Source: Epilithonimonas arachidiradicis (GTDB lineage Bacteria > Bacteroidota > Bacteroidia > Flavobacteriales > Weeksellaceae). From it: DNA of 64,000 nt. The notes beneath the pieces were generated by a model, which searched no databases, was not told the origin of the DNA, and worked only from the letters and a program-made list of their open reading frames with translations. This document shows positions 1 to 64,000 of the stretch, piece after piece (positions within the stretch are counted from its first letter, which is position 1; the number at the start of each line of letters is the position of its first letter). The DNA is taken from assembly GCF_003610695.1 (NCBI RefSeq), contig NZ_RAQH01000001.1, positions 248,001-312,000 of the forward strand, given 5' to 3'. The position numbers and the translations under genes were made by a program.

Positions 1-1263
1 ATCAGAACTTCCTTGGAGAATCGCGGATAATTTCCCCGGAAAGCTGTCTGCTCCAAAGGTTTTCATCGTGTCCACCATCATTCCGCGGGCTCCAGAACCT
101 GATAATGGTTTTATCAAAGCTGTTGGTAAACCGTCCACGAATCTGGTGTCGAGGTGTGATGCGCTGGCAATCCATTTCATTCCGTCGATAATGACATCAA
201 AAACGCCACTTGTTCTGAGTAATGAAATCGCAATTAACATCCCAACTAAATACGGAATAATCTTCACACAAACCGTAAATCCTTCTTTTGCGCCATCGAT
301 AAACGCATCGAAAATGTTGATTTTTTTGTAAACTGCGCCAAGAACAATAGCAAAGAAAATCAATAGGATAATTCCGTTGCTCATTACTTTGCTGAAAGAA
401 TCTAATTCTTCCTTATTCAATTGAACCAGATAGATTACCAACAAAGCTATAATTGCCGAAATCCCGCCAACATAAGCCAAAACTATTGGCTGGAATAGAT
501 TAATTCTTTGTCTGATAGAAACGATTGTCATCGCTGCGAGAGTCGCACAAAAAGTCGCAATCATACAGGGCAAGAAAATATCCGTCGGGGTTTCCGAACC
601 CATTGATGAACGGATCGCAATAATAGATACCGGAATCAAAGTCAATCCGCTGGCGTGGAGACAGAGAAACATAATCTGTGCGTTGCTTGCTTTATCTTTA
701 TCAGGATTCAAAGTTTGGAGACTTTCCATGGCTTTGAGTCCGAAAGGTGTAGCCGCATTATCAAGACCGAGAAGATTGGCACTGAAATTCAGCATCATAT
801 GCCCGAATGAAGGATGGTTTTTTGGAATCTCAGGAAATAGTTTTGAGAAAAATGGCTGAATCAATCGGCTTAGGAAATTGATTCCGCCTGCTTTTTCAGC
901 GATACTCATAAAGCCCATAAACAAAGCCATAATTCCAATGAGCTTCAGGCAAATATTAACTGCTGTTTCGCTGGTTCCGATGACACCGTCGGTTTCCTGA
1001 ATGCGGTAGATTCTCACATCAGGCGACTCATTGGCCTGGTAATGAATGTGGTTTTGTTCAAACTCGAGATTATCCATCAATGGTTTTCTAATCTCCAGAG
1101 GAAGTTTGACCAACGGCTTGTAGCCAATGTGAATCGTGTCTCCACCTTTTCCCACAACCATATCATTAAAAATCTGACTGTAATTTTCTGAACTGAAATA
1201 CTTAATCGAGGCAACCGCAATTGCAATGATGATGAAGGCGGACCAAATCCTGCTTAGAACCAT
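1..1263 (-). CDS. Fused SpmA/SpmB-type nucleoside-recognition membrane protein (C-terminus cut by window edge)
   Basis: The reading frame is open from an ATG at 1263 to the window edge (421 codons), so the 3' end is missing. The protein is a polytopic inner-membrane protein. The first part resembles SpmA, with a periplasmic stretch of about residues 25-100, then hydrophobic segments and GLDNAATPFGLKAMESLQ. The second part resembles SpmB, with GAVYKKINIFDAFIDGAKEG, SGSGARGMM and, at the edge, AILQGSSD. In spore formers SpmA and SpmB are separate proteins for spore-core dehydration. In non-sporulating Bacteroidota the fused form is common and its role is unknown; the nucleoside-recognition (Gate) domain suggests transport. 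The family call is firm, the substrate is not known. Confidence 0.85.
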   Translation of the reverse strand, partial: MVLSRIWSAFIIIAIAVASIKYFSSENYSQIFNDMVVGKGGDTIHIGYKPLVKLPLEIRKPLMDNLEFEQNHIHYQANESPDVRIYRIQETDGVIGTSETAVNICLKLIGIMALFMGFMSIAEKAGGINFLSRLIQPFFSKLFPEIPKNHPSFGHMMLNFSANLLGLDNAATPFGLKAMESLQTLNPDKDKASNAQIMFLCLHASGLTLIPVSIIAIRSSMGSETPTDIFLPCMIATFCATLAAMTIVSIRQRINLFQPIVLAYVGGISAIIALLVIYLVQLNKEELDSFSKVMSNGIILLIFFAIVLGAVYKKINIFDAFIDGAKEGFTVCVKIIPYLVGMLIAISLLRTSGVFDVIIDGMKWIASASHLDTRFVDGLPTALIKPLSGSGARGMMVDTMKTFGADSFPGKLSAILQGSSD

Positions 1264-1362
1264 TCTTGGAAATTAATTTCAGTAAATGTAAGAAAAAAAG
1301 GAAATCAATTGGAGAAGTTAGATTCTAGACATTAGAATTATTGAATGCAAAAAACACAATAT

Positions 1363-1425
1363 TGTCATTCACCAGGAATCTAAATAATGCTTATCACACT
1401 TTGTTGTGATTCCTACTGAATGACA
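1363..1425. repeat. Imperfect 18-bp inverted repeat, GTCATTC/GAATGAC type
   Basis: The arms at 1363-1380 (starting TGTCATTCA) and 1408-1425 (ending TGAATGACA) pair over 16 of 18 positions around a 27-base loop. The outer TTGTCATTC and inner GAATCTAA strings recur at 26002-26030 (TTGTCATTCTGAACGAAG...GAATCTAA). It is probably a copy of a small dispersed repeat rather than a terminator, as no T-tract follows. Confidence 0.6.
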
Positions 1426-1467
1426 AACTTTATATTAAAAACTACGTTAAAATGGAACAACGAATCT

Positions 1468-1595
1468 GCAGCCCGACTTGAGCGGAAATCCTTTTTTGCT
1501 GATTCTTAATTTCTAAATTATTTGAAAATTTCTGCAAAAAAGATTGGGAGCCCTTCGACAAACTCAGGATAAACTACAGGCGGATTAAGCTGCCC
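1468..1595 (+). repeat. Dispersed intergenic repeat, family A, full-length copy
   Basis: It starts GCAGCCCGACTTGAGCGGA, holds GCAAAAAAGATTGGGA (1534-1549, identical to 16605-16620) and ends GGCGGATTAAGCTGCCC. Related copies lie at 16605-16632, 40558-40696 and, inverted, at 61398-61483 and 30195-30280. The middle (GCCCTTCGACAAACTCAGGATA) looks like an inserted CTTCGAC-type unit. Confidence 0.6.
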
Positions 1596-1666
1596 AAATC
1601 AAAACAGTAAAAACTGACATTTGTCATTTAATTTAAATTATACTTGTCTAGTATGAATTGAATTTT

Positions 1667-1675
1667 TAGTTTTGC
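1667..1675 (+). promoter_or_regulatory. Predicted -7 box for the metNIQ transcript
   Basis: TAGTTTTGC matches the Bacteroidota consensus TAnnTTTG. A TTG lies 20 bases upstream (1644-1646), close to the expected -33 spacing. The predicted start, near 1680, would place the whole leader 1690-1815 in the transcript. Confidence 0.6.
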
Positions 1676-1681
1676 AAAGGC

Positions 1682-1815
1682 TTTTTTTAAAACACTATTA
1701 TGTCAGGAAAAATGTTTTGTTGCTACGATTTAACTTTTCGAATATATATGAAGAAGTAATAATAGTGTGTTTATTTTGAAAACCTTTCATACTTCTATGT
1801 GAAAGGTTTTTTATT
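1682..1815 (+). promoter_or_regulatory. metNIQ leader with mini-ORF, long-range helix and terminator
   Basis: A 19-codon ORF (1700-1759) encodes MSGKMFCCYDLTFRIYMKK, with adjacent Cys codons TGT-TGC and three Met. A perfect 10-bp helix can form between 1692-1701 (ACACTATTAT, over the mini-ORF start) and 1759-1768 (ATAATAGTGT, at its stop). A 7-bp pairing joins 1752-1758 (AGAAGTA) to 1790-1796 (TACTTCT), which is the loop of the terminator hairpin AACCTTTCA/TGAAAGGTT (1781-1808), followed by a T-rich tail. The arrangement suggests conditional termination before metN, perhaps by ribosome position on Cys/Met codons. I see no S-box or other known SAM-riboswitch motif. Confidence 0.5.
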
Positions 1816-1834
1816 TTTTAATTAATGAATCAAA

Positions 1835-2863
1835 ATGATTGAACTGCTGAACGTCTCCAAACGTTTTATAACTAAAAATAAAACCGTCCAAGCCTTGTCC
1901 AATGTTTCCCTGTCTGTTGAAAAGGGGGAAATATTCGGTGTGATTGGAACTTCCGGAGCGGGAAAAAGTACGTTGATTCGCTGCGTGAATCTTCTGGAAA
2001 AACCTAACGAAGGAAAAGTGATTGTCGATAATGTAGAATTGACAAAATTATCCGAAGCTCAATTGACTTTGGAACGCAGAAAGATTGCGATGATTTTTCA
2101 GCATTTTAATTTGTTGTCATCTCGAAATGTTTTTGATAATGTGGCTTTTCCATTGGAACTAGAAGGAAAATCTAAATCTCAAATCAAAGAAAAAGTGGAT
2201 TCGCTTTTGGAGTTGGTTGGACTGAAGGACAAAGCAAAAGATTATCCGGCAAATCTTTCCGGCGGACAAAAACAGAGAGTTGCGATTGCGAGAGCTTTGG
2301 CCAACGACCCGAAAGTTTTGTTGTGTGACGAAGCGACCAGCGCATTGGATCCTGCAACTACGAAATCAATTCTGCAACTTCTGAAATCCATTAATCAAAA
2401 TCTAAATCTTACGATTCTTCTCATCACGCACGAGATGGAAGTGATCAAAAGTATTTGTGATAAAGTGGCTGTGATTGACAATGGCGAATTGGCGGAACAA
2501 GGAAAAGTGGAACAAATTTTCATCCATCCTGAAAAAGAAATCACGAAAGGTTTTATCCAAGCTTCTCTGAATGTCGAATTGCCATTGATTTATCAAAATT
2601 CTATCAGCAATATTGACAGCGAGAATAACAATCCGTTGGTTAAAATTTTAGTCGGAGGCAATGATGAACAAAGTTCTGTTATTATTAATCTGTTTGAAAA
2701 ATTTCAGGTTAAAGCTAAGATTATCAGCGCACAACTGGAGTATGTTGGCCATTTGAACTTTGGCATTTTGATTCTGGAGTTGCAGGGAAAAAACATTAAC
2801 GAAGCTTTGGCTTATTTGGAAAATGAATATACAAACACAGAAATTTTAGGTTATGTCGGATAG
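1835..2863 (+). CDS. metN: Methionine ABC transporter ATP-binding protein MetN
   Basis: This is the ATPase of the D/L-methionine importer and acts at the cytoplasmic face with MetI. Walker A GTSGAGKST is at residues 38-46, the Q-loop near 89, signature LSGGQ at 141-145, Walker B VLLCDE at 161-166 and the switch His in THE at 199. The last 85 or so residues form the NIL (ACT-like) domain typical of MetN, which binds methionine for trans-inhibition. Length 342 aa is usual for the family. The start follows the leader terminator by about 20 bases, and the 3' end overlaps metI by 11 bases, so translation is probably coupled. Confidence 0.95.
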   Translation: MIELLNVSKRFITKNKTVQALSNVSLSVEKGEIFGVIGTSGAGKSTLIRCVNLLEKPNEGKVIVDNVELTKLSEAQLTLERRKIAMIFQHFNLLSSRNVFDNVAFPLELEGKSKSQIKEKVDSLLELVGLKDKAKDYPANLSGGQKQRVAIARALANDPKVLLCDEATSALDPATTKSILQLLKSINQNLNLTILLITHEMEVIKSICDKVAVIDNGELAEQGKVEQIFIHPEKEITKGFIQASLNVELPLIYQNSISNIDSENNNPLVKILVGGNDEQSSVIINLFEKFQVKAKIISAQLEYVGHLNFGILILELQGKNINEALAYLENEYTNTEILGYVG

Positions 2864-3506
2864 TATTATCAATTTGTTATTTCAAGGGACAATTGAGACA
2901 ATTATAATGACCTTGGTTTCAGGATTTTTCGGATTTGTTTTAGGATTGCCGACGGGAATTTTTCTTTTTCTCACAAGAAAAGGCCAATTATTGGAAAATA
3001 AGATATCACACCAAATCGTATCTATTATAGTCAATATTTTCCGTTCGATTCCTTTTATCATTCTCATTGTCTGGATGATACCTTTCACAAGAACCATTGT
3101 AGGAACATCGATTGGCGTTGCAGCGGCGTTGGTTCCGTTGAGTGTAGGTTCCGCACCATTCATTGCAAGGTTAGTAGAAAACAGCCTGTTGGAAATTCCT
3201 TCAGGCTTGATAGAAGCAGCGAGAGCAATGGGTGCAAAACCGTTTCAAATCATCCGAAAAGTCCTTTTACCAGAAGCTTTGCCTTCATTAATCAATAATG
3301 TGAGTATTACATTAATTACACTAGTTGGATATTCTGCAATGGGCGGTGCAGTTGGTGCCGGCGGATTGGGACAAGTTGGTTATCAGTACGGTTATATCGG
3401 ATATGATTTTGCAGTAATGAATTCTGTTCTAATATTATTAATCGTACTGGTTTTCATTATTCAGCTTTCCGGAGACTTTCTTTCAAAAAAATTCAATCAT
3501 AGATAA
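2853..3506 (+). CDS. metI: Methionine ABC transporter permease MetI
   Basis: This inner-membrane permease has about five hydrophobic segments. The EAA loop that docks on MetN is clear at residues 121-145 (EAARAMGAKPFQIIRKVLLP). GAGGLGQVGYQYGY near residue 170 is characteristic of MetI. The 217-aa length matches E. coli MetI. It overlaps metN by 11 bases and ends 13 bases before metQ, forming one operon. Confidence 0.95.
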   Translation: MSDSIINLLFQGTIETIIMTLVSGFFGFVLGLPTGIFLFLTRKGQLLENKISHQIVSIIVNIFRSIPFIILIVWMIPFTRTIVGTSIGVAAALVPLSVGSAPFIARLVENSLLEIPSGLIEAARAMGAKPFQIIRKVLLPEALPSLINNVSITLITLVGYSAMGGAVGAGGLGQVGYQYGYIGYDFAVMNSVLILLIVLVFIIQLSGDFLSKKFNHR

Positions 3507-3519
3507 AAATTTAAAAAAA

Positions 3520-4320
3520 ATGAAGACAAAAATATTGGCTTTAGCATTAGCTATTATTACATTATCAGCCTGCAGCAAAAAAGAATCAAACCCTAATGTT
3601 CTGAAAGTGGGAATCGCAACCGGGCCAGAACAAAACATTGCCGAAGCTGCTAAAAAAGTAGCGAAAGAAAAATACGGCTTGGATGTGGAATTGGTTACCT
3701 TTAATGACTATGTCGTTCCGAATGAAGCTCTGAACCAAGGTGATGTTGATGTGAACGCTTTTCAGCATTTACCTTATCTTGAAGAGCAATCCAGACAACG
3801 TGGTTATAAATTAGCAGTTGTGGGAAAAACTTTTGTTTACCCGATTGTAGCTTATTCAAAAAAAATAAAATCAGTTTCCGAATTGCAACCCGGACAAACT
3901 ATTGTGATTCCTAATGACCCGACCAATGGCGGACGTTCATTATTGTTGTTGCAAAAACAAGGTATTCTGAAATTGAAAGATGGCGTTGGATTGTTGCCTA
4001 AAGTAACTGACATTATCGCTAATCCGAAAAACCTGAAAATCCTGGAATTGGAAGCACCTCAGATTCCAAGGGTTTTGGAAGACAAAGAAGTAGCTTTGGC
4101 AATTATCAATAATAATTTTGCGGCTCAAGCTGGTCTTGACCTTGAAAAAGAAGGATTATTCAAAGAAGATAAAGATTCGCCTTACGCTAATCTTATCGTT
4201 GCAAGAGAAGATAATAAGAATGATGAAAAAGTGAAAAAATTCGTACAAGCATACCAATCTCCGGAAGTAGAATCTGCGGCACAACAAACCTTCAAAGGAG
4301 GTGCTGTGAAAGCGTGGTAA
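3520..4320 (+). CDS. metQ: Methionine-binding lipoprotein MetQ
   Basis: This is the substrate-binding component of the methionine importer (NlpA/MetQ family, 266 aa). The N-terminus is a lipoprotein signal with lipobox LSAC, so Cys18 is the predicted lipidation site. The mature part carries family signatures such as DVNAFQHLPYLEEQ, TIVIPNDPTNGGRSLLLLQ and ALAIINNNFAAQAGLD. It is the last gene of the operon and is followed by a hairpin terminator at 4349-4380. Confidence 0.95.
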   Translation: MKTKILALALAIITLSACSKKESNPNVLKVGIATGPEQNIAEAAKKVAKEKYGLDVELVTFNDYVVPNEALNQGDVDVNAFQHLPYLEEQSRQRGYKLAVVGKTFVYPIVAYSKKIKSVSELQPGQTIVIPNDPTNGGRSLLLLQKQGILKLKDGVGLLPKVTDIIANPKNLKILELEAPQIPRVLEDKEVALAIINNNFAAQAGLDLEKEGLFKEDKDSPYANLIVAREDNKNDEKVKKFVQAYQSPEVESAAQQTFKGGAVKAW

Positions 4321-4348
4321 AACTTCTATTCTATATCTAATTTTTAAG

Positions 4349-4380
4349 TTGGCGGTTCTCACGAATCGTCAATTTTTATT
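4349..4380 (+). terminator. Terminator after metQ
   Basis: TTGGCG pairs with CGTCAA (one G-U) and an inner TTC with GAA, followed by T5ATT. Confidence 0.6.
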
Positions 4381-4540
4381 TATAATTCAACAAATAATAA
4401 TTATGATTTTAAAATTATTATTAATGAAAGTTAGTCTTGATTAAACTCAATCCACTTATACAAAACAAATTATGTGGTGTTTTACATAATGTCTTATTAT
4501 GACATAAATCATTTTATTATTTTTATTAATTCTAAATAAA

Positions 4541-4549
4541 TACATTTGT
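4541..4549 (+). promoter_or_regulatory. Predicted -7 box for the T9SS protein at 4567
   Basis: TACATTTGT fits TAnnTTTG, 18 bases before the ATG, giving a very short 5' leader. Confidence 0.45.
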
Positions 4550-4566
4550 TGGAAAAATTTAATTAT

Positions 4567-5631
4567 ATGATTAATAAATATCTTAGTTTAGGTCTGTTTG
4601 CAGCCTTTTTTAATGTACAAGCTCAAAACTGTACACCACAAACTGCAGGCGGGAACATTGGTGATAATGGTTGTGTAAGTTTGACTTACCAAAACCAAAC
4701 TGTTTTTTACAAAACCGTAAGAGCAGCTGATGGAAACGAGTGGCTACAACAAAATCTTGGAAGTTCCAATGTTGCTACAAGTATCGCTGACGAAGGTGCG
4801 CGTGGCGATTATTTCCAATACGGACGTTGGGATGATGGTCATCAATTAAAAACGTCTCAGACGACAGAAACTTATCCAACACCAAACAATCCTTTTGGTT
4901 TAGGAGCTGGAACAAATCTTTTCTATATCGGAGGTGGAACACCTTGGTCTTCTAACTACACAGGTTGGTTTGCCAATCCTGAACAAAATGATAATTGGAC
5001 CGCAAAAAATCTTTCTGAAGTGACCGAACACAATGGAATGGATCCATGCAAAGCAATTGGAGACAATTGGGAAATGCCATCTGAAGCGGATTGGGATCTT
5101 GTAATGACAAAAGAAAACATTTTCCCAAAACCTGCAGGAGCTACTACCGGAGGAATGCAGAGAGGTTTTGAGAGTAATCTTAAGATTGCAGGAGCTGGCG
5201 CCCGTAAAGATGCTGGCTGGGCTTTTGAAGGACAACGTGCTTACCTTTGGACAAGGTCGGCTAGTGCAAACCCTAATTTTTACCGTTATGCTTACTTAGG
5301 AACTTCATCTCTTAGCACAACTGGTTTTGGTGGTGATGCGAAAAGCTTTGGTTACTCTGTAAGATGTGTAAATAAAACGAATAACTCTCTGACCGTAAAT
5401 GATTATGCTAAAGCTGATTTCAGTTTTGGACCAAATCCGGCTGATAAATTCATCAAGGTGAATACAGAAAATGCTTTGAAATCTGTTGAAATCCTTTCTG
5501 TAACAGGACAAAAAGTACTGGAAACTAAAGACAATATAGTAGATGTTTCCAGCTTAACGAAAGGAAATTATTTCATCAAAATAACTTTCGAAAACGGAAA
5601 AACGACAACGAAGAAATTTATCAAGAAGTAA
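4567..5631 (+). CDS. T9SS-exported FISUMP-domain-like protein
   Basis: I chose ATG 4567, not the upstream TTG at 4546, because a standard signal peptide starts there (MINKYLSLGLFAAFFNVQAQ). The central part (GNEWLQQNLG, DYFQYGRWDDGHQ, MPSEADWDLVM, RAYLWTRSAS, GYSVRCVNK) resembles the Fibrobacter succinogenes major paralogous (FISUMP) domain found in many Bacteroidota surface proteins. The last 70 or so residues (FGPNPADKFIKV...GNYFIKITFENGKTTTKKFIKK) form a type A T9SS sorting domain, so the protein should cross the outer membrane and be attached or released. It stands alone between the metQ terminator and its own terminator. The ligand or function is unknown. Confidence 0.8.
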   Translation: MINKYLSLGLFAAFFNVQAQNCTPQTAGGNIGDNGCVSLTYQNQTVFYKTVRAADGNEWLQQNLGSSNVATSIADEGARGDYFQYGRWDDGHQLKTSQTTETYPTPNNPFGLGAGTNLFYIGGGTPWSSNYTGWFANPEQNDNWTAKNLSEVTEHNGMDPCKAIGDNWEMPSEADWDLVMTKENIFPKPAGATTGGMQRGFESNLKIAGAGARKDAGWAFEGQRAYLWTRSASANPNFYRYAYLGTSSLSTTGFGGDAKSFGYSVRCVNKTNNSLTVNDYAKADFSFGPNPADKFIKVNTENALKSVEILSVTGQKVLETKDNIVDVSSLTKGNYFIKITFENGKTTTKKFIKK

Positions 5632-5651
5632 TATCACTTCAAATTTTAAGG

Positions 5652-5678
5652 AAAAAGACGCTCGATTGAGCGTCTTTT
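5652..5678. terminator. Bidirectional terminator between convergent genes
   Basis: AAAAAGACGCTC GATT GAGCGTCTTTTT is a perfect stem with T or A tracts on both sides. It serves the gene ending at 5631 and the minus-strand gene ending at 5678. Confidence 0.9.
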
Positions 5679-6187
5679 TATTCCAGATATATCAAAACAT
5701 CTTTATCAACTTCTTCGTCTATAGATTTTATTAAAACGCCATTCTTAGTTCTTTCCTGCAATTCCTTAATAAAAAAACTACTTTCAAAAAACTGGCGATG
5801 AACACCCGGAATCAGACTCATAAAATAATCCATCCCGACTCTGTTATTATGAAGGTCCATTTTGGTTTCTAATGGTTCATTCGGAAACAATTCTTCGTGC
5901 ATATTGGTGAGTTTTTCACACCATTCCAATGATTTTCTTGGCGAAGACACTTTGCAGAAGTACATCATAATCAAACAACACCAATAAGAATGTCGAAATG
6001 CGTTTCCTTCACCATTATTAGAATTGGTTTCAGGATACAATTCTTTCGCTTTCGCAAAGGCTTTAAAGCTCGCATAAGTATATAAAATGGCGAACAAAGG
6101 ATGCATCAATCCAATAGAAAAAACTTTCAAAAGTTTTCCAAAGGTCAATGACTTTAATGTTCTGAAAAATATGCCTATAAATCTCAT
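5678..6187 (-). CDS. DUF6973-like protein of unknown function
   Basis: The 169-aa protein has an N-terminal hydrophobic stretch (about residues 20-45) that may anchor it in the membrane, and a conserved-looking core: GEGNAFRHSYWCCL, then NMHEELFP and MDLHNNRVGMDYF. The spaced FRH, H and D-x-HNN residues resemble the DUF6973 family. Their chemistry suggests a metal or catalytic site, but no activity can be named. The start is ATG 6187; a TTG at 6190 is less likely. It lies downstream of accD, and the accD terminator ends only a few bases before this start. Confidence 0.6.
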   Translation of the reverse strand: MRFIGIFFRTLKSLTFGKLLKVFSIGLMHPLFAILYTYASFKAFAKAKELYPETNSNNGEGNAFRHSYWCCLIMMYFCKVSSPRKSLEWCEKLTNMHEELFPNEPLETKMDLHNNRVGMDYFMSLIPGVHRQFFESSFFIKELQERTKNGVLIKSIDEEVDKDVLIYLE

Positions 6188-6192
6188 CAATA

Positions 6193-6219
6193 AAAAACTC
6201 TCCCAAATTTGAGAGAGTG
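6193..6219 (-). terminator. Terminator after accD, next to the following start codon
   Basis: On the minus strand ACTCTC and GAGAGT pair around CAAATTTGG, followed by T6. The next gene's ATG (6187) is a few bases beyond the T-tract. Confidence 0.75.
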
Positions 6220-6239
6220 CATTTTGTATTTAAATTTAA

Positions 6240-7097
6240 TTAATGATACTCGTGTACCAATAATTTTACGATTCTTGAAATCGACTCTTTGATTTCTGTC
6301 CTTTTCACGATGAAATCAACAAATCCTTTTTCCTGCAAGAATTCTGAAGTCTGGAAACCTTCCGGCAAATCTTTACCAATGGTTTCACGGATCACTCTAG
6401 GTCCCGCAAAGCCGATCAAAGCACCCGGTTCAGCAATAATCACATCAGCCGTCATTGCAAATGAAGCTGTAATTCCACCAAAAGTAGGGTCGGTCAAGTA
6501 AGCAATGTAAGGTAAGCCAGCATCAGAAAGCTGAACCAACTTAGCCTGAACTTTCGCCAATTGCATTAATGAATAAGCTGCTTCCTGCATTCTCGCGCCA
6601 CCAGACTGGCAGATAATCATATAAGGCAACTTATGTTTGATACAATAATCGATGGCTCTTCTGATTTTTTCTCCCATTACTGAGCCCAAAGAACCTCCGA
6701 TAAAAGCAAAATCCATACAAGAAACTACCATTTCTACTCCGTTTATTTTTCCGGTTGCATTTCTAATAGAGTCTGTCAGTTTTGTTTTTGATTTCACTTC
6801 TTTCAGGCGGTCTGTGTAAGACTTTGTATCCTTAAATTTAAGAATATCAACACTTTCCACATCCGCATCCAATTCCTTGAATTTATGATCGTCAAAAAGC
6901 ATATCGAAATATTCTCTACTTCCGATTCTTACGTGGAAACCATCTTCCGGAGACACAAAATTATTAGCTTTTAGTTCTTCAGCTTCTATGATTTTTCCCG
7001 TCGGTGTTTTATGCCAAAGTCCTTTCGGAACATCTTTTTTGTCCTCTGTAGAAGTTGTAATGTTTTGGGTTTTTCTTTTAAACCAATCAAATGCCAT
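6240..7097 (-). CDS. accD: Acetyl-CoA carboxylase carboxyltransferase subunit beta (no zinc ribbon)
   Basis: AccD and AccA together transfer the carboxyl group from carboxybiotin to acetyl-CoA, giving malonyl-CoA for fatty-acid synthesis. Family signatures are present: [54 protein letters not shown] and [14 protein letters not shown]. The protein has 285 aa. The N-terminal part, where E. coli AccD has a four-cysteine zinc ribbon, reads [20 protein letters not shown] and contains no cysteine before about residue 130. It is downstream of fbaA on the same strand, across an 87-base AT-rich spacer. Confidence 0.95.
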
Positions 7098-7119
7098 TGA
7101 TATAATTTTAGATTTTAGA

Positions 7120-7172
7120 TTTTAGATTATAAAAATTAAGCATCGATGACATTTAAAATTTATAATCTAAAA
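7120..7172. repeat. 14-bp perfect inverted repeat in the fbaA-accD spacer
   Basis: TTTTAGATTATAAA (7120-7133) and TTTATAATCTAAAA (7159-7172) are exact complements around a 25-base loop. Just before lie short direct repeats of TTTTAGA. The pairing is AT-only and has no T-tract, so it is not a typical terminator. Confidence 0.6.
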
Positions 7173-7184
7173 TTTATAATTTAA

Positions 7185-8252
7185 TTAAAGTGTATTGATA
7201 TTGTTCAGGTCTTCAAAAGCCTGCGTCAATCTCTTGATATACGTTTCCTCTCCTTTTCTTACCCAAACTCTTGGGTCATAGAATTTTTTGTTCGGAGCAT
7301 CTGCGCCAGTTGGATTTCCAATTTGATGTCTCAGATATTCAATCTGTTCTGTCATATAATCTCTGATTCCTTCTGTGTAACCGAATTGCAAATCTGTATC
7401 GATGTTCATTTTCACAACACCGTAACTGATAGCTTCTCTGATCTCTTCTAAAGTAGAACCGGAACCTCCGTGGAATACAAAATTCACAGGCTTGTCTCCC
7501 GTTCCGAATTTCTCCTGAACAAATTTTTGAGAATTGTCAAGGATTTTCGGAGTCAATTTTACGTTTCCTGGTTTGTAAACACCGTGTACGTTTCCAAAAG
7601 CTGCTGCAATGGTAAAATTGTCAGATACTTTCTTAAGGATTTCGTAAGCATATGCTACCTCTTCTGGCTGAGTATACAATTTTGAGCTGTCAACATCAGA
7701 GTTATCAACACCATCTTCTTCACCTCCAGTTACGCCTAATTCGATTTCAAGCGTCATTCCCATTTTGTTCATTCTCTCGAAATATTTTGCAGAAACCTCC
7801 AGGTTTTCTTCAATTGGCTCTTCTGAGAAATCCAACATATGAGAAGAGTAAAGCGGCTTTCCGTTTTGCTTGTAAAATTCTTCACTCGCATCCAAAAGTC
7901 CATCTACCCAAGGCAACAATTTCTTAGCGCAGTGGTCTGTGTGAAGGATAACAGTCGCTCCGTAAGCTTCTGCTAAAGTGTGGATATGTTTTGCACCAGC
8001 AACAGCACCGAGAACTGCAGCTCTCTGCCCGTCGTTATTAAGGCCTTTTCCTGCGTTGAACGCAGAACCACCATTGGAAAATTGGATGATAACAGGCGCA
8101 TTCAGTTTTGCAGCAGTTTCCAAAGTTGCATTGATATTACTAGAACCAATCACATTAGCTGCCGGAAGTGCAAATTGCTTCTCTTTGGCATAATCAAATA
8201 TCTCTGTTACTAAAGAACCAGTGGCAACTCCTGCCGGAAATTTTCTGCTCAT
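7185..8252 (-). CDS. fbaA: Class II fructose-bisphosphate aldolase
   Basis: This cytoplasmic zinc enzyme splits fructose 1,6-bisphosphate into dihydroxyacetone phosphate and glyceraldehyde 3-phosphate. Its 355 aa match the FbaA type of E. coli and yeast. Visible signatures are ALPAANVIGSSNINATLE, the zinc-ligand region ILHTDHCAKKLLPW, LEIELGVTGGEEDGVD, AAFGNVHGVYKPGNVKL and FHGGSGSTLEEI. It is the first gene of a minus-strand run with accD. Confidence 0.97.
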   Translation of the reverse strand: MSRKFPAGVATGSLVTEIFDYAKEKQFALPAANVIGSSNINATLETAAKLNAPVIIQFSNGGSAFNAGKGLNNDGQRAAVLGAVAGAKHIHTLAEAYGATVILHTDHCAKKLLPWVDGLLDASEEFYKQNGKPLYSSHMLDFSEEPIEENLEVSAKYFERMNKMGMTLEIELGVTGGEEDGVDNSDVDSSKLYTQPEEVAYAYEILKKVSDNFTIAAAFGNVHGVYKPGNVKLTPKILDNSQKFVQEKFGTGDKPVNFVFHGGSGSTLEEIREAISYGVVKMNIDTDLQFGYTEGIRDYMTEQIEYLRHQIGNPTGADAPNKKFYDPRVWVRKGEETYIKRLTQAFEDLNNINTL

Positions 8253-8358
8253 TTTTATTATATTTTTTTAAGATTTTTTGGACTGTAAACTTACGAAATT
8301 ATTAACAATTCAAATTTCATTTTTACAGATCCTATGTTATAGATAATAATTTTTGTTT

Positions 8359-9231
8359 TTAGTTCCGCTTATCATTTCCCCAAAGCAGTTTTTGACGAAT
8401 CGTTTCGTAGAAACTGAAATTTTTTGGTTTAATGAGAAACAGAGAAAATTCAGCTTTCTCAATTATAACTTCGCTCCCAACATCCATATGATAAAGTCTC
8501 GAATCCAAAGCCAATGTATATTGCGGGACACGGCTTTTGACCGTCAATTTTATCTTAGAATCGTCTTTTACAATGAGAGGACGGACATTCAGATTATGAG
8601 GTGCTATAGGCGAAATTGCAAAATTGTCATTACTCGGAGAAATAATCGGCCCTCCACAGCTTAATGAATATGCGGTGGAACCTGTAGGCGTGGAGATAAT
8701 CAATCCATCGCCCCAGAAAACGTTCAGGAATTCATCATTAATATAAGATTCCACAGTAATCATTGATGTTGTTTCTTTTCTGGAAAGGCTGACATCATTC
8801 AAAGCAAATGGAAAATCAATCTGAGAATTATCATCCGTTGTAATTTTAATTACCGAACGTTCGCTGATATTATAATTTTTATCGAGAATAATAGAATCCA
8901 ACTCATCGAAAATCTGGTCCTTTCGGAAATTTGCCAAAAATCCTAATCGCCCTGTATTGACTCCAATAATCGGAATCTCAAGGTCTTGTATGAATGTTAA
9001 AGCATTAAGGATTGTTCCATCGCCTCCAAAACTAAAAACGATATTGACATTCTTATTCTTAAGCTCTTCCTTGCCGGAAAATGTTTCGAATTCTTTGGAA
9101 AAATTCAGATTTTCTGCCATCTCGGCGTGAAGAACGACAGATACTTCTCTTAGCGCCAATTCTGAAATGAATCGGTTGAGATACAAAAATGTATCAAGAT
9201 CTTTCTTTTGGGAATAGATGGCTGCTTTCAT
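8359..9231 (-). CDS. nadK: NAD kinase
   Basis: NAD kinase phosphorylates NAD to NADP in the cytoplasm. The catalytic GGDGT motif lies in VFSFGGDGTIL (about residue 69), followed by IGVNTGRLGFLANF, the NDVSLSR region, GDGLIISTPTGSTAYSLSCGGPII and the C-terminal substrate region. The length of 290 aa is normal. The start is 3 bases downstream of the stop codon of the CBS-domain gene, so the two are almost certainly co-transcribed and translationally coupled. Confidence 0.96.
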   Translation of the reverse strand: MKAAIYSQKKDLDTFLYLNRFISELALREVSVVLHAEMAENLNFSKEFETFSGKEELKNKNVNIVFSFGGDGTILNALTFIQDLEIPIIGVNTGRLGFLANFRKDQIFDELDSIILDKNYNISERSVIKITTDDNSQIDFPFALNDVSLSRKETTSMITVESYINDEFLNVFWGDGLIISTPTGSTAYSLSCGGPIISPSNDNFAISPIAPHNLNVRPLIVKDDSKIKLTVKSRVPQYTLALDSRLYHMDVGSEVIIEKAEFSLFLIKPKNFSFYETIRQKLLWGNDKRN

Positions 9232-9234
9232 AAT

Positions 9235-9888
9235 TTAAATCTCCAAAAATTTCTGGAAAAACCCAAAACGGTCCTTCAAGAGTTCTTCTTTCTCATCATC
9301 ATAATGTTTGTGAACCACAACATAGCCATATCTCTCAAAAGTTTCATCTATAGAACTAAGATTTTCGTTGCTGATCTTAAGCGTAATTTCTATACTGTCT
9401 TCTTTGATAGCGTTGATAAAAACACCGTAGATCTTAGCATTATTACTTTCGACAATCTGCGCAATCTCTGTCATAGAATAATGCAAACCCGTTGTCTGAA
9501 TCGTCAAAATCGCTCCATTTTCGGAAAACAAAGGGTATTTGGAAAACTCATTGAAGATATCGTCACAGGAGATGTAACCCAGATATTTTTCTTCTTTGGA
9601 AATTACAGGAACCACATTCGCATTGAAGGTATGGAAAAGCTTGATGCTGTCCAGCAAACTGCTGTCTTCCATAATTGCAAAACGCTCGTAATGGATGTTA
9701 AGCGAATCCAGATTGCCTTCCGGACTGTCTTCCAAAAACGGCTGGCTTAATCCACCAAGAAAAATACCCTTGCTCACAATGAAAACGTGGGAATATCCAA
9801 ATTCCTTAGCAACCTCAGAAGCTTCTTCTATTGAGTCTCTGACGCCGAAAGCCGGATAGTCTTTGGAAATGTAATCTTTGATAAACAT
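9235..9888 (-). CDS. CBS-domain protein co-transcribed with nadK
   Basis: The 217-aa protein starts with a pair of CBS motifs (residues about 1-125: VRDSIEEASEVAKEFGYSHVFIV, then IMEDSSLLDSIKLFHTFNANVVPVIS...YLGYISCDDIFNEF). After this comes an ACT-like half (about 130-195: GAILTIQTTGLHYSMTEIAQIVESNNAKIYGV). CBS pairs bind adenine nucleotides and ACT domains bind small ligands, so a role in sensing the nucleotide pool and modulating NadK is plausible, but it is only inferred from the tight linkage (3-base gap). No transporter or enzyme domain is attached. Confidence 0.8.
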   Translation of the reverse strand: MFIKDYISKDYPAFGVRDSIEEASEVAKEFGYSHVFIVSKGIFLGGLSQPFLEDSPEGNLDSLNIHYERFAIMEDSSLLDSIKLFHTFNANVVPVISKEEKYLGYISCDDIFNEFSKYPLFSENGAILTIQTTGLHYSMTEIAQIVESNNAKIYGVFINAIKEDSIEITLKISNENLSSIDETFERYGYVVVHKHYDDEKEELLKDRFGFFQKFLEI

Positions 9889-9982
9889 TATGCTAATTTA
9901 CAAAAATTACTTAGCCACAAAAGATTTTAAAAATTTTTATGTTTTTTTACGCCAACTATTGCTTTGTATAAAAATAAAAATA

Positions 9983-10062
9983 TATCTTTGTCGCCTTTCA
10001 TTTTTACTTTTTATTAGATTTATTTCAAACTGCAGCACTTCATTGTGTTTGCAGTTTTTTAT
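9983..10062 (+). ncRNA. Candidate short terminated transcript, no gene inside
   Basis: TATCTTTGT (9983-9991) fits the TAnnTTTG promoter box. About 35 bases downstream a hairpin with arms AAACTGCA/TGCAGTTT and an inner CAC/GTG is followed by T6ATTTT (10027-10062). No ATG ORF lies between and the next plus-strand gene is 1.6 kb away, so the product would be a free RNA of roughly 65 bases. The promoter match may be chance, as such 9-mers are frequent in AT-rich DNA. Confidence 0.35.
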
Positions 10063-10131
10063 TTTCAAACCACAAAGTTTTTCTCACAAGGCTCACAAAA
10101 TCAATTCCAATTGTATCCTTCATGACTTCTA

Positions 10132-10683
10132 TTATGTCCCTGTATTTAGAATTTTGTTAAGATTTTTCGCAAATTCCCAGATTACAATTCCGCCACAGAC
10201 ACTTACGTTCAGAGAATGTTTGGTTCCAAGTTGAGGAATTTCCAGGAAAACATCAATATTTGGTAAAGCTTCATCGCTGATTCCGTCAACTTCATTACCG
10301 AGAATCAGAGCGTATTTTTTTTCTGGATTAATTTCAAAATCTGTTATCAATTGGCTTGATGAAGTTTGTTCAATCCCAATAATTTCGAAGTTTTCTCTTT
10401 TAAGATTATCGATAGCGACATTGATATCCTGCTCATATATCCAATCCACACTTTCTGTTGCGCCAAGTGCTGCCTTATGAATTTCGCGATGAGGAGGCTG
10501 AGGTGTTATGCCACAAAGTACCACTTTTTCTATCAGAAAAGCGTCGCCGGTTCTGAAAATCGCACCAACATTATGCATACTTCTCACGCTGTCCAAAATC
10601 ACAACCAAAGGAATCTTCGCTGTTTTCTTAAACGTTTCTACATCTATTCTTCCTAGCTCTTCTAGTTTCAGTTTCTTTGTCAA
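10132..10683 (-). CDS. SpoU/TrmH-family RNA 2'-O-methyltransferase
   Basis: This is a SPOUT-fold enzyme that methylates a ribose 2'-OH of tRNA or rRNA with SAM. The three family motifs are clear: NVGAIFRTGDAF (motif 1), YALILGNEVDGIS (motif 2) and IPQLGTKHSLNVSVCGGI (motif 3), the last forming the knotted SAM site. At 183 aa it is a short TrmH-type enzyme without an N-terminal substrate domain; TrmH (Gm18 of tRNA) is the likeliest group but the target base cannot be read from the sequence. The start is 2 bases after the stop of the bestrophin-like gene, so the two form an operon. Confidence 0.88.
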   Translation of the reverse strand: MTKKLKLEELGRIDVETFKKTAKIPLVVILDSVRSMHNVGAIFRTGDAFLIEKVVLCGITPQPPHREIHKAALGATESVDWIYEQDINVAIDNLKRENFEIIGIEQTSSSQLITDFEINPEKKYALILGNEVDGISDEALPNIDVFLEIPQLGTKHSLNVSVCGGIVIWEFAKNLNKILNTGT

Positions 10684-10685
10684 AA

Positions 10686-11567
10686 TCAGGCTTTATTTAA
10701 AATTAAATCAATATTTCTCTCGATATTCTGTGCGATGGATTCCATCGGGATATCATTTTCATCGTTGTTGAACGGGTCTTCTATCTCTTCTGCAATCAGC
10801 TCCAAACTCATCAGAACATAATATACAAACATTGTAATCGGGATCATAAAAATACCAAGATTCACAACATTTGCGATTGGCAAAGCCAAAACATAAAAAA
10901 CGATAAACTTCTTGATGAATGATGAATAAGAATATGGAATCGGTGTATTTTTGATTCTTTCACAACCGCCGCAAACATCCAGAAAACCTGACAATTGTGC
11001 ATCAAGAAACAACATCTCAGTATCAGAAATCTTGTTTTCTTTTTTGAGATGATAGAGCTTTTTGGTTAATAAAAATACCAATTCTGCTGGTCCGTGGTGT
11101 TTCAGTTCTTTTTTAAGGTCGGTAAAATCCTCATCCAAAACCAACCTCGTCGATTCTTTGGAAAGATGTGTTGCCAGCAAATGAGGAAAGAGCTTAAGAT
11201 AACGCGCAATCTGAGTTTTGGCTTTAACATCTCTATCATCCAAAATATTACTTATCTTAATCATAAAATTCCGGCTGTCATTGACTAATTTCCCCCAAAG
11301 TTTTCGCCCTTCCCACCAACGGTCATAGGCCGTATTAGTCCTGAAAACCAAAAGCAAAGACAATACAAATCCCAGCAAAGAATGGATCATTCCTATATTA
11401 ATGACCGAAGATTTGGAAGTCAAATGCAAATACTCTACTTCCAAATAATAGATGCCGTAAGAATAAATTCCTACGAGAAGCATCGTTGGAAAAAGAATAC
11501 TCAGCGTGTCACTTTTGTGGAGACTGATGAGTATTTTTAGGAAGTTTTTTGTGTTGTAAGCGCGCAT
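10686..11567 (-). CDS. Bestrophin-like (RFP-TM, UPF0187) membrane channel protein
   Basis: The 293-aa protein is a prokaryotic bestrophin homologue, a family of pentameric anion or cation channels in the inner membrane. Hydrophobic segments lie near residues 20-40, 60-80 and 205-250, and the signature FRTNTAYDRWWEGRKLWG follows the second. Near the end comes IEDPFNNDENDIPM, the conserved acidic loop of the family. The frame continues upstream to 11879 but would run into the divergent gene at 11695; ATG 11567 (MRAYNTKNFLKIL) fits the family start. It is followed 2 bases later by the TrmH gene. Confidence 0.85.
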   Translation of the reverse strand: MRAYNTKNFLKILISLHKSDTLSILFPTMLLVGIYSYGIYYLEVEYLHLTSKSSVINIGMIHSLLGFVLSLLLVFRTNTAYDRWWEGRKLWGKLVNDSRNFMIKISNILDDRDVKAKTQIARYLKLFPHLLATHLSKESTRLVLDEDFTDLKKELKHHGPAELVFLLTKKLYHLKKENKISDTEMLFLDAQLSGFLDVCGGCERIKNTPIPYSYSSFIKKFIVFYVLALPIANVVNLGIFMIPITMFVYYVLMSLELIAEEIEDPFNNDENDIPMESIAQNIERNIDLILNKA

Positions 11568-11583
11568 ACAAAAACTTTTGATC

Positions 11584-11592
11584 ACAAAGATA
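11584..11592 (-). promoter_or_regulatory. Predicted -7 box for the bestrophin-TrmH operon
   Basis: TATCTTTGT on the minus strand, 17 bases before the ATG at 11567, supports the start choice. Confidence 0.5.
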
Positions 11593-11694
11593 ATTGATAT
11601 CAAAATAAAATCCTGTGATAACTTTATAAATCGCTCAAGTTTTAAATTGATTCTGAAAATTATTTTTAATTTTAAGGATTGAAAAAACCAATCG

Positions 11695-13227
11695 ATGTCA
11701 AATAAAGAAAAATTCATAACCGACCTTAATTCAAAATACAATCCCAAAGGCGAACACATTATCCTCGGAAAAGGAATGCTGGACGGAGAAGTTATTACAG
11801 AAGTCAATGTTTCTATTCCTCTGAAAACTGTTAACAGACACGGCTTAATTGCCGGAGCGACTGGGACAGGAAAAACCAAGACGCTTCAGGTTTTTGTAGA
11901 GCAATTGTCTCACGCAGGAATCCCGACTTTGGTAATGGACATCAAAGGTGACTTATCCGGAATTGCTGAACCCGGAACAGAAAATGACAACATCAAAGAC
12001 CGATATTCTAAAACGCAATTGCCTTATTCGCCGCAGAGTTTCCCGGTAGAATTGATGACCATTTCCGGCGCAAAAGGTGTGAAACTTCGTGCTACAGTCT
12101 TGGAATTTGGACCGATTTTATTGAGTAAAATTCTTGGCTTGAATGACACTCAGCAAAGTATTATGTCGATTGTTTTTAAATATTGTGATGATAAAGCCTT
12201 GCCTTTGGTTGACTTACATGATTTGAAAAAAGTTTTGCAATATGTGACTGATAATCCGATTGGTAAAAAAGAATTGGCTGACAATTACGGCTCGATTGCT
12301 CCCGCATCTTTGGGTGCCATTCTTCGTTCGATTGTTGCGATGGAACAACAAGGCGCAACGACTTTCTTTGGAGAACCAAGTTTTGAAGTGGATGATTTGC
12401 TAAAAACCAGAGATGGAAAAGGTGTTGTGAATATCTTCCGAGTTGATGATATTCAGAATAAGCCTAATCTTTTTTCCACGTTCATTTTATCATTGTTTGC
12501 CGAGATTTATATGACCTTTCCTGAAGAAGGCGACAGTGGAAAACCAAAATTGGTTTTGTTTATTGACGAGGCGCATTTGCTTTTTAATGAAGCTTCAAAA
12601 ACCTTGCTTTCTCAAATCGAAACGATGGTAAAGTTGATTCGTTCCAAAGGAATCGGGATTTATTTTATCACTCAAATCCCTGGCGATGTTCCGGAGAATA
12701 TTTTGAGCCAATTAGGTTTGAAAATTCAGCACGCTTTGAGAGGTTTCACGGCGAAAGACAGAAAAGAGATCGACAAAGCTGTAGAAAATTATCCAACGAC
12801 AGAATTTTACAAAGCCAATGAACTCATCCAAAATCTTGGAATCGGAGAAGCTTTTGTAACCGCATTGGACGAAAAGGGGGTTCCGACGCCTTTAGTCCAA
12901 ACTTATTTGATTTCGCCTGAAAGCCGGATGGGGATCTTAACCGCATCAGAAATCGATGAACTGACCAGAAATTCTGACCTTGTCAAAAAATACGAACAAG
13001 ACATCGATAAAGAAAGTGCGTACGAAATCCTGAATAAAAGGATCGAAGAACATACACAAACTGTTATCCCAACGCCAACAAGAGGAAGACCTGCACAACC
13101 AAAAGAGGAGCAAGGAATGTTTGAGCAAGTCATCGAAAGTCGCGCTGGAAAAACTTTTCTAAACACTTTGGCAAGAGAAGGTGCGAAGTTTATTTTGGGA
13201 ATGTTCAGTATGAAGAAAAGGAGATAA
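11695..13227 (+). CDS. HerA-like helicase/ATPase (DUF853, YjgR type)
   Basis: This is a 510-aa FtsK/HerA-superfamily ATPase. Walker A is GATGTGKTKT near residues 53-62, LVMDIKGDLSG follows, and Walker B is LVLFIDEAHLLF near residue 285. A sensor-like IYFITQIPGDVPENILSQLG and an arginine-rich HALRGFTAKDRKEI region come next. The family is widespread and is annotated as helicase HerA-like or DUF853; E. coli YjgR is a homologue. Its cellular task is not established. The next two genes follow closely on the same strand (12 and 14 bases), suggesting an operon with a membrane protein and an exonuclease. Confidence 0.85.
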   Translation: MSNKEKFITDLNSKYNPKGEHIILGKGMLDGEVITEVNVSIPLKTVNRHGLIAGATGTGKTKTLQVFVEQLSHAGIPTLVMDIKGDLSGIAEPGTENDNIKDRYSKTQLPYSPQSFPVELMTISGAKGVKLRATVLEFGPILLSKILGLNDTQQSIMSIVFKYCDDKALPLVDLHDLKKVLQYVTDNPIGKKELADNYGSIAPASLGAILRSIVAMEQQGATTFFGEPSFEVDDLLKTRDGKGVVNIFRVDDIQNKPNLFSTFILSLFAEIYMTFPEEGDSGKPKLVLFIDEAHLLFNEASKTLLSQIETMVKLIRSKGIGIYFITQIPGDVPENILSQLGLKIQHALRGFTAKDRKEIDKAVENYPTTEFYKANELIQNLGIGEAFVTALDEKGVPTPLVQTYLISPESRMGILTASEIDELTRNSDLVKKYEQDIDKESAYEILNKRIEEHTQTVIPTPTRGRPAQPKEEQGMFEQVIESRAGKTFLNTLAREGAKFILGMFSMKKRR

Positions 13228-13239
13228 AAAGGCTATTAA

Positions 13240-13890
13240 ATGGATTACAAACTGATTGAAAAACTACAGACATTTTTACCTTTAGGCTATTTATATCTCA
13301 TTATTTTGGGAATACTTAGAGACGGCGTTTTTTTCTATATGTTAGGAATTAATTTTCTGAAATATTCTTCAATAATGGATATTTTGATAAGTCCTATCGC
13401 AGAATTGACATCTCAGCCAATTATCTTACTGACAGTCACTTTAATGATTATAGGCTTCTTTTTTTATTATAATTTTCTTGCCAATAACAGCCATAAAAAA
13501 TGGGTTCGAGATTCTATGGTAGCCAAAAAATATCTTAAGAAAAAACCGGGTTCTAGTGATGTTGACCTGAAAGTTCATATTAAAAAGCAAGTCTATTTTG
13601 CAATTGCGTTTATGATTTCTGCTTTCTTTCTTGGTGGCGGTGTTGGAACGGGACTCAATGTAAAGGACAGAATCACAAATAATAAGCTAAAAATAAAACA
13701 CAGGATTACCGATGATTCTGGAAATCAGAAAGATATTTACCTGATTGACTCCAATAGCGCTTACTTTTTTTATGTTGAGAAAGGGAGTAAAGTTATTACA
13801 ATTGTGCCGGTTGGCTCCATCAAAAAAATAGAACTCATCAATAATAAAATGTTTGAGGATGTCGGTTTCCTAAATCGTTTAACTTTGTAG
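13240..13890 (+). CDS. Membrane protein of unknown function
   Basis: I do not recognise the family. The 216-aa protein has hydrophobic segments near residues 14-38, 60-80 and 123-142, a basic stretch between the last two (HKKWVRDSMVAKKYLKKK) and a soluble C-terminal part of about 65 residues (IKHRITDDSGNQKDIYLIDSNSAYFFYVEKGSKVITIVPV) that looks like a small beta-rich domain. It is 12 bases after the HerA-like gene and 14 before the exonuclease gene. Confidence 0.6.
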   Translation: MDYKLIEKLQTFLPLGYLYLIILGILRDGVFFYMLGINFLKYSSIMDILISPIAELTSQPIILLTVTLMIIGFFFYYNFLANNSHKKWVRDSMVAKKYLKKKPGSSDVDLKVHIKKQVYFAIAFMISAFFLGGGVGTGLNVKDRITNNKLKIKHRITDDSGNQKDIYLIDSNSAYFFYVEKGSKVITIVPVGSIKKIELINNKMFEDVGFLNRLTL

Positions 13891-13904
13891 AAGGAAAAAT
13901 GTAG

Positions 13905-15131
13905 ATGTATTCAATAATAGATATAGAAAGTAACGGAGCGCCCTTCAGGAAAGAAAGCATTATAGAAATTGCCATTTATCGTTTTGATGGTCACGAGATT
14001 ACAGACCAATTCATTTCACTCGTGAATCCCGAAGATGAGATTTCCAGCTTTGTTCAAAAATTGACAGGAATCACACAGAAAATGGTAATTACTGCACCTA
14101 AATTCCACGAGATTGCGAAACGTGTTGTGGAAATCACACAGGATTCTATATTGGTGGGACATAATATCGACTTCGATTACAGAATGCTTCGCCAATCATT
14201 CAAACGCCTTGGTTATGAATTTAAAATCAACACTTTAGATACAATTCCGTTAGCTAAAAAGCTGATTCCTGAAGAGAAAAGCTACTCTTTGAGCAAGCTT
14301 TGTAAATCCATTGGGATTCCGTTGAGTGAAGCGCATCGTGCAAGTGGCGATGCGAGAGCAACTTTAGACCTATTTAAATTGTTGATTATCAAAGACAAGT
14401 ACAACGAAATTATTCAGTTGCAACAGGAGGAAAGTCAGGAAAAAAATTATATCAGTAAAGTTCAGATTCTGACAGAAGATCTTCCTAATGAAAGAGGAAT
14501 TGTGTATTTCCAAAATAAGGACTGGAAAATCATCTATTCTGATGTTGTTGAAGACCTTTATAAATCAGCGAAAAAAATCTTCGATTCCGATAAGGCTAAA
14601 TACAAAAAACTTCAGGACGAGACCGAAAAGATTTCTTACGAATTAACAGGTACCGATCTCATCGCCAAACTGATGATGCAAAACAAAGGCATTCATAAGA
14701 GACAGCAATTGACTTTCGGACTATTCTACAGAAAAAATAAATATATTCTTGAGAAAATTAAACTCCAGGAAGATAAACCATTACTGAGATTCAAGAGTTT
14801 TACTCAAGGATTGAAAGCAATCAATTACATCAAATCCAAAGAAGATCTGAAAGATTTTGTTGAATTTACTCAGAAAATCAATCTCAAAGGAAGGAATGAA
14901 ATCTGGTCGTCATCCGGAAGAACTTTAGGCGAAAAATCATTTCTGGTTTTGGAAAAAGGCAAATTAATTGGTTTTGGTTTTTATGAATTGTATCATCAGA
15001 TTCAATCTTTGGATAAAATCAAAAAACTAATGTTGCCTGTGCCTAGATTTACGCAGGATTTGCAGAATGATTTGCAGTTGGCGCTTTTGAGAAATGAGTA
15101 TGATGTGACGGAATTGCCAAAGATTAACTGA
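13905..15131 (+). CDS. DEDDh 3'-5' exonuclease (DnaQ/PolC-epsilon type)
   Basis: The first 165 or so residues form a DnaQ-type exonuclease: IIDIESNG (motif I, with Asp and Glu), GHNIDFDYRML (motif II) and HRASGDARATLDLF (motif III with the His and Asp). The remaining 240 residues are not recognised; in similar flavobacterial proteins a GIY-YIG-like region follows, and VYFQNKDWKIIYSD after LPNERGIVY here is compatible with a degenerate one. A role in DNA repair or RNA processing is likely, but it is not the replicative proofreader by position alone. It is the last gene of the run from 11695. Confidence 0.82.
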   Translation: MYSIIDIESNGAPFRKESIIEIAIYRFDGHEITDQFISLVNPEDEISSFVQKLTGITQKMVITAPKFHEIAKRVVEITQDSILVGHNIDFDYRMLRQSFKRLGYEFKINTLDTIPLAKKLIPEEKSYSLSKLCKSIGIPLSEAHRASGDARATLDLFKLLIIKDKYNEIIQLQQEESQEKNYISKVQILTEDLPNERGIVYFQNKDWKIIYSDVVEDLYKSAKKIFDSDKAKYKKLQDETEKISYELTGTDLIAKLMMQNKGIHKRQQLTFGLFYRKNKYILEKIKLQEDKPLLRFKSFTQGLKAINYIKSKEDLKDFVEFTQKINLKGRNEIWSSSGRTLGEKSFLVLEKGKLIGFGFYELYHQIQSLDKIKKLMLPVPRFTQDLQNDLQLALLRNEYDVTELPKIN

Positions 15132-15300
15132 TTTTTTATTTTAGATATTCATTCGTCTAAAAGTTTACTATTTAATAAATAAAAACAATTTTTAATCTGT
15201 AATACGTCAAGTTTTGTCGTTATCTATTATCATTTTTGTAATCTAAACTTCTTACAAGAGTTTAAATTAATTAGTTTATTAATATTTTAAAAAACAAAAA

Positions 15301-16563
15301 ATGATTTATACTGATGATTTTTTCGCGTCGGGGAGCACTTACCAAAATAATAATGTAGTGCAATTAGTAGATAGCTATACTTATGAAAATGTTAACTTCA
15401 AGAAAGTCACACACTGGATCAATAATTATCCAATGGATGATTCCAAAGTTGATGGTATTATCTATAGAAAAAAGGGATCTGATTATTATGTTGATTCCAG
15501 CATATTATCTGGAGCTGAAATATCAGCCAAGAGATTTGGTGTGAAAGCCGATGAGATTACTGATGATTCTATAGCATTACAAAAAGCGGTGAATTTTGGT
15601 GTAAAAACAGGTTGGAATGTTGTTTTACCTGCAGGCAAAATAAAGGTTTCACAAACCATTGTGATTGATTTTACAACTAATATTAATGATGCGAACAGTA
15701 ATGGTAAGGATAGAAAATTTGAGCTATCGGGCAAAGGAGTACATGTGACTTATATTCTAGATGAAGGTGATGACGAACATACTGTTTTTGATGTAAAAGG
15801 TAACTTAGATCATGCAGATGGTTTTACAGCAAAATGCTTTTCTATCAGTAGACCTAATGTATCTATGCCATCTGGAGGTATAGCTATAAAAATTGAAAAG
15901 TTAATTTGCTTAAGCATCGAAGAAATTCAAATTTTTAAATTTAACTTAGGTTTTATGTTAATTGATTCCTGCATATCCTATTTCAAAAAATTAAAAATTC
16001 ATTACTGCAAATATGCTTTTAAAGGAGATATTGGCTCAGGTGTTGATAAAATTACAAATCCAAACCTACTAAATTTTGTAAATTGTACTTTTAATTCTAA
16101 TAACGATACTTCTATTCATTTGGAGGGGGTTCATAATGTAAAATTTGACAGCTGTGATTTTGAAGGGAATTTTAGTGATGTTTTAGTTTGTTCTTATATA
16201 GGTATTAATGGTAAAAACTCATTAAATTTAATAAATTGTTATTTTGAGGGGACAACAAATGGAGTAGATTTATTTTATCTACCATATACCGGAGGTACAA
16301 TTAATTTGATCGGAAATAGTTTTAGCAGAGTATATCAAGGTGCCTCACACAATATATTAGTAGATTTCCGATCATATAATGAGCTACAACAATTTACGAA
16401 TCACGAGCATTATTTGAACATGATTGGAAATGCTTTTAGAGACGATTATCAATTCACAGAATGGAATTCCTATGTTCCAGTACAAATCTGGGGAAATAAT
16501 AATCATTTACATATTAAGGATTCTAATTATTATGATCATGGAGTAAACTTGAGTCAAAATTAA
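15301..16563 (+). CDS. Right-handed beta-helix (pectate-lyase-3/tailspike-like) protein
   Basis: The 420-aa protein has the entry motif of pectate-lyase-superfamily and phage tailspike proteins, SAKRFGVKADEITDDSIALQKAV (about residues 76-98), followed by repeated strands such as LLNFVNCTFNSNNDTSIHLEGVHNVKFDSCDFEG, typical of a parallel beta-helix. No signal peptide or sorting domain is visible, unlike other exported proteins here. The codons are distinctly more AT-rich than in the neighbours and no partner gene is near, so recent gain, perhaps from a phage or a surface-polysaccharide locus, is plausible. The substrate is unknown. Start ATG 15301 is the only reasonable one. Confidence 0.7.
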   Translation: MIYTDDFFASGSTYQNNNVVQLVDSYTYENVNFKKVTHWINNYPMDDSKVDGIIYRKKGSDYYVDSSILSGAEISAKRFGVKADEITDDSIALQKAVNFGVKTGWNVVLPAGKIKVSQTIVIDFTTNINDANSNGKDRKFELSGKGVHVTYILDEGDDEHTVFDVKGNLDHADGFTAKCFSISRPNVSMPSGGIAIKIEKLICLSIEEIQIFKFNLGFMLIDSCISYFKKLKIHYCKYAFKGDIGSGVDKITNPNLLNFVNCTFNSNNDTSIHLEGVHNVKFDSCDFEGNFSDVLVCSYIGINGKNSLNLINCYFEGTTNGVDLFYLPYTGGTINLIGNSFSRVYQGASHNILVDFRSYNELQQFTNHEHYLNMIGNAFRDDYQFTEWNSYVPVQIWGNNNHLHIKDSNYYDHGVNLSQN

Positions 16564-16604
16564 AAAGTAAGATTTTTAGCTAATGACTTTTTGAATATTC
16601 AAGG

Positions 16605-16632
16605 GCAAAAAAGATTGGGAACGGAAGGCGGA
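16605..16632 (+). repeat. Dispersed intergenic repeat, family A, right half only
   Basis: GCAAAAAAGATTGGGA is identical to 1534-1549, followed by GGCGGAAAAGCTGCCC, the right end of the family. Confidence 0.6.
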
Positions 16633-16688
16633 AAAGCTGCCCAAAATAAAAATCAACCTAAAACATTGCAGGATTTACAGATAAACTC

Positions 16689-16697
16689 TAATTTTGC
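16689..16697 (+). promoter_or_regulatory. Predicted -7 box for the lysA transcript
   Basis: TAATTTTGC fits TAnnTTTG exactly. The transcript would start near 16702, 16 bases before the leader ORF. Confidence 0.6.
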
Positions 16698-16717
16698 AAA
16701 AAATTTTAAACAAAGCA

Positions 16718-16855
16718 ATGCAAATATTTAAACAAAACAAAATCGGAAAAAAGGGAGCTGTAAGGTTCACTAAGGTTTGGAATGTATAAAGAGTTGCGTG
16801 CATAAGATATCTATTGCGGCAGACTCTTTTTATAAGAATCTGCCTTTTTATTTTT
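16718..16855 (+). promoter_or_regulatory. lysA attenuator: Lys-rich leader ORF with alternative antiterminator and terminator
   Basis: A 23-codon ORF (16718-16789) starts MQIFKQNKIGKK and has Lys at positions 5, 8, 11, 12 and 19. Directly after its TAA, AGAGTTGC (16790-16797) can pair with GCAGACTCT (16819-16827, one bulge). That segment overlaps the 5' arm of a strong terminator, GGCAGA (16818-16823) with TCTGCC (16839-16844), plus inner TCTT/AAGA and a T5ATTTTT tail. The two structures exclude each other. A ribosome stalled at Lys would leave 16790-16797 free, whereas one at the stop codon would mask it. This is the classical leader-peptide design. A lysine riboswitch would be longer and its core is not seen. 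Lys codons are common in AT-rich DNA, so the bias alone is weak evidence. Confidence 0.65.
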
Positions 16856-16868
16856 AAAAATCTACCTT

Positions 16869-18068
16869 ATGACAAATCAGGACTTGCTGGCTATAGCAAA
16901 AGAATTCGGGACACCCGTTTATGTGTATGACGTTAATTCGATACGCGAACAATACGAAAAGTTGACTTCTTCTTTCTCGAAGAACACAAGATTTTTCTAT
17001 GCAGCCAAAGCTTTAACCAATATAAACATCCTGAAATATGTCGAAAAGTTAGGTGCTTCTCTTGACTGTGTTTCTATCAACGAAGTGAAATTGGGTTTGA
17101 AGGCAGGTTTCTCCAACGATAGAATTCTCTTTACACCGAATTGTGTTGACTTGGCAGAAATCGAGGAAGCAATGTCTCTGAATGTTCATATCAATATCGA
17201 TAACATTTCGATTTTGGAGCAATTTGGAAATAAATTCGGTGGTTCTTATCCAATTTTTGTGAGAATCAATCCTCATATTTTTGCGGGAGGAAATTATAAA
17301 ATCTCAACCGGTCACATCGATTCCAAATTCGGAATTTCTATTCATCAGCTTCGTCATATCGAGCGTGTTATGAAATCTACCAACATCAATGTGGAAGGAC
17401 TTCATATGCACACGGGAAGCGAAATCAAAGACCCTGATGTTTTCCTTCAAGGTCTTGAAATTATGTTCGAATTGGCAGAACATTTCCCAAATCTGAAATA
17501 TCTGGATATGGGAAGCGGTTTCAAAGTTCCTTATCAAGATGGCGACATCGAAACGGATGTGAAATCTCTTGGAAAAAAAGTTAATGCTGCGATTAAAAAA
17601 CACGAGGAAACTTCTGGAAAAAAATTCCAACTTTGGTTTGAGCCTGGGAAATTCTTGGTGAGTAAAAGTGGACATTTCCTTGTAAAATCTAATGTTATTA
17701 AACAAACCACTGCGACTGTTTTTGTGGGTGTCAATTCAGGTTTTAATCATTTGATCCGTCCGATGTTCTACGATTCTTATCACATTATCGAAAATCTTTC
17801 TAATCCAAAAGGTCCGGAAAGAATCTATACGGTTGTTGGAAATATCTGTGAGACAGACACTTTTGCGTGGGACAGAAAAATCAATGAAGTGAGAGAAGGT
17901 GATGTGATTGTTTTCAGAAATGCTGGCGCTTACGGTTTTGAAATGAGTTCGAATTTCAACTCGAGATTGAAGCCTGCGGAAGTCATGTTTCTTGACGGAA
18001 AAGCGCATCTTATCAGAAAAAGAGATGAATTTGAAGATTTATTAAAAAATCAGATTGAAGTTTTGTAA
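16869..18068 (+). CDS. lysA: Diaminopimelate decarboxylase
   Basis: LysA makes L-lysine from meso-diaminopimelate in the last step of lysine biosynthesis and uses PLP. The PLP lysine is K47 in FYAAKALTN. Substrate and PLP motifs include RINPHIFAGGNYKISTGH, HMHTGSEI, LDMGSGFKVPY, EPGKFLV and NICETDTFA with the active-site Cys near residue 327, and GAYGFEMSSNFN near the end. The 399-aa length is usual. It has no adjacent lysine or peptidoglycan gene and stands alone behind the attenuator, which fits control by lysine supply. Confidence 0.96.
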   Translation: MTNQDLLAIAKEFGTPVYVYDVNSIREQYEKLTSSFSKNTRFFYAAKALTNINILKYVEKLGASLDCVSINEVKLGLKAGFSNDRILFTPNCVDLAEIEEAMSLNVHINIDNISILEQFGNKFGGSYPIFVRINPHIFAGGNYKISTGHIDSKFGISIHQLRHIERVMKSTNINVEGLHMHTGSEIKDPDVFLQGLEIMFELAEHFPNLKYLDMGSGFKVPYQDGDIETDVKSLGKKVNAAIKKHEETSGKKFQLWFEPGKFLVSKSGHFLVKSNVIKQTTATVFVGVNSGFNHLIRPMFYDSYHIIENLSNPKGPERIYTVVGNICETDTFAWDRKINEVREGDVIVFRNAGAYGFEMSSNFNSRLKPAEVMFLDGKAHLIRKRDEFEDLLKNQIEVL

Positions 18069-18132
18069 TTTGTTGCTAATCAGAATTATTTTGGCATAAA
18101 ATTTCATTCTAAAATTATATAAATCAAATACT

Positions 18133-18639
18133 ATGAAATCAATACTATTTTCATTGAGCTTGCTGATGTCTTCATTAGCTTTTGCTCAAAATAACGACGT
18201 TGAAGAATCCTTGAATATTGATATCCCAATGGCGGATGCTTCTACAAGTTCTGTGACTTACAGCGTAAGAGGAATTTATCAAATAAAAGATGAGTCTTGT
18301 AATCCTTCTCAATTCAAAAGTTTGAGGTATCCTGGCGGAACAGATGCTTACATCAAAGAATTGAAAGAAAAGCTTCAACAAAATGTCAACTGGAGCTCTT
18401 ACTCGATCAATGGTTTGTTCTTTGTAAAACTGGACATTACCAAAGATGGTGTTCTTTCCAAAGTTGAAGCAGGACCAAAAGTGGCAAATAGTGAACCTTT
18501 CCTTAAAGATTTGAAAGACGCAGCAACAAAGGTTGGAAAAACCTGGATTCCTGCCAAATGCAATGGTAATCCTGTAGATTCTAAAGCTATTCTGAAAATC
18601 GATTTTTCATCGATGACTTACGACAACGCTTTCAATTGA
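18133..18639 (+). CDS. Secreted TonB_C-like domain protein
   Basis: A signal peptide (MKSILFSLSLLMSSLAFAQ) is followed by a single domain with FKSLRYPGGTDAYIKELKEKLQ, LFFVKLDITKDGVLSKVEAGPKV and KVGKTWIPAKCNGNPVDSKAILKIDFS. This is the pattern of the periplasmic TonB C-terminal fold, which in Bacteroidota is often found without the membrane anchor of TonB. It has a paralogue directly downstream. The function is unknown; binding of a partner peptide in the periplasm is possible. Confidence 0.7.
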   Translation: MKSILFSLSLLMSSLAFAQNNDVEESLNIDIPMADASTSSVTYSVRGIYQIKDESCNPSQFKSLRYPGGTDAYIKELKEKLQQNVNWSSYSINGLFFVKLDITKDGVLSKVEAGPKVANSEPFLKDLKDAATKVGKTWIPAKCNGNPVDSKAILKIDFSSMTYDNAFN

Positions 18640-18663
18640 ATCTAAAAAAAATAATACCTTTAT

Positions 18664-18691
18664 AACCGCCCAATTAAAGGCGGTTTTTTTT
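18664..18691 (+). terminator. Terminator whose T-tract touches the next start codon
   Basis: AACCGCC and GGCGGTT pair around CAATTAAA, followed by eight T and then the ATG at 18692. The downstream gene has no room for a ribosome site outside the hairpin. Confidence 0.8.
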
Positions 18692-19435
18692 ATGAAAAAA
18701 ATTTATAAATTGTTTTTTGTGCTTACATCATTCCTTTGTCTGTCTCAAGATTGGAAAACTTTACCTAATTATCCCGAAGGACAAGATGCGTATGCCGGAG
18801 GAAGAGAGCAATTGTATAAGGATTTGCATCAGATCATCAAGGATAATAATCTAGCTAACTGTAAAACTTATCAGAATTATTTCGTCAATCTAAAAATCAG
18901 TGAATCAGGAAAACCAGTTTATACCAATCCGCCGAAGAAGGTTTTGGAAGAGGAAAAATGCAGTTATGATATGATGATCAAAAGTATCGGAATGATCAAA
19001 AACTGGCAGCCTGCACAGAAAAATAATGGAAAGAAAGCTGCTTTTTACGGTTTTATATTTAATCCAAAAGTTCTAATTCAAGATGATATTCAAAAAGTAA
19101 CCTACCCAAGAGTTGATAACAGCCAATTTCCTGGGGGCGTAAATGCTTTCCGTGAGGACTTCAGAAAAATGGCTTATGCTTATCTGGATTATGATACTTA
19201 TCTTCCAAAAGGAAGGTTTGTTTTGTCATTTGATGTCAACATCAATGGTAAACTGGATAACTTCTCGCTGGAGCCAAAAGTAGAAAATTATGAAATCCTT
19301 TTGAAAGATCTGGAATTTTGTGCACAAAGAATAAAAAATAAATGGTCACCCGCCAAACAAAACGGAATTGCCGTGAAAACGCGTTTCAATATGCCAATTA
19401 ATTTTGGCGGTGTGGAAACCTATGATCACGATTGA
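18692..19435 (+). CDS. Secreted protein with two TonB_C-like domains
   Basis: After a signal peptide (MKKIYKLFFVLTSFLCLSQ) come two copies of the domain seen in the gene before: residues about 25-125 (YPEGQDAYAGGREQLYKDL...IKNWQPAQKNNGKKAAFYGFIF) and about 140-240 (FPGGVNAFREDFRKM...KLDNFSLEPKVENYEILLKDL...NKWSPAKQNGIAVKTRFNMPI). It is therefore a tandem paralogue with internal duplication. Its start codon follows the terminator of the upstream gene without a gap. The 3' end overlaps the convergent methyltransferase gene by 10 bases. Confidence 0.7.
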   Translation: MKKIYKLFFVLTSFLCLSQDWKTLPNYPEGQDAYAGGREQLYKDLHQIIKDNNLANCKTYQNYFVNLKISESGKPVYTNPPKKVLEEEKCSYDMMIKSIGMIKNWQPAQKNNGKKAAFYGFIFNPKVLIQDDIQKVTYPRVDNSQFPGGVNAFREDFRKMAYAYLDYDTYLPKGRFVLSFDVNINGKLDNFSLEPKVENYEILLKDLEFCAQRIKNKWSPAKQNGIAVKTRFNMPINFGGVETYDHD

Positions 19436-20115
19436 TATAGCTTTGCCAGATATTGGTCATTGTCATCTTCCAAAATGATTTCTGATGTCCAGCCTTCTTC
19501 GGAAGCTAATTTTACCATTGTATTTTTATCGAGATAAAGCCAGCTAAACCAGTCCGTTAATTGTTTTTGATACTCGTACCGGCAAGAGACTTCGCCGTAA
19601 TATCGATCAGTTGGTAACTCCTCCTCTTCGTACATATAAGCAATATCGGAAGAATCAAAAATCAGAATGCCGCCTCTATTAAGCAACGATTTAGCTTTTC
19701 TTACTAATTTTCGGAAACCATCCAGATTGCCACACAACCCAATTCCATTCATCAACAACAAAAGTGTGTCAAATGTTTCTCTCTCGTAGGTGAAAATATC
19801 ATCACAAACAACCTTTTTCACCCCACGTTTTTGCATAGTTTCGCAAGCCGCGGGAGAAATTTCCAATGCTGTTACATCTAAGCTTTTTCTTTGTAAAATA
19901 AGCGGGTGACTCCCTGCTCCGGCGCCAACATCCAGGATTTTTCCTTGGCAGATATCCATCGCTTTTTTTTCAAGAACAGGCAATTGCTTTTCATTTCTGA
20001 AGTAGTGGGAAACCGGCATTTCTACTTTTGGCCCAAAGTTGTCGTGGACATAGAGTTTGGCTCTTTTCGTTTTATCGTAAAAATTTTTGATTGCTAATCC
20101 TGGTAAATCAATCAT
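19426..20115 (-). CDS. Class I SAM-dependent methyltransferase
   Basis: The 229-aa protein has the Rossmann methyltransferase motif I ILDVGAGAGSHPLILQ (about residues 60-75), motif II VTALEISPAAC and motif IV FDTLLLLMNGIGLCGNLDG. The small-molecule or protein substrate cannot be inferred. Its start is supported by a -7 box (TATATTTGT) 17 bases upstream. The 3' end overlaps the convergent gene by 10 bases, with no hairpin between them. Confidence 0.8.
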   Translation of the reverse strand: MIDLPGLAIKNFYDKTKRAKLYVHDNFGPKVEMPVSHYFRNEKQLPVLEKKAMDICQGKILDVGAGAGSHPLILQRKSLDVTALEISPAACETMQKRGVKKVVCDDIFTYERETFDTLLLLMNGIGLCGNLDGFRKLVRKAKSLLNRGGILIFDSSDIAYMYEEEELPTDRYYGEVSCRYEYQKQLTDWFSWLYLDKNTMVKLASEEGWTSEIILEDDNDQYLAKLYQS

Positions 20116-20131
20116 TCTAAAGATTCTTGAT

Positions 20132-20140
20132 ACAAATATA
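20132..20140 (-). promoter_or_regulatory. Predicted -7 box for the methyltransferase gene
   Basis: TATATTTGT on the minus strand fits TAnnTTTG and sits just beyond the terminator at 20146-20175. Confidence 0.5.
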
Positions 20141-20145
20141 GCTTA

Positions 20146-20226
20146 ATAAAAAAAGCATCCAGAACTCTGAATGCATTTTTCCTTCATTTGGATTTTTCAA
20201 TTAAAAATTGATTTAATGCAAATGTA
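20146..20226 (-). ncRNA. Candidate short terminated transcript downstream of a Crp/Fnr gene
   Basis: On the minus strand TACATTTGC (20226-20218) matches the TAnnTTTG box. About 45 bases later a hairpin with GCATTCAGA and TCTGGATGC (one G-T pair) is followed by T7 (20174-20147). A 14-codon ORF starts between them but runs through the hairpin and is not convincing as a peptide. The hairpin is also the natural terminator for the Crp/Fnr gene, so only the promoter makes this a separate unit. Confidence 0.35.
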
Positions 20227-20259
20227 GATCTTATTTATAACAAATAAAATGAACCATGG

Positions 20260-20829
20260 TTAAGAAATACGTTTCCTTATACGACTGAGAGCCTGTGGCG
20301 TAATTCCCATATACGACGCAATCTGCTTCAATGGAATCTGCTGGAAAAGATCCGGTTGTTGTTTCAAAAGTGAAAGATATCGCTCTTCCGCAGTTTCACT
20401 GAGGAAAGAAAATTCTCTGTTGAGTTTTTCTACATACAGCGCTTCAACCGTCAATCTCCCTACTAGATTGCCGATTGCCTGAGATTGATAGATCTCCTGT
20501 AAATCATCATAATGGATTTGCCAGACCACCATATCGGTCAATGCTTCTATATAGCACCTGGAAGGTGTCCGCTGGGTGAAAGAATCATAAGCCGTAAGGA
20601 ATTGATTTTGAAATACAAACCTTATCGTCAGTTCTTTATTTTCCTTATTAAAAAAAAGGCGTGCCGCACCGGTTTCTACAAAAGAAAGGTAATTATCAAC
20701 TTCGCCTTTCTTTAGGATAACATCTTTTTTCTTATATTCTTTTCTAATGTTTTTTTCTACAAAAGGTTTCCAGTTCTCTTCGGTGAGCGGAATGCCCTTC
20801 GAAAGCAAATATTGTCTGATAAACTCCAT
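20260..20829 (-). CDS. Crp/Fnr-family transcriptional regulator
   Basis: The 189-aa protein has a cyclic-nucleotide-binding fold (residues about 20-125: KKKDVILKKGEVDNYLSFVETGAARLFF, FVFQNQFLTAYDSFTQRTPSRCYIEAL) and a short C-terminal helix-turn-helix with IPLKQIASYMGITPQALSRIRKRI. This form, without the cAMP-binding RxS motif, is frequent in Bacteroidota; the effector is unknown. The start is 6 bases after the surE stop, so the two genes form an operon. A second member of the family is at 39291. Confidence 0.88.
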   Translation of the reverse strand: MEFIRQYLLSKGIPLTEENWKPFVEKNIRKEYKKKDVILKKGEVDNYLSFVETGAARLFFNKENKELTIRFVFQNQFLTAYDSFTQRTPSRCYIEALTDMVVWQIHYDDLQEIYQSQAIGNLVGRLTVEALYVEKLNREFSFLSETAEERYLSLLKQQPDLFQQIPLKQIASYMGITPQALSRIRKRIS

Positions 20830-20835
20830 CCATTT

Positions 20836-21600
20836 TTATTTATAGATTGAATTGAGTTCGTTCATATATTCATAAGCTGTCAAATCGAATTTTACAGGGA
20901 CAATACTTATATAGCCATTTGCCAAAGCGGTTTCGTCTGCATCCTCGGACTCATCCATATTGTTGAAGTAGCCTGTCAGCCAGTAATATTTTCTCCCGTG
21001 TGGATTGGTTCTCTCGTCAAAACTTTCTTCCCATTTTGCATTGGCTTGTTTACAGATTTTGATGCCTTTGATATCGTTTTTATTTAATTTCGGGATATTA
21101 ACATTCAGAACAACGCCTTTTGGCATTGGGTTTTCCAGAGTTTTAAGAACAATCTCTTTGATAAATTCTTCTGCCTGGTCAAAGTCCGCTTCCCATTTCA
21201 AATCGGAAAGAGAAAAACCGATGGCTTGCAAACCTTCCACGCCGGCTTCCACCGCCGCACTCATCGTCCCGGAATAGATAACATTAATGGAAGAGTTAGC
21301 GCCGTGGTTGATGCCAGAAACTACTAAATCCGGTCTTCTCGGAAGAATTTTGTCCAAAGCCATTTTTACACAATCCACAGGCGTTCCGGAGCAAGAGAAA
21401 TCTCTCTGGGGTCCTTCAAGATTCAGTTCTTCGAAGCTCAAAGTCGAGTTGATGGTGATAGCGTGACCTTTTCCACTCTGGGGAGAATTGGGAGCGACTA
21501 CGATGACGTCTCCTATTTCGTTAACTATACTGATTAATTTTCTAATGCCAGGCGCAGTAATTCCGTCGTCATTGGTTACCAATATCAATGGTCTGTTCAT
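20836..21600 (-). CDS. surE: 5'/3'-nucleotidase SurE
   Basis: SurE is a metal-dependent phosphatase acting on nucleoside monophosphates and short polyphosphate in stationary-phase survival. Signatures are LILVTNDDGITAPGIRKL at the start with the metal-binding Asp pair, VVAPNSPQSGKGHAIT, CSGTPVDCVKMAL and VVSGINHGANSSINVIYSGTMSAAVEA. Length 254 aa is usual. It is the first gene of an operon with the Crp/Fnr gene. A -7 box TATTTTTGG lies 52 bases upstream of the ATG. Confidence 0.95.
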   Translation of the reverse strand: MNRPLILVTNDDGITAPGIRKLISIVNEIGDVIVVAPNSPQSGKGHAITINSTLSFEELNLEGPQRDFSCSGTPVDCVKMALDKILPRRPDLVVSGINHGANSSINVIYSGTMSAAVEAGVEGLQAIGFSLSDLKWEADFDQAEEFIKEIVLKTLENPMPKGVVLNVNIPKLNKNDIKGIKICKQANAKWEESFDERTNPHGRKYYWLTGYFNNMDESEDADETALANGYISIVPVKFDLTAYEYMNELNSIYK

Positions 21601-21651
21601 AAATTTCCGTTTTATATTTTTCTTTTTTTGATGATTTTTTTTAAAATCAAT

Positions 21652-21660
21652 CCAAAAATA
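21652..21660 (-). promoter_or_regulatory. Predicted -7 box for surE
   Basis: TATTTTTGG on the minus strand fits TAnnTTTG. Confidence 0.4.
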
Positions 21661-21775
21661 ACCAATTTATAATACTTTAATTAAAATAAGGTGTTAAATT
21701 TGGTTTCGTTTTTGAATATCTTCGTAACATTCAAAACGGAAAAAATACTAATCCAAGTACAGATTTAAAAATTAT

Positions 21776-23899
21776 ATGTTCAAAAAAATCAAGTTAAAGA
21801 AACTGCTGATGTTTGCGCCGCTGATGACGCTGATGTTCTGTTTCAACTCTCCACAAAATGATGATGAAAAAATGCAGACCATAATGGTCAGCGTGAAAAA
21901 TACACTTTCCTATCTTCATTACAGTCCAAAACCGATTAACGATGCTTATTCCCAGGATGTTTATGATAAATATTTTGAAAGCGTAGATGCTTCAAAAAGA
22001 TATTTTCTGCAGTCCGATATGGATGAATTCAAAAAGCATTATACCAAACTGGATGATTACCTTAACCAGGGAAACCTTGTGTTCTATAAACTAACGATTG
22101 ACAGACTCTACCAAAGAGTTGACGAAATCGATAAAATGACTCAGGATATCTTTTCCAAACCAATCAATCTGGAGGAAAATGACGAATTAATTTTGGAGCC
22201 AAAGAAAAGAAGCAATCCTGTTGACGCAAAGCAACAGCGTGAAGAATGGAAAAAATACATCAAGTATAATATCCTTCAGGAAATTGAAACGATGAACAGC
22301 AAGGAAGAGGCTCAGAAAAAGAAAAAAGATTCTGTGGTGAATAACAAGCTTCCGGATACAATAAAATACGCGCCGCTTTCTGCTGAGAAAAAGCGTGAAA
22401 AGGCAACTGCTGAGGTGAAAGATTTGATTACAGACTCTTTTAGAAGATTCAAAAAGAGAAAGAAAATGGACTGGTTCACAGTCTATATGAATGCTTATAC
22501 CGAAGTTTTTGACCCGCATACCAATTATTTCTCTCCGAAAAATAAAGAGGAATTTGATATGCAATTCACAGGAAAAGTAATTGGTATTGGTGCTTTGATT
22601 CAGGAAAAGAGAGGTTATTTATATCTTGGCGAATTAACAATAGGTGCACCTGCCTGGAAATCAAAACAGCTGACGGCCGGGGACAAAATCCTGAAAGTAA
22701 GATCAAAACCGAATGAAGAACCTGTAAACGTTGTCGGGATGTTGTCTGACGAAGCGGTAAGACTGATTCGTGGGGAAAAAGGAACGCCTGTCACTTTAAC
22801 TGTTGAGAAAAAAGACAAGACCATCAAAGAAGTGACGATGATTCGTGAAGAAGTAACCATCGAAGATACTTTTGCAAGAAGCATTGTTGTTAATTCTAAA
22901 AACGGTAAAAAATATGGGTTCATCTATCTTCCAAGTTTCAATGTAGAATTTGAAAAAGAGAATGGTGGACGTAATGCTTCTGATGATATCAAAGCGGAGT
23001 TAATCAAACTTAAAAAAGAAAATGTAGAAGGTATTATTCTTGACCTAAGAAGCAATGGTGGAGGTTCTTTGACGGAAGTTGGTGACATTATGGGATTGTT
23101 TATGAACGCTGGCCCGTATGTTCAGGTAAAAGACAGCCGAGGAAAAATCCAAACTTTAAGTAATAAATCCAATGAACCAATCTGGACAGGTCCATTGGTT
23201 GTAATGCAAAACGAATTATCTGCTTCAGCTTCAGAAATTTTAGCGGGCGCTTTTCAGGATTACGGAAGAGCGGCTGTGATTGGCTCACCAAGTTCTTTCG
23301 GAAAGGGAACGGTTCAGACTTTTGTGGAATTGAATAGATTCCTGAATACGAATGACGATTTCGGAGCTTTGAAATTGACAATTCAAAAATTCTATAGAGT
23401 CTCCGGAGAATCAACCCAGAGAAAAGGTGTAGAAGCTGATCTTAAAATGAAAGATTTCTTCTCTTATGCAGAAGTTGGGGAGCGTTTTGACCAATTCGCT
23501 TTGCCTTGGGACAAAATCGAAACAACGTCTTACAAAAAATTGACCGGATTGAACATTCCTCAGTTACAGGCAGAGCTAGACAGACAATTGCAGGATAATA
23601 ACAACTACAAAATGTTGCAGGAATCTGCGGAATGGAAAGAAGCGCTGGACAAAGAAGAAACTATCACTTTGAATCAAACCAAATTCAATGAATTGATGAA
23701 AATGCGTAAAGCACAAATCGAAAAGTTCAAAGGTTTGGAAAAATTCAATAACGGACTGAAATTCACGCTTCACACAGACGAAGCGGAAAGAATTAAAAAA
23801 GACGAGGCTTTTGCCAAGAAAACAGAAAACTGGAGAAAAAATCTTGAAAGAGATTTTTATCTGGAAGAAACGGTGGATGTGCTTTCGAAAATCAAATAA
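21776..23899 (+). CDS. prc: Tail-specific (C-terminal processing) protease, S41A
   Basis: The 707-aa periplasmic serine protease degrades or trims proteins from their C-terminus. An uncleaved or lipoprotein-like N-terminal segment (LLMFAPLMTLMFCF) is followed by a long helical domain, a PDZ domain (about residues 240-340: FTGKVIGIGALIQEKRGYLYLGELTIGAPAWKS), and the catalytic domain with GGGSLTEVGDIMG, the Ser in NELSASASEIL and the Lys in SSFGKGTVQ. The C-terminal region resembles the Prc-specific helical domain. It is monocistronic and ends at a bidirectional terminator. Confidence 0.93.
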   Translation: MFKKIKLKKLLMFAPLMTLMFCFNSPQNDDEKMQTIMVSVKNTLSYLHYSPKPINDAYSQDVYDKYFESVDASKRYFLQSDMDEFKKHYTKLDDYLNQGNLVFYKLTIDRLYQRVDEIDKMTQDIFSKPINLEENDELILEPKKRSNPVDAKQQREEWKKYIKYNILQEIETMNSKEEAQKKKKDSVVNNKLPDTIKYAPLSAEKKREKATAEVKDLITDSFRRFKKRKKMDWFTVYMNAYTEVFDPHTNYFSPKNKEEFDMQFTGKVIGIGALIQEKRGYLYLGELTIGAPAWKSKQLTAGDKILKVRSKPNEEPVNVVGMLSDEAVRLIRGEKGTPVTLTVEKKDKTIKEVTMIREEVTIEDTFARSIVVNSKNGKKYGFIYLPSFNVEFEKENGGRNASDDIKAELIKLKKENVEGIILDLRSNGGGSLTEVGDIMGLFMNAGPYVQVKDSRGKIQTLSNKSNEPIWTGPLVVMQNELSASASEILAGAFQDYGRAAVIGSPSSFGKGTVQTFVELNRFLNTNDDFGALKLTIQKFYRVSGESTQRKGVEADLKMKDFFSYAEVGERFDQFALPWDKIETTSYKKLTGLNIPQLQAELDRQLQDNNNYKMLQESAEWKEALDKEETITLNQTKFNELMKMRKAQIEKFKGLEKFNNGLKFTLHTDEAERIKKDEAFAKKTENWRKNLERDFYLEETVDVLSKIK

Positions 23900-23900
23900 C

Positions 23901-23935
23901 AAAAAAGCGGAACTAAAATTTAGTTCCGCTTTTTT
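23901..23935. terminator. Bidirectional terminator between prc and htpG
   Basis: AAAAAAGCGGAACTAAA and TTTAGTTCCGCTTTTTT form a perfect stem, with A and T tracts usable in both directions. Confidence 0.92.
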
Positions 23936-23955
23936 ATGCTTAATGAAATACTTTA

Positions 23956-25845
23956 TTACTTCAAACTCTCAAAACTACGCTTGATAAAATCCGTTAGTTC
24001 TTTTCCTTTCAAAAGATTCTGAGACAATTTTGCCAAATCCAAAGCCTGATTTATCATCGCTTTTTTCTCATCAGCATCTTCTTTTTTCAATAATTCTCCT
24101 GCGAAATCAGAATTAGAATTCACAACTAAATTGTACATCTCTGGGAAACCGCCCATTGCGAACATTCCGCCACCGCCGGTCGCCTGCATATCTTTCATTC
24201 TTCTAAAGAACTCTGGCTGAGTCAAAGTAAACGGTGCATCTGTAGAATCCAGGTCTTCTAACTGAACTGTAAACTTCTGGTCATTAATTGATTCCTCAAT
24301 ATTCTTCTTCAAAGTTTCTTTGTCCGAATCATTTAGTTTAGAAATCTTAGGCTCATCTTTTTTAATCAAATTATTGATGTGGTCTGCATCCACTCTCGCA
24401 AAAGAAACATTCTCTTTCGAAGCTTCCAATTTCTGGATGAGGTGCGGAACAATCGGAGAATCCAACAATAGAACCTCATAACCTTTTTCTTTCGCAGATT
24501 GGATGTAGCTGTGCTGTTCATCAGCATTATTAGCATAAAGAATCACAGTTTTTCCGTCTTTATCTGTTTGGTTTGATTTGATTTTTTCAATCAGATCGTT
24601 CCAAAGATAATAGGTTCCGTCAGTTGTTGGATACAGCGCAAATTTGTCAGATTTTTCAAAGAATTTGTCCTCAGAAATCATTCCGTATTCAATAACGATT
24701 TTGATGTCATTCCATTTCTTTTCATAATCTTCACGGTTTTCATTGATTAACGAAACCATTTTGTCCGCTACTTTCTTCGTGATATAAGAAGAGATTTTCT
24801 TCACCGCGCCATCGGCCTGAAGATAAGAACGGGAAACGTTCAACGGAATATCCGGCGAATCAATCACACCTCTCAGCAACATCAAGAAATCCGGAACAAT
24901 TCCCTTAACCTCATCCGTCACAAAAACCTGATTTTGATACAGTTGAATTTTATCTTTCTCGATATTAAGGTTGTTTCCTAATTTCGGAAAGAACAAAACG
25001 CCTGTCAAATTGAAAGGATAATCAACATTCAAATGGATGTGAAACAACGGGTCTTCAAACTGCATCGGATACAATTCTCTATAGAAATTGTTGTAATCCT
25101 CGTCTTTCAGTTCAGACGGCGATTTTGTCCAAGCCGGATTGGTGTTGTTGATGATATTATCAACCTCAACAGTTTCAGGTTTTGCATCTTCAGCAGAACC
25201 TTCTGGCAAAGGCAAAGTCTCAGTTTTCGTTCCGAATTTTATCGCAACTTGATTGAACTTATTATATTTTGTCAGCAATTCACGAATCCTAGATTCCTCC
25301 AAAAACTCCGTCGAATCTTCTGCAATATGAAGCACGATTTCTGTTCCTCTGTCAGATTTTTCAGTTTCTTCCAACGTATATTCCGGACTTCCGTCGCAAA
25401 TCCAACGAACTGCTTTCGCATCTTCCTTGTAAGATTTAGTCAAGATTTCCACTTTCTCCGCCACCATAAACGCCGAATAAAATCCAAGACCAAAATGACC
25501 GATAATACCGGCATCTTTAGCAGAATCTTTATATTTTTCCAGAAATTCCTCGGCACCGGAGAAAGCGACTTGATTGATATATTTCTCAACTTCCTCGCCT
25601 GTCATCCCGATTCCCTGATCTTTGATAGTCAGCGTTTTTGCATCTTTATCAATTTTAACTTCAATTATCGGGTTGCCATATTCCACTTTCGCCTCACCAA
25701 TTGTTGTAAGGTGCTTCAGTTTCGTCGTCGCATCTGTTGCGTTAGAAATCAACTCACGCAGAAAAATCTCGTGGTCGCTGTAAAGAAATTTTTTAATCAG
25801 CGGAAAAATATTCTCCACCGATACATTAATACTTCCTGTTGCCAT
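23956..25845 (-). CDS. htpG: Hsp90 chaperone HtpG
   Basis: HtpG is the bacterial Hsp90, an ATP-driven dimeric chaperone. The GHKL ATPase domain shows LRELISNATDATTKLKHL, IKDQGIGMTGEEVEKYINQVAFSG and IGHFGLGFYSAFMVAEKV. The middle domain includes GVIDSPDIPLNVSRSYLQ. Residues near 550-629 form the dimerisation domain. The length of 629 aa is normal. On its opposite strand a 277-codon open frame is only a shadow. The upstream region is unusually rich in repeats. Confidence 0.96.
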   Translation of the reverse strand: MATGSINVSVENIFPLIKKFLYSDHEIFLRELISNATDATTKLKHLTTIGEAKVEYGNPIIEVKIDKDAKTLTIKDQGIGMTGEEVEKYINQVAFSGAEEFLEKYKDSAKDAGIIGHFGLGFYSAFMVAEKVEILTKSYKEDAKAVRWICDGSPEYTLEETEKSDRGTEIVLHIAEDSTEFLEESRIRELLTKYNKFNQVAIKFGTKTETLPLPEGSAEDAKPETVEVDNIINNTNPAWTKSPSELKDEDYNNFYRELYPMQFEDPLFHIHLNVDYPFNLTGVLFFPKLGNNLNIEKDKIQLYQNQVFVTDEVKGIVPDFLMLLRGVIDSPDIPLNVSRSYLQADGAVKKISSYITKKVADKMVSLINENREDYEKKWNDIKIVIEYGMISEDKFFEKSDKFALYPTTDGTYYLWNDLIEKIKSNQTDKDGKTVILYANNADEQHSYIQSAKEKGYEVLLLDSPIVPHLIQKLEASKENVSFARVDADHINNLIKKDEPKISKLNDSDKETLKKNIEESINDQKFTVQLEDLDSTDAPFTLTQPEFFRRMKDMQATGGGGMFAMGGFPEMYNLVVNSNSDFAGELLKKEDADEKKAMINQALDLAKLSQNLLKGKELTDFIKRSFESLK

Positions 25846-25965
25846 ATTTATTTTATTTTTTGTTAATTATTTACTCTCAAAATCCCAAACTCTCCCATCC
25901 TCAAACTCTCCAACACAATTAGGGCGACTGCCAAAACCCAAAACTTTTCCCAAGCTATTTTGTCA

Positions 25966-26060
25966 CCGGGCTATCCGTTGCAATCTTTTGCTTTAGAACA
26001 TTTGTCATTCTGAACGAAGTAAAGAATCTAAAAAAGCAAAAGGATTTCCACTACTATCCC
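25966..26060 (-). repeat. Family A-like repeat interrupted by a GTCATTCTGAACGAAG unit
   Basis: CCGGGCTATCCGTTGCAATC and TTTTGC on the left, and AGCAAAAGGATTTCCACT on the right, are the two halves seen joined at 30204-30270. Between them lies TTTGTCATTCTGAACGAAGT...GAATCTA (26001-26030), a unit also represented at 1363. The order suggests insertion of one small repeat into another. Confidence 0.55.
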
Positions 26061-26161
26061 TGTCGCAGCTTCGCCGTCAATCCAACGTTTCTCAAAAAAA
26101 AGACCATCAAAAAAATAATGACAAATTGTCGCTTGGAATAAAAACTCTAATTCTAAAAAGT

Positions 26162-26236
26162 CTTCGACTCCGCTCAGACTGACATCGTTGAAATGAAACC
26201 ATAGTATTAGACTTGTCATACTGAGCGGAGTCGAAG
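26162..26236. repeat. 16-bp perfect inverted repeat (CTTCGACTCCGCTCAG)
   Basis: CTTCGACTCCGCTCAG (26162-26177) and CTGAGCGGAGTCGAAG (26221-26236) are exact complements around 43 bases. No T-tract follows. A decayed single arm (CCCTTCGACAAACTCAGGATA) is at 1553. This type of string is common between genes of Flavobacteriia. Confidence 0.7.
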
Positions 26237-26264
26237 TGTTATCAGCCTTTGTTCTTTGATGAGT

Positions 26265-26520
26265 TTTACGTCTTTGCGAGCTTTAAAATATTTTCAATAT
26301 TGGAAAAAAGTCTTTGCAAGCTTTGCTTTCAAAAATTACAAAAGCTTATAACAAAAACATTATGATAAAATTTGACGAAGTCAAATCTTTGTGCCTTAAA
26401 ACATCGAATTCCATAAAATCCTTTTGTGCCTTTACGTTTAAAAATCACAAAATAATCATCATAATATTTCTCTGCATTTATTACCAAAACTTTTGTGCCT
26501 TTTGTGGTTCATCACATTTT
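26265..26520. repeat. Dispersed repeat family B (TTTGTGCCTTTTGTGGTT type)
   Basis: It contains TTTGACGAAGTCAAATCTTTGTG, also found at 60324-60346, followed in both places by AAAACATC and AATCCTT(G/T)TG. It ends with CTTTTGTGCCTTTTGTGGTT, as do 54895-54915 and 56970-56990 in similar form. It is a low-complexity-like but clearly shared element. Confidence 0.55.
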
Positions 26521-26561
26521 CAAAATTTATTACATTTACTTTCAGAAAGATAAAAGGAAAA

Positions 26562-28685
26562 ATGCGCCACAAAATAAAAACCCAAAACCCTGATTTTCAA
26601 AACATTAAATTCAATTCGAATTCAGAAAATTACACGTTTGAAAAAGACGGTTTGGAACTAAAATCAAAATATGCTGCAGAAGACGTCAAAAATAAAAGCA
26701 TTTTGAACGGTTCTGCAGGCATTGCACCTTTTCTTCGTGGTCCGTATCCCACGATGTACGTTCAGAAGCCTTGGACCATTCGTCAATACGCAGGTTTTTC
26801 CACAGCCGAAGAATCCAATGCATTTTACAGACGAAATCTCCAAGCCGGGCAAAAAGGACTTTCAGTAGCTTTTGACTTGGCAACACACAGAGGTTATGAT
26901 TCTGACCACGCAAGAGTTGTTGGTGATGTTGGAAAAGCAGGAGTTGCGATTGATTCTGTTGAAGATATGAAGATTCTTTTTGACCAGATTCCACTCGATG
27001 AGATTTCGGTTTCAATGACAATGAATGGTGCCGTTTTACCGATTTTATCTTTCTATATTGTAGCTGCAGAAGAACAAGGGGTTTCTCAGGATAAATTGTC
27101 AGGAACCATTCAAAATGATATTCTGAAAGAATTTATGGTTCGGAACACTTACATTTATCCACCGACACCATCAATGAAAATCATTGCCGATATTTTCGAA
27201 TACACTTCCAAAAACATCCCGAAATTCAACTCAATTTCGATTTCCGGTTATCATATGCAGGAAGCTGGTGCAACGCCAGTTTTGGAAATGGCTTACACAT
27301 TAGCCGACGGTTTAGAATATGTAAGAACCGGAATCAAAGCCGGAATGAACGTTGATGATTTTGCACCAAGATTGTCCTTTTTCTGGGCCATCGGAATGAA
27401 TCATTTTATGGAAATCGCTAAAATGCGCGCTGCAAGATATATTTGGGCCAATCTTTTGACACAGTTCAATCCTCAGAATCAAAAATCTTTAGCCTTAAGA
27501 ACACATTCCCAAACATCCGGATGGTCTTTAACAGAACAAGAACCTTTCAATAATATCACAAGAACGGCCATTGAAGCATTGTCTTCGGCTTTAGGCGGAA
27601 CACAATCTCTTCACACCAATGCGTTGGACGAAGCAATTGCTTTACCAACAGATTATTCAGCAAAAATCGCCAGAAATACGCAAATCATTCTTCAGCAAGA
27701 AAGCGGAATCTGCGATGTTGTTGATCCAATGGGTGGAAGTCATTTAGTCGAATCATTAACCCAGCAGATGATTGACGAAGCTATGAAATACATTGATGAG
27801 GTCGAAAAAGAAGGCGGAATGACCAAAGCCATCGAAGCCGGAATCCCAAAAATGAGAATCGAGGAAGCTGCCGCGAGAAAACAAGCGAAAATAGATAGTG
27901 GAGAAGAATTTATCATCGGTGTTAATTCCTTCAAATCTAATCTGAAACAAACCGACATCGATATTCTCGACATCGACAATACGGAAGTTCGCCGAAAACA
28001 AATCGAACGTTTAGAAAAAATAAAAGCTGAACGAAACTCAGAATCTGTCGAAGACATTTTAAACAAAATCAGAGAAACCGCAAAAACAGGAAACGGAAAT
28101 CTTCTCGAGCTTTGTATAGAAGCGGCAAGAAGAAGAGTAACACTTGGCGAAATGAGCGATGCTTTGGAGGAAAGCTTCGGACGTTACAAGGCCAATATCA
28201 GAACCATATCAGGAGTTTACGCTATGAATGCAGGAAAAAACGAATACTTTGAAAAAGCTGTTGCATTGAGTCAGAAATTTGAAGATGCAGAAGGAAGACG
28301 ACCAAGAATTATGGTGGCCAAAATGGGACAAGACGGTCACGATCGTGGCGCCAAAGTCGTTGCGACAGCCTTCGCCGATATGGGATTTGATGTGGATGTT
28401 GCTCCGTTATTCCAAACTCCGGAAGAGGTTGCAAAACAGGCTGTTGAAAATGACATTCATATTTTAGGTGTTTCTTCCTTGGCAGCCGGTCACAAAACGC
28501 TTGTTCCACAAGTGGTAGAAGAATTGAAAAAATTGGGCGCAGACGATATTACCATCGTTGTCGGCGGCGTAATTCCACAGCAGGATTATGAATTTTTATA
28601 TGCCAATGGTGCAGATTTTATTTTCGGACCAGGAACCAATTTACCGAAGTGTGCGGTGGAGATATTGGATAAATTTTTAGCTTAA
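26562..28685 (+). CDS. scpA: Methylmalonyl-CoA mutase, large (alpha) subunit
   Basis: This adenosylcobalamin enzyme interconverts succinyl-CoA and (R)-methylmalonyl-CoA. The catalytic barrel starts with [33 protein letters not shown] and has CoA and substrate motifs such as [10 protein letters not shown] and [13 protein letters not shown]. The cobalamin domain near residue 590 shows [21 protein letters not shown], with the cobalt-ligand His, and [17 protein letters not shown] 26562, preceded by AAAAGGAAAA, is preferred over the longer frame from 26493, which is repeat sequence. At 707 aa it is of MutB/ScpA size. The small subunit gene is not adjacent. It ends 2 bases before the convergent gene, without a terminator. 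Confidence 0.95.
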
Positions 28686-28687
28686 CT

Positions 28688-29908
28688 CTAGAAAATCTGA
28701 TAACCAAATACAATTGCGATATTACTAAAGTTAGAATTCCACAATTCATAACTGTTTAAAAGATTATTTGAAGTAGATGCTCTGAACTCTATCATATAAT
28801 TTCTGTAACTATAACCAACTCCGAATGTTCCATAAAATTGGTTCGTTTTATCCAAAGAAAACTCTGATTTTGAATTAATGTTAACAAATTCTTTTGTGAA
28901 CAGAGACTTGTTACCAACAATTTTGAAGGGCACAGCCTGAACATTAATGAAAATTTTTGAATCATTGTTCAAGAACATATAATGTCTGATTCCAATTGGT
29001 AACTCAATTACAGAGTAATCAATTATTCCGTTATAAGTATCATTGAAAAATTTAGCTTCGGATTTGTATGAATAATAATTCGGCTCAAAAATTACGGCCC
29101 ATTTATTTTTATTAAATGGAAGCAGATATTCTAATTCAACACCAAATCTGAAACTGGCTTTTGAAGGTAATTTTGCGGTTGAGTTCGATCCCAAACTTGA
29201 TGAATTAAATTTAAAACTTGAAAAGGCAATTCCCGGACGCAAAGCCAGGTTTATCTGTCCCTTAACTCTGTTTTTATCATTTGTATTAATCCCAACTCCA
29301 TTATAAAGTGAAAATATTTTTTTTAAATCTTCATTCGTATATCTTGTTCGATCAATTTTGTTTAAAACATCCGGATTATCGGAGAAAAGAGATTTCAAAG
29401 TATTTTTATATTCTTCATTTGTAGCAATTTTTGAAACATCGCCTTCAAAATAATATTGTTTATAAATCAAAGGATTGATTTCTCTATTACCTTCAGTAGA
29501 ATAGAAGAATTTTGTGATATTCTTATCCGTGTAAGAATACAAATTCACTTTTCCAGCAATTATTTCATAAAGAAAAATTTCCTTATAAACATTCTCTGGT
29601 GATTTTTTTATCGATAATGCAGCAATATTATTAGAAGAATAATCAATATCACCTTTATAAGACACTAATCGATTATAACCATTAACACCAAATTCTTTGA
29701 CATTTTGTATCGTCCCTTTTTTCTCAGACGGTTCTGAACCTATTTTATAGATAAATTCAACAGGATTATTCAGCCAATCTTGATTTTTAATAAGAACTTC
29801 TTCTTTATTTCCGTCGTTTGTAATAATATAGCCTTTCTCGAATGTGATTTGAGAATTAATGTTTATGCTCAAAAAAGTAAACAGGAAGATGTAATAGAAA
29901 GTTTTCAT
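28688..29908 (-). CDS. Exported protein with C-terminal outer-membrane beta-barrel
   Basis: I recognise only the architecture. A signal peptide (MKTFYYIFLFTFLSININSQ) precedes a soluble N-terminal half (about residues 20-210, with DGNKEEVLIKNQDWLNNPVEFIYK) and a C-terminal half with alternating strands (LRPGIAFSSFKFNSSS, FRFGVELEYLLPFNKNKWAVIFEPNYYSYKS, GTFGVGYSYRNYMIEFRAS, IAIVFGYQIF) ending in the Phe typical of outer-membrane barrels. The 406-aa protein resembles the PorT-like or OmpW-like barrels of Bacteroidota, and its function is unknown. A start region with a divergent promoter lies at 29909-29968. Confidence 0.65.
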   Translation of the reverse strand: MKTFYYIFLFTFLSININSQITFEKGYIITNDGNKEEVLIKNQDWLNNPVEFIYKIGSEPSEKKGTIQNVKEFGVNGYNRLVSYKGDIDYSSNNIAALSIKKSPENVYKEIFLYEIIAGKVNLYSYTDKNITKFFYSTEGNREINPLIYKQYYFEGDVSKIATNEEYKNTLKSLFSDNPDVLNKIDRTRYTNEDLKKIFSLYNGVGINTNDKNRVKGQINLALRPGIAFSSFKFNSSSLGSNSTAKLPSKASFRFGVELEYLLPFNKNKWAVIFEPNYYSYKSEAKFFNDTYNGIIDYSVIELPIGIRHYMFLNNDSKIFINVQAVPFKIVGNKSLFTKEFVNINSKSEFSLDKTNQFYGTFGVGYSYRNYMIEFRASTSNNLLNSYELWNSNFSNIAIVFGYQIF

Positions 29909-29959
29909 TTAGTTTTTTCGCAAACATAAAAAAATAAATCACAATATTCCAATATTTTC

Positions 29960-29968
29960 TATATTTGC
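29960..29968 (+). promoter_or_regulatory. Predicted -7 box for the orphan leader RNA
   Basis: TATATTTGC fits TAnnTTTG. The transcript would start near 29973. Confidence 0.5.
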
Positions 29969-29972
29969 ACCT

Positions 29973-30141
29973 GAAAATCAAGTTCAACCAATAAAAAATA
30001 ACGAAGCAATGTTCAAATACAATCAACATACATCTGTAGGATTGCCTTTTGCAAAGGCGAGGCTTCGTGGTTTGGTACACTCTTAGAATAACAGTACAAT
30101 GAAATATCAAAACCCGAAGTCGTAAGATTTTCGGGTTTTTT
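29973..30141 (+). ncRNA. Orphan attenuator-like RNA with leader ORF, no gene controlled
   Basis: A 25-codon ORF (30009-30086, starting MFKYNQHTSVGLP) is flanked by ACGAAGC (30001-30007) and GCTTCGT (30062-30068), exact complements. CTTCG of the second segment, extended by GG after a bulged T, can instead pair with CCCGAAG (30113-30119), which is the 5' arm of a strong terminator AAAACCCGAA/TTCGGGTTTT (30109-30141). These four segments have the logic of a leader-peptide attenuator. No gene follows directly: a family A repeat (30195-30280) separates it from rtcB, which has its start at 30404. The peptide shows no runs of one amino acid, so the signal it might sense is unclear. Confidence 0.5.
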
Positions 30142-30194
30142 ATTACGCAATATTTCAAACTCAAAACAGTTTACCCGAAATCAATTTTTATTAG

Positions 30195-30280
30195 GAGCTA
30201 TTTCCCGCTTTCCGTTGCAATCTTTTTCTTTTTCGAAAAAGAAAAAGGATTTCCACTGCAATCAGGGCTAGGGATTTCAT
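30195..30280 (-). repeat. Dispersed intergenic repeat, family A, inverted copy
   Basis: GAGCTATTTCCCGCTTTCCG and TTGCAATCTTTTTC, then a palindromic CTTTTTCGAAAAAG, then AAGGATTTCCACTGCAATC. On the minus strand this gives the GGAAATCC...AAAGATTG...GCGGGAAATAGCT order of the family. Confidence 0.55.
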
Positions 30281-30403
30281 CTCCAAATCACCATTTGTCA
30301 TAAAACATTATGACAATAATCAATCAACTATAGATTTAGTTGATTCAAATATTTGATGCGAGAAAGTCTATCAGCTCACATCTATTATCTAAAATCTAGA
30401 AAG

Positions 30404-31795
30404 ATGGGAAATTTAAAACTAAAAGGAAAAGATATATTAAAATTAGGTTATCCAAATAATCAGAGCGTCAACATCGCTTTGGAAGTTATGAAGAGAAACT
30501 TTGCAACCAAAAATATTCATTATGTAAAATCTCTTTTGAAGGAAATCCACCAAAATCCGAAAAACTTCGAGAAAGATTTAACCTTCGGACAAATCGCAGA
30601 AGCTTTGCTGTCATCGAAGAAAACCGAGAAAAGAATGCTCAACACGAACCGAGCAGATTTTCACATTTTCGGAAACAACATTTCGGATGAAGCAAAAAAT
30701 CAATTGTATACCGCTTTGAAATTGCCAATTTCAACGCAGGGAGCTTTAATGCCCGATGCACACAGCGGTTACGGACTTCCGATTGGTGGAGTTCTCGCCG
30801 TAGAAAATGCCGTGATTCCTTACGGAGTTGGAATGGATATCGGTTGCCGAATGTCGCTAAGTATTTTGGATACGCCAATTTCATATCTTGACGGCGCAAA
30901 AGATAAGTACGAAAAAGCTCTTGCCGAACATACCAAATTCGGAATGTACGAAACACATAAATCTCATATCGACCACGAGATTTTCGATAGAGATACGTTC
31001 GATTTAATTCCGATTTTGAGAAGATTAAAAGGAAAAGCCATCAAACAAATGGGAAGTTCCGGCGGTGGAAATCATTTTGTGGAATTCGGGGAAGTGGAGA
31101 TTACGGAAGAAGACGAACAAATCAATCTTTCGACAGGAAAATACCTTGGGATTCTTTCACACAGCGGTTCACGTGGCGTGGGAGCAGAAATTGCCCAGTA
31201 TTATTCAAGAGTTGCGACAGAACAATGTCCACTACCGAAAGAAGCACAAAATTTTGCTTGGCTTGACTTGAACACACATCTCGGAATTGAATACTGGACA
31301 GCGATGAATCTCGCAGGAGATTACGCTTCAGCTTGTCACGACGATATTCACAGAAGATTGGTGAAAGCAGTCGGCGGAAGAGTAAAAGCCAGAATTGAAA
31401 ACCATCACAACTTCGCTTGGAAAGAAATTCACAACGGAAAAGAAGTGATTGTACACCGAAAAGGCGCAACTCCAGCTAATGAAAATGAATTGGGAATGAT
31501 TCCAGGTTCGATGACGGCAAAAGGCTTCATCGTTCGTGGAAAAGGAAATCCCGATTCCTTGAATTCAGCTTCTCACGGTGCAGGAAGAGCGCATTCAAGA
31601 GGTGAATGCAGAGCTCTTTTTACTCAAAATGACATCAAAAAAGAATTAAAACTCAAGAATGTCACTTTGATAGGCGGAAATGCCGAAGAAGCTCCAATGG
31701 CGTACAAAGACATTAACGAAGTGATGAATGCACAAAGCGAATTGGTAGATATTCTTGGGACTTTCCAACCTCGAATTGTGAGAATGGACAAATAA
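30404..31795 (+). CDS. rtcB: RtcB-type RNA ligase, linked to PrfH
   Basis: RtcB joins 2',3'-cyclic-phosphate (or 3'-phosphate) and 5'-OH RNA ends with GTP and Mn. Metal and catalytic motifs are visible: PDAHSGYGLPIGGVLA, YGVGMDIGCRMSLS with the metal Cys, MGSSGGGNHFVEFG, LSHSGSRGVG, ENHHNFAWKE and SASHGAGRAHSRGE with the guanylylated His region. ATG 30404 is preferred over an upstream non-ATG extension. The gene lies 86 bases before prfH. In other bacteria a ligase paralogue paired with PrfH (RtcB2) repairs ribosomes cut in the 16S decoding centre by ribotoxins, and this copy belongs to that arrangement. Confidence 0.93.
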   Translation: MGNLKLKGKDILKLGYPNNQSVNIALEVMKRNFATKNIHYVKSLLKEIHQNPKNFEKDLTFGQIAEALLSSKKTEKRMLNTNRADFHIFGNNISDEAKNQLYTALKLPISTQGALMPDAHSGYGLPIGGVLAVENAVIPYGVGMDIGCRMSLSILDTPISYLDGAKDKYEKALAEHTKFGMYETHKSHIDHEIFDRDTFDLIPILRRLKGKAIKQMGSSGGGNHFVEFGEVEITEEDEQINLSTGKYLGILSHSGSRGVGAEIAQYYSRVATEQCPLPKEAQNFAWLDLNTHLGIEYWTAMNLAGDYASACHDDIHRRLVKAVGGRVKARIENHHNFAWKEIHNGKEVIVHRKGATPANENELGMIPGSMTAKGFIVRGKGNPDSLNSASHGAGRAHSRGECRALFTQNDIKKELKLKNVTLIGGNAEEAPMAYKDINEVMNAQSELVDILGTFQPRIVRMDK

Positions 31796-31812
31796 TTTGG
31801 TTGTTAGTTTTT

Positions 31813-31862
31813 GGTTGATGGTTGTTAGAATTTTTAACGCCATCAACTGACAACCATCAACC
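31813..31862. repeat. 13-bp perfect inverted repeat between rtcB and prfH
   Basis: GGTTGATGGTTGT (31813-31825) and ACAACCATCAACC (31850-31862) are exact complements around 24 bases, with further partial copies of GTTGTTAG and GACAAC on the flanks. No T-tract follows. It may form an RNA hairpin that limits expression of the downstream genes, or be a dispersed repeat. Confidence 0.65.
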
Positions 31863-31881
31863 GACAACAAATTAAAAAACA

Positions 31882-32580
31882 ATGGAAAAAATAATACAAA
31901 TAACCTCAGGAAGAGGACCTTCGGAATGTCAATGCGTAGTTGCCAAAGTTCTGAAGGTTTTTCTTGAGGAAGCAAAACAAAATAAAATCGATTACGAAAT
32001 CATTCACCGTGAAAATGGTGATGAAAACCTGACCTTGAAATCTGTGACTCTTCTTTTAAAAGGAAAAGAAATCAATGAATTTCTTAAAAGCTGGCTCGGA
32101 AGCATTCTTTGGGTTGGGAAAAGCACATTCAGAAAACTGCATAAGAGAAGCAATTGGTTTATCGGGATTTTCGAACTGGAAGGTTTGGAGAAAATTAATT
32201 TTAATGAAAAAGATATCCGGTTTCAGACAACGAGAAGCCAGGGAAGTGGCGGACAAAATGTGAATAAAGTTGAAACCGCAGTTCGTGCAACCTATCCGAA
32301 AACCGGACAAAGTGTTTTCGTACAGGATTCACGCTCGCAACTGGAAAATAAGAAGCTTTCCATCATAAGATTAAAAGAAAAGGTGATGGAACTTCATATT
32401 CAGCAATTGGAAAAACAAATGCAGGAAACTTGGAACAACCATTTGAATGTTCAGAGAGGAAATCCTGTCAGAACATTTTCAGGAACAGATTTCAAAAAGA
32501 ATTATCAGGAAAAATCTTTCAAAAAAGAAAGACATCAACTGAAAAATGAATTAAAAAACTACAGAAATGACCTTAACTAA
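31882..32580 (+). CDS. prfH: Peptide chain release factor homologue PrfH
   Basis: PrfH is a release-factor-like protein that acts on ribosomes with a damaged decoding centre. The catalytic tripeptide is in TTRSQGSGGQNVNKVETAVRAT, GGQ at residues 123-125. The N-terminal part (IIQITSGRGPSECQCVVAKVL, HKRSNWFIGIF) is typical of PrfH and lacks the stop-codon-reading loops of RF1/RF2. At 232 aa it is somewhat longer than E. coli PrfH, with a basic C-terminal tail. It lies directly downstream of rtcB, and its last 14 bases overlap the TPR gene, so the three are one unit. The family call is firm. Confidence 0.92.
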   Translation: MEKIIQITSGRGPSECQCVVAKVLKVFLEEAKQNKIDYEIIHRENGDENLTLKSVTLLLKGKEINEFLKSWLGSILWVGKSTFRKLHKRSNWFIGIFELEGLEKINFNEKDIRFQTTRSQGSGGQNVNKVETAVRATYPKTGQSVFVQDSRSQLENKKLSIIRLKEKVMELHIQQLEKQMQETWNNHLNVQRGNPVRTFSGTDFKKNYQEKSFKKERHQLKNELKNYRNDLN

Positions 32581-33100
32581 AAGTAAATATTATTTCGAAG
32601 CTTTGGATAATTATCCATACAGCTTGCCAGATTGTTTGGAAGCGCTCAACTATGCGCTTTCTTATGACCCGGAAGATGCGGATTCGCTTTGTCTGATGGG
32701 AAGAATCTACAGCGAAATGCTCATCGATTATGAAAAAGCAAAACTCTATTTCGAAGAAGCATTGCAATGCGACGTTACAAATCTCAACACGCCAAGATAT
32801 TACATCAAATGTCTTTTGGACAATGAGGATTTGGACGAAGCAGAAAAACTCATCGAATATTCTTTGAAAATAAAAGGAATTGATAAATGCAGAATTTTAA
32901 TGCAAAAATCTTATCTGTCTGAAATCAAAATGGATTTCAAAAAAGCATTGGAAATTTTGAAAGAAGCTAAAAAATTCGCTTATGATCAATCTATGTTGGA
33001 CTTTTTGAAGAGCAAAGAAAAATTCATCAAAGAGAAAATACCCAAGAAAAAGAAAACCAAAAGTAAAGCGAAAAACAACAAGAAAAAGGAAACCAATTAA
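32567..33100 (+). CDS. TPR protein with lysine-rich tail, coupled to rtcB-prfH
   Basis: The 177-aa protein has three or four degenerate tetratricopeptide repeats (about residues 10-145; ALNYALSYDPEDADSLCLMGRIYSEMLIDYEKAKLYFEEAL is the clearest) and a tail of about 20 residues that is nearly all Lys (KKKKTKSKAK). Such a tail favours RNA or ribosome contact. The start overlaps the prfH stop region by 14 bases (ATGACC within AATGACC), indicating translational coupling. Involvement in the RtcB-PrfH ribosome-repair pathway is inferred only from this linkage. The stop codon lies in the loop of the terminator. Confidence 0.75.
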   Translation: MTLTKSKYYFEALDNYPYSLPDCLEALNYALSYDPEDADSLCLMGRIYSEMLIDYEKAKLYFEEALQCDVTNLNTPRYYIKCLLDNEDLDEAEKLIEYSLKIKGIDKCRILMQKSYLSEIKMDFKKALEILKEAKKFAYDQSMLDFLKSKEKFIKEKIPKKKKTKSKAKNNKKKETN

Positions 33101-33117
33101 TGGTTTCCTTTTGTTTT
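33084..33117 (+). terminator. Terminator of the rtcB-prfH-TPR operon
   Basis: AAAAGGAAACCA and TGGTTTCCTTTT form a perfect 12-bp stem. The loop ATTAA contains the stop codon of the TPR gene. GTTTT follows. Confidence 0.85.
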
Positions 33118-33124
33118 ATACGCA

Positions 33125-33256
33125 ATAATGGTCGCAATAGGGATAGTAACGGTTATCCTTTTGCTTTTCGGCTAAGATTTAGCTTGGGAAAAGCAAAAGA
33201 TATGAGTGGATAGCCCGACCCGAGCGTTGGCTAAAGCCTTGGAGAGGGATTGCCCA
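33125..33256. repeat. Mosaic dispersed repeat, related to family A
   Basis: It contains TTATCCTTTTGCTTTTC, then GGGAAAAGCAAAAGAT and GTGGATAGCCCGACCCGAGCG, followed by GGGATTGCCC. The strings AGCAAAAG, GGATAGCCCG and TTGCCCAAA recur in the copies at 25966 and 40558. The copy is diverged. Confidence 0.5.
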
Positions 33257-33260
33257 AAAT

Positions 33261-33551
33261 TTACTTCTTCGCGTTAACCGTTACGTAAGCCAGAACCCAA
33301 TTGGTTTCATCAGAATTCAGTTTTGCTTTCGGAGCCATTCTTGCGATGATCTTGTTCCATTGTTCCGGCGTGTGGTCAGAAGCTTCCGGAAGTCCGTGGC
33401 ATTTTCCGCAATGCTGGTCAAATACGGTTTTACCTTTAGCTACGTATTCTGCACTGGTGTCGATAGAGGCCGTAGAAGTCGCCACTGTTTTTGTTGTACA
33501 GGAATAGATAATTGCGCCTACAAAACATAAGGCATATATCGTTTTTTTCAT
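33261..33551 (-). CDS. Small c-type cytochrome-like lipoprotein
   Basis: A lipoprotein signal (MKKTIYALCFVGAIIYSC) puts the predicted lipidated Cys at residue 18. The mature part has one haem-c motif CGKCH in KTVFDQHCGKCHGLPEASDHTPEQW, and RMAPKAKLNSDE with a possible axial Met. It is 96 aa. ATG 33551 (MKKTIY) is preferred over the upstream ATG, and a -7 box TATTTTTGA lies 21 bases before it. It is probably a periplasmic electron carrier; the partner is unknown. Confidence 0.82.
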   Translation of the reverse strand: MKKTIYALCFVGAIIYSCTTKTVATSTASIDTSAEYVAKGKTVFDQHCGKCHGLPEASDHTPEQWNKIIARMAPKAKLNSDETNWVLAYVTVNAKK

Positions 33552-33571
33552 ATTTTTGGATTTTATTCTTA

Positions 33572-33580
33572 TCAAAAATA
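33572..33580 (-). promoter_or_regulatory. Predicted -7 box for the cytochrome gene
   Basis: TATTTTTGA on the minus strand fits TAnnTTTG and supports the start at 33551. Confidence 0.45.
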
Positions 33581-33639
33581 GAAAATATAAGATTCCGAAA
33601 ATTACCTAAATCCTAATTTGTAATAATTCCAAATTCCTA

Positions 33640-34626
33640 ATGAATAGAACAATCAGTTTACAAGATTACATCTCCGGAATCAAATCTTCTGATAAAAGGA
33701 TTTTGGGAAAAGCTATTACTCTAATTGAAAGTAAAAAGCCTGAACATCGGGAAATTGCGGATCAATTACTGAAGGAAATTTTGCCATTTACAGGAAAATC
33801 TATCCGAATCGGAATTACAGGTGTTCCGGGTGCTGGAAAATCTACCTTTATAGAAAGCTTTGGAAAATATGCCATTGAACAAGGTAAAAAGGTCGCTGTT
33901 CTAGCAATTGACCCAAGTTCCTCGATCAACAAAGGAAGTATTCTTGGCGATAAAACCAGAATGGAAGAATTGGCCAAAGATCCAAATGCGTTTATCCGCC
34001 CAAGTCCGAGTTCCGGATTTCTGGGAGGAATTGCGAATACCACTTTTGAAAGTTTGCTGATTTGTGAAGCAGCAGGTTTTAATTATATTTTGATTGAAAC
34101 CGTTGGCGTTGGTCAAAGTGAAACTTTGGTGAATGATATTACGGATGTTTTTCTTTTTCTGAAAGTCATTGGAACTGGTGACGAATTACAGGGAATCAAG
34201 CGTGGAATAATGGAGATGGCGGATTTAATTTTCATTAATAAAGTCAATTCCGAGAATCTTTCAAAAGCTAAAATGACGAAAACCGAATTGACTAGAGCAT
34301 TGCAATTCATCACTCCAAAAGAGAAAAATTGGAAAATTCCGGTGATTCTTGGATCTGCTTTAGAAAAATCTGGTCTTGATGAAATCTTTCATAGAGTCGA
34401 GGACTATATTTCTTTGAAAACGAAAAATGGAACTTTCCATGAAACCAGAAAAAATCAGGCTCAAAAAAGATTTGAATTCTGGGTGCGAGAATATATTCTT
34501 GAAAGAGCTAAAAACAACCACTCCTTAGAAAGTTCTTTCCAGGAACATAAAAAAAATGCTTCAGAACTTTTGTCTAATCCAAGTTCCGAAGCCAGTGATT
34601 TTGTTAAGAAATTATTGGGAAATTAA
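33640..34626 (+). CDS. meaB: Methylmalonyl-CoA mutase-associated GTPase MeaB
   Basis: MeaB (ArgK) is a G3E P-loop GTPase that guards methylmalonyl-CoA mutase and gates its cobalamin loading. Walker A is GVPGAGKST at residues 61-69, followed by LAIDPSSSINKGSILGDKTRMEELA, IRPSPSSGFLGGIA, the Walker B-like ETVGVGQSE, and the base-specifying NKVN. The length of 328 aa is usual. The mutase large subunit is 5 kb upstream on the same strand, separated by unrelated genes. The gene ends directly against the convergent gene at 34627. Confidence 0.95.
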   Translation: MNRTISLQDYISGIKSSDKRILGKAITLIESKKPEHREIADQLLKEILPFTGKSIRIGITGVPGAGKSTFIESFGKYAIEQGKKVAVLAIDPSSSINKGSILGDKTRMEELAKDPNAFIRPSPSSGFLGGIANTTFESLLICEAAGFNYILIETVGVGQSETLVNDITDVFLFLKVIGTGDELQGIKRGIMEMADLIFINKVNSENLSKAKMTKTELTRALQFITPKEKNWKIPVILGSALEKSGLDEIFHRVEDYISLKTKNGTFHETRKNQAQKRFEFWVREYILERAKNNHSLESSFQEHKKNASELLSNPSSEASDFVKKLLGN

Positions 34627-35142
34627 TTACTTCGGAGCCGAAATATTTCCGTCAAAGCTGATGGGTTGCCTGTTATTGGATTGAATCGACAGAAATGCGC
34701 TTCCGTTTTTGAAAATTTCCAGATTGAAAACATAATTTTCTCTTTGGTCTCTTGGCGTAATTACCAAAAGTGTATTTCCTTTTTTACTTGTGGATTGCTT
34801 CACTGTGAATTCTTTAGATTCGAAAGTCAAACCGCCTTTTGTTGCGTCGCCAGGATTAACATTGAAGGCTCTTCCAAAATAAGGTAAGGCTACACTGAAC
34901 AAATCTTTTTTAAGATTGAATCCATATCCCGGGTCAAGATTCATCAATCGTGTAGAAGTAGAACCAGGCATAGAGTTCAGAACATTGATGACGTCATAAT
35001 TTGTTGGAAATGCACGGGTAGCGTTGAAGTCAAATTCTTTATTTTCTATTGAGGAATTCAATGTTGCCGGATCCAGATATATCTGGCTGCCACAGCTGAT
35101 GGTCATCAAAACCATACTTATCATCAAAACAAAAGCTCTCAT
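34627..35142 (-). CDS. DUF4251 lipoprotein
   Basis: A lipoprotein signal (MRAFVLMISMVLMTISC) precedes a domain with FDFNATRAFPTNYDVINVL, FSVALPYFGRAFNVNPGDATKGGLTFESKEF and FLSIQSNNRQPISFDGNI, the pattern of DUF4251, a Bacteroidota-specific family of unknown function. It is 171 aa. The stop codon touches that of the convergent meaB gene with no spacer and no hairpin. Confidence 0.8.
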   Translation of the reverse strand: MRAFVLMISMVLMTISCGSQIYLDPATLNSSIENKEFDFNATRAFPTNYDVINVLNSMPGSTSTRLMNLDPGYGFNLKKDLFSVALPYFGRAFNVNPGDATKGGLTFESKEFTVKQSTSKKGNTLLVITPRDQRENYVFNLEIFKNGSAFLSIQSNNRQPISFDGNISAPK

Positions 35143-35211
35143 ATTCTTTATTTTTAGAAGTATTATTAATCAAAAATTATGCAATCCTTAGATCAGAAAA
35201 AGGGGAAAAAG

Positions 35212-36318
35212 TTAATGTCGTGTTTCGATTTCTTTTTTGCAGTCCGAGAATATTTTGAGGATTTTACCTTCCTCATTTTCCCAGCAAAGTTCGTCAGCCG
35301 CAACATTCAGATTATGAAGATAGGAAGCTTTTCCTTTTTCGAGAACAATTTTCAGTTTTTCCACAAGATGTTCGGGGGAATGATTGTCTATGATTTCTCC
35401 AACACCAAAAGTCTTCACAATATTTTTCATTTCCGGAAAATCCGATATAACAACCGGAACGCGGGATTGGATATAATCTGAGATTTTGTTGGGTAAAGAA
35501 TAGTAATAGCTCAGTCCATTATTTTCTTCGATACTGATTCCAACATCAGCTTTAGGCGTCAATTTCCGAAGATCATCCGGAGATAATTTTCCAAGAAATT
35601 TAACCTTATCCAAAACATCCGCTTGAATTGCAATTTCCTTAAATTCATTTTCCATTGGTCCTCCACCTGCAATCCAAAGTTCTGCATTTTCAATCGATTG
35701 CATTGCAAGAATGGCTTTATCAATTCCTCGTGAATAATTGAGCCAACCCTGATAAAGAATGATTTTTTTTGAGTTCTCAGTTGTACCTCTAAATTCCATT
35801 TTTCTAGGAAAATTATTGACAACAACTGGTTTATTAATTTTATATTCCTTCACAAACCAATTGGCGTAAGAATCGCTTGCTGTGATCATTCTTCTGATTT
35901 TTGGAACAAAAGTACTCTCAATTTTTTTCCACACATTTTTTACCCAGCGTCCTTGGATCGTGGGCATTTCGGTAAAAATCTCGTGGCTGTCAAAAACGAT
36001 CGGGATGCCCAATTTCTTAGAAATGAGATAATTTGGCATTATTGTTTCCAAATCATTGGCTAATAAAATGGTCTTATTGTCAGCATATTTTTTAATTTCT
36101 TTGTACAATTTCCGCTGAAACTCGATGTAAGCAAACCGCAATTTTTTTGATTTTAAAGCAATCCTGACAAACGGATACGGGCGTTCCATATCCGGTGTCC
36201 CCATCCAGTTATTACCGATCAAAACAGGCTGATAACCATTGTCATAAAGTGTTTTGCAGAATTTCTCAACACGTTGATCTGTGTACAGATTATTAAAAAC
36301 ACTTACAATAACTTTCAC
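35212..36318 (-). CDS. Glycosyltransferase family 4-type (GT-B fold)
   Basis: The 368-aa protein has a GT-B arrangement: an N-terminal acceptor domain (FNNLYTDQRVEKFCKTLYDNGYQPVLIG, DLETIMPNYLISKKLGIPIVFDSHE) and a C-terminal nucleotide-sugar domain (IILYQGWLNYSRGIDKAILAM, IENAELWIAGGGPMENEF, VKFLGKLSPDDL, ADVGISIEENNGLSYYYSLPNKISDYIQS). The usual EX7E-like region is in ISIEENNGLSYYYSLPNK. The sugar and acceptor are unknown. It is 3 bases downstream of the YgjV-like gene, and no other polysaccharide gene is near. Confidence 0.85.
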   Translation of the reverse strand: MKVIVSVFNNLYTDQRVEKFCKTLYDNGYQPVLIGNNWMGTPDMERPYPFVRIALKSKKLRFAYIEFQRKLYKEIKKYADNKTILLANDLETIMPNYLISKKLGIPIVFDSHEIFTEMPTIQGRWVKNVWKKIESTFVPKIRRMITASDSYANWFVKEYKINKPVVVNNFPRKMEFRGTTENSKKIILYQGWLNYSRGIDKAILAMQSIENAELWIAGGGPMENEFKEIAIQADVLDKVKFLGKLSPDDLRKLTPKADVGISIEENNGLSYYYSLPNKISDYIQSRVPVVISDFPEMKNIVKTFGVGEIIDNHSPEHLVEKLKIVLEKGKASYLHNLNVAADELCWENEEGKILKIFSDCKKEIETRH

Positions 36319-36321
36319 GTC

Positions 36322-36537
36322 TTAATCGTTTTTTATAAGTTGATAAATCTGAACCAATGCAAGAAGCGCATTCGGAATGATGACAGGCCAAAGCAATCCA
36401 TTGAATAAACCGTAGATTACAAAGCAGATACAACCCAAAAGATTAATCGTACGGATAGCCTTGATCTTCTTTGACAAGAAACTCCCGACTATAAAAGCTG
36501 AAGCCAGATATCCGACGTATTCTGCCCAATGATTCAT
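36322..36537 (-). CDS. YgjV/CBU_0592-type small membrane protein
   Basis: The 71-aa protein has hydrophobic segments near residues 7-22, 30-47 and 49-66. MNHWAEYVGYLASAFIVGSFL and LLGCICFVIYGLFNGLLWPVIIPN resemble the YgjV/CBU_0592-like family of small inner-membrane proteins. The function is unknown. It is followed after 3 bases by the glycosyltransferase gene, and a -7 box TAGGTTTGT lies 18 bases before its start. Confidence 0.7.
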   Translation of the reverse strand: MNHWAEYVGYLASAFIVGSFLSKKIKAIRTINLLGCICFVIYGLFNGLLWPVIIPNALLALVQIYQLIKND

Positions 36538-36555
36538 TGTATTGATTTGAGGATT

Positions 36556-36564
36556 ACAAACCTA
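36556..36564 (-). promoter_or_regulatory. Predicted -7 box for the YgjV-like/glycosyltransferase operon
   Basis: TAGGTTTGT on the minus strand fits TAnnTTTG. Confidence 0.5.
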
Positions 36565-36711
36565 AACATTTTTTCGTAGCAATAAAAAAATTAATGTCAG
36601 AAAGTCCTGTTTTTTCAGTTGGCAATTAATTTGCAACCAAATATTTAAATTTTACAATTAATTATTGTAGGATTGTTTATAAAAAACATAACTTAGTGAA
36701 TATTTTTAATT

Positions 36712-39237
36712 ATGGATTATAAATTTTCAGACGGTTTGAACCGCGTGTTCAAACAAAGCAAAAATGAAGCACGGCGTTTGCAGAGTGAGTTTCTGAATAC
36801 TGAACATTTCCTTTTAGGAATTATCAAAACCGAAAATTCTGCAAAAGAAATCCTCGAAAATCTTAGTGCAGATCTCACCCAGATAAAAAGAAAAATCGAA
36901 ACCTTAAGTGCTGTGAACACTAATCCTTTCACAGCAAATATGGGAAGTATTTCTTTCACAAAAATGGCTGATCAGGCTGTAAAAAGATCTGAGCTGGAAT
37001 GTCGCCAATATCAATCTGCTGATATCAATACTGTACATCTTTTGTTGGGGATTCTTTACAAGCAGGAAGATCCCACATCCAGCATTCTCCAGGCTTATGA
37101 CATCGATTATGATGCCGTGCAAAAAGCCTACAGAACGTTGTTGAAGAATACAGATCAGCTACCTCAGAACAGTGCTTATGATGACGATGATGAGAAAGAA
37201 GAACCTTACAGCCAAATGAAAAAGCCGACGGGAAATCTTGGTTCTCAGAAAAGTAAAACACCAACCTTGGATAACTTTGGCCGTGATTTGACAGCTCTTG
37301 CAAGAGACGGAAAATTAGACCCAGTTATCGGTCGCGAAAAAGAAATTGAAAGAGTTTCTCAGATTCTATCCAGAAGAAAGAAAAACAATCCTCTTTTGAT
37401 TGGGGAACCTGGTGTTGGTAAATCTGCAATTGCTGAAGGATTAGCCTTGAGAATTCAACAGAAAAAAGTTTCCAGAGTTCTTTATGGTAAAAGAGTTATC
37501 ACACTTGACTTAGCAAGTCTTGTTGCCGGAACCAAATATCGTGGCCAGTTCGAAGAAAGAATGAAGGCGATAATGACGGAGTTGGAAAAAAACAGAGATG
37601 TCATTCTCTTCATTGACGAATTGCATACCATTGTTGGCGCAGGAAGTTCTACAGGAAGTTTGGATGCTTCTAATATGTTCAAACCTGCCTTGGCAAGAGG
37701 CGAGATCCAATGCATCGGAGCTACAACTCTGGACGAATACCGTCAGTATATTGAAAAAGATGGCGCATTGGAAAGAAGGTTCCAAAAAGTAATGGTTGAA
37801 CCGACTTCTATTGAAGAGACGATCCAAATACTTCATCAGATCAAGGATAAATACGAAGATCATCACAATGTTCATTACAGCGATGAAGCAATTAGTGCTT
37901 GTGTTAATCTGACTGCTAGATACATTACAGATAGATTCTTGCCAGACAAAGCGATTGATGCGATGGACGAAGCCGGATCAAGAGTTTATATTAAGAATAT
38001 GAAAGTTCCTACAGAAATCATCGATCACGAAAAACGTATCGAAGAAGTAAAAGAACTAAAGCAGCAAGCTGTAAAAGCACAGGATTATCTGGAAGCCAGA
38101 AAACTGAAAGACGAAGAGGAAAGACTTCAGATCGAAATTAATTTGGCGCAGGAACAATGGGACAAAGATGTGAAGGAGAAAAAAGAGGAAGTAACCGAGG
38201 AAAACGTTGCTGAAGTTGTTTCTATGATGAGCGGCGTTCCTGTAACAAAAGTTGGCAAAAACGAACTGGATAAACTGGCTCAGATGGACGAAAAGCTTAA
38301 TGGAAAAGTAATTGGCCAGGAAGACGCAGTTAAGAAAGTCGTAAAAGCAATTCAAAGAAACAGAGCCGGATTGAAGGATCCGAACAGACCTATCGGAACA
38401 TTCATTTTCCTTGGAACAACAGGTGTTGGTAAAACCGAATTGGCGAAGGTAATGGCTCGTGAATTATTCGATTCTGATGAAGCATTGATCCGAATTGATA
38501 TGAGTGAGTATATGGAGAAATTTGCTGTTTCAAGATTGGTTGGTGCACCTCCGGGATACGTTGGATACGAAGAAGGCGGGCAATTAACAGAAGCTGTTAG
38601 AAGAAAACCTTACGCAGTAGTGCTTTTGGACGAGATTGAAAAAGCGCATCCAGATGTGTTCAATATCTTATTGCAAATTTTGGATGAAGGTCACGTAACA
38701 GATTCTCTTGGACGAAAAATCGATTTCAGAAATACGATTATCATCCTGACTTCCAATATTGGAACCAGAGACTTGAAAGATTTTGGTGACGGCGTTGGAT
38801 TCGGAACTAATGCGAAGAAAACCAATTCGGATGCAAGAGCCAGGTCAACCATCGAAAGTGCATTGAAAAAAGCCTTCGCTCCGGAATTCCTGAACAGAAT
38901 CGATGATATCATTATTTTCAATTCTCTTGAGCAAACAGATATCAGAAGAATCATCGACCTTGAGTTAGGAAAACTTTACAGCAGACTCGAGAAATTGGGT
39001 TATAAAGTTGAACTGACAGATGAGGCTAAAGATTTCATCGCTGAAAAAGGTTGGGACAAAGATTTCGGCGCAAGACCGCTGAAACGAGCCATCCAAAAAT
39101 ACATCGAGGACTTGTTAGCAGAGATGTTGGTCAACAAACAATTCAGTGAAGGGCAAAAGGTTGTACTTAAAGTCAATGAGGCCAAAGATGGATTGGAAGG
39201 AGAAACTCTGAAAGAGAAAAAAGAAAGTGTAAAATAA
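36712..39237 (+). CDS. clpC: ATP-dependent Clp protease ATPase subunit ClpC
   Basis: ClpC is a Hsp100 unfoldase that feeds ClpP. In order: two Clp N-repeats (about residues 1-145, with [13 protein letters not shown] and [13 protein letters not shown]), AAA domain 1 with [15 protein letters not shown] and [13 protein letters not shown], a coiled region with a UVR motif ([17 protein letters not shown], near residue 453), and AAA domain 2 with [33 protein letters not shown] and [20 protein letters not shown]. At 841 aa it has the ClpC size and the UVR motif separates it from ClpB. No McsA/McsB or CtsR gene is adjacent. Confidence 0.95.
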
Positions 39238-39257
39238 TTCACATTCAAAACTATAGC

Positions 39258-39282
39258 GGCCACCTGTAAAGGTGGCCTTTTT
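39258..39282 (+). terminator. Terminator after clpC, 8 bases before the next start
   Basis: GGCCACC and GGTGGCC pair around TGTAAA, followed by T5. The next ATG is at 39291. Confidence 0.85.
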
Positions 39283-39290
39283 ATGTATCT

Positions 39291-39875
39291 ATGGAACAAT
39301 CTTCAAAAGAATTTTTGCTGAAAAATATTCCCGGCATCACAGTGGAAGATGTAGAAATTCTTTCGCCATATACCAAATTAAGGACATTTGAATCTGGTGA
39401 AATCTATATCAGACCCGGAGATAATAATCGGAAAGTTTATTTCATCAAGAGTGGCATTGTCCGTGTTTATCATTTGTCTGATAATGGTACAGAAAAAACC
39501 ATTCTTTTTCACAACAAAAAAAGTTTTTTCGGTAACTACGACGGAATTATTTACAACCAACCCTCCAGATATTTTTATCAGTCTATTGGAGAAACAGAGC
39601 TTTTTGAACTCACTTACGACGCAATACATCTCGGTTCACAACAGAGCATTACAATTAACAATTTAAGGGCTGATATGTTTCTTATGATGATAGGCATTCT
39701 TTTGAAAAACATAGAAGATTTTGTACTTCTTAACCCCGAAGAGCGCTACCAAAAACACCTCGAAGAAAATGCGGCTGTCTTACAAAAAGTGCCCTCAAAA
39801 TATATCGCTTCTCTTTTGGGAATCACGCCGGTATCTCTAAGTAGAATAAAAAAGAGAATTTTACGCGGAAATTAA
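39291..39875 (+). CDS. Crp/Fnr-family transcriptional regulator
   Basis: The 194-aa protein has the sensor fold (residues about 25-120: FESGEIYIRPGDNNRKVYFIKSGIVRVYHL, KTILFHNKKSFFGNYDGIIY) and a C-terminal HTH (VPSKYIASLLGITPVSLSRIKKRI). It is similar in build to the regulator at 20260. No haem, iron-sulfur or cAMP signature is seen. The start follows the clpC terminator by 8 bases. Directly after its stop lies an inverted repeat with AAATGTAAA and TTTACATTT. Confidence 0.87.
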   Translation: MEQSSKEFLLKNIPGITVEDVEILSPYTKLRTFESGEIYIRPGDNNRKVYFIKSGIVRVYHLSDNGTEKTILFHNKKSFFGNYDGIIYNQPSRYFYQSIGETELFELTYDAIHLGSQQSITINNLRADMFLMMIGILLKNIEDFVLLNPEERYQKHLEENAAVLQKVPSKYIASLLGITPVSLSRIKKRILRGN

Positions 39876-39876
39876 C

Positions 39877-39914
39877 AAATGTAAATTTTTACTTCATTTT
39901 TTCCTTTTACATTT
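39877..39914. promoter_or_regulatory. Operator-like dyad overlapping a promoter box
   Basis: AAATGTAAA (39877-39885) and TTTACATTT (39906-39914) are exact complements, 20 bases apart. The right arm overlaps TACATTTGC (39908-39916), a full TAnnTTTG box. It may be a hairpin, a Crp/Fnr-type operator or chance. Confidence 0.35.
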
Positions 39915-39919
39915 GCAGT

Positions 39920-39985
39920 CTCTTACAAGAGCCCTCTTAATATTTCTAAACACAAATGGTGATAATAAAGAGGGTTCTTTTTTTA
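39920..39985 (+). ncRNA. Candidate short terminated transcript after the second Crp/Fnr gene
   Basis: From the box at 39908-39916 the transcript would begin near 39920 and end in a hairpin with AAGAGCCCTCTT (39927-39938) and AAGAGGGTTCTT (39968-39979, one G-T pair) with a T7 tail. The 29-base loop is long for a plain terminator. A 10-codon ORF starts in the loop, MVIIKRVLFL, and is weak evidence. The hairpin can also terminate the regulator gene. Confidence 0.4.
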
Positions 39986-40507
39986 TAGTCCTATCACAAA
40001 TCCAACGCTAGGAATAAATCCGGTACTGAAAATACTGCTTCTCTCTTTCCAAAGCACATTGTACATTATTCCAAATTGTGCATAGGCATTGTTTCCTAAA
40101 CTCTGCATATAACCACCACCAAGGTAAAGCGCAGTTTCGTCTGTATCAAATTTATAACCTGAGAATTTTTCTTTCGAATTGATGAAATATTGCTGAAGAT
40201 TGGCGCCTACAAAAAACGAACGTGCAAAATAATAATTCGCAAAAGGGCCAACACCAAACATTGTTGATTTGTAATAATCAGAAGTTTGCCAAGAAACGTT
40301 TCCTATGATTCCACCTTCTAATTGGTCTGTGATTTTGTAACCTACTCTTGGTGAAACCTGCAGGTTGAAATAAGAATTGCTTCCGAAACCAACTCCCAAA
40401 CCACCTCCGAAAGTCCATCGATTGGTTTGAGTTCCGGAACTCATTGCAATTTGAGAGAACGACCAAAAGCTAATCATCATCAATAATACAGTGAAATGTT
40501 TTTTCAT
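39983..40507 (-). CDS. Small outer-membrane beta-barrel protein
   Basis: A signal peptide (MKKHFTVLLMMISFWSFSQ) is followed by about eight amphipathic strands (WTFGGGLGVGFGSNSYFNLQVSPRVGY, GGIIGNVSW, FGVGPFANYYFARSFFVGANLQQYF, ALYLGGGYMQSLG, YAQFGIMYNVLW, FIPSVGFVIGL), fitting an OmpA-membrane-domain-like barrel of Bacteroidota. It is 174 aa. The function is unknown. The stop lies at the distal end of the terminator at 39927-39985. Confidence 0.75.
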   Translation of the reverse strand: MKKHFTVLLMMISFWSFSQIAMSSGTQTNRWTFGGGLGVGFGSNSYFNLQVSPRVGYKITDQLEGGIIGNVSWQTSDYYKSTMFGVGPFANYYFARSFFVGANLQQYFINSKEKFSGYKFDTDETALYLGGGYMQSLGNNAYAQFGIMYNVLWKERSSIFSTGFIPSVGFVIGL

Positions 40508-40557
40508 AATATTTGAGTTTTAATGTTATCAATTTAAATTGAAAAACCGAATTGCTC

Positions 40558-40696
40558 GCAACCCGACTTATCTCATACTTTCTATTTTTTTTATTTGAAT
40601 CGATGAATCTCGTTCCTCGATTTGAACGGAGCTCATTTTTTGTAGCTGGAAAAGCGATGGCAAAAATAGCGGGAGTGGAAGGCGGAATAGTTGCCC
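40558..40696 (+). repeat. Dispersed intergenic repeat, family A, full-length copy
   Basis: It starts GCAACCCGACTTATCTC, contains GAACGGAGCTCATTTTTTG and GGCAAAAATAGCGGGAGTGG, and ends GGCGGAATAGTTGCCC. The copy inverted at 61398-61483 has the same blocks in the same order. Confidence 0.65.
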
Positions 40697-40780
40697 AAAT
40701 TAAAATTAATTATCGCTTATTTCATACTATCGATTTTCTCAATGTCTAAAATTATGGTTTTTTGGCGAATATTTTAATCG

Positions 40781-40789
40781 TATTTTTGC
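40781..40789 (+). promoter_or_regulatory. Predicted -7 box for mnmA
   Basis: TATTTTTGC fits TAnnTTTG; a TTTG is at 40761-40764. Confidence 0.55.
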
Positions 40790-40838
40790 GCCATCAAACT
40801 AAGAACTCCCGTCAAGAGTTTCGTAAAATTGAAATCAA

Positions 40839-42026
40839 ATGAAAATAGTAGTTGGCCTTTCCGGAGGCGTAGATTCTAGCGTGACCGCTTATCTTTTGCA
40901 ACAGCAGGGTCACGAGGTTATCGGACTTTTTATGCGCAACTGGAATGATGCGTCGGTAACTTTGGAGGACGAGTGTCCTTGGATAGAAGACAGTAATGAT
41001 GCGCTTCTCGTTGCACAAAAATTAGGAATTCCGTTTCAGGTGATTGATATGAGCGAACTCTACAAAGAAAGAATTGTAGATTATATGTTCGATGAATATC
41101 AGAAAGGCAGAACGCCCAATCCCGATGTACTTTGTAACAGAGAAGTGAAATTCGATGTGTTTATGAAAACAGCTCTGTCGCTTGGCGCTGAGAAAGTTGC
41201 CACTGGACATTATGCCAGAGTTCATTCAACAATTGATGAAAATGGAAAAGAGATTTTTCATCTTTTAGCTGGGAAAGATAATAATAAGGACCAAAGTTAT
41301 TTCCTTTGCCAGTTGAGTCAAGACCAATTATCAAAAGCGTTGTTCCCAATTGGAGAATTGACGAAACCTGAAGTTCGCGAAATTGCGAAAGAACAAGGTT
41401 TGGTGACGGCTGATAAAAAAGATTCACAAGGGCTTTGTTTCATCGGAAAAGTGAGTTTGCCAACTTTTCTTCAGCAGCAATTGGTTCCGAAAGAAGGCGA
41501 AATTGTAGAAATCTTCAATGATTTTGCTGAATATCATAAACCTCAACCAAACTTTTCTTCAAAACAAGAAGAACTGGAATATCTGTCGGCAAAAATCAGT
41601 TATAAAAAAGAAGATGGAAAAGTGATTGGCAAACATCAGGGTGCGCAATTCTTTACTATCGGACAAAGTAAAGGTTTAGGAATCGGCGGACACAAAGAGA
41701 GTTGTTTCATCATCTCCAGAGAAATGGAAAACAATATTATTTTCGTAGGAGAAGGAAGAAATTTCCCTGGACTTTTCCGCAGTGCTTTGAAAATCGACAA
41801 CTCAGAAGTGCATTGGGTTCGTGAAGATTTGAGGCTAAAAAACGGAGAATCTATGGATGTTTTGGCAAGAATCCGTTATCGCCAGACTTTGGAGAAAGCT
41901 ACGATTTATCAATTCGAAGATGGCTTTTTTATGGAATTTGAGAATCCTCAATCTGCAATTGCTGAAGGACAATTTGCAGCCTGGTATATCGATGATGAAT
42001 TGATTGGAAGTGGCGTGATTTCCTAA
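40839..42026 (+). CDS. mnmA: tRNA-specific 2-thiouridylase MnmA
   Basis: MnmA adds sulfur to U34 of tRNA-Lys, -Glu and -Gln. The PP-loop is [16 protein letters not shown] at residues 5-20. The catalytic cysteines are in [13 protein letters not shown] (near residue 100) and [10 protein letters not shown] (near residue 200). TGHYARV and [14 protein letters not shown] are family motifs. The 395-aa length is normal, with an insertion near residue 250 ([21 protein letters not shown]) also seen in Flavobacteriia. Start ATG 40839 has a promoter box 50 bases upstream. It ends at a terminator (42056-42092). Confidence 0.96.
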
Positions 42027-42055
42027 ATAAGCATTTATCATCAAATAAAAATTAG

Positions 42056-42092
42056 AACGGGAGTAGAAAGTATCTGCTCTCGTTATTTTTTT
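42056..42092 (+). terminator. Terminator after mnmA
   Basis: AACGGGAG and AGA pair with TCT and CTCTCGTT with a bulge, followed by a long T tract. Confidence 0.8.
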
Positions 42093-42158
42093 TGATAAAA
42101 CGTATTACAAAATGAAGTGTGCCAGAGTAAGGATGCCTTAATTGTTGAAGAATTTCAC

Positions 42159-42167
42159 TATTTTTGA
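42159..42167 (+). promoter_or_regulatory. Predicted -7 box for the S9 peptidase gene
   Basis: TATTTTTGA fits TAnnTTTG, 20 bases before ATG 42188, and excludes the upstream TTG at 42164 as the start. Confidence 0.5.
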
Positions 42168-42187
42168 GACCATTCAAAAAATTAAAA

Positions 42188-44308
42188 ATGAAAGTAAAAT
42201 CAATCTTTGCAACAGCAGCCGTTGTTTTTTATGTTGGTGCCCAAGCTCAATCTATGACAAAAATTAAATATCCTGAAGCAGAAAAAGATGATCAAGTAGA
42301 CACTTACTTTGGTGAAAAAGTTCCAGATCCTTATCGTTACTTAGAAAATGATGTTGATGCTACTCAAGTTTGGGTTGATGACCAAGTAGAATTTAGCCAA
42401 AATTATCTTTCCAAAATCCCTTTCAGAGAAACGATTAAAGATCAATTGAGAGATATATGGAACTACGAAAAAATATCAGCACCGTTCAAAGAAGGCGATT
42501 ATACTTATTATTCTAAAAATAATGGTTTGCAGGCGCAATCTGTGCTTTATAGAACCAATAATAAAACCAAAAACGTTGAAGTTTTCCTTGACCCGAATAC
42601 TTTTTCTGATAAAGGAACGACTTCACTTTCGAATTTGTCGTTTAACAAAAAAGGCAACCTTGCCGCTTATTCTATTTCCGAAGGTGGAAGCGATTGGAAC
42701 AAAATCATCATCATCGATGCGATTTCTAAGAAACAAATCGATGAAACGATTGTTGACGTGAAATTCAGTGGGATTGCGTGGAAAGGTGATGAAGGTTTCT
42801 ATTACTCTAGCTATGATAAGCCGAAAGAAGGAACCGTTCTTTCCGGAATGACGGATAAGCACAAAGTTTATTTCCACAAATTAGGAACAAAACAATCCGA
42901 AGACCAATTAATTTTCGGTGGCGAAAAAACGCCAAGAAGATATCTTTCTGCAGGCGTTTCCGAAGACCAAAGATTCCTGATTATTTCAGCGGCTAATGCT
43001 ACCAATGGCAATGAGCTTTATATCAAGGATTTGAAAAATGGAGGTGACTTTGTACAGATCAACAAAGGATTTGACATTAATGCCGATATTGTGGATACAC
43101 AAGGCGATGACCTTTTCATCTTCACAGACAAAGATGCTCCGAATATGCGTTTGGTGAAAGTGAGCATCAAAAATCCAAGTCCTGAAAACTGGAAAGATGT
43201 TATTCCTGAAACTGAAAATGTTTTAAGCGTTTCTGAAGCTGGCGGCTATTTCTTCGGGAAATATATGAAAGATGCGATTAGCCTTGTGAAGCAATTTGAT
43301 AAGACAGGAAAATTGGTCAGAGAAATTGCTTTGCCGGGAAAAGGAACGGTTTCCGGATTTGGAGGTAAAAAAGAAGATAAGGATATCTATTATTCATTTA
43401 CCAACTACATTACGCCGGGAACGATTTATAAATATAATGTAGCTTCCGGAAAATCAGAAGTTTATCAGAAGCCAAAAGTGAAATTCAATCCGGAAGATTA
43501 TGTTTCCGAGCAGGTTTTCTACACTTCGAAAGACGGAACCAAAATCCCGATGATGATCAACTACAAAAAAGGAACTAAGCTTGATGGGAAAAATCCAACC
43601 ATTCTTTATTCTTACGGAGGATTCAACATCAGCCTTCAACCAAGTTTCTCTGTTGTGAATGCCATCTGGATGGAAAATGGCGGAATCTATGCTGTTCCGA
43701 ATATCCGAGGTGGTGGAGAATATGGAAAGAAATGGCACAATGCAGGAACCAAGCAACAGAAGAAAAATGTGTTTGATGACTTCATCGCTGCTGGAGAATA
43801 CTTGCAGTCGAAAGGTTATACATCAAAAGAATTTATGGCGCTTTCCGGGCGTTCCAATGGTGGACTTTTGGTTGGTGCGACGATGACAATGAGACCGGAT
43901 CTGGCAAAAGTAGCTTTCCCTGGTGTTGGGGTTTTGGATATGCTGAGATATAATAAATTCACAGCTGGCGCTGGTTGGTCTTATGATTATGGAACAGCAG
44001 AAGACAGCAAAGAAATGTTCGAATATCTGAAGTCTTATTCTCCGGTTCATCAAGTGAAAGCAGGAACTTGTTATCCATCGACAATGATCATCACAAGTGA
44101 CCACGATGATAGAGTTGTGCCTGCGCATTCTTTCAAATTTGGAGCTGAGTTGCAGGAAAAACAAGCTTGTAACAATCCAATTTTGTTAAGAATCGAGAAA
44201 AATGCAGGTCATGGTGCAGGACGTTCTACAGAACAGGTGATTGGCGAAAATGCTGATCTTTTGAGTTTTGCATTGTTCGAAATGGGAATCAAATCCCTGA
44301 AAAAGTAA
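42188..44308 (+). CDS. Prolyl oligopeptidase (S9A family), exported
   Basis: The 706-aa serine peptidase hydrolyses prolyl bonds in small peptides. A signal peptide (MKVKSIFATAAVVFYVGAQAQ) indicates a periplasmic protein. The propeller domain (about residues 90-420) precedes the alpha/beta hydrolase with nucleophile Ser in MALSGRSNGGLLVGA, Asp in SDHDDRVVPAHSFKF and His in NAGHGAGRS. The common nucleophile context is GGSNGG; here Arg replaces the second Gly. It is related to the flavobacterial prolyl endopeptidase used as a glycan-protein tool enzyme. Confidence 0.93.
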   Translation: MKVKSIFATAAVVFYVGAQAQSMTKIKYPEAEKDDQVDTYFGEKVPDPYRYLENDVDATQVWVDDQVEFSQNYLSKIPFRETIKDQLRDIWNYEKISAPFKEGDYTYYSKNNGLQAQSVLYRTNNKTKNVEVFLDPNTFSDKGTTSLSNLSFNKKGNLAAYSISEGGSDWNKIIIIDAISKKQIDETIVDVKFSGIAWKGDEGFYYSSYDKPKEGTVLSGMTDKHKVYFHKLGTKQSEDQLIFGGEKTPRRYLSAGVSEDQRFLIISAANATNGNELYIKDLKNGGDFVQINKGFDINADIVDTQGDDLFIFTDKDAPNMRLVKVSIKNPSPENWKDVIPETENVLSVSEAGGYFFGKYMKDAISLVKQFDKTGKLVREIALPGKGTVSGFGGKKEDKDIYYSFTNYITPGTIYKYNVASGKSEVYQKPKVKFNPEDYVSEQVFYTSKDGTKIPMMINYKKGTKLDGKNPTILYSYGGFNISLQPSFSVVNAIWMENGGIYAVPNIRGGGEYGKKWHNAGTKQQKKNVFDDFIAAGEYLQSKGYTSKEFMALSGRSNGGLLVGATMTMRPDLAKVAFPGVGVLDMLRYNKFTAGAGWSYDYGTAEDSKEMFEYLKSYSPVHQVKAGTCYPSTMIITSDHDDRVVPAHSFKFGAELQEKQACNNPILLRIEKNAGHGAGRSTEQVIGENADLLSFALFEMGIKSLKK

Positions 44309-44327
44309 AATTGCAATTATTATGATA

Positions 44328-44357
44328 AAAATCCCGAAATTAGTTTCGGGATTTTTT
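44328..44357 (+). terminator. Terminator after the S9 peptidase gene
   Basis: AATCCCGAAA and TTTCGGGATT pair around TTAG, followed by T6. Confidence 0.9.
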
Positions 44358-44410
44358 GTTTTTGGACAATAATTTGATACAAAAATCACTCATTTAAAAC
44401 CTTTATAACT

Positions 44411-44836
44411 ATGAAAAAATACACGTTAATTTCTGGCTTTGTAGCTGCTTTAGCATTAGTTTCCTGCAAAAAAAATGATACTAAAATGACTTCCGAATCT
44501 TATTCCACAGAAACAACTGTTACTGATGAGAACGGGAAAATCGATAGCGTCACAACAACTTCTATGGAGAAAACTGTGGACGGTAAGAAAGTACAGGAAT
44601 ATTCGGTTCCTTATAAAGCTGGGGATGGAAGTCGAGCCAAAGCTACTTTTACGGATAATGGGAAATCAAAAACCATTATTTTGGAAGCTAATAATAACAA
44701 GTTTGTTTTAGATTTCAAAAAGAAAACTGCAGAGGGAGAATTCTATGAAAGAAATACCATTTCCGCTGAAACCAAAGGCGATTCGCTTCTGATTTCTCAG
44801 GATAATCAGGTGATGCATTTGGTGAGAGTGAAATAA
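44411..44836 (+). CDS. Small lipoprotein of unknown function
   Basis: The 141-aa protein has a lipoprotein signal with LVSC, Cys19. The mature part is hydrophilic with a repeated-beta look (TTVTDENGKIDSVTTTSMEKTVDGKKVQEYSV, SRAKATFTDNGKSKTIILEANNNKFVLDFKKK). I do not recognise a family. It stands between two terminators and is monocistronic. Confidence 0.7.
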   Translation: MKKYTLISGFVAALALVSCKKNDTKMTSESYSTETTVTDENGKIDSVTTTSMEKTVDGKKVQEYSVPYKAGDGSRAKATFTDNGKSKTIILEANNNKFVLDFKKKTAEGEFYERNTISAETKGDSLLISQDNQVMHLVRVK

Positions 44837-44840
44837 AAAG

Positions 44841-44872
44841 AAAAGGGATTTAAAATTTTAAATCCCTTTTTT
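44841..44872. terminator. Bidirectional terminator between convergent genes
   Basis: AAAAGGGATTTAAAATTTTAAATCCCTTTTTT is a near-perfect palindrome with A and T ends. Confidence 0.9.
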
Positions 44873-45331
44873 ACCTTCCAGAAGCATTTCTATCATTTTG
44901 ATTTTCCGGCGTTCGCGCGTTTCTTCTTTTTTAGCATCTTCTATCCAACGGATATATTCTTTCCTGTGCGTGTAAGACATTTTATCATAGAATTCTTTCG
45001 CTTTATCGTTTTGATTAAGTAATGCCTGAACATCATCGGGAACAATAACAATTCGTTCTTCTTTGTCTTCCCAAAGCTTAACTTCAACAATATCTCCAAA
45101 TGTCTTTCCTAATTCTATTCTAATCGCTTGAGTCAATCCCAATCTGTGACAACCGCCGCCCATATTGGCAAGGCTGCTTCTGTATTCCACTTTATCATCA
45201 AGCAGAACTTTGACTTTAACCTGTCCTTTTTTTCCAAATAATTCAATTGTATCAAAAGGAAAATTGATAAAGGCAGCATTGATGTCTTGGTGCTGCTGGA
45301 TTTCTGCGGAAAAGATAATTGGTTGAGTCAT
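44858..45331 (-). CDS. DUF1905/YdeI (OmdA)-type protein
   Basis: The 157-aa protein has an N-terminal DUF1905 domain (IIFSAEIQQHQDINAAFINFPFDTIELFGKKGQVKVKVLLD, LGLTQAIRIELGKTFGDIVEV) and a C-terminal YdeI/OmdA helix (LLNQNDKAKEFYDKMSYTHRKEYIRWIEDAKKEETRERRK). The combination is frequent in soil and freshwater bacteria, with no clear role. Its ATG follows the terminator of the upstream gene by about 10 bases, and its end overlaps the bidirectional terminator. Confidence 0.82.
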   Translation of the reverse strand: MTQPIIFSAEIQQHQDINAAFINFPFDTIELFGKKGQVKVKVLLDDKVEYRSSLANMGGGCHRLGLTQAIRIELGKTFGDIVEVKLWEDKEERIVIVPDDVQALLNQNDKAKEFYDKMSYTHRKEYIRWIEDAKKEETRERRKIKMIEMLLEGKKGI

Positions 45332-45340
45332 CGTTTAAAA

Positions 45341-45371
45341 TAAAAAATCCCGAACTCAAATGTCGGGATTA
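45341..45371 (-). terminator. Terminator of the 45379-47340 gene
   Basis: On the minus strand AATCCCGA and TCGGGATT pair around CATTTGAGT, followed by T6. The next gene starts at 45331. Confidence 0.8.
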
Positions 45372-45378
45372 TTTTATT

Positions 45379-47340
45379 TTATTTTTTTATAATGGAAATT
45401 ATATTATTTCCAGCTTTTGTTTTTACTAGTACATAATATTTACCAGTAGGAATATTTGAAATATTGTATTTTGAATTTTTGTCAAATGATTTTACTAATT
45501 TTCCACTTGAATCTATTACATCAATAGATATTATATCAGTATTATTTGGAATGTTTAGACTAAAATTGTCTATCACAGGATTTGGATAAATAGTGTAGTT
45601 TTCTATTTTATTTTCATTTAATCCAAGAATATTTGTGTCGACTGTAACAGAGCAATTACTTTGGCTTATAACAACGCTATAATCTAAATAATTATTTTCA
45701 TTCTCAACATCAATATAATATGTATTAGCATTTGTAATTAATACATTGTTATAATACCATTGATATGAATATTCAGAATTGTTAATAACAGAAAGTCTAG
45801 GAGAATTATATTGTAAATTGATATTATTAATATTTAAATCGGATTTCTTTACATCAACAACTCTTGGCCAGCTTTCTATATTATTGATAGTTTGAGTCAC
45901 AAATATTTTTGTATCATTAATATAATTCAAATTAAAAGAATTACCGGAACCAAGTAAATTAGTTAATTGTGAATCAGAGTACCATTTAATGTTTTCACCA
46001 ATTGCTGAAAAATTTAAAGAATTATCATTAGTACACAATAGCTTATTTCCATTAACAATAGGTTTTTTGATTTTGTTAAAAGTAGGGGCATTGGTATTGA
46101 ATTGTCCAATTCCTGCGGACAAAGGAGGCGAATAAACATTGTAATTTATAAAGTTTTCTCGGTAATTATAACCAGCATAGTACAAATTGCCGAGATTGTC
46201 TATATCCAATGCATGAGAAAAGTAACCACTATCATTGCGAATATCATTTCTAAATTTAAAATCTCCATTGTTGTCAAATTTTTCAAAAAAAACATTATAT
46301 CCATTATCATAATAACTTCCTGTTAAATAAACATTACCAGAAAAATCTGTTTTCATGTCTACATAATTGGAAGAAAAATCATAGTTAAAAGAATATCGGC
46401 TTCCATTTTTTATCCAAACAGGATTATTATTAGAATCAAGTTTTGCAATAAAAGGTGTAGAATAACCACAGCATTTGTAAGAATTAATAACTACATTATC
46501 GAGCTTTAAGGTCTCGCGATAAGTTCCGGATATAACTATTTCATTACTATGTGTTAAAGATATTTTTGGAGATCTATACGTTCTTCCTGTCGAGGATTTT
46601 ATCCAGAGAAAATTACCGTCTGTATCAATTTTACTCCAAAACATATCATCATAACCGCCAGCATCATTTGTTAATGTAAATCTGTCTATAGTGATCGTAT
46701 CAGCAGCAAAAATCCCGATCAAATAAATATTTCCAAAACGATCAACGTCAATATCAGAAATAGAAATAGCATCGGAATAATTATATCTATTCGACTTTTT
46801 CCAAACAGTTTCACCATTAGGATTTAGTTTAGCCAAAAAAAATGTGTCTCCACGTCCTCCAGCTAGATATATATTTTCTTGTTCATCGAATGATATGGCT
46901 GTGCCATAACCGTAGTTCTCATTATTAAAGTTATTAAGCCACAATTCATTGCCATTAGAATCATATTTTGCGATAAAGATTTTACTGTCAATTTGTCCTG
47001 ATAGGTAATAGTTCCCATTATCATCAGATTCTACGGTTATTTTGTCTCCATAACTTCCTCCTCCGTCTATACTTTTAAGCCAAAGAACCTCTTTATTCGA
47101 ATTAATTTTTGCAAGATAAATATCTCTGTAATAATCATCAGGAGAAGAAATAGAAAAATTACCTAAACTGAAATTTAATCTATAATATCCTGCAAGAATC
47201 ATATTCCCATCGCCATCCACTTTCAAATCAATTGCATTATAGTTTTGGGACGTTCCAGTAGCTTTAATTCCCCAAGTCCAAGATTGAGAATAAACAAGAT
47301 TAAGCGTTAATAGGAAATTAAAAATAAATATTTTTTTCAT
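45379..47340 (-). CDS. T9SS-exported beta-propeller-type (SBBP-repeat-like) protein
   Basis: A signal peptide (MKKIFIFNFLLTLNLVYSQ) is followed by a run of about ten repeats of roughly 45 residues with the pattern D..GN.YLAG.....F.AKLN.NGE..W (about 25-430), as in SBBP or seven-bladed propeller proteins. An Ig-like segment follows (about 440-560), then a type A T9SS sorting domain (NYTIYPNPVIDNFSLNI ... GKYYVLVKTKAGNNIISIIKK). At 653 aa it is probably a surface or secreted protein of unknown ligand. Codon use is very AT-rich. It has its own upstream and downstream terminators. Confidence 0.78.
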   Translation of the reverse strand: MKKIFIFNFLLTLNLVYSQSWTWGIKATGTSQNYNAIDLKVDGDGNMILAGYYRLNFSLGNFSISSPDDYYRDIYLAKINSNKEVLWLKSIDGGGSYGDKITVESDDNGNYYLSGQIDSKIFIAKYDSNGNELWLNNFNNENYGYGTAISFDEQENIYLAGGRGDTFFLAKLNPNGETVWKKSNRYNYSDAISISDIDVDRFGNIYLIGIFAADTITIDRFTLTNDAGGYDDMFWSKIDTDGNFLWIKSSTGRTYRSPKISLTHSNEIVISGTYRETLKLDNVVINSYKCCGYSTPFIAKLDSNNNPVWIKNGSRYSFNYDFSSNYVDMKTDFSGNVYLTGSYYDNGYNVFFEKFDNNGDFKFRNDIRNDSGYFSHALDIDNLGNLYYAGYNYRENFINYNVYSPPLSAGIGQFNTNAPTFNKIKKPIVNGNKLLCTNDNSLNFSAIGENIKWYSDSQLTNLLGSGNSFNLNYINDTKIFVTQTINNIESWPRVVDVKKSDLNINNINLQYNSPRLSVINNSEYSYQWYYNNVLITNANTYYIDVENENNYLDYSVVISQSNCSVTVDTNILGLNENKIENYTIYPNPVIDNFSLNIPNNTDIISIDVIDSSGKLVKSFDKNSKYNISNIPTGKYYVLVKTKAGNNIISIIKK

Positions 47341-47369
47341 AGGTTAATTAATTTGTATTAAAAATAAAC

Positions 47370-47396
47370 AAAATCCCGAAACTAATTTCAGGATTT
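47370..47396 (-). terminator. Terminator after glyS
   Basis: On the minus strand AATCCTGAAA and TTTCGGGATT pair around TTAG (one T-G pair), followed by TTGTTTATTTTT. Confidence 0.65.
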
Positions 47397-47437
47397 TTAT
47401 TTTATATAAGATTTGTCAGTCTGAGGCTCTCAAAGAC

Positions 47438-48979
47438 TTAAATCTTAGAAAGCAAAGTCCTAAAATTCACTTTCTCATCAATAATCCTTCTCAGTTCAGA
47501 AACCGGAACTCTTTCTTGTTGCATTGTATCTCTGTATCTAAGGGTTACAGTGTTGTCGTTCAGAGAATCGTGGTCAACAGTGATGCAGAAAGGCGTTCCA
47601 ATCGCATCCTGTCTTCTGTAACGTTTTCCGATACTGTCTTTCTCTTCAAAAATCACATTGAAATCGAACTTCAGATCGTTGAAAATCTTATCGGCAAATT
47701 CAGGTAGTCCATCCTTTTTAACTAATGGAAGAATTGCTGCTTTTACAGGTGCCAAAGCCGGCGGAAGGCTCAAAACAGTTCTTTCCGAACCATCTTCCAA
47801 AACTTCATCTTTCAGTGAGTTGGAGAAAATCGCCAGGAATAATCTGTCCAGACCAACCGATGTTTCTACAACATAAGGCACATAATTCTCATTTCTTTCC
47901 GGGTCAAAATACTGGATCTTTCTGCCAGAGAATTTCTCATGAGCCGAAAGGTCAAAGTCAGTTCTACTGTGGATTCCTTCCAATTCTTTGAATCCGAATG
48001 GGAAATTAAATTCGATGTCAGCAGCAGCATTGGCATAATGCGCCAGTTTTTCGTGGTCGTGGAAACGGTAATTGTCCTCTCCTAAACCAAGCGCCAAGTG
48101 CCAGTTAAGACGTGTTTTCTTCCACTGCTCGTAGAATTCCAGTTCCGTTCCCGGTGGAACGAAATACTGCATTTCCATCTGTTCAAATTCTCTCATTCGG
48201 AAAATAAACTGTCTCGCAACAATCTCATTTCGGAATGCTTTACCGATCTGAGCAATCCCGAAAGGCAGTTTATAACGAGAAGTTTTCTGAACATTAAGAT
48301 AATTCACGAAAATACCTTGAGCAGTTTCTGGTCTTAAGTAAAGGTCCGTTGCAGAATCTGCAGAAGCACCCAATTTTGTCCCAAACATAAGATTGAATTG
48401 TCTCACTTCCGTCCAGTTTTTAGAACCAGTGTCCGGGTCAGCAATTTCCAATTCCTCAATCAAAGCTTTGACATCGGCAAGGTCTTCTTTTTCAAGAGAT
48501 TTTGCCAGTCTGGAAAGGATAGCCTCTCTTTTTGCTCTGTACTCCAAAACTCTAGGATTGGTTGCTACAAATTCAGCTTTGTCGAAAGCGTCACCAAAAC
48601 GTTTTGCCGCTTTTTCTATTTCTTTATTTTCCTTGTCTTCGATTTTGGCGCAGTAATCTTCCACCAAAACATCCGCACGGAAACGTTTTTTAGAATCTTT
48701 GTTGTCAATCAACGGGTCGTTGAACGCATCCACGTGTCCGGAAGCTTTCCAGATGGTTGGGTGCATAAAAATAGCAGAATCAATCCCCACGATATTTTCG
48801 TTCAGCTGAACCATCGCTTTCCACCAGTATTGTTTGATGTTATTTTTCAGTTCCGCGCCGTTCTGCCCGTAATCGTAGATGGCCGAAAGTCCGTCATAGA
48901 TTTCGCTGGAAGGAAAAATAAAACCATATTCTTTAGCGTGGGAAACCACTTTTTTGAAAACATCTTCTTGCTTTGCCAT
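47438..48979 (-). CDS. glyS: Glycine-tRNA ligase (dimeric class II type)
   Basis: This enzyme charges tRNA-Gly. The 513-aa alpha2-type protein shows RRGFIFPSSEIYDG-like motif near the start (GFIFPSSEIYDGLSAIYDYGQNG), DLYLRPETAQGIFVNYLNVQ, PFGIAQIGKAFRNEIVARQFIFRMREFEQMEMQYF (motif 2 region) and ETSVGLDRLFLAIF (motif 3). It corresponds to the eukaryotic and Bacillus-like GlyQS form, not the E. coli alpha2beta2 form. It lies alone with a terminator behind it. The plus-strand open frames opposite are shadows. Confidence 0.95.
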   Translation of the reverse strand: MAKQEDVFKKVVSHAKEYGFIFPSSEIYDGLSAIYDYGQNGAELKNNIKQYWWKAMVQLNENIVGIDSAIFMHPTIWKASGHVDAFNDPLIDNKDSKKRFRADVLVEDYCAKIEDKENKEIEKAAKRFGDAFDKAEFVATNPRVLEYRAKREAILSRLAKSLEKEDLADVKALIEELEIADPDTGSKNWTEVRQFNLMFGTKLGASADSATDLYLRPETAQGIFVNYLNVQKTSRYKLPFGIAQIGKAFRNEIVARQFIFRMREFEQMEMQYFVPPGTELEFYEQWKKTRLNWHLALGLGEDNYRFHDHEKLAHYANAAADIEFNFPFGFKELEGIHSRTDFDLSAHEKFSGRKIQYFDPERNENYVPYVVETSVGLDRLFLAIFSNSLKDEVLEDGSERTVLSLPPALAPVKAAILPLVKKDGLPEFADKIFNDLKFDFNVIFEEKDSIGKRYRRQDAIGTPFCITVDHDSLNDNTVTLRYRDTMQQERVPVSELRRIIDEKVNFRTLLSKI

Positions 48980-49186
48980 AATTTATGTTGAATTGAAGTG
49001 CAAAAGTAGGAATTTTACAGCAAATTTTTCGTATTCATTTTTATAGGATTTGGGCGCATCCCTTTGTTTCTCCAACGCTTTTCCCGAACCGAAACAAGCG
49101 GGTCGTTCTACGGGAAGTCGCTCTGCGTCTAAGGCGCAGGAGCTCTAACAATGCCCTCCGCACTTGCGCAGCTGGCGCACAATAGA
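48980..49186. other. Spacer with GC-rich palindromic strings
   Basis: It contains AAGCGGGTCGTTC, GCTCTGCGTCTAAGGCGCAGGAGC (a 24-base near-palindrome) and GCGCAGCTGGCGC, stronger GC than the surroundings. It resembles further mosaic intergenic repeats, but I find no second copy in the window. No gene is seen. Confidence 0.4.
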
Positions 49187-49214
49187 AAAACTCCGACTTC
49201 ACTAGGCGGAGTTT
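49186..49214 (-). terminator. Terminator of the 49239-49724 gene
   Basis: On the minus strand AAACTCCG and CGGAGTTT pair around CCTAGTGAAGT, followed by T5. Confidence 0.75.
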
Positions 49215-49238
49215 CCAAATATGGAGATTGAAAGACTT

Positions 49239-49724
49239 TTAAAAATTGTAACTCATCGCAACGCCATTACCTGCACTTTCTATTTTGAAATACGGTCTGA
49301 AAGCTGTCGATTCCCCATTTTCTATTGCTACTGCTTTTTTTGCATTTTTGTCGGCAGCAAGAGCAAATGGAATACCGATTCCTATCAGACCTGCGCCGGC
49401 AGCAACTAAGCCCCAGCCTTTAGACTCTGCTTTCCAAGTTTGTTTCACACCATTGACGTAGGCGGTTTTGTTGCCTCCTGCCAATAACCTTCCGATGCCA
49501 AAACCAAGCGTAAATCCGCCTGTGTAAGCAAAGATTTCACCAACTGTTTTATTAGTTCTTGCTTTTTTGAAATAGTCTCTTGCGTCAGGTTTTGTAAACA
49601 CGTCTTCGTACTTTGAGAACTTATACTTAACGCCGTCTTTTATCAGTTTATTTTTCTGGTAGCTTACCTGCCCAAAAGATAATTGACTAAGAATCACCGT
49701 CAGAATTAAAATTGATTGTTTCAT
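49239..49724 (-). CDS. Exported protein with glycine-rich hydrophobic segments
   Basis: The 161-aa protein has a signal peptide (MKQSILILTVILSQLSFGQ) and two hydrophobic Gly-rich stretches (GEIFAYTGGFTLGFGIGRLLAGG; GWGLVAAGAGLIGIGIPFALAAD), like a small glycine-zipper hairpin in the membrane. It ends in strands (FRPYFKIESAGNGVAMSYNF). The family is unknown to me. Confidence 0.65.
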   Translation of the reverse strand: MKQSILILTVILSQLSFGQVSYQKNKLIKDGVKYKFSKYEDVFTKPDARDYFKKARTNKTVGEIFAYTGGFTLGFGIGRLLAGGNKTAYVNGVKQTWKAESKGWGLVAAGAGLIGIGIPFALAADKNAKKAVAIENGESTAFRPYFKIESAGNGVAMSYNF

Positions 49725-49854
49725 AGATTAGTTTTAAAAATTTCTCAAAAATAGAAATTTAAATATGATATGAAACTCAATTGCAGGATAAAAATTCACT
49801 ACAACTATTCTAAAAGCAAAATTTACACAGCAAATAGATTATGGAGAAAATCTC

Positions 49855-49863
49855 TACTTTTGC
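49855..49863 (+). promoter_or_regulatory. Predicted -7 box adjacent to a start codon
   Basis: TACTTTTGC fits TAnnTTTG and ends 3 bases before the ATG at 49867, so the mRNA may begin at the start codon. Confidence 0.5.
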
Positions 49864-49866
49864 CCA

Positions 49867-50568
49867 ATGTTAGACATTCTTTATCAAGACGACTACCTTA
49901 TCGCCATCAACAAGCCGAGCGGACTTTTGGTTCATAAGTCAAAATATGCCGGCCCGGCAGATGAATATGCGGTAGATAAATTGAAGAGTCAAATTGACAA
50001 AAAGGTTCATCTTGTTCATCGTCTCGACCGGAAAACATCGGGTGTTTTGCTATTTGCTTTTGATAAAGAAACCCTAAAATTAATAAGTGACCAGTTTATG
50101 AATCGCGAAGTTGAGAAGAAATATCTGGCGATTCTGCGTGGTTGGACAAAAGAGGAAGAAACGATTGATTACGATTTGACCAATGAAAATGAAATCGTTC
50201 AAAATGCAGTTACGTACTACAAACGACTGATGATTTCCGAAATAGATTTACCATTTCTAAAACATCCGACTTCCCGTTATTCTTTGGTAGAAGCGATTCC
50301 CGAAACGGGTAGATTTCATCAATTGAGAAAGCATTTCAAACATATTTTGCATCCGATTTTAGGTTGCAGAAAACACGGTTGCAACAAGCAGAATAAATTG
50401 TGGTTGAATACGTTTAACGTGACTGCAATGCCTTTGCATTCGCATCAGCTTAATTTCCAGCACCCAATTACCAAAGAAGATATTTCCATCGATGCAAGTC
50501 TGAATGTGAATCCCGGCTTTTTAGAAATTGGAAAAATCTTAGGTTTTGATCTTGAGGAATTTACTTAA
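49867..50568 (+). CDS. truC: RluA-family pseudouridine synthase, TruC-like
   Basis: This enzyme isomerises uridine to pseudouridine, probably at U65 of tRNA. The catalytic Asp is in VHLVHRLDRKTSGVLLFA (about residues 58-75). The start LDILYQDDYLIAINKPSGLLVH and the tail GRFHQLRKHFKHILHPILGCRKHG match TruC rather than RluA/C/D. There is no S4 domain. The 233-aa length is normal for TruC. The frame begins at the only ATG that keeps the conserved N-terminus. Confidence 0.88.
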   Translation: MLDILYQDDYLIAINKPSGLLVHKSKYAGPADEYAVDKLKSQIDKKVHLVHRLDRKTSGVLLFAFDKETLKLISDQFMNREVEKKYLAILRGWTKEEETIDYDLTNENEIVQNAVTYYKRLMISEIDLPFLKHPTSRYSLVEAIPETGRFHQLRKHFKHILHPILGCRKHGCNKQNKLWLNTFNVTAMPLHSHQLNFQHPITKEDISIDASLNVNPGFLEIGKILGFDLEEFT

Positions 50569-50590
50569 TTTTTAGAAAGCTTTAAAAAGC

Positions 50591-50617
50591 AAAAGCCTCT
50601 CAATTTGAGAAGCTTTT
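50591..50617. terminator. Bidirectional terminator between convergent genes
   Basis: AAAAGC and TCTCAA pair with TTGAGA and GCTTTT with single bulges. Confidence 0.7.
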
Positions 50618-50653
50618 CCAATTAATTTTTCATCAATTCATTTTTACTAACTA

Positions 50654-52942
50654 TTACTTTTTGATGATTTTTTTGCTGACAATATTGTTGTCAGATGTTA
50701 CGATTCTTAGCACGTAAACACCTTTTGGAAGTTTGGAAACATTTAGTTCGTTGGATTGAGTTTCCACTAGTTTTTTACCTTCCATACTGTAAAGTGCAAT
50801 AGATTTCAGATTCTTGTTATCAACGTGTAAAACATCAACAACCGGATTCGGGTAAACCAGCACTTTTGCTTTGTCTCCGGAAGCTTCGCCGGTTGCTAAA
50901 ACGTCCAAATTCAAATTATAGCCTAACAATCCCAAATCTGCAGACGCAATGTAAATGAAGGCTTTCTTGTCTGAGAAATCAACCGAGATAGAATTAGTTT
51001 CGGTTTGTAGCAAATCATCACGATCAACATTTTTCCAGTTAGTGCCATTGTCCACGGAATAGAAAATATTGAAAGTCGTGTACATTGACGTATAGGTTGC
51101 CGCTACAAGAACGCCGTTATTAACATCAGAATAATCCACCTTGAAGGCTACAAAATCTGACACTTGATTCCATGTTACGCCTTTATCACTTGAGACAAAA
51201 ACACCTTGTGAGGTTGCGAGAGCCAACTGATTTGTATTCTTAGGATTTTGAGAAATATCAAAAACTACAGCATCAAATGGGAAATTAGCGTCAATGGTAA
51301 CTGCTGTCCAATCTGTTCCGCCATTGGTTGTTTTATAAATTTCTGAGCCTACCAAAATGAAAAACTCATCAGAGATATTGTTCGGATGCAGAATTTTGTA
51401 AACTGTACCTTGAGTTGGAAGCGGAATGTTGGTCACAACAATATCACTCGGATTGTTGAAGTTGATTTTATCCAATTCGCCTTGGTCCCAATTGTTGAAT
51501 GTTGCATAAATCTGATTGCTAACCTGTGGATCAGGGATGATATTGGTTAATCCACTTGTGAATGTTTCAAAAATTGGAGAAAAATCAGCGCCAAAATTAT
51601 CACTCACCGCCAAAGTTGAGCCCAAAAATCCGCCTTTGTAAGAATAAACTCTGCCTTCTTTTTTAGAATCCGGAATGTAAGCCGGTCCATTATTATTAGT
51701 AAAAACATTAAGAGGCTGAATGTCAAAAGCATTCTCAGAATTATCAGCCAGATTTCTGTGGACAAAGCCATTCTGAACACTATAAAAAAGATGTTTCGAA
51801 TTGTCTTTTTCGAACAATGTTACTCTTCCGGTCGAACTGAAAAACGGCGTCTGAATCTGCGTCAGCGTCGTTCCGTTGTCTACGGAGAATAATGGTTTGT
51901 AATTCGCTGTAATAAACAATTCTCCAGCCTTGAACGGGTTGAAGCTGGCTTTGATTCCATAATAATAGCTATCCAGATTATCATAAGGATATTCTACATT
52001 TTGCCAGGTTGCACCGCCGTCTTTAGAAGTTACAATTTCATCTTCTTCTAAAACAATGATGTGGTTGTTATCCAGTGGGTTATATTTAATATCAATAATG
52101 TTGTTAAGAATTCCATTGCTTCCCCAGGTGATATTTTTGTCTTCCCAAGTTGCGCCGCCATCTGTAGAATGATGCAGTTTTTCCGGACTCGCTCCAAAGC
52201 TGATTCCTGTCCCAACGTAGATTTCGTTCGGGTTATTCGGGTTGAATTCCAGCGTTGCGAGAACACTTCCTTCAAGCTTTGTAGCGAAAGTATTACCACC
52301 GTCATCAGAAATCATCAAACCGCCATAAACACCTTGGCTACCGTTGCCGTTTGCAATATAGACTTTGTTTTTATCAGCCGGGTTGAAGGCGACGTAACTG
52401 GTGATAATATTGTTATTATCCATAGAATAATAGATTTCTTTCCAGTTTTGTCCGCCGTCATCGGTAGTGAAAACCCGGTTGGCAGTTCCGAAACCCAAAG
52501 GAAATTGCGAACTCACAATCAGGTTGTCTTGATCGTCGCCAAAGAAATTATAAGCCGAAACATAAGCGCCTTCTGAATAATTTGGCATCGAGAAGGTTCT
52601 CGTAATCGTTTTGGTAGCAATGTCAAAAATGTGAACTTCACCAATTCCGTTCTTCAAAGTAGAAAATGTTAGGAAAGAGCCATTTTTGCTAATATTCAGT
52701 TTGGTAATATTTCCGATTTCCGTTGGAACCGAATAAAAGACTTCCCAGGAAACGCCATTGTTCTTAGAAACCACAATATGGTTGGTAATCGTTGTTGCAT
52801 AAATGGTATTTTGTTCAACAGTGCTGTATGTCACCTCAAAAATCCTCCCGAATTCATTTTTGCCCAAAACCTGAACTTGTGCATCTGTTTCATTGGTAAA
52901 AAGCGCCAATAAAAATCCCGCTAAAAGAGTAAATTTTTTCAT
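50654..52942 (-). CDS. T9SS-exported BNR-repeat (VPS10/sialidase-propeller-like) protein
   Basis: ATG 52942 opens a signal peptide (MKKFTLLAGFLLALFTNETDA). The 762-aa protein has many BNR-type strings of the form S.D.G.TW: ISDDGGNTFATKLEG, STDGGATWEDKN, SKDGGATWQNVEYPYD, TTNGGTDWTAVT, SSDKGVTWNQVS and SVDNGTNWKNVD, spread over residues 40-660, which indicates one or two beta-propellers. The C-terminus is a type A T9SS sorting domain (KVLVYPNPVVDVLHVDNKNLKSIALYSMEGKKLVET...GVYVLRIVTSDNNIVSKKIIKK). Sialidase-like catalysis cannot be inferred; binding or glycan contact is more likely. Confidence 0.85.
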   Translation of the reverse strand: MKKFTLLAGFLLALFTNETDAQVQVLGKNEFGRIFEVTYSTVEQNTIYATTITNHIVVSKNNGVSWEVFYSVPTEIGNITKLNISKNGSFLTFSTLKNGIGEVHIFDIATKTITRTFSMPNYSEGAYVSAYNFFGDDQDNLIVSSQFPLGFGTANRVFTTDDGGQNWKEIYYSMDNNNIITSYVAFNPADKNKVYIANGNGSQGVYGGLMISDDGGNTFATKLEGSVLATLEFNPNNPNEIYVGTGISFGASPEKLHHSTDGGATWEDKNITWGSNGILNNIIDIKYNPLDNNHIIVLEEDEIVTSKDGGATWQNVEYPYDNLDSYYYGIKASFNPFKAGELFITANYKPLFSVDNGTTLTQIQTPFFSSTGRVTLFEKDNSKHLFYSVQNGFVHRNLADNSENAFDIQPLNVFTNNNGPAYIPDSKKEGRVYSYKGGFLGSTLAVSDNFGADFSPIFETFTSGLTNIIPDPQVSNQIYATFNNWDQGELDKINFNNPSDIVVTNIPLPTQGTVYKILHPNNISDEFFILVGSEIYKTTNGGTDWTAVTIDANFPFDAVVFDISQNPKNTNQLALATSQGVFVSSDKGVTWNQVSDFVAFKVDYSDVNNGVLVAATYTSMYTTFNIFYSVDNGTNWKNVDRDDLLQTETNSISVDFSDKKAFIYIASADLGLLGYNLNLDVLATGEASGDKAKVLVYPNPVVDVLHVDNKNLKSIALYSMEGKKLVETQSNELNVSKLPKGVYVLRIVTSDNNIVSKKIIKK

Positions 52943-53127
52943 AAGTAAATTTTGATTTTTTAATTGCCTTATGTAATCGCTCAATTGTTAATTGGAGTTT
53001 AATTTCCAAATCACGGCGATTTCATATATCTAATTTTATCAAACAAATGTTATGATAAATGTTAGCAATACAAAAAATTAATGCAGAAATAGTAGGACGT
53101 TCCGTTAGAAAAAGCGTGACATTTTCG

Positions 53128-54783
53128 CTAAATAACTGTTATATAATGATATAGGTCAATATTCTCGTCCAATCCCATTTTCTTAACAATCCGTTCCTTT
53201 CGTTTGCGACAGGCTTCCGGCGTGATGTTGAAAATAATTGAGATTTCTTTCATAGAAAGGTTCATATATACATAAGACAGGAATCTGATGTCATTGGAAT
53301 TAAGGTCTGGATGCAGCTGTTTCAGTTTGTTGATAAAACCCTGATTCACCTCTTCAAAGTGAACCAGAAAACTTTCTTCCTCGTGTGTCTGCTTCTGGAG
53401 AATTTTAAATTGCTGAATGATATTACTGAGGTCCACATTTTTCAAATCATCAGATTCTCGGGACAAAGTTTTGATGAGGTCATCAATCAATTCGATTTTT
53501 GTCGAGAGTTGAAGTGCTTTAGTAGTGAGTTTTCTGTTCTTGGCTTCCAGTTCGTTTTTGAATTTCTCCTGTTCCAGAAGAGCCAGAACCTCTTTTTCTT
53601 TTAATTGATTTTCAAGGATTTCCTTATTCTTTTTTTCTTTTTCGAGTTCCAGTTTGGCAATTTCTGCGTTATTCTGTTCAATGATTTTCTGCTGCTTGTT
53701 TTTGACGATGCTGTTTCTCAAGGCCCAGAAAATAATCAGAACAATGAAAATAGCGAGCAAAATTCCTTTGATGAAAAAAGAACGTTGCGAGGTCAGCTGA
53801 CCTTTGCTCTCTGCCAAATCCTTTTGCGAATTGTGAAGCTCGAATTTGATTTTACTGTTCTCGAAAAGCTGTCCGTTTTTGATTCTATTTACCGAATCTT
53901 TCACAGCCATTATCGAATCTTTGTAAGACACAGCGCGATCGATATTATTCGCTTTTTTGTATAGCGCGCTGAATCTCTCGAAAAGATTTTCTTTAAAATC
54001 GAAGTTGAGATTGTTTTTCTCGGCCAGTTGCAAAAATTGAAACGCTTTCTGAAGGTCATTTCTTTGCTCAGCAATTGTTGAAAGATTATAATAAACCTGC
54101 GTTCTATACTCGGCATATTCCACACCATTCAGTTTCGGAAGCAGTTCATTGGCTATTTTTTCTGCTGCATCATATTGTTTGAGATTGACCAATGTTTCCA
54201 TATACGTTGACTTTGCCAGTAGATAATACGGCGAATCAGCAGTCAGCTTCAGAGCCTCATCAATATATTTTTTGGCTGTTTTGTAATTGCCTTTTTCATT
54301 ATAAACAATAGTCAGATTAATAGCATATAATCCTTTGGAAGTGTTGTTGTTAACCTTTCCGGCTAATTCATAAGCTTTGGAAAAATAATCTTTGGCTTTA
54401 TCAATTTTATTGTCTCTGGAATAGAGAATCGCAATGTTGTTCAGAACTGTCATTTCCGATTTTTCATCTAAATGAGCAACGGCAATTTTGTAAGCATCCA
54501 AATAATTATTCAGCGCCTCGCCATAATCCAGCATCATATAGTAATTGGCGCCGATGTTGTTGACAGCCAGAAATTCTTCCCGATACCAATGGTTGTCCTG
54601 CGCAATTTTTTTGGTTTTGCTAAGGATTTGCAGCGACTTTACAAATTCCTTTTTGTTCATCGCCTCCACAGCCTTGATGACCATTTTCTCGCAGTCTTTT
54701 GGCGTCATGGCAAAAGCTTGAAAAGGCAGAAACAAAAGGAAAAATATATAAATTAAACTTTTATAAAAAGTATGTGGAATCAT
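53128..54783 (-). CDS. TPR sensor-like membrane protein with LuxR-type HTH
   Basis: The order is: signal sequence (IYIFFLLFLPFQAFA), six or so tetratricopeptide repeats in the periplasm (about residues 30-300; NNIGANYYMMLDYGEALNNYLDAYK), one transmembrane helix (GILLAIFIVLIIFWAL, near 345), a cytoplasmic coiled coil (about 365-430, KIIEQNNAEIAKLELEKEKKNKEILEN) and a C-terminal LuxR-like DNA-binding domain (LKQLHPDLNSNDIRFLSYVYMNLSMKEISIIFNITPEACRKRKERI). This architecture is typical of flavobacterial one-component regulators. Its target is unknown; the downstream T9SS gene on the same strand, 185 bases away, is a possible one. Confidence 0.85.
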   Translation of the reverse strand: MIPHTFYKSLIYIFFLLFLPFQAFAMTPKDCEKMVIKAVEAMNKKEFVKSLQILSKTKKIAQDNHWYREEFLAVNNIGANYYMMLDYGEALNNYLDAYKIAVAHLDEKSEMTVLNNIAILYSRDNKIDKAKDYFSKAYELAGKVNNNTSKGLYAINLTIVYNEKGNYKTAKKYIDEALKLTADSPYYLLAKSTYMETLVNLKQYDAAEKIANELLPKLNGVEYAEYRTQVYYNLSTIAEQRNDLQKAFQFLQLAEKNNLNFDFKENLFERFSALYKKANNIDRAVSYKDSIMAVKDSVNRIKNGQLFENSKIKFELHNSQKDLAESKGQLTSQRSFFIKGILLAIFIVLIIFWALRNSIVKNKQQKIIEQNNAEIAKLELEKEKKNKEILENQLKEKEVLALLEQEKFKNELEAKNRKLTTKALQLSTKIELIDDLIKTLSRESDDLKNVDLSNIIQQFKILQKQTHEEESFLVHFEEVNQGFINKLKQLHPDLNSNDIRFLSYVYMNLSMKEISIIFNITPEACRKRKERIVKKMGLDENIDLYHYITVI

Positions 54784-54857
54784 TTAAAATTTCGGATAAA
54801 ATCTAAGTAAAGATATAAAGATTTTAGATTATTCTTCCTGAATCTGAAAATGTTGTT

Positions 54858-54945
54858 TAAACCACAAAAGGCACAAAAGATTTTCCACAGATTTCTTTTG
54901 TGCCTTTTGTGGTAAAAAAGTATTCATTGTGCCTTTGTGTTTAAC
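54858..54945. repeat. Dispersed repeat family B
   Basis: ACCACAAAAGGCACAAAAG is followed by an inverted CTTTTGTGCCTTTTGTGGT, an exact inverted repeat of 19 bases (54859-54877 and 54894-54914 region), and then TGTGCCTTTGTGTTT. The same strings occur at 26500, 56898 and 60277. Confidence 0.65.
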
Positions 54946-54983
54946 TTTCCCTTTAATTTTAATTAATTATCCTCACAAAAACG

Positions 54984-54992
54984 TAAATTTGT
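54984..54992 (+). promoter_or_regulatory. Predicted -7 box for pyrD
   Basis: TAAATTTGT fits TAnnTTTG, 15 bases before the ATG at 55007. Confidence 0.5.
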
Positions 54993-55006
54993 AAAACTTT
55001 TCTCCG

Positions 55007-56014
55007 ATGTACAAAAGCCTCATTCGTCCAATTCTTTTCAAATTTGACCCCGAAGAAGTTCATCATTTTACATTTTCTATTCTGAAGAATTTTGGATTTC
55101 TTGCCAAATTATTTCTACCAAAACCAATTGAAGATAAACGTCTCGAACGTGAAGTTTTCGGATTGAAATTCAAAAATCCGGTTGGATTAGCCGCTGGTTT
55201 TGATAAAGACGCCAAGTTGTTTAATGAGTTGTCTGACCTTGGATTCGGATTCATAGAAATCGGAACTCTGACGCCGAAACCTCAAGCTGGAAACGATAAA
55301 AAAAGATTGTTCCGACTGAAAGAAGATTCTGCGATTATCAACAGAATGGGTTTCAATAACGGCGGTGTTGACGAAGCAATTGAACGTCTGAAAAAAAACA
55401 AAAATGTTCTGATTGGCGGAAATATCGGGAAGAACAAAGTCACACCGAACGAAGAAGCGGTTGACGATTACAAAATCTGTTTTGAGAAATTATTTCCTTA
55501 CGTGGATTATTTCGTGGTCAATGTCAGTTCTCCAAACACACCCAATCTCCGTGAACTTCAGGATAAAAAACCGTTAACAGAATTATTATCAACACTTCAA
55601 AACCTCAATCTTGAAAAGCCAAAACAAAAACCTATTCTTCTGAAAATTGCACCGGATTTAACTGATTCTCAGCTTTTGGATATTATTGATATCATTAAAG
55701 AAACTCAAATTGCTGGTGTTATCGCAACGAATACAACGTTGTCAAGAGAAAATTTAGTTTCAGAAAATAAATTCGAAATGGGTGGATTATCCGGAAAACC
55801 ATTAACAAAACGTTCTACAGAAGTTATCCGGTTTTTGTCTGAGAAAAGTGGAAAAGCGTTTCCAATCATCGGCGTTGGTGGTATTCACAAAGCGCAAGAT
55901 GCGATTGAAAAATTAGAAGCTGGCGCGAGTCTTGTTCAGCTTTACACGGGATTCATCTACGAAGGTCCTGAACTGATTAATGAAATCAATCGGGAAATTT
56001 TAAGGCACAGCTAA
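55007..56014 (+). CDS. pyrD: Dihydroorotate dehydrogenase (quinone), class 2
   Basis: PyrD oxidises dihydroorotate to orotate in pyrimidine synthesis and passes electrons to quinone at the membrane. The N-terminal helical segment ([23 protein letters not shown]) that marks class 2 is present. FMN and substrate motifs are [50 protein letters not shown] with the catalytic Ser, and GGLSGKPL and [20 protein letters not shown]. Length 335 aa is normal. Confidence 0.96.
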
Positions 56015-56105
56015 TTTTTTGTTCAAATCATTTAGTAGTTTGGATTATTTTTTTTTGTTTTTAATCCTTTGAATCCAAATCAATTATCATTTATCAACCA
56101 TCATT

Positions 56106-56330
56106 ATGGAATTAATCACACTCAAGATTTTCAATACAGAAATCGAAGCCGAAATGCTCAAAATTTTCCTGGAAACCAATGATATTGAAACTTATGTTTT
56201 CGGCAATATTTTAGCGAATACTTACAATTTGTTCAATAACACAAGCGGTGGCGTTCAACTGAAAGTTTCAGAAAATGACTTTGAAAAAGCGAATGAATTG
56301 ATGACTCAATTTTATAATAAAGAATCATAA
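56106..56330 (+). CDS. DUF2007-type small protein
   Basis: The 74-aa protein (MELITLKIFNTEIEAEMLKI, then NDIETYVFGN and VSENDFEKANELM) matches the DUF2007 pattern, a GlnB-like small fold called putative signal transducing protein. There is no membrane segment. It follows pyrD by 91 bases and ends before a terminator (56353-56377). Confidence 0.8.
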   Translation: MELITLKIFNTEIEAEMLKIFLETNDIETYVFGNILANTYNLFNNTSGGVQLKVSENDFEKANELMTQFYNKES

Positions 56331-56352
56331 ATCGATTTCAAATAATAAAAAA

Positions 56353-56377
56353 AAATGCAACCCTCACGGTTGCATTT
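56353..56377. terminator. Terminator between DUF2007 and the HRC-repeat lipoprotein
   Basis: AAATGCAACC and GGTTGCATTT pair around CTCAC. The A run on the left and TTTC on the right make it usable for both strands. Confidence 0.75.
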
Positions 56378-56401
56378 CATATTTCAATAAAAACTAAATC
56401 T

Positions 56402-56848
56402 TTAGGATAAAGGCGCACCAACTGCCAAATCACAACGATGATGAGGTTCGCCGTGAGCCGGATTCAAAGCTGGTTTTGGACCAAAAGCTTGTACTGGTGC
56501 AGCTGGAGTAGCTGAAACTGCAGGCGCAGGATTTGGATTCAAAATTGACGGAGCGGCTTGTTGTGGTGCAACATTTTGTGTCGGCGCACTGTCGATTGGC
56601 GCACCAACAGCAATCTCGCAACGATGGTACGGTTGTCCGTGTGGTGGATTCACAGCAGGTTTTCCAGATGTAGAAAGATTGGTGACAGATGATGCAACTT
56701 CAGCCGGAGCAGGTGTTGTTGCATTTGCTGTACTGTCTATTGCAACAGAATCACTCTTTGGAATCTCAGTTTTTGCAACAGTTGTTTTCGCTTTGTCACA
56801 AGAATATAACAATGTGACACCAGCTATTAGGATTTTTATTGTTTTCAA
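56402..56848 (-). CDS. Lipoprotein with two PHGxPxHRC repeats, possible metal binder
   Basis: A lipoprotein signal (MKTIKILIAGVTLLYSC, Cys17) precedes an Ala/Pro/Thr-rich linker and two near-identical motifs, NPPHGQPYHRCEIAVGAP (about residues 67-84) and NPAHGEPHHRCDLAVGAP (about 131-148, at the C-terminus). Each has two or three His and one Cys close together, suggesting a metal or haem site. I know this motif from other Bacteroidota proteins but no function for it. It is downstream of the HMA/TonB set on the same strand, separated by a family B repeat. Confidence 0.65.
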   Translation of the reverse strand: MKTIKILIAGVTLLYSCDKAKTTVAKTEIPKSDSVAIDSTANATTPAPAEVASSVTNLSTSGKPAVNPPHGQPYHRCEIAVGAPIDSAPTQNVAPQQAAPSILNPNPAPAVSATPAAPVQAFGPKPALNPAHGEPHHRCDLAVGAPLS

Positions 56849-56897
56849 TGCTTTAATTTTTATTAAAATTAAGATTTTTATTCAGATTATTTTAATT

Positions 56898-56992
56898 TAT
56901 ACCACAAAAGACACAAAAGAGTTGAATACTAATTATTCTAAGATATAATTAACATTATCAAAAAAACTATGTGACTTTTGTGGTTTAAAATA
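56898..56992. repeat. Dispersed repeat family B
   Basis: ACCACAAAAGACACAAAAGAG on the left and ATGTGACTTTTGTGGTTTAAAA on the right are partial complements, in a 95-base spacer between the lipoprotein and receptor genes. Confidence 0.55.
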
Positions 56993-59338
56993 TTAAAACT
57001 TAAAATCCACGCCAATGTAGAAATTCTGTTTCATAATTGGTGCGTAAACCATTCCGCCGTCAAAATAATTTCCAAACGGATTAGCTGCGTCAAGAATCGC
57101 CACTTTCTGCTGATATCCGGTCAAATTCTCTCCACCCAAATAAACTCTGATTTTCTCCGAGAAGTTTCTGGAAATCTGAGCATTCAAAGTCGAATAACTC
57201 GGCGAATAATCAGCTAACTGAAATTCCGCCGGATTCGATTTTGTATTCGGAAGTCTTTGTTTTCCGACTAAATTTAACGTCGTATCAAAGCTCCAAAATC
57301 TACCTTTTTCCGTTTTATTAGTTGAATAAGCTAGATTAGCAAATCCACGATGTTTCGCCATAAACGGTACTTTTTTCAGACCGCTCAAATAATCCAAAAC
57401 AACATCATAATATTTGTAAGCCACTCGGAATTCCAGATTTTTCACAGGCTGGAAATCCCATTGCGTCTGGAAACTGTTGGCGAAAGATTTTCCTTCAAGA
57501 TTATAGAACAAAATTTTCTGTGCAGATTCATCCAAATCTGTCACAACCTGATTTTGGAAATCCGTTCTGAAAAAATCAGCCAAAACCGTGGATTTTCTTC
57601 CAAATAATTTGAATTCTTGTTGCAAACTTACGCCGTAATTCCAAGCAATTTCCGGCTTCAAACCATAGATTTCACCACCATTATTGATGATTTGAATTTG
57701 TCGGTTGGATGCAAAATAAGACTGACTTTCTGCAAAGATATTCGCAGTTCTGAAACCTCTTCCTGCCGAAATTCTGAAAATCGTTTTCGGCGTCAAATCA
57801 TATTTGAAATTCATTCTTGGTGTAAACTGCGTTCCTGCAAGATTGTGAAAATCAACACGAGCACCTGTTACCAAAGTGAATTTTTCGCCTGTCAAAGTAT
57901 ATTCTGCAAACAACCCAGGAACGGTTTCGGTTCTTTTGTAATTGTCCAAAAGATAATCTTCATCGTATTTGTCATAAAGAAAACTTGCACCAACTTTATA
58001 CTTGTTGTTCGTATTTCCGATGATACTTTCGAAAATCAAGTTGGAATAATAAGAAGTCTCTTTCCCAAAATAATTTCTCAATCCGAAAAAGCTATCTTGC
58101 TGATGATAAGTCAATTGATTCATCCAACCCAAACTTTGGTAAGGTTTCCCTTTGAAAACATAACCGGTTTTGTTCCACAACTGAAATCTCGAAATATCAA
58201 TCCCAACACCATAAAGCGATTGATCTTTTTGTGGAATTCTTTTGTTAAATCCGATTTGTCCTGCTGTTCTCTCATCTTTCAGATAATTAATTCCGAAATG
58301 TGAAGCGAATCCAGAGTTTTCCAAATCATTGTAATTCAGTAGATAAGCTACATTAAACTGACTTCCTTTTGGTCTGTCGAGAAAGCCGTCGTCATTCATA
58401 TCGGTATCGCCAAAAGTGCCGTTGCCGTGGAGCAAAACACTTTGCGTCCATTTGCCGGAAATAAGAGAAGTGTGAGTTACATTCGCTTCAACACGACCGT
58501 TGTTATCGGAAAACAAATTGATTTCTGTTTCCGATTTTTTATCATCGTCGTGAGACTTCAAAAGTTCGGTATTGATTTGACCCGTAATACTTTCGTAACC
58601 ATTCACAACTGTACTCCCGCCTTTTGTTAATTGGATTCCGCCAATCCATTTTCCAGGAATGAAGTTCAATCCATAAGGCGAAGCCAATCCACGAATTTCA
58701 GGCAATTGTTCCTTGGTCAAAAGTGTATATTTCTGGTCCAATCCGAGCATTTTCAATTGCTTGGTTCCTGTCACCGCATTGCTGAATGACACATCAACAG
58801 TTGCGTTGGTTTCGAAACTTTCGGAAAGGTTGCAGCAAGCGGCTTTCAGCAATTCTTTGGAACTGATATTGAAAATCAATCCCGCTTCTTTTTTGCTGAT
58901 AGCTGTTGCTTCTTTTTCTCTCGTCAGCTTTACACCTTCAATCTGATTGGTTTTTTTATCGGAATCTGAGTCGTGGTCGGCATTTTCATTCGGAGCTTTG
59001 AAATCAGAACCTCTTGTGTACAGGCAGCAAGAAGGCAGATTTTTATAAGCATCTTCAGGCGCTTTATATTTCTCGTTGTCGTGACCAACTTCAGCGATTT
59101 GTTTCAGGATATCATCACATTTGACTTTCGATTCGTCAAGCGTCATTGTCAACGTTTGATTATCAGCGGTCCAATTGGCGGTCTGCGCGCCGGCTTTCAA
59201 AGCTGCTTTTTCTATTCTGGCCTTACACATATTGCAATTTCCTTTTACTAAAAACTGTTCTGTAACGGTTTGTGCAAAAGAGAATACGGAACAAACGAGC
59301 AGCACAGAAAACATAAGTTTTCTACTTAAATAATTCAT
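56993..59338 (-). CDS. TonB-dependent receptor with N-terminal HMA (heavy-metal) domain
   Basis: The 781-aa protein starts at ATG 59338 with a signal peptide (MNYLSRKLMFSVLLVCSVFSFAQ). Residues about 25-105 form a heavy-metal-associated domain with GNCNMCKARIEKAA (C35xxC38), VGHDNE and a CC pair at 104-105. A carboxypeptidase-like or linker region rich in Asp follows (ADHDSDSDKK), then a plug (about 165-265, GKWIGGIQLTKGGSTVVNGYESITGQINTEL) and a C-terminal barrel of 22 strands ending in YIGVDFKF. The receptor should import or export a metal or metal chelate across the outer membrane, probably copper. It follows the separate HMA gene by 16 bases. Confidence 0.88.
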   Translation of the reverse strand: MNYLSRKLMFSVLLVCSVFSFAQTVTEQFLVKGNCNMCKARIEKAALKAGAQTANWTADNQTLTMTLDESKVKCDDILKQIAEVGHDNEKYKAPEDAYKNLPSCCLYTRGSDFKAPNENADHDSDSDKKTNQIEGVKLTREKEATAISKKEAGLIFNISSKELLKAACCNLSESFETNATVDVSFSNAVTGTKQLKMLGLDQKYTLLTKEQLPEIRGLASPYGLNFIPGKWIGGIQLTKGGSTVVNGYESITGQINTELLKSHDDDKKSETEINLFSDNNGRVEANVTHTSLISGKWTQSVLLHGNGTFGDTDMNDDGFLDRPKGSQFNVAYLLNYNDLENSGFASHFGINYLKDERTAGQIGFNKRIPQKDQSLYGVGIDISRFQLWNKTGYVFKGKPYQSLGWMNQLTYHQQDSFFGLRNYFGKETSYYSNLIFESIIGNTNNKYKVGASFLYDKYDEDYLLDNYKRTETVPGLFAEYTLTGEKFTLVTGARVDFHNLAGTQFTPRMNFKYDLTPKTIFRISAGRGFRTANIFAESQSYFASNRQIQIINNGGEIYGLKPEIAWNYGVSLQQEFKLFGRKSTVLADFFRTDFQNQVVTDLDESAQKILFYNLEGKSFANSFQTQWDFQPVKNLEFRVAYKYYDVVLDYLSGLKKVPFMAKHRGFANLAYSTNKTEKGRFWSFDTTLNLVGKQRLPNTKSNPAEFQLADYSPSYSTLNAQISRNFSEKIRVYLGGENLTGYQQKVAILDAANPFGNYFDGGMVYAPIMKQNFYIGVDFKF

Positions 59339-59354
59339 CGTCAAAAAATTTAAA

Positions 59355-59750
59355 TTAATTACTTAAGCTCGCAGACTTGTTTTTATCAGCATTTTTCGCC
59401 AACTTTTTGCTGTTGTCAGGACGGTCGTACTGGCAGCAAGCATCCAAATCATCATAAGATTTGTCAGAAGCACGGAACATCTCGTTGTCGTGACCCACTT
59501 CCGCAACGTTTTTTAAAACCGTTTTTTTGTCAGTTTTAGACGCGTCATAACTTACGGTCAAGACTTTTTTGTTCATACTCCAAATCGCTGACTTTACGTT
59601 TTTGTCAGATTTAGCAGCCGTTTCGATGCGTTCTTTACACATTCCGCAGTTGCCTTCTACTCTGGCTTTGAAAGATTTGGTTTGAGCAGAAAAATTGGAG
59701 AATAGAAATATGGAAAGGAATAAAATTCCTGATTTTATGATTGTATTCAT
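59355..59750 (-). CDS. Periplasmic HMA-domain protein
   Basis: After a signal peptide (MNTIIKSGILFLSIFLFSNFSAQ) the 131-aa protein is a single HMA domain with GNCGMCKERIETAA (C35xxC38), VGHDNE, and a CC pair at 105-106 followed by QYDR. These positions match the N-terminal domain of the receptor encoded downstream almost residue for residue, so one probably arose from the other. It may hand metal, likely Cu(I), to or from the receptor. The Lys-rich tail (KKLAKNADKNK) is variable. Confidence 0.88.
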   Translation of the reverse strand: MNTIIKSGILFLSIFLFSNFSAQTKSFKARVEGNCGMCKERIETAAKSDKNVKSAIWSMNKKVLTVSYDASKTDKKTVLKNVAEVGHDNEMFRASDKSYDDLDACCQYDRPDNSKKLAKNADKNKSASLSN

Positions 59751-59875
59751 TTTGATTAATTTAATTGTTTGAATTAAGATTTTATAAAAAATCTTGAAGT
59801 TTTACATTCTCGCAGATTAACTTTCAGAAAAAATCTGCAAGATTTGCTTAATCAGCAGGAAATTACTAATTAAAA

Positions 59876-60247
59876 TTAACCAAGTTTAGGCGGTTGCCAG
59901 ATATTGAAAGTTCGCGCAAGAGGCGATTGTGAATAATAAGAAAATTGATTGTTGGTGGTGAAAATCGGTGTTCTCAACTTGTTGTCGAAGTTATTCAGAA
60001 CAACCGAAAATACGAATCCGGAACTGCAGGTTTTGCAAGTGGTGCAATTGTCTTTGCAGTCTTTTCCTTTTTTGGAATCGTGATGACAAGAATCTGATTT
60101 TTTCTCATACTTTTTGCAACAGTCAGAATTGTTTTTCTGCGCTTCGCAACAAGAACTCTGAGCAACTTGAACATTAAAATTCTGCTTCGGAAATACAAAA
60201 ATTCCCAAACAGAAAATCATTAATATCAATTGCAGTTTTTTCAACAT
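59876..60247 (-). CDS. Small Cys/His-rich exported protein of a metal locus
   Basis: The 123-aa protein has an N-terminal hydrophobic signal (LQLILMIFCLGIFVFP), a Cys-rich middle (QSSCCEAQKNNSDCCKKYEK, SDSCHHD, CKDNCTTCKTCSSG: nine Cys and a His pair over about 45 residues) and a C-terminal FNIWQPPKLG, similar to the ending of proteins found with metal efflux systems in Bacteroidota. I know no assigned function. Binding or storage of copper or a related ion in the periplasm is plausible. It is upstream of the HMA gene, with a 125-base spacer containing a GCAGATT/AATCTGC repeat. Confidence 0.7.
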   Translation of the reverse strand: MLKKLQLILMIFCLGIFVFPKQNFNVQVAQSSCCEAQKNNSDCCKKYEKKSDSCHHDSKKGKDCKDNCTTCKTCSSGFVFSVVLNNFDNKLRTPIFTTNNQFSYYSQSPLARTFNIWQPPKLG

Positions 60248-60276
60248 CGTTTTGCAAAATTATGAAATTTATATTA

Positions 60277-60425
60277 ACCACAAAAGACACAAAGATTTTT
60301 TTACAAGCGCACAAGTTATCATTTGACGAAGTCAAATCTTTGTGACCCTAAAAAGTTAAAACATCAAGAAATCCTTGTGATCTTTGTGTTAAAAATGAAT
60401 AAAACTTTTGTGACTTTTGTGTTTC
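60277..60425. repeat. Dispersed repeat family B
   Basis: ACCACAAAAGACACAAAG is followed by TTTGACGAAGTCAAATCTTTGTG (shared with 26369-26391), TCCTTGTGATCTTTGTG and CTTTTGTGACTTTTGTGTTT. It fills the spacer between the DUF4349 gene and the Cys-rich gene. Confidence 0.6.
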
Positions 60426-60431
60426 ATAAAC

Positions 60432-61310
60432 CTATTTCTCAGTTTTCACAAAAGCTTTTTTTCTTCTCAAAAAGTAAAATACCAAACCGCCAATAAAAAC
60501 AATCGGCCAGATAGAAATAAGAAAAACAAATAATTGCTGAATCAAATAAAATCCTTCCACAAAAGCATTTTTCACATCGTATAAGAAATTGTATTTGTAT
60601 TCATTATCAATATTTTTGGTGTTGATGATAGGAATTTTTGCAACACTCGTTTTTGGTTCTTTGATGAAAATATCGACGGTTGAGAATTTCAAATTATCAG
60701 CAAGAATTTCGTCAGAATATTTCTGTAGATTGGCTTCGGACATATTGTTGTCGTCCAGTTTGACTTTGTCTTTTCCCGCCTTCAGTTGAGAAATATTGTA
60801 TTGAGTTTTAGCCTGTCTTTCAGATTCCATTTTTGCTAATCGGATTCCGGCAGAAACATCTTCAGCAGAAATAATTCTGGAATTAAGGAATACTTTCTTA
60901 TCATTAATGAAATCCAAAAATTCACCTAATTTCTGAGTCGGAACTCTAACTTGCATCCTGTTCTGATTTTGGAATTTCCGAATCAACATCGCCGACTCAT
61001 CCGACGTATTGTAAGTATCTTCGGACAAAGTCTGTGCTTCCATTCTACTTTTAGTCACAAATCCGCCAAGCGATTGCAGCTGTTTCTCAATCGAGATGGT
61101 CGCATCATAAACATCCTTCACTTCCATATCCACTTCCGCAGTTTTCACAAATTGTTTGCCTTCGACAACTTGAGTTGCCGCTATAGAAACGCTGTCAGAA
61201 ACAACTACAGCACTATCTGCTGTTGCATAAGCGGATTCTGTATATTCTCCTTTTTTGCATCCAATTAAAAGTAATGCCACTAAGCTGATTGATAAGATTT
61301 TCGTTTTCAT
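60432..61310 (-). CDS. DUF4349 lipoprotein with C-terminal membrane helix
   Basis: A lipoprotein signal (MKTKILSISLVALLLIGC, Cys18) precedes a DUF4349 domain (about residues 55-220: FVKTAEVDMEVKDVYDATISIEKQLQSLGGFVTKSRM, MQVRVPTQKLGEFLDFINDKKVFLNSRIISAEDVS) and a transmembrane helix near 258-282 (IWPIVFIGGLVFYFL) with a basic end. The family is predicted to be an envelope-associated protein of unknown role. It is monocistronic. Confidence 0.85.
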   Translation of the reverse strand: MKTKILSISLVALLLIGCKKGEYTESAYATADSAVVVSDSVSIAATQVVEGKQFVKTAEVDMEVKDVYDATISIEKQLQSLGGFVTKSRMEAQTLSEDTYNTSDESAMLIRKFQNQNRMQVRVPTQKLGEFLDFINDKKVFLNSRIISAEDVSAGIRLAKMESERQAKTQYNISQLKAGKDKVKLDDNNMSEANLQKYSDEILADNLKFSTVDIFIKEPKTSVAKIPIINTKNIDNEYKYNFLYDVKNAFVEGFYLIQQLFVFLISIWPIVFIGGLVFYFLRRKKAFVKTEK

Positions 61311-61727
61311 TTTGAATATATTTTATTTCTTTTTAATCGTAAAATGGAATCGCAAACGGTTTCATAATAGATTATTTTGAGATTAATATTTTTATATGGG
61401 CAGCTATTTCCGCGCTCCGTTCCCGCTATTTTTGTCCAGGCTTTTGCCAAGCAAAAAAATGAGCTCCACTCAGCTCGGGCTGCAATCGTATGACGCTCCA
61501 AAAGATTGGTTAAGAGTTTCTTTTATTTTTGTCTGACTCAAAATTGATAATTAAGATGAAAGCTATTTTGCAAATCAATCCGAAACTATTTGTAAAGAGA
61601 GTCGAGGTTTTAACGCGCTGATTTTTAATTTTTTGTAAAATAGATTTTCAGAAAAAAAGAAGATGAGAAGATATTTGTAAAAGTGTTTTAGGAATATTCT
61701 TTGCATTCTACAGGAAAACAGAAATCT
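61311..61727. other. Spacer upstream of the acyl-CoA dehydrogenase gene
   Basis: It holds an inverted family A repeat (61398-61483). The rest is AT-rich. A 21-codon open frame at 61556-61621 and the 64-codon frame at 61307-61501 do not look real. A weak -7-like TATTCTTTGC lies at 61693-61702. Confidence 0.6.
61398..61483 (-). repeat. Dispersed intergenic repeat, family A, inverted copy
   Basis: On the minus strand it reads GCAGCCCGAGCTGAGTGGAG, then TGGACAAAAATAGCGGGAACGG, ending GCGGAAATAGCTGCCC. Block order is as at 40558-40696 and 1468-1595. Confidence 0.65.
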
Positions 61728-63086
61728 ATGAACAGCACTATTTCCAAAATCAAAGGAATTTTCAATCTCCTAAAACATATTGATATAGACCAAATCTCCA
61801 AAATTTCACAAAAAGTTGACCTTCCAAAACTGATGGATCAATTCTCAAAATTAGATGAGAATCAAATCAAAGGTTTAGCAAAAATGCTCGATTCATCCGG
61901 AAGGAAAAAAGAATTGCCACCTATTAACGGCGATTTTTATGAACTGCATATGAAGCTGACAGAAGAGCAAAGAGCAATTCAATTACAGGTTCGGGAATTT
62001 ATGGAGAAAGAAGCCAAACCTTTGGTCAACAGATATTGGCTGACAGACGATTTTCCACACGAACTGATTCCAAAATTCAAAAAACTGAATCTCTGTGGTG
62101 TCACCTACGAAGGTTACGGCTGCCCGAATTTACCATTCCTGATGGAAGGCGTCATTGCAATGGAAATTGCCAGAGTTGATGCGTCTTTGGCGACATTTTT
62201 TGGTGTTCAGTCTGGATTATCAATGGGTTCTATTTATATGTGCGGCTCCGAGGAACAAAAGCAAAAATACCTTCCGGGAATGCAACAGTTTGATTTGATT
62301 GGCGCATTTGGATTGACTGAGCCGGAAGTTGGTTCAGGCGCAGCTGGTGGACTAACGACAACCTGCAAAAAAGTAGATGGCGGCTGGATTCTGAATGGAC
62401 AGAAAAAATGGATTGGGAACGCCACTTTTGCGGATGTGATTATCATTTGGGCGAGAGATTTAGATGATAATCAGGTAAAAGGTTTCATTGTCGAAAAAGA
62501 CACACCAGGATTTGAAGTCGAAAAAATCAAAGGAAAAATGGCACTCCGAATTGTCCAAAACGGATTGATTACAATGAAAGATTGTTTCGTCGCCGATTCC
62601 CAGAAAATGGAACACGCCAACAGTTTCAAAGACACTGCAAAAGTCCTTCAAATGACAAGAGCTGGCGTTGCGTGGATGGCGACAGGATGCGCAAGAGGTG
62701 CTTATGAAAGTGCTTTGGAGTATACCAGAAAACGTAAACAATTCGGGAAGCCGATTGCCTCGTTTCAATTAGTTCAGGGACATTTGGTAGAAATGTTATC
62801 TAATTTAACAGCAATGCAAACCTTAGTTTTCAGATTGTCCGAAATGCAGGATGCTGATATTTTGAAAGACGAACACGCATCTTTGGCAAAAGTTTTTTGC
62901 AGTCTCAGAACTCGTGATGTAGTAGCACAAGCAAGAGAAGTAATGGGTGGAAATGGAATTCTTTTGGAACACGATGTTGCCCGTTTTGTTGCAGATGCAG
63001 AAGCTATCTATTCTTACGAAGGAACCAAGGAAATCAACTCGTTGATTGTCGGTCGTTCTATTACGGGAATGAGTGCGTTTGTTTAA
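61728..63086 (+). CDS. Acyl-CoA dehydrogenase
   Basis: The 452-aa flavoenzyme has the family motifs LIGAFGLTEPEVGSGAAGGLTTTCKK (FAD/substrate), GGWILNGQKKWIGNATFADVIIIWA, and near the end ARGAYESALEYTRKRKQFGKPIASFQLVQ and REVMGGNGILLEHDVARFVADAEAIYSYEGTKEINSLIVGRSITG. Glu in YEGTKEIN is the likely catalytic base, and the pattern is closest to glutaryl-CoA dehydrogenase or plant short-chain ACX4. An extra 60-residue N-terminal part is predicted helical. The start is ATG 61728, preceded by AGGAAA; the longer frame begins with TTG. The substrate is uncertain. Confidence 0.9.
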   Translation: MNSTISKIKGIFNLLKHIDIDQISKISQKVDLPKLMDQFSKLDENQIKGLAKMLDSSGRKKELPPINGDFYELHMKLTEEQRAIQLQVREFMEKEAKPLVNRYWLTDDFPHELIPKFKKLNLCGVTYEGYGCPNLPFLMEGVIAMEIARVDASLATFFGVQSGLSMGSIYMCGSEEQKQKYLPGMQQFDLIGAFGLTEPEVGSGAAGGLTTTCKKVDGGWILNGQKKWIGNATFADVIIIWARDLDDNQVKGFIVEKDTPGFEVEKIKGKMALRIVQNGLITMKDCFVADSQKMEHANSFKDTAKVLQMTRAGVAWMATGCARGAYESALEYTRKRKQFGKPIASFQLVQGHLVEMLSNLTAMQTLVFRLSEMQDADILKDEHASLAKVFCSLRTRDVVAQAREVMGGNGILLEHDVARFVADAEAIYSYEGTKEINSLIVGRSITGMSAFV

Positions 63087-63135
63087 CTATCTTATGATAA
63101 TGGAATCTTATATCAGATTTAGTAAATTTACATCA

Positions 63136-63675
63136 ATGAAAAAATTATTTTTTTTTATATTAATCAATTCATTTCTGCTCCAATGTGCGCAGAAAAAAGT
63201 TGACTTAACCAAACCGCAACAACAAACTAAAATGGAAGATAATACACACACCAATAACCCTTACTATTCAAGGACGGACAAAACTAAACTGAATGTTTCC
63301 AACGAAGAATGGAAAAAAATCCTTTCTCCAGAAGTTTATGCTATTGCTCGTGAAGCCAATACGGAATATCCTTTCACTGGAAAGTATAACGATTTTGATG
63401 AAGTCGGAGAATATTACTGTGCAGTTTGTGGCAATCATTTGTTCCGTTCAAGTTCTAAATTTGCGAGCACTTGCGGATGGCCGAGTTTCTTTGAAGCGGA
63501 TAAAGACGGCGTTATTTACAAGCGAGATTCGTCTCACGGAATGGAACGTATAGAGGTTCTTTGTAAACGCTGCGATTCTCACTTGGGACACGTTTTCAAT
63601 GACGGACCGCCGCCAACCGGAACCAGATATTGTATGAATTCCGTTAGTCTGGATTTTCAGCGAGATAAGAAATAA
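63136..63675 (+). CDS. msrB: Methionine-R-sulfoxide reductase MsrB, lipoprotein form
   Basis: MsrB reduces methionine-R-sulfoxide in proteins. I chose ATG 63136 (MKKLFFFILINSFLLQC) because it gives a lipoprotein signal with Cys17, placing the enzyme in the periplasm; the upstream frame from 63073 overlaps the dehydrogenase stop. The domain is complete, with zinc pairs CAVC and CKRC, the motifs STCGWPSFFEA, GTRYCMNSVSLDF with the catalytic Cys, and HLGHVFNDGPPPTG. It is 179 aa. A terminator follows. Confidence 0.93.
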   Translation: MKKLFFFILINSFLLQCAQKKVDLTKPQQQTKMEDNTHTNNPYYSRTDKTKLNVSNEEWKKILSPEVYAIAREANTEYPFTGKYNDFDEVGEYYCAVCGNHLFRSSSKFASTCGWPSFFEADKDGVIYKRDSSHGMERIEVLCKRCDSHLGHVFNDGPPPTGTRYCMNSVSLDFQRDKK

Positions 63676-63678
63676 ATC

Positions 63679-63702
63679 AGTCCCGAATTATTCGGGATTT
63701 TT
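63679..63702 (+). terminator. Terminator after msrB
   Basis: TCCCGAAT and ATTCGGGA pair around a T, followed by T5. Confidence 0.85.
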
Positions 63703-63715
63703 CTTTGATATAATT

Positions 63716-63724
63716 TAAATTTGT
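63716..63724 (+). promoter_or_regulatory. Predicted -7 box for the terminal SDR gene
   Basis: TAAATTTGT fits TAnnTTTG, 21 bases before the start codon. Confidence 0.45.
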
Positions 63725-63745
63725 AAGATTAAATCTAATTATAAG

Positions 63746-64000
63746 TTGAAAACAATATTCATCACCGGAGCCACTTCCGGAATTGGGAAAGCGACAGCTG
63801 TTTTATTAGCACAACAGAAAAACAGATTGATTATATGCGGCAGAAATCAAACCGTTCTCGAAGAACTTAAAACTGAATTATCCCAACAAACCGAAATTTT
63901 TAGTTTAAACTTCGATGTCCGTAATTCGGATGAGGTTTTTTCTGCCATTAATTCACTTCCGGAAGATTGGAAAAACATTGATGTTTTGATTAACAATGCA
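63746..64000 (+). CDS. Short-chain dehydrogenase/reductase (N-terminal part, cut by window edge)
   Basis: The frame is open to the window edge (85 codons). The start is probably TTG 63746 since no ATG precedes it in frame before a stop-free stretch of promoter-like sequence. The Rossmann motif TGATSGIGKAT (residues 8-18, NADP type with GRNQ after strand 2), FDVRNSDEV and the DVLINNA at the edge identify a classical SDR, similar to YdfG-type serine/3-hydroxy acid dehydrogenases. The active-site YxxxK lies beyond the window. Confidence 0.88.
   Translation, partial: MKTIFITGATSGIGKATAVLLAQQKNRLIICGRNQTVLEELKTELSQQTEIFSLNFDVRNSDEVFSAINSLPEDWKNIDVLINNA

Follow-up and report, generated by a model that had tools for sequence, protein, structure and literature searches.

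A candidate ribosome-mediated attenuator with a lysine-rich leader peptide upstream of lysA in Epilithonimonas arachidiradicis and related Weeksellaceae

Results

The window, i.e. the whole stretch of 64,000 nt of Epilithonimonas arachidiradicis DNA that was analysed, contains at 16869–18068 (+) the gene lysA, whose product, diaminopimelate decarboxylase, scored 375.2 bits against the NCBIfam equivalog TIGR01048 (cut-off 297.9). The neighbouring gene on the 5′ side (15301–16563, +; 420 codons) lies on the same strand as lysA and gave no match in a search of NCBIfam. Between the two genes a promoter was predicted, consisting of TTG (16666–16668, +), a 20-nt spacer and the −7 box TAATTTTG (TAnnTTTG; 16689–16696, +); the sigma-70 scan run here is directed at the wrong promoter type for Bacteroidota. 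The box is followed by a 23-codon leader ORF, MQIFKQNKIGKKGAVRFTKVWNV (16718–16789, +; ATG at 16718, stop codon TAA at 16787–16789), with Lys codons at positions 5, 8, 11, 12 and 19. Immediately 3′ of the leader stop stands AGAGTTGC (16790–16797), part of the strand AAAGAGTTGC (R2; 16788–16797, +), which overlaps the stop codon and would form the 5′ strand of an antiterminator. The 3′ strand of the latter (R3; 16815–16829, +) is also the 5′ arm of a putative intrinsic terminator (16818–16855, +), composed of a stem (16818–16844) with 11-nt arms, 10 pairs and one mismatch, and the T-run TTTTTATTTTT (16845–16855), which ends 14 nt before lysA, the gene proposed to be regulated.

A preliminary description of this DNA had proposed the same elements, namely the box, an ORF with five Lys codons, an antiterminator segment starting one base after the stop codon, and its partner within the 5′ arm of a strong terminator ending 14 bases before lysA; each was recovered at its place. 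Two helices are added here. Strand R1 in the leader start region (16714–16731, +) pairs with 16786–16802 in a stem of the 1:2 type, and a hairpin within the ORF (P1; 16753–16771, +) spans the GKK…FSK codons with a GUAA loop.

The terminator fold was calculated at −13.4 kcal/mol (z −5.5), and none of 200 dinucleotide shuffles was equally stable. For the antiterminator fold (16786–16829) −13.8 kcal/mol was obtained, a value reached by 1/200 shuffles, and the antiterminator pairing of the window was equalled by 15 of 500 shuffles of the partner strand. A generic terminator scan reported no site, probably because of the mismatch in the stem. Taken alone, the sequence of the window is not exceptional and offers little beyond chance: among its 48 ORFs with a length of 150 aa or more, seven are preceded at no more than 60 nt by a strong T-tailed hairpin, and at two of these seven (lysA and one at 39291) an ORF with at least 4 Lys codons is present as well. 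The element was judged real because of its conservation in relatives.

Within the genus of the window, which includes named Epilithonimonas species and several members still titled Chryseobacterium sp., the element was present at 22/22 readable lysA loci (the window and 21 others). The conserved block starts at about the promoter box, and the DNA further upstream is divergent. Among 119 distinct leaders having at least 45 nt of upstream sequence, 118 carry a TAnnTTTG box 16–29 nt 5′ of the leader start (1.6% of shuffled 50-mers contain one). The six core pairs of the terminator (G-U allowed; 3′ arm chosen for best pairing ahead of the T-run) were kept in 151/151 leaders, a number that includes species duplicated across two collections (113 of the leaders are distinct); 15 different combinations of arms occurred, and at pairs 1, 5 and 6 compensatory changes affect both sides.

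These observations bear on the simplest alternative, by which the hairpin would only terminate transcription of the upstream gene or control translation, and the Lys-rich ORF would be a by-product of AT-rich DNA. The upstream gene does lie on the same strand, and comparable hairpins precede 7/48 ORFs of the window, one of them besides lysA in company of a Lys-rich ORF. Box, ORF and hairpin persist in the genus, however, while the DNA 5′ of the box diverges; the box keeps its distance to the ORF in all distinct leaders except one, hairpin and T-run accompany every leader collected, and no strong hairpin of the family set described below (51 in all) occurs apart from the ORF. The alternative was hence rated as extremely unlikely.

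For the family, 100 upstream regions of lysA were compared, a non-random set comprising 22 of the genus, 69 obtained by lysA position and 9 through a peptide match (L008 was dropped, being at a contig end). The leader, for whose collection GKK or GSKK was required in the ORF, was carried by 53/100 regions and missing from 47/100. All 51 strong T-tailed hairpins (51/51) were accompanied by an ORF with at least 4 Lys codons and the GKK core, and two further leaders had an interrupted hairpin; seven of the 47 leaderless regions contained another ORF with at least 4 Lys codons, with no strong hairpin. By genus, the leader was found in 22/22 regions of g1 (that of the window), 10/19 of g20 (which holds Chryseobacterium piscicola), 14/20 of g26, 2/2 of g7 (which holds Halpernia frigidisoli), 2/2 of g24, 2/6 of g10 and 1/1 of g27; the remaining family genera examined at lysA had no leader. 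The 47 leaderless regions count against the attenuator, among them those of both examined members of g32, whose LysA is 89–90% identical, and of nine of the 19 genomes sampled from g20 (L163–L171). Several of these nine have a TAnnTTTG-like box shortly 5′ of lysA instead. This patchy spread within the family suggests loss or replacement. At one locus (L185), a hairpin GCAGG…CCTGC followed by T-rich DNA was seen close to lysA, and no leader ORF was seen there by eye; the hairpin is possibly a decayed attenuator.

A degenerate pattern of the type I core peptide (see below), searched against 84,980 species, returned 100 stretches, of which 98 were titled Chryseobacterium, Epilithonimonas or Halpernia, one Weeksellaceae bacterium and one Flavobacteriaceae bacterium. 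In 98/100 stretches lysA begins 78–86 nt 3′ of the leader stop; of the other two, one has the lysA start truncated by the end of the stretch and one ends before lysA. Outside the family, 0/17 readable lysA upstream regions had a leader (20 were fetched; 2 were too short and 1, L237, was wrongly anchored). One outside region (L242) shows a hairpin and a Lys-rich frame, but no GKK core, and the frame looks like the 3′ end of the gene before it, so it was not counted. A second leader copy elsewhere in the genomes of the family sample was looked for and rejected: strong peptide matches were one per genome, all before lysA, 32 of them with E ≤ 4e-6. A type II profile gave 16 matches with E < 1e-9 and two weaker ones before lysA in g10; it did not detect the leaders present at lysA in G137 and G048, which shows that such searches can overlook members.

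The leader peptides fall into two types, type I with MQNFKQxKTGKKGAVKFSKVWNI and similar (28 distinct) and type II with MxxxKSIKKVxAKGKKFFSKxNxVD and similar (18 distinct). Leaders are 23–25 codons long, and 23–31 over all members; for L194 the ORF was read with TTG as its start codon, which probably makes it too long. The types are strongly unlike in peptide and have in common the Lys codons, the alternative pairings and a stop-to-lysA distance of 70–94 nt. All 46 distinct peptides contain at least 4 Lys, with a mean Lys fraction of 0.249, compared with 0.088 of codons in the ORFs of the window.

A coding test was performed on 33 rows, which represent 24 distinct type I ORFs; 22 rows had been fetched by lysA, 9 through a peptide match and 2 by lysA position after a peptide match. 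Loci from the pattern search were kept out of the p-value because they had been selected by peptide pattern. Of the possible single changes, 13/37 synonymous and 21/161 nonsynonymous ones were observed (Fisher p = 0.0025), and variable columns numbered 6, 6 and 13 for codon positions 1, 2 and 3, a signature of coding constraint. In an alignment of 12 type II peptides, chosen by hand (the two peptides of g10, those of L193 and L194, and two near-duplicates were set aside), columns K8, K13, G14, K15 and K16 were invariant, four of the five being Lys. L193 has neither K8 nor K13, and L214 has lost its last Lys codon. Codons 12 (16751–16753) and 19 (16772–16774) read AAG in 24/24 distinct type I ORFs, AAG being the rarer Lys codon in the ORFs of the window (240/1405); decoding speed or RNA pairing may be behind this.

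Pairing of R2 with R3 was evaluated against permuted partners, in tests that leave shared ancestry in the statistics. With 56 distinct pairs, 0/20000 permutations were as strong as the cognate set; with 18 representatives chosen by hand, the cognate mean was −10.12 versus −8.78 for permuted pairs (14/50000 as strong). Covariation is apparent from GAGU:ACUC in most type I leaders, GAGC:GCUC in most type II leaders, and GGUCUG:CAGACU or CAGGCC in g24. On the other side, the cognate strand was the best partner in only 4/18 rows, and the cognate pairs of L204 and L207 are weak (−7.3). The preliminary description had proposed comparing the 5′ regions of lysA among relatives, and had named loss of the ORF or of the R2:R3 pairing there as evidence against an attenuator. 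Wherever the element is present, both are kept, together with the Lys codons and with compensatory change in the two alternative stems, and the R2:R3 pairing is non-random across relatives.

The R1:R2 stem would hide the leader start codon as well as the antiterminator strand, with a predicted duplex energy of −10.1 kcal/mol in the window. Cognate pairing was equalled by 16/20000 permutations in type I (66 distinct pairs) and by 290/20000 in type II (19 pairs); shuffled start regions paired as well with R2 in 2.7% of cases for type I and 24% for type II, so that support in type II is weak. With 15 type I sequences RNAalifold predicted the R1:R2 stem unprompted, the only both-side change in the consensus being 1/33 pairs (columns 32 and 106, A-U to C-G).

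Hairpin P1 was compared with synonymous recodings of the ORF, of which a mean fraction of 0.016 in type I (69 distinct ORFs) and 0.081 in type II (18) was as stable; in the window itself, where codon 18 (ACT) weakens the hairpin, the fraction was 0.083. P1 probably accounts for part of the conservation outside the Lys codons. A CTCT:AGAG pairing inside the ORF was also considered and dropped, being weak and missing in the window.

Discussion

From these comparisons, ribosome-mediated transcription attenuation of lysA by the supply of charged tRNA-Lys is very probably the function of the leader. Transcription would start shortly 5′ of the leader ORF. With lysine plentiful, the translating ribosome would reach the stop codon and cover R2, R3 would pair with its terminator partner (R4), and the polymerase would stop in the T-run. 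When Lys-tRNA is scarce, the ribosome would stall at a Lys codon and leave R2 free to pair with R3 once the latter is made, and transcription would continue into lysA. If the leader is untranslated, R1 would pair with R2 and termination would again be allowed.

The geometry proposed in the preliminary description, in which a stall at Lys19 frees the antiterminator and completion of the peptide masks it, held under an assumed ribosome footprint whose edge lies 13 nt past the first nucleotide of the codon in the A site. A ribosome with Lys19 there would end at 16785, leaving 16788 onward free, and one with the stop codon there would cover the RNA up to 16800. Under the same assumption, a stall at any of three or more Lys codons keeps R2 accessible in 113/113 distinct leaders, and in all of them a ribosome halted at the stop hides 70% or more of this strand.

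Two energy calculations count against the switch. When the whole leader was folded with a ribosome stalled at Lys19, the minimum-energy fold was still the terminator, and over the 113 leaders the mean energies were −10.7 kcal/mol for the antiterminator prefix versus −13.1 kcal/mol for the terminator. Since the terminator is thermodynamically favoured even in the stalled state, antitermination must depend on R2:R3 forming first during transcription. Also counting against attenuation, the Lys codons are scattered, in contrast to the codon runs of the his, thr and trp leaders of the same genome, and the conservation of Gly-Lys-Lys and Phe-Ser may stem in part from the RNA hairpin in the ORF.

The conserved residues other than Lys raise the question of an arrest peptide, i.e. 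a nascent leader peptide that stops the ribosome on free lysine or diaminopimelate and not through decoding of Lys codons, as the TnaC arrest peptide responds to tryptophan. Among 8 aligned type I peptides G10, G13, V15, F17, V20, W21 and N22 are kept (for other type I loci, the search pattern itself fixed most of these residues). Type II shares just the Lys/GKK core, yet has the same RNA switch with another C-terminus; conserved residues near the arrest site, as in TnaC, are thus not common to the two types. P1 offers an explanation for part of the conservation, and leaders with codon runs for His, Thr and Trp in the same genome speak for codon sensing. Arrest by the peptide was therefore considered very unlikely.

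The leader is strongly conserved in nucleotide sequence and has several predicted helices, which would also suit a metabolite-binding riboswitch that overlaps an ORF by chance. The lysine riboswitch and the Lys T-box control lysine genes from the 5′ leader as well, and need no ORF. At the lysA leader, no Rfam family reached its gathering score; a search of 16600–16900 at E ≤ 5 gave two chance-level hits, neither of them a lysine riboswitch or a T-box, and these two RNA families were rejected as candidates for this region. L20_leader was seen with E = 1.7, far under its gathering score. Three Flavo-1 RNAs (RF01705) lie in the window above gathering score (25960–26068, −; 30197–30273, −; 33126–33224, +), none of them at the leader. 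Codon change biased to synonymous sites and the conserved Lys-rich frame argue against a riboswitch, as does the failure to see an aptamer-like sequence common to types I and II, and this explanation was given hardly any credence.

Attenuation of lysA is in keeping with three other leaders of the same genome, each composed of a short ORF followed by a T-tailed hairpin: MSIQLMHHHHHFHVQAGR before hisG (L243), MNFIFTTTTSTSTTTTSVSCRKVRL before a gene for aspartokinase whose frame has 814 codons (L244) and MKSMNTKNWWWLSNSLSGLKGLSVF before trpE (L249). They resemble the lysA leader in ORF, hairpin and gene order, and a TAnnTTTG box is present at two of them; unlike it, they contain runs of the cognate codon (HHHHH, TTTT…TTTT and WWW). 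The comparison covered ORF, hairpin and box. Upstream of dapA and of a second aspartokinase gene, no comparable leader was seen by eye in 330 nt. Codon-run attenuators thus appear to be in use in Epilithonimonas arachidiradicis, and the lysA leader conforms to this pattern, lysine being its amino acid.

The trp, his, thr and leu leaders of enterobacteria are ribosome-mediated attenuators of amino-acid operons. The lysA leader agrees with them in its end-product codons (coding signature and at least 4 Lys in 46/46 peptides), the 1:2, 2:3 and 3:4 helices, the predicted intrinsic terminator between leader ORF and first gene, and a stop codon placed for the finishing ribosome to mask strand 2; the antiterminator would exclude the terminator by sharing one of its arms, and a 1:2 stem that would sequester strand 2 was found for type I, with weak support for type II. 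The lysA leader differs in the amino acid, the scattered codons, the position of strand 1 at the start codon and the hairpin in the ORF, and it has been found only before lysA. We consider the chances about even that it represents a lysine-only class of attenuator with doubly used codons, which would encode a Lys-rich sensor peptide and at the same time form two RNA helices, giving a switch with three states. In such a class, known so far only from part of the Weeksellaceae, an untranslated leader would hide its own start codon.

Attenuation of amino-acid operons was reportedly treated by Lopatovskaya et al. in 2010. For Flavobacterium psychrophilum, the available part of one report (PMC9723704) notes leader-peptide attenuation before amino-acid biosynthesis operons, with pheA and hisG among the 5′ elements conserved in other genera; this is the same kind of mechanism in a flavobacterium, the genes named being pheA and hisG instead, and the name lysA is absent from the main text. 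In Sinorhizobium meliloti, a leader peptide with Thr and Lys codons (SEP5) was suggested before an aspartate dehydrogenase gene (PMC10117765), which differs from the lysA leader in phylum and in its mixed Thr/Lys content, and for which the accessible portion of the article describes no switch structure. The sections available of PMC4833913 mention no lysine leader. Among the matches listed in a search of the open-licence literature, no leader-peptide attenuator of lysA was found, and a prior prediction may exist elsewhere in the literature. The earlier statement that leader-peptide control of lysine genes is little described in Bacteroidota thus stood as far as lysA is concerned, and is to be narrowed for attenuation as such, which has been noted in a flavobacterium (PMC9723704) and is represented here by the candidate his, thr and trp leaders. 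This class of mechanism has long been known, and the candidate lysA attenuator is a new instance of it.

Conclusions

The literature searched says little so far on how Bacteroidota control lysine synthesis, and the lysA leader provides a concrete, testable candidate regulator in several genera. Its short length makes it useful for the study of ribosome stalling where mRNAs have no Shine-Dalgarno sequences, as stated for flavobacteria in the part of PMC9723704 available. Together with the leaders of the same genome, it suggests attenuation by codon sensing as a common feature of the his, thr, trp and lys pathways in one flavobacterium.
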